A stretch of 36,905 nt of DNA, taken from Candidatus Ornithomonoglobus merdipullorum (GTDB lineage: Bacteria > Bacillota > Clostridia > UBA1381). Positions 1 to 36,905 of this stretch are shown in pieces. Each line of letters starts with the position of its first letter. The first letter of the stretch is position 1. The notes beneath the pieces are model-generated. The model worked only from the letters and a program-made list of their open reading frames with translations. It did no database searches and was not told where the DNA came from. A program made the translations under genes and the position numbers. The stretch covers positions 1 through 36,905 of the forward strand of contig DVNB01000069.1 in NCBI GenBank assembly GCA_018714695.1, in the 5' to 3' direction.

Positions 1-2
1 CA

Positions 3-815
3 TACAGTGTTATTATATTTGGCAATCCCGATTATATAAATCTTAAGGCGGAAATAAAGAAGCTTCGCACCGAAATATCAAACCTCCTGCTTGAGCGCGA
101 TGAGCTTCGTTTCGTCATCTGTAAAAACATACAGACTGCATATATGCTCAAATTCGGCGCGCTTGAATATGAGGTGCTAAACCTCTACTATTCAGTAGAA
201 CGGCTCAAAAGAGAGATCGAACTTATTCTCATATGCCGTAACCGTCAACAGCCTATAGAGATTAAAGTTATAACTGCCACACTCGATGAAGAATTTGCCG
301 AATATCAGGAACGGCTTGACGACCAGATGAACAATATAAATACTGCTTTTGAATACAATAACGCAGAAAAGCTGTCCGGAGATGAAACGAAGGAACTGAA
401 ACATCTTTACAGACAGATCGTTAAGAGTCTGCACCCCGATCTGAATTCAGATGTTACACCATCACAACTCAGGCTGTTTAACAATGCCGTTACTGCATAC
501 GAAAACGGAGACCTTGAAGCAATAAGAATGATCTCTGATATGGTCAATTCGCAGGATAACGAACATACGAAAAAAAATGATCTGTCTGAGCTTATTAAGG
601 AAAAGGAACGCCTTAAAACTATTATAAAAGCTCTTCATAATGAAATAGATAATATAAAAAACGAATACCCATATACATTGAAAGTCTTTCTTGATGATCC
701 GAAAAAAGCTGATGAAAAAATAAAAGAGCTTGAAGCGACAAAAGAGGAGCTGATACAACTGAAAGCATATTATGAGAGACAACTTCATATGCTTCTTAAA
801 GAATGGGGAATATAG
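3..815 (+). CDS. J-domain-containing coiled-coil protein, 5' end missing
   Basis: The frame is open from the left edge and has no ATG, GTG or TTG before the ATG at 144, so translation very probably starts outside the window; 270 codons are visible. A J-domain-like segment around 423-470 contains the HPD tripeptide (432-440) after an LYRQIVKSL helix, as in DnaJ proteins that stimulate Hsp70 ATPase. Both flanks are rich in Glu, Lys and Leu (about 33-200 and 580-800) and look like coiled coils. There is no zinc-finger or Gly/Phe region, so this is not a canonical DnaJ. It ends 2 bases before the HIRAN gene, so the two are probably co-transcribed. AT-richer codon use than the genes after 1659 suggests an accessory origin. 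The exact function is unknown. Confidence 0.75.
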   Translation, partial: YSVIIFGNPDYINLKAEIKKLRTEISNLLLERDELRFVICKNIQTAYMLKFGALEYEVLNLYYSVERLKREIELILICRNRQQPIEIKVITATLDEEFAEYQERLDDQMNNINTAFEYNNAEKLSGDETKELKHLYRQIVKSLHPDLNSDVTPSQLRLFNNAVTAYENGDLEAIRMISDMVNSQDNEHTKKNDLSELIKEKERLKTIIKALHNEIDNIKNEYPYTLKVFLDDPKKADEKIKELEATKEELIQLKAYYERQLHMLLKEWGI

Positions 816-817
816 AG

Positions 818-1219
818 ATGAGCGATATTATAAACACAGGTCATGCAGGACTATGGGGACTTATTAATGATAAAAATAGCGGGATTGACTTGCCAAAGCC
901 ATTTGAGCATGATATATTCCTCTTGCACACGCATATTGCCGGAACAAGTTATATAGAAGATATAATGGAGCTTGAGCCATTTATAAACGCAGGCGACAGA
1001 CTGGAAATGTTCCGTGAGCCTGACAATGAATATGACGAGTTAGCAATAGTTGTTAAAAACGCCGATGGTATAAAGTTAGGCTATATACCACGTGCGCAAA
1101 ATGCCGTGCTCGCCCGGCTCATGGACGCGGGGAAACTGCTGTTCTGCAGAGTCTCAGGCAAGGAGCTGGTAAACGAGCGCTGGCTCAAGATCAGCATAAA
1201 GATATACATGCGTGACTGA
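818..1219 (+). CDS. HIRAN domain protein
   Basis: A 133-residue protein that is almost entirely one HIRAN domain. Diagnostic segments are HIAGTSYIED, then FREPDNEYDELAI, then GYIPRAQNAVLARLMDAGK. In other proteins HIRAN binds DNA 3' ends or damaged DNA (HLTF/Rad5 helicases), and stand-alone bacterial copies are common near mobile or repair genes. An ATG at 803 overlaps the upstream gene; ATG 818 is preferred because GGGG at 805-808 lies at a usable Shine-Dalgarno distance and the codon follows the upstream stop by 2 bases. Translational coupling with the J-domain gene is likely. DNA binding is inferred from the family. Confidence 0.75.
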   Translation: MSDIINTGHAGLWGLINDKNSGIDLPKPFEHDIFLLHTHIAGTSYIEDIMELEPFINAGDRLEMFREPDNEYDELAIVVKNADGIKLGYIPRAQNAVLARLMDAGKLLFCRVSGKELVNERWLKISIKIYMRD

Positions 1220-1248
1220 ATGTAAAGGTCTGTTATATCAAGTATAAT

Positions 1249-1285
1249 GCAAAAGAGGATAACGCTAATGCGTATCCTCTTTTGC
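1249..1285 (+). terminator. Rho-independent terminator-type hairpin after the HIRAN gene
   Basis: GCAAAAGAGGAT (1249-1260) pairs perfectly with ATCCTCTTTTGC (1274-1285). The stem continues through ACGC/GCGT around a TAAT loop, about 16 bp with one bulged A. It is 30 bases after the HIRAN stop. The T-run is inside the 3' arm. Confidence 0.8.
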
Positions 1286-1572
1286 TGTTATGGTGAGCAG
1301 TGCAGTCACTATCCTTGGTGCGCAGGGCTGTTTAGCTTGTAAGTTCTGTTTTGCAGCCTTCTCTGAGATCAATCTTTTCCATCTTACTATTTTTATCAAA
1401 TCCGACTGCTATAAGCATTCTACTGATCAGGTCTTCCGTAACGACACACCCATTCTGTCATGAGTGTCAGAATAATCACTGTATCTATTTGTTATAATAT
1501 ACCATATCATGTTACGATATGTGTTGCCAATATAGGATGTATGTAAATTTTTTATGAAATGCTAAAAAACTG
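1286..1572. other. Noncoding spacer with a possible gene remnant
   Basis: No intact gene is visible. On the minus strand, 1457 to 1332 is an open run of about 41 codons between stops, with plausible composition (for example EDLISRMLIAVGFDKNS) but no ribosome binding site, so it may be the tail of a decayed gene. Small hairpins lie at 1452-1473 (ATTCTGTCA/TGTCAGAAT with one mismatch) and 1503-1521 (CATATC/GATATG). The rest is AT-rich and featureless. Confidence 0.4.
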
Positions 1573-1601
1573 TTGAGATTTGATCTTGTTTATGGTATAA
1601 T
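1573..1601 (+). promoter_or_regulatory. Promoter of the DUF5685 operon
   Basis: TTGAGA (1573-1578), a 17-base spacer and TATAAT (1596-1601). Transcription would start near 1608. This excludes the upstream ATG at 1605 as a practical start codon and supports the start at 1659. Confidence 0.8.
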
Positions 1602-1658
1602 CGGATGTGGAGATTTTGTGCCTCTTGGGCGAAGTTTTGCGTAAAGGAAACGGTTTTT

Positions 1659-2558
1659 ATGTTCGGATATGTCACGGTTGCGAAAAATCAGCTTACGGAA
1701 GATGAATATAAAATGTTTTGCGCGTATTACTGCGGTGTGTGCAGGGCTACTGCGGCGCAGGGATCGCAGGCGGCAAGGCTCGCTCTGAGCTATGACATAA
1801 CGTTTCTGGCTATCGTTCTCTCGTCTGTCCTTGATGGCGCGCCGCAGACTGTTTCGAAGGGCTGCGCGGCGCACCCGATCAAAAAGCGCGAGAGTGTTTT
1901 GAACGATCCCGCGGTGGACTATGCCGCTGCCGTCGGAGTGCTGCTTTCGTATCTGAAGCTTGCCGACGACAGGCGCGACGACCGCTCGTTCAAGGCGGCG
2001 GCGGGCATGGCGGTCATGCACTCGGCGTACCGGCGCGCGGGAAAGCGGTACGGCGCGGAGTCGGATATGATAAAATGGCAGCTTGATATACTGAGCTCGC
2101 TTGAGGAGAGCGGGTGCGGATCCGTTGATGAGACGGCGGATGCGTTCGCGAAGATACTTGAGGGACTGTTCACGCCGCCGTTCATAGAGGATGAGCCGAC
2201 AAGGCGCGCGCTCGCATGGCTCGGGTACAATCTCGGAAGATGGATATATATTATAGATGCGTATAACGATATGGACAGGGATTTCGGGGAAGGGGCGTAC
2301 AATCCGTTCCTCGCGGGAGGAAAAACTCCGCAGGAGCAGAAAGGGCTGCCGGAAACGGAGCTCAGTCTTACATTTACGCTGGAGAACATAGCGTCCGCGT
2401 TTGAGCTGATAGATTTTAAGAAAAACAAGAGCATTATAGGCAAAATGATCTATACGAGTCTCAAGGCGAAGCAGCGTTCGGTGCTTTCGGGCGAGGATGC
2501 CGGGGCACGAAAGATCGTTTTCGCGGGGATGAGATGTGCACGGAGGAATGAAGGTTAA
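1659..2558 (+). CDS. DUF5685 family protein
   Basis: A 299-residue protein with the family's N-terminal signature: FGYVTVAKNQL, then a Cys-rich FCAYYCGVCR segment, then an R-ALSYDITFL stretch. The rest is mostly helical; no membrane segment or catalytic motif is recognised. The biochemical role of DUF5685 is not established. The start at 1659 is chosen over 1605 because AAAGGA at about 1644-1649 is well placed and the promoter -10 box ends at 1601. The stop codon overlaps the next gene's ATG by one base (TAATG), so it is translationally coupled to the J-domain protein. That pairing recurs in Clostridia, and the two proteins may cooperate (inference). Confidence 0.8.
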   Translation: MFGYVTVAKNQLTEDEYKMFCAYYCGVCRATAAQGSQAARLALSYDITFLAIVLSSVLDGAPQTVSKGCAAHPIKKRESVLNDPAVDYAAAVGVLLSYLKLADDRRDDRSFKAAAGMAVMHSAYRRAGKRYGAESDMIKWQLDILSSLEESGCGSVDETADAFAKILEGLFTPPFIEDEPTRRALAWLGYNLGRWIYIIDAYNDMDRDFGEGAYNPFLAGGKTPQEQKGLPETELSLTFTLENIASAFELIDFKKNKSIIGKMIYTSLKAKQRSVLSGEDAGARKIVFAGMRCARRNEG

Positions 2559-3190
2559 TGGATCCATATAAGGTTCTGGGGGTCAGCCCCGATGCTGACG
2601 AGGAAACTATAAAAAAGGCGTACAAGGAGCTTGTAAAGAAGTATCATCCTGATAAATATGTGAACAATCCGCTTGCCGATCTTGCGGCGGAGAAGATGAA
2701 GGAGATAAATCAGGCGTACGATATGATCATGAAGAAGCAGACGTCCGGCGGCGCGCAGCAGCAGCGGGGAGGCGGCTACGGCGGCGCCGGGGGCTTCGGC
2801 GGAACAGGAGGTTTCGGCGGAGCGGGCGGCTTTGGAGGCGGTTACGGCAACGTAAAGCCGACTTTCGAGCTGGTGAGGACTCTTTTAAATATGAACAGGC
2901 CGGTGCAAGCTATGCAGGTCTTGAATCAGCTGCCGAAAACGGCGGAGTGGTACTATCTTAACGGGCTGGCGATGATAAGGCGCGGCTGGTACAGCCAAGG
3001 CATACAGTCGATGGAGCAGGCGGTGAAGATGGATCCGTCAAACACAGAATACAGCGATATGCTGAACAATGTCAGGAACAGAGCGTCATCGTACAATACC
3101 GGCGGAGGGATGTACTCGTCGGGTCCGGACTGCTGCTCGTCAATGCCGTGCCTTTGTCTGCCGTGTCTTTGCCCGTGCGACTGCTGCTGA
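2558..3190 (+). CDS. J-domain protein with TPR-like repeats and Cys-rich tail
   Basis: 210 residues. Residues 1-62 are a canonical J domain (DPYKVLGVSPDAD..., HPD at 30-32), the Hsp70-stimulating module. Residues 66-98 are a low-complexity linker built from GGFGG/GGAGG units. About 103-170 resembles TPR helices (WYYLNGLAMIRRGWYSQGI). The last 19 residues contain nine cysteines in C-x-C and CC pairs, suggesting metal binding or membrane association. It lacks the DnaJ zinc-finger repeats, so it is a specialised class C co-chaperone and not the housekeeping DnaJ. It overlaps DUF5685 by one base. No terminator separates it from the following gene, so the operon probably continues. Confidence 0.88.
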   Translation: MDPYKVLGVSPDADEETIKKAYKELVKKYHPDKYVNNPLADLAAEKMKEINQAYDMIMKKQTSGGAQQQRGGGYGGAGGFGGTGGFGGAGGFGGGYGNVKPTFELVRTLLNMNRPVQAMQVLNQLPKTAEWYYLNGLAMIRRGWYSQGIQSMEQAVKMDPSNTEYSDMLNNVRNRASSYNTGGGMYSSGPDCCSSMPCLCLPCLCPCDCC

Positions 3191-3232
3191 TGCACGGTCA
3201 CCCTATGTTGTACATTTGAAGGGAGAATATAG

Positions 3233-4219
3233 ATGTCTAAGGAAGAAACTAAAGAACAGCATATCACCTCCATAGGCGGCCAGGCGGTCATGGAAGGTGT
3301 GATGATGCGCGGACCGTATAAGACGGTCACAGCGGTCAGAAAGCCTGACGGAGAGATAACAAAGAAGATAGACGAAAACGGCACCAAGACGAGACCTAAG
3401 ATCTGCAAGGTACCGATAATCCGCGGCTGCGTAAGCTTTGTGGACAGTCTTGTGATCGGCATGAAGGCGCTCATGTACAGCGCCGAGTTCGTGGACATAG
3501 AGGAGGAAGAGGAGTCGGAGAGCAAGTTCGACAGATGGCTTGAGGATAAGCTCGGAGACAAGATAAAGGACGTGGTCATATATTTTGCCGTGTTCCTGTC
3601 AGTGATCTTCAGTGTGGCGCTTTTCATACTGCTGCCGTCGCTGCTCTCGGGTCTGGTAGAGTCGATACCGGCTATAGAGAGCTTCACCTCAACTCAGACG
3701 TTCACAAGCGTTTTCGAGGGCGTAATGCGAATGGCGATATTTCTGGGATATATGTTCCTGATATCGAGGATGAAGGAGATAAAGCGTGTCTTTGAATACC
3801 ACGGAGCGGAGCACAAGACGATCGCCTGCTACGAGGGCGGCGAGGAGCTTACGGTGGAGAATGTAAGAAAGTACACAAGGTTCCATCCGAGATGCGGAAC
3901 AAGCTTTCTTCTTTTCGTAATGATCATAAGCATAATCGTATTCGCGTTCCTGCCGAGGTTTGACGGATTTTCGGGAATAGTTTCGATACTGCTCAGGATG
4001 GGCACGAGGATACTCTGTCTGCCGATCGTTGCGGGATTATCGTTTGAGGTCATAAAGTGGGCGGGACGCAGCAAGAGTAAGGTCGTTCAGCTGCTCTCAA
4101 AGCCGGGACTTTGGCTCCAGAGACTTACCACACGTGAGCCGGACGATTCGCAGATCGAGGTCGCTATAGCATCGATGCTGCCGTGTATCCCGGAGAACAA
4201 AGAGGAGGATAAATGGTAA
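3233..4219 (+). CDS. DUF1385 membrane protein (YqhQ family)
   Basis: 328 residues. The DUF1385 hallmark GGQAVMEGVMMRGP is near the N-terminus, and EYHGAEHKTIACYEGGEE followed by FHPRCGTSF lies centrally. Hydrophobic segments at about 110-140, 165-180, 225-245 and 250-275 predict a multi-pass membrane protein. The molecular function is unknown; orthologues such as B. subtilis YqhQ are conserved in Firmicutes, often beside prmC and prfA. A strong GGGAG site precedes the ATG. The 3' end overlaps prmC by 7 bases, indicating coupled translation. Confidence 0.9.
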   Translation: MSKEETKEQHITSIGGQAVMEGVMMRGPYKTVTAVRKPDGEITKKIDENGTKTRPKICKVPIIRGCVSFVDSLVIGMKALMYSAEFVDIEEEEESESKFDRWLEDKLGDKIKDVVIYFAVFLSVIFSVALFILLPSLLSGLVESIPAIESFTSTQTFTSVFEGVMRMAIFLGYMFLISRMKEIKRVFEYHGAEHKTIACYEGGEELTVENVRKYTRFHPRCGTSFLLFVMIISIIVFAFLPRFDGFSGIVSILLRMGTRILCLPIVAGLSFEVIKWAGRSKSKVVQLLSKPGLWLQRLTTREPDDSQIEVAIASMLPCIPENKEEDKW

Positions 4220-5055
4220 TCGGCAAATTGCGCAGTGAGCTGCGCAGGGAATTGGGAGAGAATGCGCATGAGGCTGACTGGATCATAACTCATGTGACAG
4301 GGCTTACGCAATCCGATTTTGTGCTGCGTCCGAGAGAGGTCACCGATGATGAGCTGCGTGAGATACGCGGTTTGGTAAATCGAAGGCTTGACGGAGAACC
4401 GCTCCAGTATATACTGGGCGAAACAGAGTTTATGGGACTCAGATTCAAGGTCACAGGGGAAACACTGATCCCGAGGGCGGACACGGAAACGCTCGCGGAG
4501 GAGGTAATAGAGAAGATAGGAAACAGGAAGCGTCGCGTGCTCGATATAGGCACCGGGAGCGGCTGCATAGGTATAAGCATCGCGAAAATGTGCAAAAATG
4601 CAGAGGTGACGCTTCTGGACTACAGCGACGCGATACTTGACGTAGCGTCGGAGAACGCGGAGCTTAACGGCGTAAGCGCAAAGACCGTGAAGTGCGACAT
4701 ACTGGAGGAGATACCGGAGGGGAAATACGATATTATTGTGTCAAATCCTCCGTATATAGAGACCGAGACGATATTCGGGCTTGACAATATCGTGACCAGC
4801 TATGAACCCATTGAGGCGCTCGACGGCGGGTTCGACGGACTGATGTTTTACCGGCGCATAGCCGAAATAGCCGGAAAGCTTTTTGACGGCAGCGGCTTTA
4901 TAGCGTTTGAGATAGGATACAATCAGGGCGAGGCGGTAACGGAGCTTTTAAAGGACGAGGACTTTTCAAGCGTCAGACTCAAGAAGGACGCCTGCGGGAA
5001 CGATCGAGTTGTTACGGCGAAGCTCAGACAGGGTGTATTCGAGCGCGGAGATTGA
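4213..5055 (+). CDS. prmC: Peptide chain release factor N5-glutamine methyltransferase
   Basis: 280 residues, usual for PrmC/HemK. The enzyme methylates the Gln of the GGQ loop of release factors RF1 and RF2 using S-adenosylmethionine, raising termination efficiency. Visible motifs: PRADTE (87-92), the SAM-binding DIGTGSGCIG (111-120) and the substrate-Gln-binding NPPY (178-181). The N-terminal helical domain with LQYILGE (64-70) is also typical. The ribosome binding site AGAGGAGG lies inside the end of the DUF1385 gene, 4 bases before the ATG. The usual partner prfA is not in this window. Confidence 0.95.
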   Translation: MVIGKLRSELRRELGENAHEADWIITHVTGLTQSDFVLRPREVTDDELREIRGLVNRRLDGEPLQYILGETEFMGLRFKVTGETLIPRADTETLAEEVIEKIGNRKRRVLDIGTGSGCIGISIAKMCKNAEVTLLDYSDAILDVASENAELNGVSAKTVKCDILEEIPEGKYDIIVSNPPYIETETIFGLDNIVTSYEPIEALDGGFDGLMFYRRIAEIAGKLFDGSGFIAFEIGYNQGEAVTELLKDEDFSSVRLKKDACGNDRVVTAKLRQGVFERGD

Positions 5056-5133
5056 GATAATGAGATCGGGCGGACCGACGGAGACCTGCGGAGGCGAGCT
5101 TAGATATATTAATGTGAAAGGGGAACAGAATAA

Positions 5134-6213
5134 ATGAAAAAGATCGGTATACTCACAAGCGGAGGAGACTGTCAGGGACTTAACGCGGCTATCCGCGGCG
5201 TGGCAAAATCACTTTACGAGGAGTTCAATGACGATGTCGAGATCTACGGCGTACAGAACGGCTATGCCGGACTCATATACGGGGACATCAAAAAGATGAC
5301 AAAGTCGGATTTTTCCGGTATCCTCACCCTCGGCGGAACGATACTCGGGACCTCACGCCAGCCGTTCAAGATGATGCGTGTCATCGATGAGAACGACAGG
5401 ATAGATAAGGTGCAGAACATGAAGGACAACTATAAGAAATGGGAGCTCGACTGCCTTGTTGTCCTCGGCGGAAACGGGACTCACAAGACCGCAAACCTTC
5501 TGAGAGAGGAAGGTCTGAACGTGGTATCGCTCCCGAAAACCATTGACAACGATGTATGGGGCACGGACATGACGTTCGGCTTCCAGAGTGCCTGCGACAT
5601 TGCAACGCAGGTAATAGACTGCATCCATACCACCGCGACATCACACGGCAGGATCTTTATCGTTGAGGTAATGGGTCATAAGGTCGGCTGGCTCACGCTT
5701 CATGCGGGAATAGCCGGCGGCGCCGATATAATACTGCTCCCCGAGATACCGTATGATATAGAAAAGCTCGTTGCACTCATAAATAAGAGAGAGAGCTCGG
5801 GAAAGAACTTTTCGATCCTCGCCGTTGCAGAGGGTGCGATCTCGAAACAGGAGTCAGTCATGAAGAAGAAGGAGCTCAAGGCGCTCAGAGCAAGCCAGAG
5901 TTATCCTTCGGTCGCATACAAGGTTGCGGACGAGCTTTCAAGATACGTGGACAACGAGGTAAGAGTCACAGTTCCGGGTCATTTCCAGCGCGGAGGAAGT
6001 CCGTGCGCCTATGACCGGGTTCTCTGCACGCGCTTCGGTGCTGCCGCAGCAAAGCTTATAAAGGAAGAGAAGTACGGCAACATGGTCGGGCTCCAGAATA
6101 ACCGTATAGTACCCGTGCCGCTCAGTGAAGTCGCAGGCAAGCTCAAGAAGATACCAGTGGACTGCGATCTCATAGAAACGGCAAGAGAGGTCGGCATCTC
6201 GTTCGGAGACTGA
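5134..6213 (+). CDS. pfkA: 6-phosphofructokinase
   Basis: 359 residues. It phosphorylates fructose 6-phosphate to fructose 1,6-bisphosphate, the committed step of glycolysis. Visible motifs: ILTSGGDCQGLNAAI (6-20), GGNGTH (112-117), PKTIDND (134-140) with the catalytic TIDND aspartates, and GHFQRGGSP near 287-296. Gly115 sits where ATP enzymes have Gly and pyrophosphate enzymes have Asp, which favours ATP; Lys135 before TIDND is the residue usual in pyrophosphate and mixed-type enzymes. The donor is therefore probably ATP but not certain. Asn114 replaces the usual Asp of GGDG. The ribosome binding site is AAAGGGG. It follows prmC after 78 bases with no terminator. Confidence 0.9.
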   Translation: MKKIGILTSGGDCQGLNAAIRGVAKSLYEEFNDDVEIYGVQNGYAGLIYGDIKKMTKSDFSGILTLGGTILGTSRQPFKMMRVIDENDRIDKVQNMKDNYKKWELDCLVVLGGNGTHKTANLLREEGLNVVSLPKTIDNDVWGTDMTFGFQSACDIATQVIDCIHTTATSHGRIFIVEVMGHKVGWLTLHAGIAGGADIILLPEIPYDIEKLVALINKRESSGKNFSILAVAEGAISKQESVMKKKELKALRASQSYPSVAYKVADELSRYVDNEVRVTVPGHFQRGGSPCAYDRVLCTRFGAAAAKLIKEEKYGNMVGLQNNRIVPVPLSEVAGKLKKIPVDCDLIETAREVGISFGD

Positions 6214-6235
6214 TCCGCGGGAGGGATACGGTTTT

Positions 6236-6694
6236 ATGACAAGAGAAGACAGGTCCGAGGAGCTTTTCAGATCCGGGTTCAACTGCGCTCAGTCGGTGGT
6301 CGGGGTGTTCTGTGATGATTTCGGGATAGATCTCGACACCGCAATGAAGCTCACAGAGTGCTTCGGCGGCGGGTTCGGAAGAATGCGGCTCGTCTGCGGA
6401 GCGGTATCGGCGATGGGCATTGTATCCGGCATGGCGCTCTCGCGCGGCGCCGGAGAGGGCAACACGAGAGCCGCCGTTTACGGCAAGGTGCACGAGCTGA
6501 CGGATAGGTTCAAGGAGAACAACGGCACGATAATCTGTGCCGAGCTTTTGGGGCTCGATAAAAATACGAAATATGAGGCAAAGCCGGAGGCACGCACCGA
6601 GGCATACTACAAAAAGCGCCCGTGCATCCAGTGCATAAGGGAATGTGTGAGGCTTGCCGAGGAGGGACTTAAGGAGTACCTTCCGGAGGGATAA
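6236..6694 (+). CDS. C_GCAxxG_C_C family (redox-type) protein
   Basis: 152 residues with the spaced-cysteine signature of the C_GCAxxG_C_C family: FNCAQSV near residue 17, the glycine-rich ECFGGGFGRM, the defining CGAVSAMGIVSG, and C-terminal cysteines in RPCIQCIREC. Members are small soluble proteins of anaerobes assumed to bind a metal or a redox centre; no reaction is established. GGGAGGG lies 10 bases before the ATG, and the gene follows pfkA by 22 bases, so it closes that operon. A terminator follows immediately. Confidence 0.88.
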   Translation: MTREDRSEELFRSGFNCAQSVVGVFCDDFGIDLDTAMKLTECFGGGFGRMRLVCGAVSAMGIVSGMALSRGAGEGNTRAAVYGKVHELTDRFKENNGTIICAELLGLDKNTKYEAKPEARTEAYYKKRPCIQCIRECVRLAEEGLKEYLPEG

Positions 6695-6696
6695 GA

Positions 6697-6732
6697 CAAA
6701 CGGCAGGCGCAGTGAAATGTGCCTGCCGTTTG
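6697..6732 (+). terminator. Terminator hairpin closing the pfkA operon
   Basis: CAAACGGCAGGC (6697-6708) pairs with GCCTGCCGTTTG (6721-6732). Three more pairs (one G-T) extend it to about 15 bp around a short loop. It begins 3 bases after the stop. There is no long T-run, but the stem is very stable. Confidence 0.75.
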
Positions 6733-6755
6733 CTGTATAAAATTTATCATTGGTA

Positions 6756-6784
6756 TTGCAAATGCTTCTCATTTGTGATATACT
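6756..6784 (+). promoter_or_regulatory. Promoter of the Rpn-family gene
   Basis: TTGCAA (6756-6761), a 17-base spacer and TATACT (6779-6784). Transcription would start near 6791, downstream of the ATG at 6750, which supports the start at 6810. Confidence 0.7.
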
Positions 6785-6809
6785 AAAGAAAAGCAAGGAG
6801 GGGATGCCG

Positions 6810-7727
6810 ATGGCGAATGACATAGAGATCAAGCGTAATATAAAAGACAGTGTGTTTTCCGCACTGTTTCGCGATCCTAAGTATCTGCGCGAGCTTTGCA
6901 AGGTCCTTAAGCCGGATGTTACCGAAGCTGAGCTTGACAGCATAAGAGATGTTACGATAGAAAACATACTCATAAACGGCCTTTACAACGATCTTGCCTT
7001 CACTGTCGGCTCTATTACGTTGTGTCTGTTTGAGGCACAGAGTACTTGGTCATATAATATCCCGTACAGAATGACATCGTACTGCGTAGAAAAGTTTCGG
7101 GAATTCGTGATAAAAAACCAATGCAATCTTTACGGGAAACGAGCCGTGCGACTGCCGGTGCCTTTGTTCTATATGGTATACACCGGACCGGACGAGATAC
7201 AAGCCGATACCTTGACTCTTACCGACACGTCATTCGGGGGAAACAAGGGCTCGCTTGAGGCTGAGGTAAAAGTAATACATCTGAGCAAGAAAAACAATAT
7301 TCTTGATCAGTATATCAAATTCACAAGGATAAGCGATGAACAGGTAAGGCTTCACGGGAGAGGCCGTGAGAATATGGCAAGAATAATCGACATGTGTGTT
7401 GAGCAGGACATACTGAGTGAGTTTCTGAGAGCTAGAAAATCGGAGGTGATCTATATCATGGATGTATTATTCAATGAAGAATATGCACAGAAGATGTATG
7501 TGCTTGATGAGAAGAAAGTAGCTCGAGAGGAAGGAAGAGCTGAGGGCGAAGCTAAAGGAAGAGCTGAAGGAAGAGCTGAAGGCGAAGCCAAGGGCAGGAT
7601 AGATGGCATACTTGAGACTATCAGAAACCTTATGGTCAATATGGGAGCCTCGGAGGAAAAGGCACTTTCAATGGTAGGTATACCTAAAAGCGAGTGGGAT
7701 ACGTATCTTCCAAGACTTGCCGAATGA
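6810..7727 (+). CDS. Rpn family PD-(D/E)XK nuclease / putative transposase-type protein
   Basis: 305 residues resembling the Rpn (recombination-promoting nuclease, formerly transposase_31/PDDEXK_2) group. The candidate nuclease core is YNDLAF followed by LCLFEAQST, the (D...ExQ) pattern of PD-(D/E)XK enzymes; then NIPYRMTSYCVEKF, common in these clostridial members. The C-terminal 65 residues contain a Glu/Gly/Ala/Arg repeat (units like AEGEAKGR), usual in this family. AAGGAGG (6795-6801) sits 8 bases before ATG 6810; the ATG at 6804 is too close and 6750 precedes the promoter's start site. It is monocistronic, with its own promoter and terminator. No terminal inverted repeats are seen, so mobility is unproven. 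Confidence 0.8.
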   Translation: MANDIEIKRNIKDSVFSALFRDPKYLRELCKVLKPDVTEAELDSIRDVTIENILINGLYNDLAFTVGSITLCLFEAQSTWSYNIPYRMTSYCVEKFREFVIKNQCNLYGKRAVRLPVPLFYMVYTGPDEIQADTLTLTDTSFGGNKGSLEAEVKVIHLSKKNNILDQYIKFTRISDEQVRLHGRGRENMARIIDMCVEQDILSEFLRARKSEVIYIMDVLFNEEYAQKMYVLDEKKVAREEGRAEGEAKGRAEGRAEGEAKGRIDGILETIRNLMVNMGASEEKALSMVGIPKSEWDTYLPRLAE

Positions 7728-7754
7728 CGCTGTAAGCTGCAGATCATGGATGTG

Positions 7755-7783
7755 AAAAGAGCGCATGGATTTTGCGCTCTTTT
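7755..7783 (+). terminator. Terminator of the Rpn-family gene
   Basis: AAAAGAGCGCA (7755-7765) pairs perfectly with TGCGCTCTTTT (7773-7783) around a 7-base loop and is followed by further T residues to 7785. Confidence 0.88.
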
Positions 7784-7847
7784 TTCCGCAATGGCGAATT
7801 TGTTTTGCTGAAAATTAAGTATATATTTGGAAGAGAGGAACAATCTA

Positions 7848-8768
7848 ATGGATTTTTTAATAAACAAGCATCTTTTTGCGGCGTACTGCGGATTGATATC
7901 AAGCGGCTATTCGTTGACAGATCTATCCGATATTGATATAAGGGCATTGTATAACAGGATACAAAAAATCACATTTGACTCTGAAATATCAACTTACTTT
8001 TCATTTGCAAAAACAAATACAATAGAAGTAAATCCGTATTATCCGAGAGGATCGGATCTGTCTGCTGCATGCTTCTTTCTTGAAAACGATATTAACGAAT
8101 ATATGGATTTTCTGAGATTTTGCAATTCTTCGAGTGCAAATGATGAGGAATTTATCAAGTGGATCAAAAATTTAAAAAAACCGCTTAAAGCAATTGAAAA
8201 CCATGCCGAATTTGGCTCATTATTTGCAGCATATGAACAGATCATAAACAATAGATTTGCGGATATCAACAGGCAGCTGCGAAACTTTAAAAACAAAATA
8301 AAAGACTTTTACGGCTTTGATGTACAGTTTGTGTTTGTGCCAAATCTGCTGCAGTCGAAATATCTTACGGATTTTGTGTTTAAAAATAACACATTGTATA
8401 TTATCTCAAACTCATTTTCGCAGACAGCGGCAGCGCATGAATATTTTCATATCGTATTAAATGGAAAAAAGAATCTATTAGGCAAGTTGATGAAACAAAT
8501 TGATATTGATAATTTTGTCGATACTGACGCAATGATACGTTTCGGTTATATGCAGGATGAGTCGGTAAACAGTAAGATCAATGCGATAGAAGATTGCATA
8601 ATACGCGCAATGTGCGGAGTTTTAACGGAAGATACAGAAGCATATTGTAAAATGAATATAGAATGCGGATTCATAGGTGTACCTGCGATGGTAGAAAAAA
8701 TAAAAGAGACAGACCTTTCATGTTTGGATATTGACAAAATCATTTCAAATATGGCAGAAATACATTGA
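7848..8768 (+). CDS. Putative HExxH zinc metallopeptidase, solitary
   Basis: 306 residues, family not recognised. The clearest signal is HEYFH at residues 197-201 (8436-8450) in the context TAAAHEYFHIVLNG, a canonical HExxH zinc-binding helix. A downstream Glu in NAIEDCIIRAM (about residue 248) could be the third ligand. There is no signal peptide or membrane segment, so it should be cytoplasmic. The N-terminal 150 residues are helical and unfamiliar. GAGAGGA ends about 8 bases before ATG 7848; a longer frame from TTG 7827 has no ribosome binding site. Codon use is AT-rich compared with neighbours. It has no operon partner. Peptidase activity is inferred from the motif only. Confidence 0.75.
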   Translation: MDFLINKHLFAAYCGLISSGYSLTDLSDIDIRALYNRIQKITFDSEISTYFSFAKTNTIEVNPYYPRGSDLSAACFFLENDINEYMDFLRFCNSSSANDEEFIKWIKNLKKPLKAIENHAEFGSLFAAYEQIINNRFADINRQLRNFKNKIKDFYGFDVQFVFVPNLLQSKYLTDFVFKNNTLYIISNSFSQTAAAHEYFHIVLNGKKNLLGKLMKQIDIDNFVDTDAMIRFGYMQDESVNSKINAIEDCIIRAMCGVLTEDTEAYCKMNIECGFIGVPAMVEKIKETDLSCLDIDKIISNMAEIH

Positions 8769-8770
8769 GG

Positions 8771-8848
8771 TAAGACAGAGGCTAGGGTGTGCCGCATCTT
8801 TGATGTGATCGACCGGTGACGTGGTAAAAGCGCCGCACCTCTGTCTTA
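8771..8848. terminator. Large hairpin between convergent genes
   Basis: TAAGACAGAGG (8771-8781) pairs perfectly with CCTCTGTCTTA (8838-8848), enclosing a partly paired 56-base interior. It lies between convergent genes ending at 8768 and 8876, so it probably terminates both transcripts. Confidence 0.65.
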
Positions 8849-8875
8849 TTGTATGGTAAACTATAGCTTCTATGC

Positions 8876-11800
8876 TTAAAAGTGGCGTTTCTCATTTGCT
8901 GTTCCGTCTTCTTTTAAAGAAGCTTTTTTAGTGTGGTTTTTCTTTAATATGATAAATATGCATGTTATGCCGCCAATTGCAAATAATGCTAAAATCAGCC
9001 ATTCAAGCTCAAAGCCTCTTTCTGTATACTTTATACAAGCCGTGCAGGAATCTCCCGTTATTTCCGTTACTATATATCTGCCGCGCTCGTCTGCCTCTGC
9101 ATGCTCCCATGATCCGTCCTTTAGCAGCCATACTTCTGCCTTGTTCTTGTTTTCGTTCAGTAAACGGATCTTTGTCCTATCTCCGTCCCGTAGCTCTGTG
9201 CCTGAGATCGTGATGTCATAAACCGACGCGTCCGCGCCCGCAGCCTCAGGCGGCTCTTCCGTGCCTGCGGTGACGTGCAGTTCCGCTTCATCGGTAAAGC
9301 TCCCTTCCGCCAGCGCGAGCGGAAGTTTTCCGCTGCCGTTCCGTTCAATGCTCTCGAGCGAAGTTATATAGGGACTGTATTCGCAGATGATCTCTATATC
9401 TCCGGTGACTGTTTCCGTGTCAGGCTGCTGCCATTTCCCGTAATACCCCTCTTTTTCGGGAGCCTTTGGATATTCGATCTCGGATGTGCTGCTCCCATAT
9501 TCTACATATCGTTCTTCAACGACCTCATCATCAGCCACAAATCTTACGGTGAAGCTGATGAATCTTGACGGTGTGCCGTCAATGCCCTTCATAGCGTCAA
9601 ATCCGGCAGGCTCCGCTATGCCGCCGTAGCTTATACCGTCGACCGCGCCCAGACCGTTATCGACAAAGAGATTTTGCGATAGACTATTTAAGTTTTCCGC
9701 GCCGCCGCATATCGCGCCGGTATTTTCTTCACCTTCTATTGTGACTATAGAGCAGCAGCAGGAAACGATATCGCCCTTGCCTGCTATACCGCCGGAATAT
9801 CGTTTGCCCCCAATTTCGCATTTTGCATAGCTGCGGCGGACGGAGGCTTCGCTTTTGCCTGCGATACCTCCTGTGTAATCTCCATCGGTGCTTTCGGCAT
9901 TGCCGTAATTCTCGCATCTGTAAACAGTTCCGAGTGTGGAATATCCGACGATGCCGCCGGTGCAGTCCAGCTTTCCGGTTATATGCCCATCGTTTATACA
10001 GGATTGCAGGATCGATTTTGTACGGTATGTAAATTCAAGAGTATCGGGCCGCTCTATATCGTCCTCGGGGTCATCGGCATACTCTATAGCCATGGCCCCG
10101 GCTATGCCGCCTGTGTTTCTGTCAGCCTCGACGGCGCCGCTGTTATAACAGCCCTCTATCTTGCCCTGCTTGGTCTTTTCTATGTCCTCATCCGAAACAT
10201 CGAGAACAAGATCTCCGTTCCTGTCATTGAGATCCTCGGCGCCGTCAGCGATAAGATCGGTTATCACGTTAAGCTGATCGCCTATGGCTTTGAGCTCATC
10301 TGTCAGTGTGTCTGTTCGGTCAGATACACTGTCTTTCAGCTCGCCGAGCTCGGCAGATATTTTTGAAACGGAGCCCGACAGAGAATCACTTGCGGTCTTG
10401 AATTCATCACCCAGCTTTTTAAATTCCGGCGTGTTTTCATCCGACAGGTCTTTAAGTATCTGTTCCATATCACCGAGCGCGTCTGTAATATCCGCCGCCG
10501 TGCCCGACATCTCATCAAGAGCGGACGCAAGACCATCCTTGGCAGTGTCAAGCTCGGCAATGGTATCATCTATATATTCTCCGGCGGCGTCATGCATGGC
10601 ATCCGCGGCATTTTCAAGATCTTCGAGGCTTTCCGAAACGTCCCCGCGGGCATCCGATAGACTGTCTTTTGTATCATCTGCGATGGCGGAGACGTCATCA
10701 AGATATTCATCCGCGGCATCATGAGCACTGTCTATAGCGTCGCTGAGCGCACTCAGTCCGTTCGATATATTATATATCGCGCTGTTCATATATTCTGCCG
10801 CGCGCTGCATATTATATGCCGCAGAGCGAAATTCCGAAAAGTTTATCTCAGCATTCACGAGCAGAGTGTCAAGACTCTCCTTAGCGGTATTGAGAGCGGA
10901 GATATATGCGGCGGTGTTTTCCGCTATCGTTTTTATATTATCACATACCGCCGCCGCGTTTATGCCTATGCTCTCAAGACTCTCGGGCTTTGAACGCAGT
11001 ATACCTTCTATAGTTTCAAGCGACTGTTTTATGGTTTGCTTTGAAGTGATCATTGTAGAGACAGATTCCGACAGCTCGCTTACGGCAGCTCTTACCTTGG
11101 TTTGATCCTTGAATCTGACCGCGTCCTCAAGATCATTGAGCGCGCGCACGGCGCGTCTTGCTGCGCGGTCGATATTGCTCTCTGCCCGCGACATCTCATT
11201 GACGGCAGCTCTTATATCGTCAAGCTCATCTCCGAGCTCTGGACGCTCAAGCTCTATGTCCTCAAGTATACCGGCAGCAGCGTCTAAGGAGTCCACCAGG
11301 CCGCCTGCACTGTCCTTTACGCTGTCAAGCTCTTCATCAAGCTCCGGAGCGTTTATGTCGGTATCTTCAAGCACATCCGAGATGTCATCTGCGGCGCTGC
11401 CGATCTTGCCGCCGCTGCTTTCAAGACTTTCAAATACCGGTATGAGCTTATCTATCGTGTCCGACAATATTGCCGCCTGCGCGTTTATCTCAGCGATATT
11501 GCCGTCTGCAAAGTCTGAGATATGATCAAGCATGGTCTCGGCATTGCCCTGCGCGTCCTCCGACAGCTCTGAAAGTCTTGTAAGACGCGCTTCTGTATCG
11601 TCACCCAGACCTTCGGCATCGGTTATGAAGCTGTCTGTCATTGTTCTTAAATTATCCAGCTCGCGGCGCACCGCCTTGAGAGTATCCTCAGATGTGTCGA
11701 GCACGACATACGGCTCCGCTTGACCTGTGATACCGCCTGTGTCCTTTCTGCCGCGTATGAGCCCGCGATTTTGACAGCCAAGTATGTATCCGGACTGCCT

Positions 11801-12643
11801 TCCGGCAATGCCTCCGACATTGTAGCCAACGTGCTGATAGCCTATGTCCGCATTATTTGTGCAGCCCTGTATTATTCCCGATGAATACCCGGCAATTCCT
11901 CCGGTGTCGCTGTGCCCTAAAGGACTGTATTCCTTGTTCTCTTCTCTGCTGAGTTTAAGATTTTCTATCAGTGCGCCCGCGTCTGTATCCGGCGCGGTCA
12001 CGGAGCCTTTGTCGTCCTCATATGAGGTGTTCACCTCGGCGCTGTTCACACAGTCAAAGACCGCCCCCTCGTTCCTGCCGGTGATACCTCCGGCAGAGTT
12101 CGTTCCTGTGATACTGCCGTATGAGCCGCAGCCGATTATTTTGCCGCTGTCTGTATTTATACCTGCGATACCGCCTATAACGTTTTCACCCTGTATTGTC
12201 CCATCAAATCTACATGACTCTATAATACCCGAATTTTCTCCCGCGATCCCGCCGATGTGCTCCATTGAGCCTCCGGGTAATATGTCTCCCTTTACATTAA
12301 GATCTGTGACTTTTCCCTCCGGCTGTATATATCTGAAAAGCCCCAAGTTTGAGCCGTCTTTTGTGATGCGCAGTCCTGATATAGTATATCCGTTGCCGTT
12401 GAAGGCGCCGCCGAAGGTGGGGACCGGCGAAAAGTCTGAGCCTTCAAGGCTGATGTCACATGTCAGCTCCGCGGTCTTTCCGCGCGACCATGAGTCGAGT
12501 GTGCAGTTTTTTGAAAACTCTATAAGTTCTTCTGTACTTGAAATGGTTATTGTCTCGGTTTGAGCGAATATCGGCTGCAGCGATGAAAGCGTGCATATGA
12601 TCAGCGCAGCCGCAAGAACGCCTGCAAGTATCCTATTCTTCAT
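8876..12643 (-). CDS. Large GLUG-repeat / coiled-coil surface protein with C-terminal anchor
   Basis: 1255 residues. Order: signal peptide (1-28, ending IFAQ); a first block of GLUG-type repeats (about 60-310, units such as GGIAGENSG and GGITGRNEG); a long alpha-helical, Asp/Glu/Ala/Leu-rich region with heptad character (about 315-800); a second GLUG block (about 815-1010); an InlB-like beta domain (about 1025-1085); a C-terminal domain; a transmembrane helix (about 1212-1232) and a short basic tail. It is therefore a type I cell-surface protein with an extracellular rod. GGAGGT lies 7 bases before the ATG, which overlaps the upstream transporter gene by 11 bases. Tight coupling to an RND transporter suggests a periplasm-like or wall-spanning partner for it, or a substrate handled by it (inference). 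Confidence 0.85.
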   Translation of the reverse strand: MKNRILAGVLAAALIICTLSSLQPIFAQTETITISSTEELIEFSKNCTLDSWSRGKTAELTCDISLEGSDFSPVPTFGGAFNGNGYTISGLRITKDGSNLGLFRYIQPEGKVTDLNVKGDILPGGSMEHIGGIAGENSGIIESCRFDGTIQGENVIGGIAGINTDSGKIIGCGSYGSITGTNSAGGITGRNEGAVFDCVNSAEVNTSYEDDKGSVTAPDTDAGALIENLKLSREENKEYSPLGHSDTGGIAGYSSGIIQGCTNNADIGYQHVGYNVGGIAGRQSGYILGCQNRGLIRGRKDTGGITGQAEPYVVLDTSEDTLKAVRRELDNLRTMTDSFITDAEGLGDDTEARLTRLSELSEDAQGNAETMLDHISDFADGNIAEINAQAAILSDTIDKLIPVFESLESSGGKIGSAADDISDVLEDTDINAPELDEELDSVKDSAGGLVDSLDAAAGILEDIELERPELGDELDDIRAAVNEMSRAESNIDRAARRAVRALNDLEDAVRFKDQTKVRAAVSELSESVSTMITSKQTIKQSLETIEGILRSKPESLESIGINAAAVCDNIKTIAENTAAYISALNTAKESLDTLLVNAEINFSEFRSAAYNMQRAAEYMNSAIYNISNGLSALSDAIDSAHDAADEYLDDVSAIADDTKDSLSDARGDVSESLEDLENAADAMHDAAGEYIDDTIAELDTAKDGLASALDEMSGTAADITDALGDMEQILKDLSDENTPEFKKLGDEFKTASDSLSGSVSKISAELGELKDSVSDRTDTLTDELKAIGDQLNVITDLIADGAEDLNDRNGDLVLDVSDEDIEKTKQGKIEGCYNSGAVEADRNTGGIAGAMAIEYADDPEDDIERPDTLEFTYRTKSILQSCINDGHITGKLDCTGGIVGYSTLGTVYRCENYGNAESTDGDYTGGIAGKSEASVRRSYAKCEIGGKRYSGGIAGKGDIVSCCCSIVTIEGEENTGAICGGAENLNSLSQNLFVDNGLGAVDGISYGGIAEPAGFDAMKGIDGTPSRFISFTVRFVADDEVVEERYVEYGSSTSEIEYPKAPEKEGYYGKWQQPDTETVTGDIEIICEYSPYITSLESIERNGSGKLPLALAEGSFTDEAELHVTAGTEEPPEAAGADASVYDITISGTELRDGDRTKIRLLNENKNKAEVWLLKDGSWEHAEADERGRYIVTEITGDSCTACIKYTERGFELEWLILALFAIGGITCIFIILKKNHTKKASLKEDGTANEKRHF

Positions 12644-14933
12644 TCGTCACACCTCCGTTTTTTAGCTTTTTTAAGCTGAATGACGTCTTATCTATTATGA
12701 AATCGCCAAGCACAAGAAGCTGCGGCAGTATACCCATAACGAGTACGATGGATATGACCGTTCCCCTGCCGAGCGCGATGCCTATGGATGAAACTGCGGG
12801 ATCGGAGGATAGCAGTCCTATCGCAAATCCCGCGGACGCGAGTATGGCACCAGATGTAAATATGGTCGGGAACGCAAGGTTCAGAGAGCTTTTTATCGCG
12901 TCAAGCTTGTTCATTTCACGTCTGAGCTCTGTATACCTGTTCGTTATAACTATAGCGTAATCTATATTGGCACCCATCTGTATCGAGCTCACAACAAGAT
13001 AGCTCATAAAGAAAAGCGGCTTATCCTGAAGAGTCGGAACGGAAAAATTCATCCAGACACTGCCCTGTATGACCAGTATGAGTATGAACGGAAGTCCCGC
13101 CGAACGGAAAGTGAAGATAAGAACTATCAGTACGAAAACTATGGACAGCACGCTTATTATCATATTGTCTCTTGCAAACGACTCCGACAGATCATGATTG
13201 CTCGTTGCGTTCCCCACAATCAGAACATCCTCACCGTAATACTTTCCTGCCGTGTCTCTTACGGTCGTCAGGAACTCAAAGGTTTCCTCACTCTCCTCGG
13301 GTATGTTAAGATCCATGACCAGCCGCGTGTGACTGCCGCTTTCGAGCTGTGCCTTTCCATCGTCAAGCAGCTCGTGCATATCGTCCAATTCCTCCTGCAT
13401 TTCATCATCAAGAGAGGCGTAGCCTTCCTCTGTAAGATCATATATAAAATCGAATATATCCAATAATGCTATCCTGTAGCCGTCGATCCCGCCGACGATC
13501 CTGCCGTATTCCTCCTTGTCTGCGGCATATGCCGAATATATAAGGCGTACTGTTTCTATATCCATATCCGTCAGCTCGGAAAACTCACGCGGGGTCAGGC
13601 TGTCTCCCACGGAATATCCGTCTGTTGCCTCTACGGAGGCAAGAGCGGTGACGGAATCCACCTGAGGGAAGGATTCAAGCGCGGACTTCAGCGTCTGTTC
13701 CTTTTCGTAGTCGCCTGACGGGATAAGGACGGCAAGCGTATTCGCTGTGCCGAAGGTTTCATCTATTCTCTCTTTTGCAAGCTGTGAATCGTTTTTTGTT
13801 ATCGTAGTAAGGTTTGTGTAGCTGTAAGCGTACGGACAATTATTTGAAAGAAAAAAGCCCGCAACCACAAAAACCGCAAATATCCAAGGAGTGATATATC
13901 TCGTTTTTACAACGATTTTGCTCACTGCTGATATATCGGGTACAAAGCTCTTATGGTGTGTTTTGTCTATCAGGCTCGAAAACGACATAAGAAGTCCCGG
14001 CATAAGAGTAAAAACTGTCATTATGCTTATGATGATAGCCTTTATAAGGACTATCGCCATGTCAAAGCCGATGCGGAACTGCATAAAGCCCATTGCCGCA
14101 AGACCGGAAAGCGTGGTAAGACAGCTTCCGGATATCTCCGGGATCGATTTGCACAGCGCCGTTATCACAGCCTCCCGCGCTTCCTTTGTCTCACGTTCCT
14201 CCGTATACCTGTGGCATAGGATTATTGCATAGTCTATCGCCAGCGCCAGCTGCAGGACCACCGCGATGGAGTTTGAGATAAAGGAGATGGTCCCAAACAT
14301 GAAATTGCTTCCCTTATTCAGTATTGCCGCCGTGCCGAAGGTCATGAGCAGGACGGGGACTTCCATATATGTGCGCGAGGTGATAAGCAGCACCGTTACG
14401 ATGATAACAACGGCGATGACCATGACAAGGTTCATTTCTCTTTCGGTGGTTTCCGCTTTTGTGTTGCCGAGTTCGGCTGATATGTACGTATCGTGATCCT
14501 TCAGCAGATCTTCTATTTCTGAGAGCGCGGTTTCACAGATGTCATCATCCGAGGTCCCGTCAAAGGTCACCGAAAACAATGCGGACATATCCGTATAGTG
14601 ATCCTCAGTATCATCAAATGCTATCTCCTTTACTCCGTCGATCTCCTCCATTTCATCACACAGAGCTTCGGCGGAGGCATAGGATATATTGTCGACCATT
14701 ACCTCTGCGGTCGCGTAGGTGATAAATTCTTCCTCCATTAATGTCAGTCCTCTGCGTGTCTCCGTTTCCTCGGACAGATAATCGGTCAGTGTGTTGTTGA
14801 CGGATACCCAGTTTGCGGAAATGGCGCTGAATACGATAAGCAGCAGATATATTACGTAAAACATCCTGCGCTTATCGACAATGAAAGCAGCGGCTGTTTC
14901 CAGCGGAGACGGCTTATTGTGCGCGGTGCTCAT
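12633..14933 (-). CDS. RND/MMPL family transporter
   Basis: 766 residues with two copies of a six-helix RND unit: an N-terminal helix, a large extracellular loop (about 45-165), a helix bundle, then a repeat of the pattern. Each half carries a conserved charged helix, AIDYAIILCHRY (Asp at 234) and ANIDYAIVITNRY (Asp at 658), the likely proton-relay positions. MMPL-type members export lipids, antimicrobials or cell-wall precursors using the proton gradient; the substrate here is unknown. The start is ATG 14933 because AGGGAGGA lies 6 bases upstream; the longer frame from 14975 has no ribosome binding site. It is co-transcribed with the GLUG protein and divergent from a TetR gene. Confidence 0.88.
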   Translation of the reverse strand: MSTAHNKPSPLETAAAFIVDKRRMFYVIYLLLIVFSAISANWVSVNNTLTDYLSEETETRRGLTLMEEEFITYATAEVMVDNISYASAEALCDEMEEIDGVKEIAFDDTEDHYTDMSALFSVTFDGTSDDDICETALSEIEDLLKDHDTYISAELGNTKAETTEREMNLVMVIAVVIIVTVLLITSRTYMEVPVLLMTFGTAAILNKGSNFMFGTISFISNSIAVVLQLALAIDYAIILCHRYTEERETKEAREAVITALCKSIPEISGSCLTTLSGLAAMGFMQFRIGFDMAIVLIKAIIISIMTVFTLMPGLLMSFSSLIDKTHHKSFVPDISAVSKIVVKTRYITPWIFAVFVVAGFFLSNNCPYAYSYTNLTTITKNDSQLAKERIDETFGTANTLAVLIPSGDYEKEQTLKSALESFPQVDSVTALASVEATDGYSVGDSLTPREFSELTDMDIETVRLIYSAYAADKEEYGRIVGGIDGYRIALLDIFDFIYDLTEEGYASLDDEMQEELDDMHELLDDGKAQLESGSHTRLVMDLNIPEESEETFEFLTTVRDTAGKYYGEDVLIVGNATSNHDLSESFARDNMIISVLSIVFVLIVLIFTFRSAGLPFILILVIQGSVWMNFSVPTLQDKPLFFMSYLVVSSIQMGANIDYAIVITNRYTELRREMNKLDAIKSSLNLAFPTIFTSGAILASAGFAIGLLSSDPAVSSIGIALGRGTVISIVLVMGILPQLLVLGDFIIDKTSFSLKKLKNGGVTNEE

Positions 14934-14953
14934 AAAATTCCTCCCTAAAATAG

Positions 14954-14982
14954 TTGACAAATGTTTATTAAACAACTATAAT
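14954..14982 (+). promoter_or_regulatory. Consensus promoter of the TetR gene
   Basis: Perfect TTGACA (14954-14959), a 17-base spacer and perfect TATAAT (14977-14982). The spacer contains the palindrome at 14962-14974. Confidence 0.88.
14962..14974. promoter_or_regulatory. Candidate TetR operator
   Basis: TGTTTATTAAACA is a perfect 6+1+6 palindrome between the -35 and -10 boxes of the TetR promoter. It lies just after the predicted start of the divergent RND transcript. A flanking TAGTTG...CAACTA pair (14951-14956, 14973-14978) has a different centre. Binding here would repress both directions; this is inferred from position and symmetry. Confidence 0.6.
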
Positions 14983-14985
14983 AGC

Positions 14986-15014
14986 ATTATACTATTGAAT
15001 GTCGGATAATACAA
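14986..15014 (-). promoter_or_regulatory. Promoter of the RND-GLUG operon
   Basis: Minus-strand TTGTAT (15009-15014), a 17-base spacer and TATAAT (14986-14991). The start near 14979 gives a leader of about 46 bases to ATG 14933. Confidence 0.75.
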
Positions 15015-15085
15015 TACACAATTTTGTCATGGGAGTTCAATACTCAACATCTGTGATCAGATGTGTTCATTTGGAGGAGAAATTC

Positions 15086-15658
15086 ATGAAAAAAAACGAG
15101 GACAGACGTGTCAGAAAGACAAAGAAGGCAATGACTGAGGCTCTTGCCGCTCTGCTTGAAAAGAAACCGCTGAATGAGATAAGCGTGCGGGAGATATCTG
15201 AAATTGCCGATATAAACAGAGGAACATTTTATCTTCATTACCGCGATATATACGATATGGTCGAGCGGCTGCAAAACGAGATATTTGAAGAATTCAATCA
15301 GATAGTAGACCAGCATGAGCCGAAAGCAAACAGTGAAGAGCTTTTTCCGATGCTGGTCGAGCTTATGAACTTATTATCCGAAAATGCTTCTCTTGCAAAG
15401 GTACTGATAGGAAAAAACGGAGACGCAGCATTTGTTGACAAGCTCAAAAATGTTGTCCGTGAAAAATGCTTTATAGACGTCAGAAAGCAGTTTGGCATAA
15501 AAAATGATGCCGAATTTAATTATTTTTATCATTACATTGTTTCGGGCTGTATCGGGATCTTCAGCGAATGGCTCAACAGCGGAATGAAGGAATCTCCTCA
15601 GGAAATGGCGGATTTTATAGGAAGGATGATCATAAGCAGCGTAAGGGCGGTGGAATAG
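15086..15658 (+). CDS. TetR/AcrR family transcriptional regulator
   Basis: 190 residues. The N-terminal 60 form the TetR DNA-binding domain: KTKKAMTEALAALLEKKPL, then SVREISEIADI and the diagnostic RGTFYLHYRD recognition segment (45-54). The C-terminal 130 are helical and would hold the ligand and dimer interface, as in TetR-like C-terminal domains of clostridial regulators. GGAGGAG precedes ATG 15086 well, while the frame from 14999 starts too near the predicted transcript start. It is divergent from the RND-GLUG operon and probably regulates it and itself through the intervening palindrome. The inducer is unknown. Confidence 0.9.
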   Translation: MKKNEDRRVRKTKKAMTEALAALLEKKPLNEISVREISEIADINRGTFYLHYRDIYDMVERLQNEIFEEFNQIVDQHEPKANSEELFPMLVELMNLLSENASLAKVLIGKNGDAAFVDKLKNVVREKCFIDVRKQFGIKNDAEFNYFYHYIVSGCIGIFSEWLNSGMKESPQEMADFIGRMIISSVRAVE

Positions 15659-15670
15659 ACCGCCCTTACG
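15640..15670 (+). terminator. Hairpin overlapping the TetR stop codon
   Basis: CGTAAGGGCGG (15640-15650) pairs with CCGCCCTTACG (15660-15670) around a 9-base loop that contains the TAG stop. It is GC-rich with no T-run, so it may be a weak terminator or an mRNA stabiliser. Confidence 0.5.
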
Positions 15671-15738
15671 GCTGTGCGGGATATAGTTCGAGACTGTTTA
15701 AAAAGTCTGAAAATAGCAAAAAAAATTTAGAAATCCTA

Positions 15739-15767
15739 TTGTTTTTTTCTGTGATTTATATTAAAAT
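15739..15767 (+). promoter_or_regulatory. Promoter of the ydjGHI-like operon
   Basis: TTGTTT (15739-15744), a 17-base spacer and TAAAAT (15762-15767), 25 bases before ATG 15792. No sigma-W-type TGAAAC/CGTA pair is seen. Confidence 0.55.
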
Positions 15768-15791
15768 AGAAGTATATTAGGTGGTGATCAA

Positions 15792-16871
15792 ATGGAGGAT
15801 ATCAAGAGCTTTCATTGTCCGTGCTGCGGCGCGCCGCTTGTGTTCAGCGGCGGAAAGCAGAAGCTCCACTGCGAGTCGTGCGGCAATGACTTTGAGCCGG
15901 ACGCGGTGAGGGAGTTTGCCGAGGATGATGAACGGACTAAGGCTGATTCTAAGTATGACTGGACCGATTACGAGCCGCGTAAGTTCGGCGCGGCGGAGGG
16001 ACGGATGCTCGCGTCGTATTCATGCCCGTCATGCGGGGCGGAGATAACGGGCGATATCAATATGGGCACGTTTATATGTCCCTACTGCGGTAATTCGTCG
16101 GTGGTCATGCATACTTTTTCCGGCGCGTATATGCCCGATTATGTTATACCGTTTAGGATAGATAAAAAAGAGGCGATGAAGCGATTCCTTGACAATGCCA
16201 AGGGCAAGATATTTATTCCAAAGCAGTTCAAGGAGAGCGCAAAGCTCAAGGAGATAAGCGGGATGTATGTCCCGTTCTGGATGTTCGACTGCGATGTGAC
16301 CGGCGAGGCGACGTTCCGCGGGATACGCGTCCGGTCGTGGAGTGACGGCAGTTACAATTACACGCGCCACGATCATTATATGCTCTACAGAAGCGGCAGC
16401 GCGGTCTTTAAGAACGTGCCCGTGGACGCGTCAACTAGGGCAGAGGATCAGTATATGGACAGTCTTGAGCCGTTTGACTATAACGATGCGATGGACTTCA
16501 GCACGGCATACCTCGCTGGCTATCTTGCCGACAAATACGATGTGTCGGCGGAGGAGAGCATTAAAAGGGCGAACGAGCGGATAAAGCAGTCATTTGCCGA
16601 TATGCTGAGGAGCACAACAGCAGGCTACGGAACAGTTTCGGTGAACGGGACGAGAGTTGAGTTTTCTAACGGCAGGATAAGATATGCGCTGATGCCGGTG
16701 TGGTGGCTCAATATAAAATATAAGGATAAGATGTACAGGTTTGCGATGAACGGTCAGACGGGTAAGGCTGTGGGCGATTATCCTGTCTCACGGTCAAAGC
16801 TTGCGGCGTTCTTCTGCGGCACATTTGCGGTGTTAGGCGCCGCTGCCGCGGCGATCTGGTATTTTATTTGA
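15792..16871 (+). CDS. Zinc-ribbon membrane protein, YdjG-like
   Basis: 359 residues. Two zinc ribbons lie at the N-terminus: Cys9/Cys12 with Cys27/Cys30, and Cys78/Cys81 with Cys96/Cys99. Then comes a conserved domain starting YVIPFRIDKKEAM and containing GMYVPFWMFDCDV, and a single C-terminal transmembrane helix (about 337-359). Such proteins are often misnamed PriA-like because of the ribbons; there is no helicase motif. The order ribbon protein, TPM protein, SPFH protein matches ydjG-ydjH-ydjI of B. subtilis, which with PspA (YdjF) form a membrane-stress complex. The ribosome binding site is AGGTGG. The next coding region begins 14 bases later. Confidence 0.8.
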   Translation: MEDIKSFHCPCCGAPLVFSGGKQKLHCESCGNDFEPDAVREFAEDDERTKADSKYDWTDYEPRKFGAAEGRMLASYSCPSCGAEITGDINMGTFICPYCGNSSVVMHTFSGAYMPDYVIPFRIDKKEAMKRFLDNAKGKIFIPKQFKESAKLKEISGMYVPFWMFDCDVTGEATFRGIRVRSWSDGSYNYTRHDHYMLYRSGSAVFKNVPVDASTRAEDQYMDSLEPFDYNDAMDFSTAYLAGYLADKYDVSAEESIKRANERIKQSFADMLRSTTAGYGTVSVNGTRVEFSNGRIRYALMPVWWLNIKYKDKMYRFAMNGQTGKAVGDYPVSRSKLAAFFCGTFAVLGAAAAAIWYFI

Positions 16872-16885
16872 GAGCGGAGGATAGG

Positions 16886-17662
16886 ATGAAAAGATATTTT
16901 GCATTGATAGCCATGCTTGCGGTGTTCCTGTTCCCGACGTTCGCGGATGCGGCGTCTGTCGCGATAGATCCCGTGAGCGACTATGCGGATATGCTCACCG
17001 ATGCGGAGGAAAGCGAGCTTGAACAGCGGCTTGAATACATAAGAAACACATACGCGGCGGATACGGCGATAGTCACGGTCCCGACGCTTGACGGCAAAAG
17101 CGCGGAGGCATATGCCGATGATTTTTATGACTATAACGGCTACGGGATCGGTCCGGACGATTCGGGGATACTGCTTTTGATCTCACGAGAGCCGCGAAAC
17201 TATCATATGACCACGATGGGCAGATGCTTTGACATATTCAATGACGCCGCGATAGACTATATGTGCTCGAATGTCGAGGCACAGCTGAGGAACGACAATT
17301 ACTACGAGGCGTGTATGAGATTTGCGGAGGACTGTGAGTCGGTGCTTTCGGACTATGAAAACGGTGAGCGGTTTGAGGAGCCTAAGAGTGTCGGGATGCT
17401 CTTTATCATGCTCGGCATTGCGCTCGTTCTGGCGATAACGATAACGGCGGCGGCAAAGTCGTCGATGAAGAATGCAAGACCGGGAGTGAATGCCGACCTC
17501 TATGCCGAGGGGCGCAAGGTCAACCTCATTGGCTCGCGCGACGTTTTTCTGTACAGCGATGTGACCAAAACGCCGATACCGAAGCAGCAGAGCGGCGGAG
17601 GCTCAACGGGGCATATATCGTCGAGCGGCAGAATGCACGGCGGAGGCGGCGGAAGCTATTGA
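16886..17662 (+). CDS. TPM domain membrane protein, YdjH-like
   Basis: 258 residues. Signal peptide or N-terminal anchor (MKRYFALIAMLAVFLFPTF, cleaved around ADAA), then a TPM (Psb32/MOLO-1/YgcG-type) domain: VSDYADMLTDAEESELEQRL, ADTAIVTVPTLDGKSAEAYA, then GPDDSGILLLISREPRNYHM. A second hydrophobic segment (VGMLFIMLGIALVLAITIT) and a Gly-rich C-terminus ending HGGGGGSY are typical of the group. The start is ATG 16886 with GGAGG 5 bases upstream, rather than TTG 16868. It is the second gene of the ydjGHI-like operon and is predicted to act at the membrane with its neighbours. Confidence 0.85.
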   Translation: MKRYFALIAMLAVFLFPTFADAASVAIDPVSDYADMLTDAEESELEQRLEYIRNTYAADTAIVTVPTLDGKSAEAYADDFYDYNGYGIGPDDSGILLLISREPRNYHMTTMGRCFDIFNDAAIDYMCSNVEAQLRNDNYYEACMRFAEDCESVLSDYENGERFEEPKSVGMLFIMLGIALVLAITITAAAKSSMKNARPGVNADLYAEGRKVNLIGSRDVFLYSDVTKTPIPKQQSGGGSTGHISSSGRMHGGGGGSY

Positions 17663-17679
17663 TATGAAAGGAGAATACT

Positions 17680-18948
17680 ATGGGACTTATAAAGGCGGCT
17701 TTAGGCGCCGCGGGCGGCGCGCTGGCGGATCAGTGGAAGGAGTATTTTTACTGTGATTCGCTCGACAGCGATGTGCTTGCGGTAAAAGGCAGAAAAAGAA
17801 CGGGAAAAAGGAGCTCGAACAGGCGCGGCGACGACAATGTGATCTCGGATGGTTCGGTCATAGCCGTGAATGAGGGGCAGTGCATGATGATAGTGGAAAA
17901 CGGCATGGTAACGGAGCTTTGCGCAGTTCCGGGCGAGTTTGTCTACGACAATTCGAGCGAGCCGAGCATTTTTTGCGGTGAGCTCGGGGACTCGGTGAGA
18001 AGAACGTTTGAGGAGATAGGGAAACGGTTTTCGTTCGGCGGAGAGGCGGCTGCCGATCAGCGCGTGTACTATTTCAACACCAAGGAGATAGTGGGGAACA
18101 AGTACGGGACACCCGCTCCCGTGCCGTTTCGTGTAGTGGACAGGAATATCGGGCTTGACATGGATATCTCGATCAGGTGCCACGGCGAGTATTCGTACAG
18201 GATAACGGATCCGCTGCTGTTCTATACCAACGTATGCGGTAATTTCGATGATGAGTTTACCCGCGATATGATAGAAGGTCAGCTCCGTACCGAGCTTATG
18301 ACAGCTCTGCAGCCGGCGTTTGCGAAGATATCTGAAATGGGGATAAGGTACAGTGCTTTGCCGGGTCATACGTTTGAGCTGGCGGAGGCGCTGAATTCGG
18401 TGCTTTCTCCGAAGTGGGGAAAACTTCGTGGGATAGAGATAGTATCGGTCGGCGTATCATCGGTAAAGGCGTCCGAGGAGGACGAGGAGATGATAAAGGA
18501 GCTGCAGAGAAATGCGGCGTTCCGCGATCCGTCAATGGCTGCGGCGCATATGGTCGGCGCGCAGGCGGAGGCGATGCAGAGCGCGGCGAAAAACAGTGCA
18601 GGAGCAATGACCGGGTTTATGGGTTATTCGGCAGCCGCATCAGCCGGCGGAGTAAATGCCGGAGATCTATTCAAGATGGCGTCCGAACAGAGCAGGGAGA
18701 GTAACGCAGCTAATATGAGCGGTGAATGGATATGCTCGTGCGGTGCGAAAAACAGCGGAAAGTTCTGTTCCGAGTGCGGCGCACCGAAGGGCAGCGGCGA
18801 GTGGGTCTGCTCCTGCGGAGCGAGAAACACGGGGAAATTCTGTTCGGAGTGCGGTGCACCGAGACCGAACGGTGAGTGGGTCTGCACCTGCGGGGCAAAG
18901 AATACGGGAAAGTTCTGCTCCGAATGCGGTGCGCCAAGACGCGGCTGA
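17680..18948 (+). CDS. SPFH domain protein with three tandem zinc ribbons, YdjI-like
   Basis: 422 residues. An N-terminal SPFH/band-7-like region (about 45-290) includes VFRVVDRNIGLDMDI-type strands and SVLSPKWGKLRGIEIVSVGV, as in YdjI/'virion core' proteins. An Ala-rich amphipathic stretch (about 285-345) follows. The C-terminus is three near-identical 25-residue zinc ribbons (18721-18945), each with C-x-C and C-x-x-C pairs in the pattern CSCGA...FCSECGAP. SPFH proteins oligomerise on membranes and build scaffold domains. This copy is about 100 residues longer than the usual 320-residue YdjI because of the ribbons. It is the third gene of the operon; its ribosome binding site is AAAGGAG. Confidence 0.85.
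   Translation: MGLIKAALGAAGGALADQWKEYFYCDSLDSDVLAVKGRKRTGKRSSNRRGDDNVISDGSVIAVNEGQCMMIVENGMVTELCAVPGEFVYDNSSEPSIFCGELGDSVRRTFEEIGKRFSFGGEAAADQRVYYFNTKEIVGNKYGTPAPVPFRVVDRNIGLDMDISIRCHGEYSYRITDPLLFYTNVCGNFDDEFTRDMIEGQLRTELMTALQPAFAKISEMGIRYSALPGHTFELAEALNSVLSPKWGKLRGIEIVSVGVSSVKASEEDEEMIKELQRNAAFRDPSMAAAHMVGAQAEAMQSAAKNSAGAMTGFMGYSAAASAGGVNAGDLFKMASEQSRESNAANMSGEWICSCGAKNSGKFCSECGAPKGSGEWVCSCGARNTGKFCSECGAPRPNGEWVCTCGAKNTGKFCSECGAPRRG
18721..18945 (+). repeat. Three tandem 75-base zinc-ribbon repeats
   Basis: Three in-frame units (18721-18795, 18796-18870, 18871-18945) each encode GEW-C-CGA-N-GKFCSECGAP. They differ mainly at synonymous or conservative positions, indicating local duplication of a zinc-ribbon module. 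Confidence 0.92.
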
Positions 18949-19025
18949 TGAGTTAGGATGTTGTTCAAAGAGGGCGGGAATGTAGCATTTTGTTTTTTAA
19001 TAAAATATGTGTGTGACGATCTGCC

Positions 19026-19084
19026 CTTGTCCCCCTCCAAATTTGCACCACGCTTTACGCGGCGCAAATTCGGAGGGGAACAAG
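19026..19084. repeat. Intergenic hairpin repeat, copy A
   Basis: A 21-base arm (19026-19046) pairs with 19064-19084 with two mismatches, and the interior CCACG/CGCGG nearly pairs too. The right end, 19066-19087, is identical over 22 bases to 22191-22212. The left arm resembles 21963-21980. It may also terminate the operon ending at 18948. Confidence 0.75.
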
Positions 19085-19095
19085 ATGGGGGTAAG

Positions 19096-19123
19096 TTGAC
19101 AAGCTACTAAAATATTATATAAA
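19096..19123 (+). promoter_or_regulatory. Promoter of the lyase-family gene
   Basis: TTGACA (19096-19101), a 16-base spacer and TATAAA (19118-19123). Transcription would begin near 19130, making the ATG at 19132 effectively leaderless and unlikely. Confidence 0.7.
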
Positions 19124-19149
19124 AAATATATATGAAGGGAGTTTTAAAG

Positions 19150-21735
19150 TTGGAAGAGGTTAAAATGAAATGGCTCGATTCAAGAGTCAAAGGGGGATGT
19201 GTAACGTTTGGCGTTCCCCATGCGATGGGCGAGGTAAAAAAGGGCGAGACGTTATGTGTCACTCAGAACGGCAGTGAGATACCGTCACAGACGAAGCCTA
19301 TCGCATACTGGAATGACGGAAGCGTAAAGTGGACGTCGGTCGCAGCCGAGACGGACGGGTCGGAGATAACGGTGTCCAAGGGGACACATAATGAGCTGCC
19401 CGCCATGGCGGCAGAGGAGCGTGACGGCTCCGTTACCGTTGATAACGGACTGTTCAAGGCGGAGTTTTTTACCGGCAGCAGAACGCTTGTGAAAACGCCG
19501 GAGCTTGAGGTTGGCATACGCGCCGTAAAGTCGGTCGTAAAGTACGACGGCGACGACACGGTGAAGCGCAGCATACCGTTTTACGGTGAGGCAGACGAAT
19601 GTGTGATCGAGGACACGGGCGCGGTAAAGACGGTCGTGCGTATGAAGGGGACACATAAGGCTGCGGACGGCTCGGAGTTTCTGCAATTCATATTGAGATT
19701 TACACTGTATAAGAATTCAAACAAGCTCGATATAATGCATACGTTCATTTACGACGGAGACGCGCAGACAGATCTTATCGGCGGACTGAGCGTTGATGTT
19801 ACGCGAAAGATGAGCGGGTCTTGCATGAACAGGCGTGTAAAGCTTGCGGGCGACTATGGCATAATGCATGAGCCGCTCCAGATACTCAATGTCTGGAGAC
19901 CGAGGATAGGAACGAAGTATTACGATATGCAGATGCGCGGTGAAAACGTAGATGTTTCGGACGCGATAGACGCGAGAAACGGTCAGCCCTGCGCGGAGAT
20001 GCTCGACAATGTGACGATCTGGGACAGCTATAAGCTGTATCAGGCTACACCTGACAGCTTTATCGTTAAGAAGAGGACCGCTCCGGAGAAGTGCGCGTAT
20101 ATCGACGCCAATTTCGGCGGACGCTCAAAGGGACTCATGTACGCCGGTGATGAAAACGGCGGATTTGCAGTAGCCATGAGAAGCTTTTATCAGAAGGCGC
20201 CGTCGGCGGTAACCGCTTCCGGGCTTTCGTCAGACGCGGGAACGCTTTCGGCATGGATACATCCGACTGAGGCGGAACCGTTGGATATGCGCCATTACGA
20301 TACTATAGCGCATGACCAGACATATTACGAGGGTTATCCGTGGGTAGGCTCCGATCCTTACGGTGTTGCCGCGACCAACGAGATCTCTGTCATGGTATAT
20401 TCCGGCACGCCGTCTGACGAGAAATTGATGAATGACGCGGATGCCGTACAGCGCCCGGCGGTGGTGGTATGTGAGCCGCAGGTGTATAAGGATACCGATA
20501 TCATGGGTGTGTTCTCGCTGCCCGACAGATCAACGCCTCTCAAGGCGTGGCTTGAGGACGAGCTTGACAAAGCGGTAGATTTCTACATCAAGGAAGTGGA
20601 GCAGCGCCACTGGTACGGACTGTTTAACTATGGTGACGTGATGCACACCTATGATTACGGCAGACACTGCTGGAAATATGACATGGGCGGCTACGCATGG
20701 CAGAACACGGAGCTTGTGCCGACGCTCTGGCTGTGGTACGCGTTTTTAAGAAGCGGCCGCGGCGATATATTCGATATGGCGGAGGCTATGAGCCGTCATG
20801 CAGCCGATGTTGACGTGTATCACATAGGCGACAAGAAGGGCATAGGCAGCCGTCACAACGTTATCCACTGGGGCGACTCGTGCAAGGAGCCGAGAATAGC
20901 GATGGCGGGACATCACAGGGCGCTCTATTACATCATGGGCGGCGATCCGAGGATCGGCGATGTGTTCGACGATGTACGTGACGGCGACTTTGCGACGCTG
21001 AAGAACGATCCGCTCGGAGCGTTCTACGACAAGTCGGAGATGAAGCTGCCGACACACGCAAGGAGCGGTCCCGACTGGTCCACATACTGCTCAAACTGGT
21101 ACACAGAGTGGGAGAGACACGAGAATACAAAGTACCGTGACAAGATACAGACGGGTATAGACGATCTCAAGAAGGCGCCGATGAGGATGATCTCCGGCTC
21201 GAACTTCGAGTATGATCCGTACACCGGACATCTCGGCTATATAGGCGAGAGCGCGGCGGGCGGCGCGCATCTGGCGGTGTGCATGGGCGGACCGCAGACA
21301 TGGATGGAGCTTGCGAATTTGCTCGATGATGATGTGTTCAAGGATATGCTGATCCAGTACGGCGAGTTCTATTACCTGTCGGTCGAGGATAAGGTAAAGG
21401 CATCGAACGGGCTGCTCACCGGAAACGGTTTCGTATACCCGTACATGGCAGCCGGCATGGTAGGCTATGCGGCAAGGGAGACGAAGAACGAAAAGCTTGC
21501 GTACCAGGTATGGCAGGTGCTGATACATTCGCTCGCAGGAAAGGACAAGGACGAGGGCTTTGACAAGGAAGTGATAGAGAACTACTTCAACAACAGGGCG
21601 CTCGACGAGATGTTCTGGATAAGCACGAACTTCACGGCGCAGTGGTGCCTGAACACGATAGTGGCGCTGGAGCTGACGAAGGATTACATGAAGGATACAA
21701 AGGAAGAATATGAATGGGAGGACTGGGTCAAGTGA
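19150..21735 (+). CDS. YetA/PcRGLX-type exo-rhamnogalacturonan lyase family protein
   Basis: About 861 residues, close to B. subtilis YetA (857). The opening EVKMKWLDSRVKGG, then TFGVPHAMGEV and PIAYWNDGSVKW, match the N-terminal domain of the PcRGLX/YetA family, related to polysaccharide lyase PL26. A middle beta-rich region follows to about 430, then a helical toroid-like C-terminal domain with motifs such as TYYEGYPWVGSDPYG and RHWYGLFNYGDVMHTYDYGR. There is no signal peptide, so it acts on imported pectin (rhamnogalacturonan) fragments in the cytoplasm. The start is uncertain: TTG 19150 has AAGGGAG 8 bases upstream; ATG 19165 is the alternative; ATG 19132 has no ribosome binding site. It is monocistronic with its own terminator, and no transporter is linked. 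Lyase activity is inferred. Confidence 0.78.
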   Translation: MEEVKMKWLDSRVKGGCVTFGVPHAMGEVKKGETLCVTQNGSEIPSQTKPIAYWNDGSVKWTSVAAETDGSEITVSKGTHNELPAMAAEERDGSVTVDNGLFKAEFFTGSRTLVKTPELEVGIRAVKSVVKYDGDDTVKRSIPFYGEADECVIEDTGAVKTVVRMKGTHKAADGSEFLQFILRFTLYKNSNKLDIMHTFIYDGDAQTDLIGGLSVDVTRKMSGSCMNRRVKLAGDYGIMHEPLQILNVWRPRIGTKYYDMQMRGENVDVSDAIDARNGQPCAEMLDNVTIWDSYKLYQATPDSFIVKKRTAPEKCAYIDANFGGRSKGLMYAGDENGGFAVAMRSFYQKAPSAVTASGLSSDAGTLSAWIHPTEAEPLDMRHYDTIAHDQTYYEGYPWVGSDPYGVAATNEISVMVYSGTPSDEKLMNDADAVQRPAVVVCEPQVYKDTDIMGVFSLPDRSTPLKAWLEDELDKAVDFYIKEVEQRHWYGLFNYGDVMHTYDYGRHCWKYDMGGYAWQNTELVPTLWLWYAFLRSGRGDIFDMAEAMSRHAADVDVYHIGDKKGIGSRHNVIHWGDSCKEPRIAMAGHHRALYYIMGGDPRIGDVFDDVRDGDFATLKNDPLGAFYDKSEMKLPTHARSGPDWSTYCSNWYTEWERHENTKYRDKIQTGIDDLKKAPMRMISGSNFEYDPYTGHLGYIGESAAGGAHLAVCMGGPQTWMELANLLDDDVFKDMLIQYGEFYYLSVEDKVKASNGLLTGNGFVYPYMAAGMVGYAARETKNEKLAYQVWQVLIHSLAGKDKDEGFDKEVIENYFNNRALDEMFWISTNFTAQWCLNTIVALELTKDYMKDTKEEYEWEDWVK

Positions 21736-21753
21736 TCCGTCTGACCGCACGAG

Positions 21754-21783
21754 AGCCCCGCATCGGTATGATGCGGGGCTTTT
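21754..21783 (+). terminator. Terminator of the lyase-family gene
   Basis: AGCCCCGCATC (21754-21764) pairs perfectly with GATGCGGGGCT (21770-21780), followed by TTT. Outer CGCAC/GTGCG arms flank it at 21746-21750 and 21784-21788. Confidence 0.92.
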
Positions 21784-21868
21784 GTGCGATGTGCTGGTGG
21801 CGGCTGTAATGTGGAAACTCAGCTCGGCAGGGATAGATATTGCATCCGCCATGCATAAAAGTAATATA

Positions 21869-21906
21869 ATTCAAAAACCGTGAGTGCTTTCTCACGGTTT
21901 TTGAAT
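21869..21906. terminator. Perfect 16-bp hairpin, terminator-like
   Basis: ATTCAAAAACCGTGAG (21869-21884) pairs with CTCACGGTTTTTGAAT (21891-21906) around a 6-base loop. Both strands carry a T-run next to a GC-rich stem, so it could terminate in either direction, including readthrough from the engB side. Confidence 0.7.
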
Positions 21907-21962
21907 ATCATCCAAAAGTCATTAATTTAACGGTTTAAGGGCAAATCACACCGTACTGCACA

Positions 21963-22212
21963 GCCTCGTCCCCATCCAAATCCGACTTGGCGGATTTGGG
22001 CAAGGGGGAAGCCGCCTTAGGCGGCAGGGGGTCCGAGCACCGTTTTAAGCCAAAGCTCAAGTATGCGCACCGTTATGCGAAATATATCACTATAGACAGT
22101 TGCGGTACCGTAGCGCACCGGACCCCTCGAACTCCGGCTCACGCCCGAGTTCGTTCCCCTTGCCCGAATTTCTGCCGCATTATGCGGCAAAAATTCGGAG
22201 GGGAACAAGATG
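21963..22212. repeat. Composite intergenic repeat, copies B and C
   Basis: The left end resembles the left arm of the 19026 repeat and contains CCAAATCCG/CGGATTTGG (21976-21999) and GCCGCC/GGCGGC (22011-22025). The right end holds a hairpin 22153-22206 with TGCCGCAT/ATGCGGCA at its tip, and a terminal 22 bases (22191-22212) identical to 19066-19087. The 59-base copy A looks like this element with its interior deleted. No reading frame is carried, so a MITE-like or REP-like element is the likely nature. Confidence 0.6.
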
Positions 22213-22419
22213 CAGAGCGTAACGGCATATATAGCTTAAGTTAATGGCATTGATAGTATCCGCCCGAATGTACGACAGAAACAACGTGCACTGCGGCAGA
22301 AATTATTATCATCTGATCGAATTTAGAATAAAACGGAGCAAAGGTGCTCCCTGCGCGGGCGGATGATATCCGCCCCTACAATACATGCAATGTGTGTGAC
22401 AGGGCAAGGCTGCGCGCGC

Positions 22420-23034
22420 TTAATCCTCGTACGGCAGGATCACTCCGAGCCGCATCATTTCGAGCATGTCTATCACCGAGATCTTGCCCTCATCGTCTGC
22501 GGTGGAGAAGGGAACAAGCACATCGTCTTCCGTCAGCTCGAGTGTGTCGGCTATATCGTTTAACCTGTCCTCGATCTCGCGCTTTTTGAGCTTGTCCGTC
22601 TTTGTCGCCACCACGATCAGCCGCTCGTGGTAGTGGCGGATCCAGTCTGCCATCTGCACGTCCTGCGCTGTGGGCGTGTGGCGGCTGTCTACGAGAAGTA
22701 TCGTCTGCACAAGCTGCTCACGGTTGGCGAGGTAGTCCTCCATCATGTCGCCCCACTTTGCGATCTCCTCCTTTGACCGCTTTGCGTAGCCGTAGCCCGG
22801 CAGATCGACAAGGTATATCTTCTCATCTATATTATAGAAGTTGATCGTGATCGTCTTTCCCGGTGTGCCCGAGACGCGGGCGAGCGATTTCCTGTTCAAA
22901 AGCTTGTTTATGAGCGAGGATTTGCCCACGTTCGAGCGTCCCGCAAAGGCGAATTCAGGGATCCCCGAGTCGGGGTACTGATTCTTTGCCACTGCGGATT
23001 TTTCAAATTTTGCGTTCTGAAAATTTATATTCAT
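22420..23034 (-). CDS. engB: Ribosome biogenesis GTPase EngB (YsxC/YihA)
   Basis: 204 residues, the standard EngB length. GTPase motifs: G1 GRSNVGKSSL (32-41), a G2 threonine after GTPGKT, G3 DLPGYG and G4 TKTDKL. The YAKRSKEEIAKW segment after G3 is typical. EngB is an essential cytoplasmic GTPase for late 50S subunit assembly. GGAG is 8 bases before the ATG. It lies 39 bases downstream of lon on the same strand, the common lon-ysxC order of Firmicutes, and is probably transcribed from the lon promoter. Confidence 0.96.
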   Translation of the reverse strand: MNINFQNAKFEKSAVAKNQYPDSGIPEFAFAGRSNVGKSSLINKLLNRKSLARVSGTPGKTITINFYNIDEKIYLVDLPGYGYAKRSKEEIAKWGDMMEDYLANREQLVQTILLVDSRHTPTAQDVQMADWIRHYHERLIVVATKTDKLKKREIEDRLNDIADTLELTEDDVLVPFSTADDEGKISVIDMLEMMRLGVILPYED

Positions 23035-23073
23035 TATTTTTCTCCATTCCGCCGCGGGGAAGCGGCAATGCTG

Positions 23074-25386
23074 TTATGTCAGCGCGTTTTGGAGCACGCT
23101 GTCCATGTTCGATACGGGTATGAATTTTATGCCGTCGCGTATCTCCTTCGGCACGTCGTCTATGTCGGGCGTATTCTCCTCGGGGATTATCACCGTTCTT
23201 ATGCCCGCGCGGTATGCCGCCATCGATTTTTCCTTTAAGCCGCCTATCGGCAGTACCCTTCCGCGGAGTGTTATCTCGCCGGTCATTGCGACGTCACGCC
23301 TTACGGGATGGTTTGTGAGCGACGACACAACAGCTGTCGCCATCGTTATGCCCGCCGAAGGTCCGTCCTTCGGAACGGCGCCCTCGGGAACATGGATATG
23401 TATGTCCTTATCCTTGTGGAAGGATCCGTCTATATGCAGCTTGTCGGCATTCGAGCGGATGTAGCTTATCGCGGCATGGGCGCTTTCCTTCATAACGTCG
23501 CCGAGCTTTCCTGTCAGCTCCACCTTGCCGCTGCCGCTCATGACGTTTACTTCAATCGAGAGCGTTTCACCGCCGACGCTTGTCCATGCCAGTCCGCGCG
23601 CGACGCCTACCTCGTCATGCTCGTTCATCATGTCAAAATGGTATTTTTCCTTGCCGAGATATTCCTCAAGGTTTTCAGCCGTCACCGTCACCGATTCGCA
23701 GCCGGTCTCGAGTATCTGCTTTGCGGCCTTGCGGCAGAGCGCCTCAAGCGTCTGCTCAAGCTTTCTCACTCCCGCCTCGCGCGTATAGCTGTCTATTATC
23801 TTGTTTATTGCCTCGTCCGTTATCGAGAACTGCTCGGACTTCATGCCTGTCTTTGTGAGAGCCTTCTTTATAAGATAATCGTGCGCTATGTGGAATTTTT
23901 CGCTTCCCGTGTAGCCGGAGAGCCTTATTATCTCCATTCTGTCGAGTAGAGGCTGCGCTATGCGGTCGAGCGTGTTCGCGGTGGTTATGAACAGCACGTT
24001 CGAGAGATCAAACGGTACTTCTATGTAGTGGTCGCGGAAAGCGAAATTCTGCTCGTTATCCAGTACTTCCAAAAGCGCCGCCGAGGGGTCGCCCTTGTAG
24101 TCGGCTCCCATCTTATCGATCTCGTCAAGCAGGATAAGCGGGTTCTTCACCTTCGCCTCGCGCATCGCCGCCATGATCCTTCCTTCCATCGCGCCTATGT
24201 ATGTCTTTCTGTGACCGCGTATGTCAGACTCGTCATGTATTCCGCCCAAGGATACGCGAACGAATTTTCTGCCCAGCGCGCGGGCGATCGATCTTGCGAT
24301 CGAGGTCTTGCCGACTCCGGGCGGACCTTCAAGGCAGAGAACAGTCGCATTCCTGCCGTTTGTCATCTTTCTGACGGCGAGAAATTCAAGTATGCGCTCT
24401 TTTACCTTTTCAAGACCGTAATGATCCTCCTCAAGTATCTGCTGCGCCTTCTTTATATCGAATTTTTCGCGCGTGTATTTGTTCCATGGCAGGTCGAGCA
24501 CGGTCTCAAGATATGTTCTCAGTACCGAGCTGTCTGCGTTTGAGGCGGGGAGGCGGGAGAAACGTTTCACGTCCTTTTCAAGCTTTTCAGCCGTCTCCTT
24601 GCTCATCCGTGCCTTTTTGATGCGCTCCGAAAATTCCTCGGCCTCGGCGCTGACGCCGTCCTTTTCGCCGAGCTCCTCCTGTATCACCTGCATCTGCTCA
24701 CGCAGATAGTATTCGCGCTGGTTCTGATCCATTCTCTGCTTCGTTTTGCGCATTATCGACTGCTCTATCCCGGCGATCTCAATGAGGTTTTGCAGCCTCA
24801 GTATCAGCTCGTCCGCGCGGGAGGTGAAGTCAAGCTCCTTTAAAAGACTGAGCTTTACTTCAAAATCGAAATCTACCGTCGCCGCGACGTTGTCGCATAG
24901 CTGTCCAAGATGGTTCACGCTCATGATACTCATGAACCGCTCCGGCTGGAGGCGCGTGCTTACCGAAAAATATTCCTCAAATTTCTTCTTCACCGAACGG
25001 CAGTATGCTGCCTCAACGCTCGTTATCTCCGAATATGTCTCATCGACGCGCTCGACGGCGAGCTTGAAGAACGGCTCCTCCTGATAGTATCCGCGCGCGA
25101 TGCCGCGGCAGATACCCTTTGCGATAACTCTTGTCCCGTTCCCCGGGAGCTGCATTATCTGCTTTATCTGAGCGATGGTGCCGATCATTTCAAGGTCGTC
25201 AAACTTCGGTCTCATATTCCCTACGTCCTTTTGCGGGACAAGGAATACATAGGAATTGTTTGTATTCGCGTCGAGGACAGCCTTTACCGATACATCCCTT
25301 GCAACGTCGAAGTTGAGCTGCATATACGGAAATACAACAAGTCCACGCATAGGTACCGCAGGCAGAATTTGTGTATTATTATCCAA
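23074..25386 (-). CDS. lon: ATP-dependent protease Lon
   Basis: 770 residues. N-terminal substrate-binding domain (LPAVPMRGLVVFPYM), AAA+ module with Walker A GPPGVGKTS and Walker B ILLDEIDK, then a protease domain with the Ser-Lys dyad: Ser in PKDGPSAG and Lys in LPIGGLKEKSMAA. It is a soluble hexamer that degrades misfolded and regulatory proteins. The start is TTG 25386: TTGGAGTG lies 8 bases upstream, and the promoter -10 box (25438-25443) places transcription start near 25431, which excludes the longer frame from 25449. The translated N-terminus would be DNNTQILPAVP after fMet. Confidence 0.95.
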   Translation of the reverse strand: MDNNTQILPAVPMRGLVVFPYMQLNFDVARDVSVKAVLDANTNNSYVFLVPQKDVGNMRPKFDDLEMIGTIAQIKQIMQLPGNGTRVIAKGICRGIARGYYQEEPFFKLAVERVDETYSEITSVEAAYCRSVKKKFEEYFSVSTRLQPERFMSIMSVNHLGQLCDNVAATVDFDFEVKLSLLKELDFTSRADELILRLQNLIEIAGIEQSIMRKTKQRMDQNQREYYLREQMQVIQEELGEKDGVSAEAEEFSERIKKARMSKETAEKLEKDVKRFSRLPASNADSSVLRTYLETVLDLPWNKYTREKFDIKKAQQILEEDHYGLEKVKERILEFLAVRKMTNGRNATVLCLEGPPGVGKTSIARSIARALGRKFVRVSLGGIHDESDIRGHRKTYIGAMEGRIMAAMREAKVKNPLILLDEIDKMGADYKGDPSAALLEVLDNEQNFAFRDHYIEVPFDLSNVLFITTANTLDRIAQPLLDRMEIIRLSGYTGSEKFHIAHDYLIKKALTKTGMKSEQFSITDEAINKIIDSYTREAGVRKLEQTLEALCRKAAKQILETGCESVTVTAENLEEYLGKEKYHFDMMNEHDEVGVARGLAWTSVGGETLSIEVNVMSGSGKVELTGKLGDVMKESAHAAISYIRSNADKLHIDGSFHKDKDIHIHVPEGAVPKDGPSAGITMATAVVSSLTNHPVRRDVAMTGEITLRGRVLPIGGLKEKSMAAYRAGIRTVIIPEENTPDIDDVPKEIRDGIKFIPVSNMDSVLQNALT

Positions 25387-25437
25387 TTTAGTATCACTCC
25401 AATGTTTACGATTTCCCAGTGTCTTCTGTAGAATAAG

Positions 25438-25466
25438 ATTATAGCACATGAGAGTGCCGTTTTCAA
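25438..25466 (-). promoter_or_regulatory. Promoter of lon-engB
   Basis: Minus-strand TTGAAA (25461-25466), a 17-base spacer and TATAAT (25438-25443). No CIRCE or CtsR operator is recognisable here. Confidence 0.85.
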
Positions 25467-25482
25467 CTGTTTTTTTCTGTGT

Positions 25483-25515
25483 AAAAAAAACGGCGCCCGG
25501 AACAGTGAGCGCCGT
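25483..25515 (-). terminator. Terminator of yebC
   Basis: On the minus strand ACGGCGC (25509-25515) pairs with GCGCCGT (25490-25496) and is followed by a run of eight T residues (25483-25490 on the complement). It lies 13 bases past the yebC stop. Confidence 0.88.
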
Positions 25516-25527
25516 ATGCTTCGAACA

Positions 25528-26268
25528 TCAGTCTTCTGTCTCGGGCTCGTCCCATGAATGATATACATTCTGGACGTCGTCGTTATCCTCGAGAGTGTCG
25601 AGCAATTTTCTCATGTTTGTGATCTGCTTTTCGTCGGTGAGAGTCGTTGTCGTCTGCGGTATCTGCTGCGCTTCCGCAGAGGATATGGTATATTTACCCT
25701 CCAAAGCCTCTCTTACGGCTCCAACTTCAAGCGGCGCCGTCTCTATTTCAATAATACCGTCTCCGATCGAAACGTCCTCGGCTCCCGCCTCGAGCGCGTC
25801 CATTGTGACCTCATCCTCATCAAGCTCGCCGTCCTCGTCCTCGATAACTATTATACCCTTATTGTCAAACATAAAGCTTACGCAGCCGGTCGTCCCCATG
25901 TTGCCGCCGTATTTCGAAAAAGCGGCGCGGACATCCGCCGCGGTCCTGTTCCTGTTGTCTGTAAGCGTTTCAACTATCACAGCGACTCCGCCGGGACCGT
26001 AGCCCTCGTAGGTTATCGCCTCATAGTCAGCACTGCCCTCTGCGCCCGACGCCTTCTTTATAGTTCTGTTGATGTTGTCGTTGGGCATGTTGTTCGCCCT
26101 TGCCTTTGCAATAACATCCTTCAGGCTGGAATTATTGGCTGGGTCGGGACCGCCGGCCTTTACCGCCACTATGAGCTCACGCGCGATTTTTGTGAATATC
26201 TTCGCTCTCTGAGCGTCGTTCGCGCCTTTCTTTCTTTTTATTGTACTCCATTTCGAATGACCTGACAT
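25528..26268 (-). CDS. yebC: YebC/PmpR family protein
   Basis: 246 residues, the usual length. It opens [15 protein letters not shown], the family hallmark, with [10 protein letters not shown] and [16 protein letters not shown] further in, and an acidic C-terminal domain. YebC proteins were long described as transcriptional regulators; recent work in bacteria links them to translation of proline-rich stretches. The start is ATG 26268: AGGAG lies 8 bases upstream, whereas GTG 26277 overlaps the ribosome binding site. It has its own promoter and terminator, so it is monocistronic. Confidence 0.95.
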
Positions 26269-26308
26269 GTCATACACTCCTCATACTATAATTTATCTTA
26301 ACGCGTCC

Positions 26309-26337
26309 ATTATATCATAGCTTGGAGAGTTTTTCAA
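26309..26337 (-). promoter_or_regulatory. Promoter of yebC
   Basis: Minus-strand TTGAAA (26332-26337), a 17-base spacer and TATAAT (26309-26314), about 41 bases before the start codon. Confidence 0.85.
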
Positions 26338-26392
26338 GTGCTTTGGTCAAACTTTTCACGATTTTCATATAAAATGCGTATAAAACAGCGGT

Positions 26393-27136
26393 TCAGAGCA
26401 GGGCTTTTACAGTCTCCTCGTCAGGGTCCACGTACAAGATCCCGCGGTTGCCGTCGAGTATAGCGGATGAGCCGGGAGTGAGGCTGTCTATAAAACTGCC
26501 TGCCTGTATGATCGCGGGGACTCCCTTCGATCTTGCGAGTATCGCGGCATGAGAGGCATCCGTACCGTTTTCGACTATGAATCCCAGTATCTTGTCGCTG
26601 TCGAACCGGACTATGTCGCTCGGCGGAAGGTCACGCGCCGCGATTATGACCGGCTCGGATGAGAGTATCTCACTCAGCTGCAGTCCAAGCAGGATGCGTA
26701 TCACCCGCTCGGATACGTCGCGTATATCGAACCGCTTCGCGCATATGTATTCGCTCCCCGAGTCCTTGAAGAGCTGTATATATTTTTCGCTCGTAAGCGC
26801 CACCGCAGTCTCGGCGTTTATCATCTCGTCGGAGATTATGTTATATACTTCTTCGGTAAAACCGACGTCTTCTACCATCATTATCTGTGTAACGAAGATG
26901 CGCGCGTCAGCTTCGTTTATTTCCTTCGCAGTTTTTTTATAAAGACGTTCAAGCTCCGTCACCGCCTCGGCCCGCGCGCGTTCAAACCGCATTATCTCGT
27001 CAACCGAGGAATCTATATGGTATCTGCGCACAGGACACTCGTCGTGCTTGAAAACATACAGATTCCCGTATGCCACGCCGCCGCAGACAGGTTTTCCGTA
27101 ATATTTATCCATAATATATCCGGCATGCATATGCAC
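26393..27136 (-). CDS. Stand-alone N-terminal half of PTS Enzyme I
   Basis: About 247 residues that align only with the N-terminal half of Enzyme I (about 575 residues in full). Visible: GKPVCGGVAYGNLYVF opening, the helical HPr-binding domain (about 45-145) with KRFDIRDVSERVIRI, ARDLPPSDIV, and the phosphohistidine loop GTDASHAAILARSKGVPAI (His about residue 196). It stops right after ILYVDPDEETVKALL, a natural domain boundary; the C-terminal PEP-binding TIM barrel is absent and no remnant follows. It cannot take phosphate from PEP by itself, but the fold could exchange phosphate with HPr. The start is uncertain: GTG 27136 (GGGAGG 11 bases upstream), ATG 27130 or ATG 27112. It is monocistronic. 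Confidence 0.8.
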   Translation of the reverse strand: MHMHAGYIMDKYYGKPVCGGVAYGNLYVFKHDECPVRRYHIDSSVDEIMRFERARAEAVTELERLYKKTAKEINEADARIFVTQIMMVEDVGFTEEVYNIISDEMINAETAVALTSEKYIQLFKDSGSEYICAKRFDIRDVSERVIRILLGLQLSEILSSEPVIIAARDLPPSDIVRFDSDKILGFIVENGTDASHAAILARSKGVPAIIQAGSFIDSLTPGSSAILDGNRGILYVDPDEETVKALL

Positions 27137-27164
27137 ACCGCTCAAGACCTCCCTTCCCCTAGAA

Positions 27165-27180
27165 ACGGCAGTTATGCCGT
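27165..27180 (-). other. Leader hairpin of the Enzyme I-like transcript
   Basis: ACGGCA (27165-27170) and TGCCGT (27175-27180) form a perfect 6-bp stem with a 4-base loop near the predicted 5' end of the transcript (about 27187). It may stabilise the 5' end or affect translation. Confidence 0.4.
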
Positions 27181-27193
27181 ATTACTGCATATT

Positions 27194-27222
27194 ATTATAT
27201 CAAAAAAGCGGACGGATTTCAA
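27194..27222 (-). promoter_or_regulatory. Promoter of the Enzyme I-like gene
   Basis: Minus-strand TTGAAA (27217-27222), a 17-base spacer and TATAAT (27194-27199). Confidence 0.82.
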
Positions 27223-27374
27223 TAAAAAGTGTGTAAAACCATGTATATTTATAAATTTTACACTGAATAATTAATGAAATGGAGTATTGCAAATGCACAT
27301 TGACGCAAGCTGACCGCTGCGCGGAGTGTCCGTTTATTATTCATTGTTGAGCTTCAATTGTACATTGATCCGTG

Positions 27375-27403
27375 TTGACATGCGGTGAAAAAGATGATAA
27401 AAT
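27375..27403 (+). promoter_or_regulatory. Promoter of tmcAL
   Basis: TTGACA (27375-27380), a 17-base spacer and TAAAAT (27398-27403), followed by GGAGG and ATG 27433. Confidence 0.82.
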
Positions 27404-27432
27404 CCTAATATAGAATTATCCGGAGGTATGAA

Positions 27433-28587
27433 ATGAGAACAGCGGGTATTATTGCGGAATTCAATCCGTTCCATAACGGACACAGATATATAATAGAGAC
27501 GATAAAAAACACTGTCGCCGATTCTGTTATCGCGGTCATGAGCGGCAGCTTTGTGCAGCGCGGCGGTCCTGCCGTAACAGATAAATGGACACGCGCGCGT
27601 GCGGCGCTCGACGCCGGGGCGGATCTGGTGCTGGAGCTGCCGGTCGTTTATTCGGTGAACACGGCTCAGCGGTTCTCGCGCGGGGCAGTGGAGATATTGA
27701 ACGCCTGCGGCATTGTTGACGTGCTCGCGTTCGGGTCGGAGAGCGGAGACACGGCGCGGCTCCTGCGTGCGGCGCGGCTCATCGCGGACGAGCCGCCGGA
27801 GGTCTCGCGCAGGATAAAGGAGCTTTCGGCGTTGGGCATGAATTATCCCGCGGCGCGAAAGGCTGCGTTTGAGGAATCGGCGGGATGCGCGATACCGGAT
27901 TCGCCGAATGATATACTCGCAGTGGAATATCTGCGCGCGATATACGAGACCGGCTCGGAGATCGCGGCGGAGGCTGTGCGGCGCATCGGCACGGCGCATG
28001 ATTCGGAGAATGTGTCGGACGGGATCGCGAGCGCTTCGGAGATACGCCGCCGGCTCATGGCGGGCGAGAGCACAGAAGGGCTTTTGCCGGACGGCGGTTT
28101 CCCGGTATATGACGCGTCGCGGTTAGACACGGCTGTGATCGGGAGGATACGCGAATGCGGCACTGCATATCTTTCGAAAATAAACGACGTCGGCGAGGGG
28201 CTTGAGAACAGATTCGTCAAGGCGGCGATGTGTGCCGATACTGTGGAGGCGCTCTGCGCCGCGGTAAAGTCCAAGCGCTACACGCTGAGCCGGATAAGGC
28301 GTATAGCGTGGTCTGCGCTTCTGGGGCTCACAAGGGAGCTGTGCTCCGCTCCGCCCTCGTACATCCGTGTGCTCGGGATGAGCGGGAGCGGACGGGGACT
28401 GCTGCGGGAGATGAAAAAAACGGCGTCGCTCCCGGTGGTCATAAAGGCAGCCGATTACGCGCGCGCGCAGATCGATCCTATATTTGCGGCAAACGTGAGG
28501 GCGGAGGACTGGTTCGCGCTCTGCGCGCCCGACGCAGCGCTGCGCCGCGGCGGGCGGGATATGACCGTGTCGCCGGTGGTGAGGTGA
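27433..28587 (+). CDS. tmcAL: tRNA(Met) cytidine acetate ligase (YlbM family)
   Basis: 384 residues. It activates acetate with ATP and acetylates the wobble cytidine of elongator tRNA(Met) (ac4C34), helping AUG decoding. The nucleotidyltransferase signature GIIAEFNPFHNGH (5-17, containing the HxGH-type site) opens the protein, followed by VMSGSFVQRGGPAVTDKWTRA and a downstream FGSES motif. Length and motif order match TmcAL/YlbM. GGAGG lies 7 bases before the ATG. GC-rich codon use is like the core genes. No terminator is visible after it. Confidence 0.93.
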   Translation: MRTAGIIAEFNPFHNGHRYIIETIKNTVADSVIAVMSGSFVQRGGPAVTDKWTRARAALDAGADLVLELPVVYSVNTAQRFSRGAVEILNACGIVDVLAFGSESGDTARLLRAARLIADEPPEVSRRIKELSALGMNYPAARKAAFEESAGCAIPDSPNDILAVEYLRAIYETGSEIAAEAVRRIGTAHDSENVSDGIASASEIRRRLMAGESTEGLLPDGGFPVYDASRLDTAVIGRIRECGTAYLSKINDVGEGLENRFVKAAMCADTVEALCAAVKSKRYTLSRIRRIAWSALLGLTRELCSAPPSYIRVLGMSGSGRGLLREMKKTASLPVVIKAADYARAQIDPIFAANVRAEDWFALCAPDAALRRGGRDMTVSPVVR

Positions 28588-28722
28588 TTAATGTATTTTA
28601 TGGTGGTATGAGGGAAACAGCAATTTAATTCTAATTATGATACAATATGATTATTACAAATGAGGAAGAATGTAGTCATATACTGCATGTGTCTGTAAAA
28701 CAATAAGAGGATGTGAAAAAGG

Positions 28723-28941
28723 ATGTTTAAAATTGCAATTTGTGACGATAATGTTGAAGTTTGCAACACAATAGAAGATTTTGTCTATGAGATCAGACCA
28801 AACAATATTGAGTGTGACATATATCAAGACGGAAAAGAACTGGTATACGCATATGAAAAGAATAAGGAACGGTATGATATTATCTTTTTAGATATTGAAA
28901 TGAACGAGTTTCTCTCTGCTCGTCCTCAAGTTTCTTGTTGA
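28723..28941 (+). pseudogene. Truncated LytTR-type response regulator (receiver half only)
   Basis: 72 residues. The first 60 are a normal receiver start as in AgrA/ComE-like regulators: FKIAICDDN with the acidic pair Asp8/Asp9 and the phospho-acceptor Asp57 in IIFLDIEM. The frame then loses all family resemblance (NEFLSARPQVSC, stop). The receiver's second half and the LytTR DNA-binding domain are missing. From 28918 the DNA matches the nearby SLH gene in the opposite orientation (30 of 33 bases to 30489-30521), so a rearrangement removed the 3' part. GAGGATG-type sequence precedes the ATG. Probably non-functional. Confidence 0.8.
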
Positions 28942-28950
28942 GCGTGAGGT
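28918..28950 (-). repeat. Fragment homologous to the SLH-domain gene
   Basis: 30 of 33 bases match 30489-30521 in the SLH gene, all three differences being transitions. On the minus strand it reads LTLNKKLEDE, against FTLNKKLEDE in the SLH protein. It marks the junction where the response regulator is cut. Confidence 0.7.
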
Positions 28951-28969
28951 AGACAGGGATAAAAAATAC

Positions 28970-28998
28970 TTGACTTATGATAACAAATGTGTTATCAT
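28970..28998 (+). promoter_or_regulatory. Promoter of the HigBA-like operon
   Basis: TTGACT (28970-28975), a 17-base spacer and TATCAT (28993-28998). The 26-base palindrome 28975-29000 covers the spacer and -10 box. Confidence 0.8.
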
Positions 28999-29000
28999 AA
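28975..29000. promoter_or_regulatory. Candidate antitoxin operator
   Basis: TTATGATAACA and TGTTATCATAA are perfect 11-base inverted arms around AATG. The palindrome overlaps the toxin-antitoxin promoter, the usual arrangement for autorepression by the XRE antitoxin or the toxin-antitoxin complex. Confidence 0.8.
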
Positions 29001-29018
29001 TCTAAAGGGGGCATTGCG

Positions 29019-29360
29019 GTGTATGAGATTGAATTTTACTACGACAAAAACGGCAGATCAGATATTGTTGATATGCTTGACAATTTGAAGAAAAGATCTG
29101 CAACAAGCAAAAACGACAGAATAAACAGAGAAAAAATACTCACCTATATAGGCGCGTTAGCAAAGTACGGTACGAGGATAGGGAAACCTTTTGTAAAACA
29201 TATTGATGGAGGCTTATGGGAGCTAAGGCCGCTTTCAAACAGAATATTTTTCTTTTATTGGAAGGATAATAAGTTTGTGTTATTGCACCATTTTATGAAA
29301 AAGACGCAGAAAACTCCGCCTAAGGAAATCAAGCAGAAAAGACTTTTTGGAAAGGAATGA
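29019..29360 (+). CDS. RelE/HigB-type toxin (phage Gp49-like family)
   Basis: 113 residues starting at GTG, with GGGGG about 8 bases upstream. The sequence YEIEFYYDKNGRSDIVDMLDNL, then GKPFVKHIDGGLWELRPLSNRIFFFYW and LLHHFMKKTQKTP match the HigB/Gp49-like RelE superfamily, ribosome-dependent mRNA interferases. The basic C-terminus (KEIKQKRLFGKE) is usual. It precedes the antitoxin gene by 6 bases in the toxin-first order characteristic of higBA. Activity is inferred. Confidence 0.88.
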   Translation: MYEIEFYYDKNGRSDIVDMLDNLKKRSATSKNDRINREKILTYIGALAKYGTRIGKPFVKHIDGGLWELRPLSNRIFFFYWKDNKFVLLHHFMKKTQKTPPKEIKQKRLFGKE

Positions 29361-29366
29361 TGATAA

Positions 29367-29669
29367 GTGAAACAAGTAAAGACATTTGCGGATTATATGA
29401 ATGACGATGAGCGTGTGTCCCCGGCAGAAAGAGAAAAAATAAATTTTGAAATTGACTTGATCGGGAAATTGATCGAAGCAAGAGAGCAGAAAGGATTATC
29501 ACAAAGAGAGCTTGCCGAGCTTTCCGGAGTTAAGCAGCCTGCTATAGCGAGACTTGAGAGTATGAAAACAACTCCGCAAATAGATACTCTTTTTAAAATA
29601 TTAAACCCTTTAGGCTATACGCTCTCGATCGTTCCGTTAAAATCGGATGCTATAGATAACAGAATATAA
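29367..29669 (+). CDS. XRE-family antitoxin (HigA-like)
   Basis: 100 residues, GTG start with AAGGA about 11 bases upstream. A helix-turn-helix lies at about 40-80: KGLSQRELAELS, then GVKQPAIARLES, and a closing TLFKILNPLGYTL. It is expected to neutralise the upstream toxin and bind the palindrome at 28975-29000. The two genes form a compact operon closed by the hairpin at 29671. Confidence 0.9.
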   Translation: MKQVKTFADYMNDDERVSPAEREKINFEIDLIGKLIEAREQKGLSQRELAELSGVKQPAIARLESMKTTPQIDTLFKILNPLGYTLSIVPLKSDAIDNRI

Positions 29670-29670
29670 A

Positions 29671-29701
29671 ACAGCGCGGCGGAAAATTTCCGCCGCGCTG
29701 T
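29671..29701. terminator. Bidirectional terminator hairpin
   Basis: ACAGCGCGGCGG (29671-29682) pairs perfectly with CCGCCGCGCTGT (29690-29701). The minus-strand 3' side is followed by TTTTAT, so it best serves the convergent SLH gene, and it begins one base after the antitoxin stop. Confidence 0.85.
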
Positions 29702-29757
29702 CTGCTTACAGAGTAAAGAGATATTTTAAGAGGAGAGAAATTATGGGGTTGGGGTGT

Positions 29758-32295
29758 TTATTTTACTATAACGAGTTCCTTCACTTCGTCCTCATAGATC
29801 CTTATGAAGAGTCTGTTGTTCTCGTCTGAATCATATGCTGTAACGTCATCGAAGTCTGCCGCTGTGATGTTGTTCTTTGACTTCGTTGTGTCTACGCTGT
29901 AGACCTTCACATCCTCGCCGATGCTGTAGTTTGCAGCGGCGCCGTCGTTTACAGATACGTTTACCGAGTCTGCGAAACGCTTTTCAACCTTTCCGTATAC
30001 GAGCTTCATATCGTTCTCGGTATCTGTCACAAACTCATCGTTCTTTGCGCTGATGTCCAGAAGAAGTCTGATGCCTGCGATGTTTCCGTCGGAATCTGTC
30101 TTGTACTGGATGATGTCGCCCTCTTCAAGCTTCGCGCCCTCGCCCTTTACAAGGACTGTGTCGTCAGCTGCATAGAGGCTTACTTCTTCGCCGTCAACAA
30201 GTGCGGTGAGAATGTCTGTCTGCTCGTCGTTTGAGTTCATACCTGTTGTGATCTTCTTAACAACTGCCGCCGGTGCGCTTGTGTTTGCCTTGAATGCTGT
30301 GTCTGTGAGCACTACAACACCTGCGGTGTAGCTCTCGCTCATGTCGTATACGAGTCCCGAATACGTCTGGTTGTTTTCGAATACGCTTGAATCAGTAACG
30401 GTTACATCGCTCGCATCGCTTACGTCGAACACGATCGTGCTGTCGGATATTCTGATGTTTCCGAACTTGCGTGTCGATGCGTTGTAAAGCTCGTCCTCAA
30501 GCTTCTTGTTGAGTGTGAAGTTGTTTATATCGGCAGTGCCTGCCTCGCTTCTGTCGTTTGCAATGTTGATCTCGGTCACCTTATCCGAGGAATTCTTCGA
30601 ATAGGTTATGAGCTGCTTTACTGCTGAGCCCTCGTTTGTGAGCGCTGTGAGCACATTTGCCGGGGTCGATGTCACGCCGTTGAGCTTCGGCTTGTCTGCA
30701 AGCGCGAGAGTTACCTCCTCGCCGCTCTTGTCAGTCGCCTTTATATATACGGTCTCACCGTCGTTGCTTCTGTATGCGTTCGTGAGATACGCGTAGCCGT
30801 CGCTCACTTTGGAGATCGTCTTTACAGCCGCGATCTTGCCAGATATATCGAGACAGAATTCAGCCGTTGTGCCTATAGACATATCCTCTGTGAAGTCGGG
30901 CGAGAGCTTGTAGAGCTTGCCGTCTATGGTGTAGCCGTCCTCGCTCTTTGCCTGGATCTTTCCTTCAAATGAGTTTCTTGTCGCATAGATCTCGCGGTAG
31001 CTCTTGTCGAGGCTTTCAGCTATCGAGAGCACGTCCCACTCCTTGAGATCCTCGGGCTCTGCCTCGCTGCTTCCGAGATACAGCTTATAGTCGTCGTTAT
31101 CAAATCTTATTACGGTCTTGTCCTTGCCGACAGCCTTGTTTACCGAAACGTAGTCGACCGTTACATTCTTGTACTCAGTTACGAAAACGATGTCGTACTT
31201 CGAGTCGCTGTCGGTGTCGAGCAGCGTCATATACGCCTGCTTGCCCTCAAGGTCTATGAGATCTGTCGAGAATTCCGCAGTTCTGTTGTTATAGATGAGC
31301 TGCGCGTCTGCGGCAATCACTGCCGTTGAAACTCTGCTCGAATCCTCATCCGCGTAATATTCTACCGCGTTCAGCGAATTCTTTGTTGTGAGTCTTGAGA
31401 AGAGATCTGAGTTGAGCTCGACCGTCTTGTTCTTGCCGCTTACCGGTATCGCAAGTATTACCTCGCTGTCGCCGCTGCGGGTCTTTTTTGCATAGCAGGT
31501 AACGTTGTAGCCGAGCAGGCTGCCGAGCTCTGCCGATGCGGGATATACTTTGTCGTCTATTCTTACACTGTCGTCGTTTACGCTCTCATAGCCGTTCAAC
31601 GCCGCAGCGCCTACTGCGGTTATCTGACCGCTGAACTTTTCCGTTTCAAGGTTGTCGCCGAGAAGTGTCTTGTCGGTCACCTCAAATACAGCGTTTGAGC
31701 CGAAGCCTGTCTGCTCCATTTTATACGTCTCGAGCGTGTTGTTTGTGAGGATCGCAACGTTTCCTCTCGAGATCGGCGCGTTTGCCGTACCTTCAACGTT
31801 CTTTATCATCTTGTTCTCGTTCGCTACCGAGATATAGCCGGAGGGGTAACCGCCGTTCTTCTTTGCCTTCGTGTCATAACCTGCGGCTCTTACCATTATA
31901 GCTACTGCCTCGCTGTAGCTGATCTCGTCGTTCGGTCTGAAGTTGCCGTCTCCGTCACCCTCTACGAGCCCGAGCGATGCCGCCACATTTATATAGCCGT
32001 TTGCCCAGTGATCCGCAGCGACGTCGTCAAAATCGTCCGAACCCTTTGCGTTGTCGGCAGCTTCCTGCATGCCCATAGCGGTTACCGCCATTTTTGTGAC
32101 CTCTGATCTTATGATCGTATCGTCGAGGCGGAACTGGCCGTTTTCGTCGCCGTTCATGATGTTGAGTGATGACAGCACCGAAACTGCCTCCTCAAATCTC
32201 GTTCCCGCCGCTTCCGATGGTACTGCCGCGAGAGCCGGTATCGAGCTTGCCGCGAAGCATCCGCCGAGTATTGATGCGATAATTCGTTTGTTCAT
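29758..32295 (-). CDS. SLH-domain surface (S-layer-type) protein
   Basis: 845 residues. Signal peptide (MNKRIIASILGGCFAASSIP, cleaved around ALAA). S-layer homology domains at about 31-75 (VSVLSSLNIMNGDENGQFRL) and 88-140 (FDDVAADHWANGYINVAA, then EISYSEAVAIMVRAAGY), with a degenerate third to about 190. SLH domains bind pyruvylated secondary wall polymers. The remaining 650 residues are beta-rich, Thr/Ser/Asp-rich and unassigned. GGAGGT lies 5 bases before the ATG, after a leader of about 77 bases. It is monocistronic and divergent from a second SLH gene. Confidence 0.9.
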   Translation of the reverse strand: MNKRIIASILGGCFAASSIPALAAVPSEAAGTRFEEAVSVLSSLNIMNGDENGQFRLDDTIIRSEVTKMAVTAMGMQEAADNAKGSDDFDDVAADHWANGYINVAASLGLVEGDGDGNFRPNDEISYSEAVAIMVRAAGYDTKAKKNGGYPSGYISVANENKMIKNVEGTANAPISRGNVAILTNNTLETYKMEQTGFGSNAVFEVTDKTLLGDNLETEKFSGQITAVGAAALNGYESVNDDSVRIDDKVYPASAELGSLLGYNVTCYAKKTRSGDSEVILAIPVSGKNKTVELNSDLFSRLTTKNSLNAVEYYADEDSSRVSTAVIAADAQLIYNNRTAEFSTDLIDLEGKQAYMTLLDTDSDSKYDIVFVTEYKNVTVDYVSVNKAVGKDKTVIRFDNDDYKLYLGSSEAEPEDLKEWDVLSIAESLDKSYREIYATRNSFEGKIQAKSEDGYTIDGKLYKLSPDFTEDMSIGTTAEFCLDISGKIAAVKTISKVSDGYAYLTNAYRSNDGETVYIKATDKSGEEVTLALADKPKLNGVTSTPANVLTALTNEGSAVKQLITYSKNSSDKVTEINIANDRSEAGTADINNFTLNKKLEDELYNASTRKFGNIRISDSTIVFDVSDASDVTVTDSSVFENNQTYSGLVYDMSESYTAGVVVLTDTAFKANTSAPAAVVKKITTGMNSNDEQTDILTALVDGEEVSLYAADDTVLVKGEGAKLEEGDIIQYKTDSDGNIAGIRLLLDISAKNDEFVTDTENDMKLVYGKVEKRFADSVNVSVNDGAAANYSIGEDVKVYSVDTTKSKNNITAADFDDVTAYDSDENNRLFIRIYEDEVKELVIVK

Positions 32296-32378
32296 ACATA
32301 ACCTCCAATTGAATTTGATTAAGTTGTTGTTGAGTCATTGTCGTTTACGTAATTCAGCTTTACGTTAACCACAATCAC

Positions 32379-32407
32379 ATAATACACGATTTTATTCGTA
32401 AAATCAA
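32379..32407 (-). promoter_or_regulatory. Promoter of the minus-strand SLH gene
   Basis: Minus-strand TTGATT (32402-32407), a 17-base spacer and TATTAT (32379-32384). Confidence 0.65.
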
Positions 32408-32621
32408 GCTGTAATGTTTTCATTTGAAGAAAAAAACAGGAAGAAAGATGCATTTTTCACATAGAATACGGATCAAACAGCGGAATTTGTTAAAAATGAC
32501 ATGATTTTTTAAAAAAAGTCTGGACATTCTGTGTAAGATATGGTAAGATATAAGCATATATAATATATCTGTAAAGTTTCCTTAACTTTTTTGATATATT
32601 ATATAGATACAACACGGGTAA

Positions 32622-32642
32622 TATGCGCGATTCACGCGCATA
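32622..32642 (+). other. Leader hairpin before the plus-strand SLH gene
   Basis: TATGCGCG (32622-32629) pairs with CGCGCATA (32635-32642) around a 5-base loop, ending 14 bases before the AAGGAGGAG site. It may stabilise the leader of an abundant surface-protein mRNA. Confidence 0.5.
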
Positions 32643-32670
32643 GCGTAATTGTACATAAGGAGGAGATAAA

Positions 32671-35382
32671 ATGAGGAAATTACTAACATTGATCACAGCG
32701 ACATCGATCGCGGCATCTGCCGCATCGGGCATCACCGTGTCCGCATTCGATCTCGGACGAGTGAGCTTCTTTGATACGCTGCCGATAAGTGCGTCGGCAT
32801 CACCAAGCCCATCGGTATCGCCGAGCCCATCGGCATTGCCGAGTCCGTCCGCAGCGGCAGATCCGTCGCAGCCGCCGGCACAGTCGGCATCACCTGCGGC
32901 ATCGGAGACTGCTTCGCCGACACCGGCAGTTTCGGAAAGTCCGACGCCGGAAGCGAGTGCAGCGCCAAGCCTGTCGCCGAGTCCGTCGCCAAGTCCGACA
33001 CCTTCGGCAGGCTCGACCGTAACGGGTATTACGTTCAATAAAAAAGAGCTTGAGCTAAGCGTTGGAGAAAGCTTTGAGCTTAATGCGGTGTTTGAGCCGG
33101 AAACAGCGGTACCGGGAAAGCTCACTTGGTTTACGAGCGATCCGTGCGTAACGGTGAATAACGGCGTAATAACTGCGGCTGCGAGCGGAAGTGCCGTTAT
33201 AATGGCGGTAGAGGAGACGAGCGGCCTTGCCGCAAGCTGCTATGTTACCGTAAAAGAAGAATCGGGACTTCTCGATCTCAGCATAACCGAGGGCGTAAAG
33301 CAAGTCACGGTTGAAAAGAACGGAGTGACAAGCGAGGTTATCGCAGGCTCGAATAGGCTCGAGGCGGGCGAATACATCGTGAAGGCAGTGAGCGAGGAAG
33401 GCTATACGCTTGAGCCGTACAGCGAGACTCTCAGCATCAAGGCGGGAGAAACGGCATCGCTGTCGGTTTCGGCATCAAAGACGTCGTGCATCATAACACT
33501 TCCGCAGGTCACGGGATGCACGATCACACCGACAGAGGGGAGCGTTTCGCCTGTCGCGGCGGGAGGCAGCTACAGCTTTACCGTTACTACGGGAGCAAGC
33601 TTTAATACCGAGAATATGGTGATCAAGGCGAACGGAGAACCCATAGAGGCGGTAAACGGTGTTTATACCATAACCGATATAAGAGAAGACATAACGATCT
33701 CGATAGACGGTGTCGAGGTAATGTCATGGGATACGAGCCTGAAGAGCGTAAAGGTCCTGGGCATAGATGCGGTGCTTGAAAATGACGTGTATTCGGTAAG
33801 CGTTCCGTACGGCGCCGCGATAACCACGGGCGATATAGCAGTAGAAACGACTGACGAAAACGCAAACTATACCGTTACCACCGAGGACGGGAAATTTACT
33901 ATAACCGTGACCGCGGAGGACGGAACGAAAAAGGCGTATACGCTCAATGTGACGGAAAAGGAAAAGACGGCTGTAGATGACGCGGTCCTTTCGATAAGAA
34001 AGCTCAAATTCGATGATGCTGCACAGAGTTCGGATGGTTCGTACGCGAGTCAGGATGAGGTCAGGGCTGACGTTGAGGAAAAGATAAAGGATGCGGCGGG
34101 AAGCGGTATGACCGTGACGGTCGTAAATGGAGACAAGACAGAGCCGGTACGCGGCACGCTTTCAAGTCCGGACGGCACAGACGGAGCATACGAGTATAAT
34201 GTCACTATTTCGGACGGCACCGAAACACGTGAGATCACGGTATCGGTAGTGATAAACGCGTATGATTACTCGATCTCGTCAAGCGATATAACAGCGACAT
34301 CCACGACGATAACGATCAAGAATCTCAGCAGCTCCACGACCGCGGCGCTGTATAACGAAAACGGAAGCATCGTGAGAAGATGGACCTCGCCGGAGGGCGG
34401 AAGGGTGACTTTCAGGAACCTTGAGCCGGGATATATGTATGTGGTAAAGCTCAGAGACGAGAATTCGACGGAAGTGCCGTCAAGCGGTACTTCGGTAAGG
34501 ACACAAGGCTCATCCTCGAGCAACAAGAGCACAAGATATTATACAGTTACATTTGACGAGGGAAGCCACGGCGAGATCGTATCCGGCAAGACAAAGCAGT
34601 CGGTAAGGCTCGCGCGTGCGCCTGAGTTCCCGGAGGTAGAGGCAGACGAGGGATATATATTCAAGGGCTGGTCGAGCAACGGAGTGCTCGTTGAGGATCC
34701 GGATAAGGTGCAGATAAGATCGACGACCGAGTTTACGGCTATTTATGAGGAGTCTTCGGGATCGTCCTACGGAACGTCGATAAACAGACCGTCATCTGAC
34801 GACAATATACAGGATATTCCGCAGCAGCCGACGGTAACGAGCTATTATGATGTTCTTCCGTCAGACTGGTTCTATTCGAGCGTTATGAGCGTGAGCCAGA
34901 AGGGTTATATGAACGGTACGGGACCGAATATGTTCCAGCCGGATCTGACGCTCACAAGAGCGATGCTCGTTACGATACTTTACAGATATGCCGGCGAGCC
35001 GGAGGCTGAGGGCGTGAGCTTCAACGATGTGCCGCTGAACACTTGGTACACCGACGCTGTAACATGGGCAGCCGATGCCGCGATCGTAAACGGTATCGCA
35101 CCGGGAATATTCGATCCGAATTCGAATATAACACGCGAGCAGCTGGCAACGATAATGTACAGATATGCCGAGGCGTTCGGCTACGATACGTCTGCAGCGG
35201 GAAGCATTATAGCTTTCAGGGATTCGGCATACATTTCCGACTGGGCGCAGACTGCGCTTATCTGGACCATCGGCGCCGGAATAATAGGAGGCAGGGACGA
35301 CAATACGCTCGACCCGGGCGGCTTCGCGACAAGAGCGGAGGCAGCCGCGATCATTGAAAGATTTGAAAACTATATAGGATAA
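32671..35382 (+). CDS. Multidomain surface protein with C-terminal SLH domains
   Basis: 903 residues. Order: signal peptide (1-25, ending TVSA); a Ser/Pro/Ala linker with SPSPS units (about 40-115); a BIG2-like Ig domain (about 118-195, GITFNKKELELSVGESFEL); further beta domains; a cadherin-like beta-sandwich (about 350-430, LKSVKVLGIDAVLENDVYSV); a fibronectin-like stretch (about 530-610); an InlB-type repeat (about 625-690, EGYIFKGWSSNG); and three SLH domains (about 725-900: DWFYSSVMSVSQKGYMNGTG, TWYTDAVTWAADAAIVNGI, DWAQTALIWTIGAGIIGG). SLH domains bind wall polymer, leaving the Ig-like arm outward; an adhesive or scaffolding role is inferred. AAGGAGGAG precedes the ATG. Confidence 0.9.
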   Translation: MRKLLTLITATSIAASAASGITVSAFDLGRVSFFDTLPISASASPSPSVSPSPSALPSPSAAADPSQPPAQSASPAASETASPTPAVSESPTPEASAAPSLSPSPSPSPTPSAGSTVTGITFNKKELELSVGESFELNAVFEPETAVPGKLTWFTSDPCVTVNNGVITAAASGSAVIMAVEETSGLAASCYVTVKEESGLLDLSITEGVKQVTVEKNGVTSEVIAGSNRLEAGEYIVKAVSEEGYTLEPYSETLSIKAGETASLSVSASKTSCIITLPQVTGCTITPTEGSVSPVAAGGSYSFTVTTGASFNTENMVIKANGEPIEAVNGVYTITDIREDITISIDGVEVMSWDTSLKSVKVLGIDAVLENDVYSVSVPYGAAITTGDIAVETTDENANYTVTTEDGKFTITVTAEDGTKKAYTLNVTEKEKTAVDDAVLSIRKLKFDDAAQSSDGSYASQDEVRADVEEKIKDAAGSGMTVTVVNGDKTEPVRGTLSSPDGTDGAYEYNVTISDGTETREITVSVVINAYDYSISSSDITATSTTITIKNLSSSTTAALYNENGSIVRRWTSPEGGRVTFRNLEPGYMYVVKLRDENSTEVPSSGTSVRTQGSSSSNKSTRYYTVTFDEGSHGEIVSGKTKQSVRLARAPEFPEVEADEGYIFKGWSSNGVLVEDPDKVQIRSTTEFTAIYEESSGSSYGTSINRPSSDDNIQDIPQQPTVTSYYDVLPSDWFYSSVMSVSQKGYMNGTGPNMFQPDLTLTRAMLVTILYRYAGEPEAEGVSFNDVPLNTWYTDAVTWAADAAIVNGIAPGIFDPNSNITREQLATIMYRYAEAFGYDTSAAGSIIAFRDSAYISDWAQTALIWTIGAGIIGGRDDNTLDPGGFATRAEAAAIIERFENYIG

Positions 35383-35428
35383 TGTACCCGACGCCGTGCG
35401 GCGGCGAAGTTTGTCGGAGGTGTCTCAG

Positions 35429-35473
35429 ATCCCTTCGGGGACAGATCATAATACGGTCTGTTTCCGGAGGGAT
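35429..35473 (+). terminator. Terminator of the plus-strand SLH gene
   Basis: ATCCCTTCGGGGACAGA (35429-35445) pairs with TCTGTTTCCGGAGGGAT (35457-35473) over 17 positions using only Watson-Crick and G-U pairs, followed by seven T residues. Confidence 0.93.
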
Positions 35474-35591
35474 ATTTTTTTATACGGCGCATGTGTGAGC
35501 TTATTTCTGCATATAATCTGTAGATGAATTTGCTTAATTTCATTTGTATGATGTGCTATGTATATGTTTTGAAATTTGGTTATTATGAGGG

Positions 35592-35620
35592 TTGATTATT
35601 TTCTTTAAATATGGTATAAT
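35592..35620 (+). promoter_or_regulatory. Promoter of the right-edge gene
   Basis: TTGATT (35592-35597), a 17-base spacer and TATAAT (35615-35620). Confidence 0.78.
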
Positions 35621-35644
35621 TAACAAATTAGCGGGAATGAAAAC

Positions 35645-35773
35645 ATGATTTTACTTGCCAGTAGTTATGAAAATCATTTGTCAAATGTAAGTGCAAGATA
35701 TCTACACATAAATTGTATTAGTTTACCTGCAAATATGGTTAATAGCATGAGAACTATATCTATTTACGATTAA
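35645..35773 (+). CDS. Possible 42-residue leader ORF
   Basis: ATG 35645 to TAA 35773 encodes a 42-residue peptide with no recognised family (start MILLASSYENHL). It begins about 18 bases after the predicted transcript start, with a weak GGGA 8 bases upstream, and ends 26 bases before the TTG start of the next gene. It could be a regulatory leader peptide or a chance frame. Evidence is positional only. Confidence 0.3.
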   Translation: MILLASSYENHLSNVSARYLHINCISLPANMVNSMRTISIYD

Positions 35774-35799
35774 ATATACGGAAAAGAGGAAGTGGCACC

Positions 35800-36905
35800 T
35801 TGGACGATAATATTAAAACTGACAGAGATAAACAAAAGCCGAGCAAGCAGGAAAAGGTTGTTTCTCTATTTAAATTCATTGAAGAATTAAATAAACTAAA
35901 GCAGAAAGTAATACTTAATGTATCGGATTATCCGTGGTGGAGGTCAATAGATTCATTCCCGAATGATTCGGAGAATATCAAAGTATATTACCGTGATCAA
36001 GAGGATGCAGACAGGATTTCTGATGTTTTATTATCAGTTCATAAGCCTGAATTTGAGACTTGTCCTGAACCTGATTTTGGTGTTGTGTCATGGTTAGAAT
36101 TGGGATGGAATGATTATCGATGCAGTGTTAAAATAAAAGATAAAATTTCTTCTCAGTTTAACAGGATAGATGATTCGAATTCTAAATCAGAAGAATTAGA
36201 GCGGATTATTGACGAGGAAGATCATGCTGATAAGGAACATTTTGCTGATAACAAAGAACGGGTTAGATCATATGATGCTTGGATTGAAGAAAGGAATATT
36301 TGGGTTTCTAGACAGAAAATGATAGCAAAGACAAGGAACTTTTTTGCTGAACTTTATAAAATATGTATGGATCTGGAGCGCGAATCGGGAACGTTAGAGT
36401 TAGTGGTAGCTAATGGATTTATTCGTGATCGAGAGATGCCTGAGATCGATCATCCGATTTTAACTCGTCGTGTGAAAATTTATCATGAAGCGGTGGAAAA
36501 CACTATTTACATTGAAGATCTTAACGTAGAAACAGAAGTTTATTCCGTAATGTTCCAAGGTATGAATGATGTTAATCTGGCATCCGTTAATCATTTTTGT
36601 GATGTTCTCCATCAGAACGACTACCATCCGTTGGATCAAAAAGATCTATCTGTTTTTCTTAGAACATTTATTCATGAGCTTTCATCCGAAGGTATTTATT
36701 CTGAAGAAGGTATTCCTGATAAATGGGAAGAAAAAGAAAGATTGTTGCTTTACACAAAGCCGTGCTATATTTTAAGAAAACGTATGGATGGCACATTAAA
36801 AGCGATTCGGGAAATTATCGAAGATGTTGATAAAAATGGTAATATTCCAGCGCCGATATGTGATATTGTAGATGGAGGAACAATTGACGTCATTGAGGAT
36901 GCGGG
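35800..36905 (+). CDS. N-terminal part of a large accessory protein, possibly an SF1 helicase/ATPase-type protein; runs off the right edge
   Basis: The frame from TTG 35800 stays open to the window end, 368 codons without a stop. GAGGA ends about 9 bases before the TTG; no ATG or GTG lies in frame between it and the stop at 35743. It opens MDDNIKTDRDKQKP; conspicuous segments are LNVSDYPWWRSIDSFP, then ELVVANGFIRDREMPEIDHP with LTRRVKIYHEAVENTI, then LLYTKPCYILRKRMDGTLKA. From memory these resemble N-terminal regions of long AAA/superfamily I helicase-like proteins of Clostridia, but no Walker or helicase motif is in the visible part, so this is tentative. It is cytoplasmic, with no signal peptide. 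Strong A+T bias and many TTT/AAT/GAT codons differ from the core genes and suggest transfer. Confidence 0.8.
   Translation, partial: MDDNIKTDRDKQKPSKQEKVVSLFKFIEELNKLKQKVILNVSDYPWWRSIDSFPNDSENIKVYYRDQEDADRISDVLLSVHKPEFETCPEPDFGVVSWLELGWNDYRCSVKIKDKISSQFNRIDDSNSKSEELERIIDEEDHADKEHFADNKERVRSYDAWIEERNIWVSRQKMIAKTRNFFAELYKICMDLERESGTLELVVANGFIRDREMPEIDHPILTRRVKIYHEAVENTIYIEDLNVETEVYSVMFQGMNDVNLASVNHFCDVLHQNDYHPLDQKDLSVFLRTFIHELSSEGIYSEEGIPDKWEEKERLLLYTKPCYILRKRMDGTLKAIREIIEDVDKNGNIPAPICDIVDGGTIDVIEDA

Follow-up and report, generated by a model that had tools for sequence, protein, structure and literature searches.

Enzyme I (EI) of the PTS is normally one two-domain enzyme, and separation of its halves is usually a laboratory procedure. 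The window analyzed here, a whole contig of 36,905 nucleotides from Candidatus Ornithomonoglobus merdipullorum, contains a gene for the N-terminal part of EI (EIN) with nothing of the remainder attached. The question raised by this locus is whether such a gene is the remnant of a truncated EI or a protein maintained in its own right and, if the latter, with which partner it exchanges phosphate.

An intact gene for the N-terminal half of enzyme I

The minus-strand frame 26393-27145, which opens with TTG, codes for no more of EI than its two N-terminal domains, namely PEP-utilisers_N and the mobile phosphohistidine domain. GTG 27136 is most likely the start of the gene, because it lies in frame 11 nt past GGAGG and the ATG start of the orthologue in a congener (G008) occupies the equivalent aligned position. 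The features of the gene are as follows:

26393..27136, minus strand: stand-alone EIN protein, 247 aa from GTG 27136 or 239 aa from ATG 27112
27148..27153, minus strand: Shine-Dalgarno-like GGGAGG, read directly from the sequence
26744..27097, minus strand: PEP-utilisers_N, the HPr-binding helical part (Pfam; residues 6-123 from ATG 27112)
26441..26656, minus strand: PEP-utilizers mobile domain, the phosphohistidine domain (Pfam; residues 153-224)
26549..26551, minus strand: phosphoacceptor His codon; the residue is number 188 counted from ATG 27112 and corresponds to E. coli EI His189

Pfam detected PEP-utilisers_N (E 3.7e-24) and the PEP-utilizers mobile domain (E 1.1e-17) and no other family. 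Thus, PF05524 and PF00391 are present, together with the phosphoacceptor His in the mobile domain, and PF02896, the C-terminal PEP-binding barrel, is absent. The EI family model TIGR01417 aligned at positions 3-237 of 565, which means that the protein ends at the domain border. The open reading frame and both kinds of model match therefore uphold the preliminary description of an intact, independent EIN gene ending before the barrel. The best solved relatives by sequence were the EIN chains of EI (5woy, 3eza and 1zym), and an AlphaFold2 model built from 35 related rows (pLDDT 89.9, pTM 0.74) matched E. coli EIN 1zym with a TM score of 0.86 over 234 columns. The protein is accordingly predicted by the model to fold as EIN, with the fold complete.

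Among known systems, PTS EI (PtsI, TIGR01417) shares with the window protein its N-terminal half, the fold and the phosphoacceptor His, whereas the window protein lacks the PEP-binding barrel, is encoded by a separate gene, forms a clade of its own and shows substitutions close to the HPr face and to the His. DhaM (NF008478), the phosphoryl donor of dihydroxyacetone kinase, also has an EIN-like part and no barrel, and the window protein aligned at DhaM 260-470 of 473. DhaM has an HPr domain and one of EIIA(Man) type fused ahead of EIN; in the window protein no such domain precedes it, only PF05524 and PF00391 having been found.

The host genome is a 2.65 Mb draft in 124 contigs (86.5% complete), the window being contig 91. 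A full-length EI and HPr, which the preliminary description had suggested looking for, were both found: the EI (C66) has 544 aa and adjoins a frame read as a glucose-type EII, and three genes are HPr-like. PEP-utilizers_C had two matches genome-wide, one in the full-length EI and the other in an 899-aa frame (C57), and none was found on the window's contig. With a full-length EI elsewhere and no separate barrel gene, the EIN gene is neither the sole EI nor one half of a split EI. Downstream of it, on the same strand, lie yebC, lon and engB, and a tmcAL-like gene (HIGH_NTase1) is divergent upstream; the names engB and tmcAL are our own assignments.

Occurrence of stand-alone EIN genes

Short EIN genes of the same length were identified in 5 of 16 genomes of the genus, that is, the window's own (G000), G008, G009, G011 and G012. 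Their open frames are intact and span 245-266 aa, and identity to the window protein (alignment A1) was 77%, 72%, 60% and 52% for G008, G009, G011 and G012, respectively. The same-length homologues sought after the preliminary description thus exist in five species. The neighbourhood is the same in G008, and the neighbours differ in G009, G011 and G012. No short EIN was detected in the other 11 genomes of the genus, some of which are incomplete; G013 and G002 (98% complete) are among them. In a tree of EIs, the five carriers and G013 formed one group (99/92), and G013 has no short EIN though it retains the yebC-lon-engB order.

The family search covered 70 genomes and the order search 95. Four more genomes in two other genera (G021, G025, G026 and G027) contain a second kind of stand-alone EIN, here called type B (L070-L073). 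Like the window type, these proteins stand alone (229-258 aa) and retain the phosphoacceptor His; they differ in forming a separate clade, in retaining H76 and in their linkage to CpXC (PF14353), the gene being immediately 3' of a CpXC gene in all four. The 230-aa frame of G026 is intact; its family-search match overran the gene ends, hence the stops counted there. Nine of the 15 short frames seen in the order search were counted as stand-alone EIN. Those of G050, G060, G066 and G067 were dropped as they run into contig ends, and two more were dropped since a barrel-type frame follows them, past a stretch of N in G030 and past a frame break in G046. Complete stand-alone EIN therefore occurs in 9 of the 95 order genomes, and all nine carriers also possess a full-length EI.

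CpXC is present in 63 of the 70 family genomes and is not linked to the EIN gene in the window's genome, and we rejected it as a general EIN partner on account of this wide presence. That type B adjoins CpXC in four genomes, spread over two genera, is no more than a lead; titles and abstract openings among the literature matches listed gave no functional account of CpXC.

A search of the class, which covered 391 genomes, gave matches at E <= 1e-30 in 152, and among the matches listed (down to 9.2e-40) the shortest frame, that of the window aside, was 418 aa. It should be noted that this sample included one known carrier only, G000, so that absence elsewhere is not implied. Three of the 21 matching phage records contained no phage-borne stand-alone EIN, their frames being full-length (522-552 aa). 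A natural stand-alone EIN was not described in titles or abstract openings among the literature matches listed, and the available part of PMC2405797 makes no mention of one.

Ancestry of the two types

The tree of 70 EIN rows comprised the 9 stand-alone proteins and 61 full-length-type rows with loci in hand, which are not every EI match; G050 is among the latter and was excluded from the 60-EI set used for conservation below, and G030 is outside the tree. The five window-type proteins formed one clade (100/100). The four type B proteins fell on one side of a branch supported at 86/91 on the drawn tree, with long branches flagged, and the three of genus g6 grouped at 100/100; in the group table, type B received 100/100 as a label against the other labelled rows. 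An AU test rejected a single clade of both stand-alone types (p = 0.012) and a tree joining the window type to its genus group's EIs (p = 1.4e-5), the groups having been named in both cases after the tree was seen. The latter result rules out a recent duplicate of the own-genus EI. On the basis of this tree, type B is apparently an independent second lineage of stand-alone EIN.

The nearest full-length row to the window type was the second EI of G049 (EIa, L186 5747-7462), with weak support (92/62); it is 49% identical to the window protein and has M118S, M123I, R126K (3/5) and the loss of T168 in common with the window type. It differs in having a barrel, which aligned over its whole length with the barrel of the EI in the window's genome. 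This tree placement does not show it to be the closest relative.

Promoter and conserved upstream block

The preliminary description had also claimed a consensus promoter for the gene, and such a site was indeed found:

27194..27222, minus strand: promoter-like TTGAAA-17-TATAAT, its -10 box preceded by TG; 11 of 12 positions agree with the consensus
27235..27270, minus strand: conserved block upstream, in which G000, G008 and G009 share 27 of 36 bases
27240-27258, minus strand: core of the block, AAATTTATAAATATACATG, one match in the host genome at <=2 mismatches

Sites of such quality numbered 10 in the scanned 2.3 kb, compared with 2.9 in shuffles. TTGAAA-17-TATAAT precedes the EIN gene in three of the five carriers (G000 and two orthologues, G008 and G009), with the hexamers identical at 12 of 12 bases. 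The block is placed 12-48 bases upstream of this site, and the intervening stretches agree among the three genomes at 1/12 and 3/17 bases. Its core begins exactly 36 bases ahead of TTGAAA in all three, despite the different upstream gene of G009, and has exactly one exact match in each of these genomes. This core is absent ahead of the EIN gene in G011 and G012. A regulon of the block was considered and rejected: in a search of six genomes at <=2 mismatches, the exact sites were only those before the EIN gene. Further sites with two mismatches occurred once in G009 and once in G012, and the backward control of the core gave one match, in G012.

Selection on the EIN gene

Between G000 and G008, the EIN gene showed pN of 0.126 against pS of 0.896. 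Its dN was 0.138, about 2.8 times that of EI (0.050), and dN of yebC was 0.026; dS was saturated, which left most dN/dS ratios uncomputable. Judged from these substitutions, the EIN gene is under purifying selection, looser than that on EI.

These data bear on the possibility that the gene is a decaying truncated copy of ptsI. Its faster evolution compared with EI and the failure to find the short form in 11 of the 16 genus genomes, including G013 and G002, would agree with decay. On the other hand, intact same-length frames persist in five species down to 52% identity, pN is well under pS, the promoter is conserved, the contig has no barrel match and the protein does not descend from the own-genus EI. 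We consider decay highly improbable, and a pseudogene is contradicted by the conserved orthologues, the low pN relative to pS and the conserved promoter. The outcome that would have spoken for one, homologues all full length together with relaxed selection, was looked for and not found, though EIN evolves faster than EI; the proposal that the gene is maintained and not decayed has held.

The phosphoacceptor His and the HPr-docking face

The phosphoacceptor His is retained in all nine stand-alone proteins and all 60 EIs. Around it and around the docking helix, all five window-type proteins carry G66N, H76Q, T168I and T190A (E. coli numbers), as well as I75T and M123I. In EIs, G66 is conserved in 60/60, H76 in 58/60, T168 in 58/60 and T190 in 56/60; T168 is also lost in three of the four type B proteins. 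According to the available parts of two papers, Thr168 interacts with His189 in EI (PMC8295985, PMC3724859).

The loss of T168 also argues against a split EI, in which the protein would use in trans the barrel of a full-length EI. The full-length EI in every carrier would fit such an arrangement; the search of the window's genome for a separate barrel gene, which found none, rules out a split EI as such, and we regard the whole idea as very unlikely.

For the HPr interface we used the 28 residues of the modelled complex given in the available part of PMC3724859, mapped to E. coli numbers. This set includes I75 and M123 and excludes the other four positions, of which G66 and H76 are beside interface residues and T168 and T190 are at the His. 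In the window type, invariant columns made up 11/28 of the interface and 83/198 of the rest (p = 0.84), and 7/13 of the His loop compared with 87/213 elsewhere (p = 0.40). In contrast, the full-length EIs of the same five carriers were invariant at 24/28 interface and 124/198 other columns (p = 0.019), and at 12/13 columns of the His loop compared with 136/213 (p = 0.038). The extra conservation at HPr contacts and His loop that the preliminary description had proposed examining is thus absent from the window type, unlike EIs. Its suggestion that the protein buffers HPr phosphate is only partly supported: the invariant His speaks for it, whereas an interface and a His loop lacking the extra conservation of EIs speak against it.

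Positions conserved in EIs were retained in the window type at 12/20 in the interface and 48/67 elsewhere (p = 0.41). Counted over the EI-conserved docking and His-loop positions, the window type has 13-16 changes and EIs a median of 1, and four divergent full-length EIs carry 13-15. These alignments show looser constraint together with some fixed replacements in the window type, which do not by themselves prove a loss of HPr binding. Each of the five carriers has three HPr-like matches, as have the non-carriers G002, G004, G013 and G014; a dedicated HPr gained with the EIN gene was therefore rejected, the HPr complement being unchanged.

Possible function and partners

An EI without the barrel cannot be charged directly by PEP, and the window protein, having no barrel, should not be charged in this way. 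Isolated EIN was phosphorylated by catalytic EI, HPr and PEP in the work described in the available part of PMC8295985, which indicates that the usual phosphorylation chain is able to charge EIN on its own. The account to which we give roughly even chances is that of a dedicated, selected stand-alone EIN which takes phosphate from phospho-HPr or another partner and acts as a regulator or phosphate acceptor. The gene has an old EI paralogue, not the present host EI, as its ancestor. The protein's His would receive phosphate, reversibly, from phospho-HPr or from some other phospho-His protein, and its phosphorylation or binding state would report or tune the energy state of the PTS, the protein being a regulator or acceptor of phosphate and no catalyst of sugar uptake. 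Some residues flanking the docking helix and the His have been replaced and then fixed, and the choice of partner may have shifted as a result. Phosphorylation, partner and regulatory role are all inferred here; exchange with HPr and tuning of the PTS state is the simplest account, and HPr exchange, a new partner or both are possible for this protein.

A changed partner is a serious rival to the HPr-exchange account. The docking face would then bind something else in place of HPr, such as a regulator or the host's HPr-like protein that lacks the active-site His, and the phosphoacceptor His would be phosphorylated by that partner or donate to it. The six replacements invariant in all five window-type proteins and the lost excess conservation of the HPr interface agree with this, and the position of type B beside CpXC in 4/4 genomes hints at partners outside the PTS. 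However, no co-occurring partner gene was found, the HPr complement is unchanged, CpXC is widespread in the family and unlinked in the window's genome, and the neighbours vary among the five carriers. As changes are not significantly more frequent in the interface than elsewhere and four divergent full-length EIs are equally changed, the odds of a changed partner are slightly lowered, and we hold this reading to be conceivable though on balance improbable. Quite tentatively, one may go further and imagine a PEP-blind phosphohistidine relay or sensor that arose at least twice in one Clostridia family, with its face rebuilt for a partner other than canonical HPr, and that conveys the PTS energy state to a non-transport process.

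The protein could also act merely as a competitor or buffer, binding HPr without useful phosphotransfer and lowering PTS flux. HPr binds EI through its EIN half, and the window protein retains that fold complete, but the HPr face shows no special conservation, and a His that is not needed would not be expected to be invariant in nine of nine proteins (a weak argument, since many other columns are invariant too). We think this explanation unlikely.

If the preferred account of a dedicated, selected EIN is right, the PTS field would gain a native histidine-phosphate acceptor from a natural gene that encodes EIN alone and coexists with a full EI, and such a protein may read HPr without feeding it. 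The second lineage, next to CpXC genes, points to a process worth attention.

Other genes of the window and host genome

Among the HPr-like genes of the host, one (C109, about 7877-8104; L031 5878-6105) encodes a protein of ~75 aa that keeps the Ser46 region (DAKSIMGIF) and is without the His15 region. It sits directly 5' of frames that we read as spoIIGA-, sigE- and sigG-like, the names being our own reading. A match to HPr shortened at the N terminus in this way is present in 15 of the 16 genus genomes, the window's own included. Another HPr gene (C50; L030 1073-1330) has Lys at the expected regulatory Ser46 and adjoins frames read as a fructose-type PTS operon. A further HPr gene of the host lies on C2.

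In the window itself, a Gp49-like (PF05973) gene followed by an HTH_3 gene at 29019-29669 (plus strand) is likely a toxin-antitoxin pair, which we take to be of the HigB/HigA type. S-layer-homology (SLH) proteins are encoded by two large genes in divergent orientation, at 29758-32295 (minus strand) and 32671-35382 (plus strand), and relatives of the latter sit at different places in several congeners. Finally, the plus-strand gene at 19132-21735 encodes an 867-aa protein with three PcRGLX-like domains (RIFT barrel, beta sandwich and alpha/alpha toroid).
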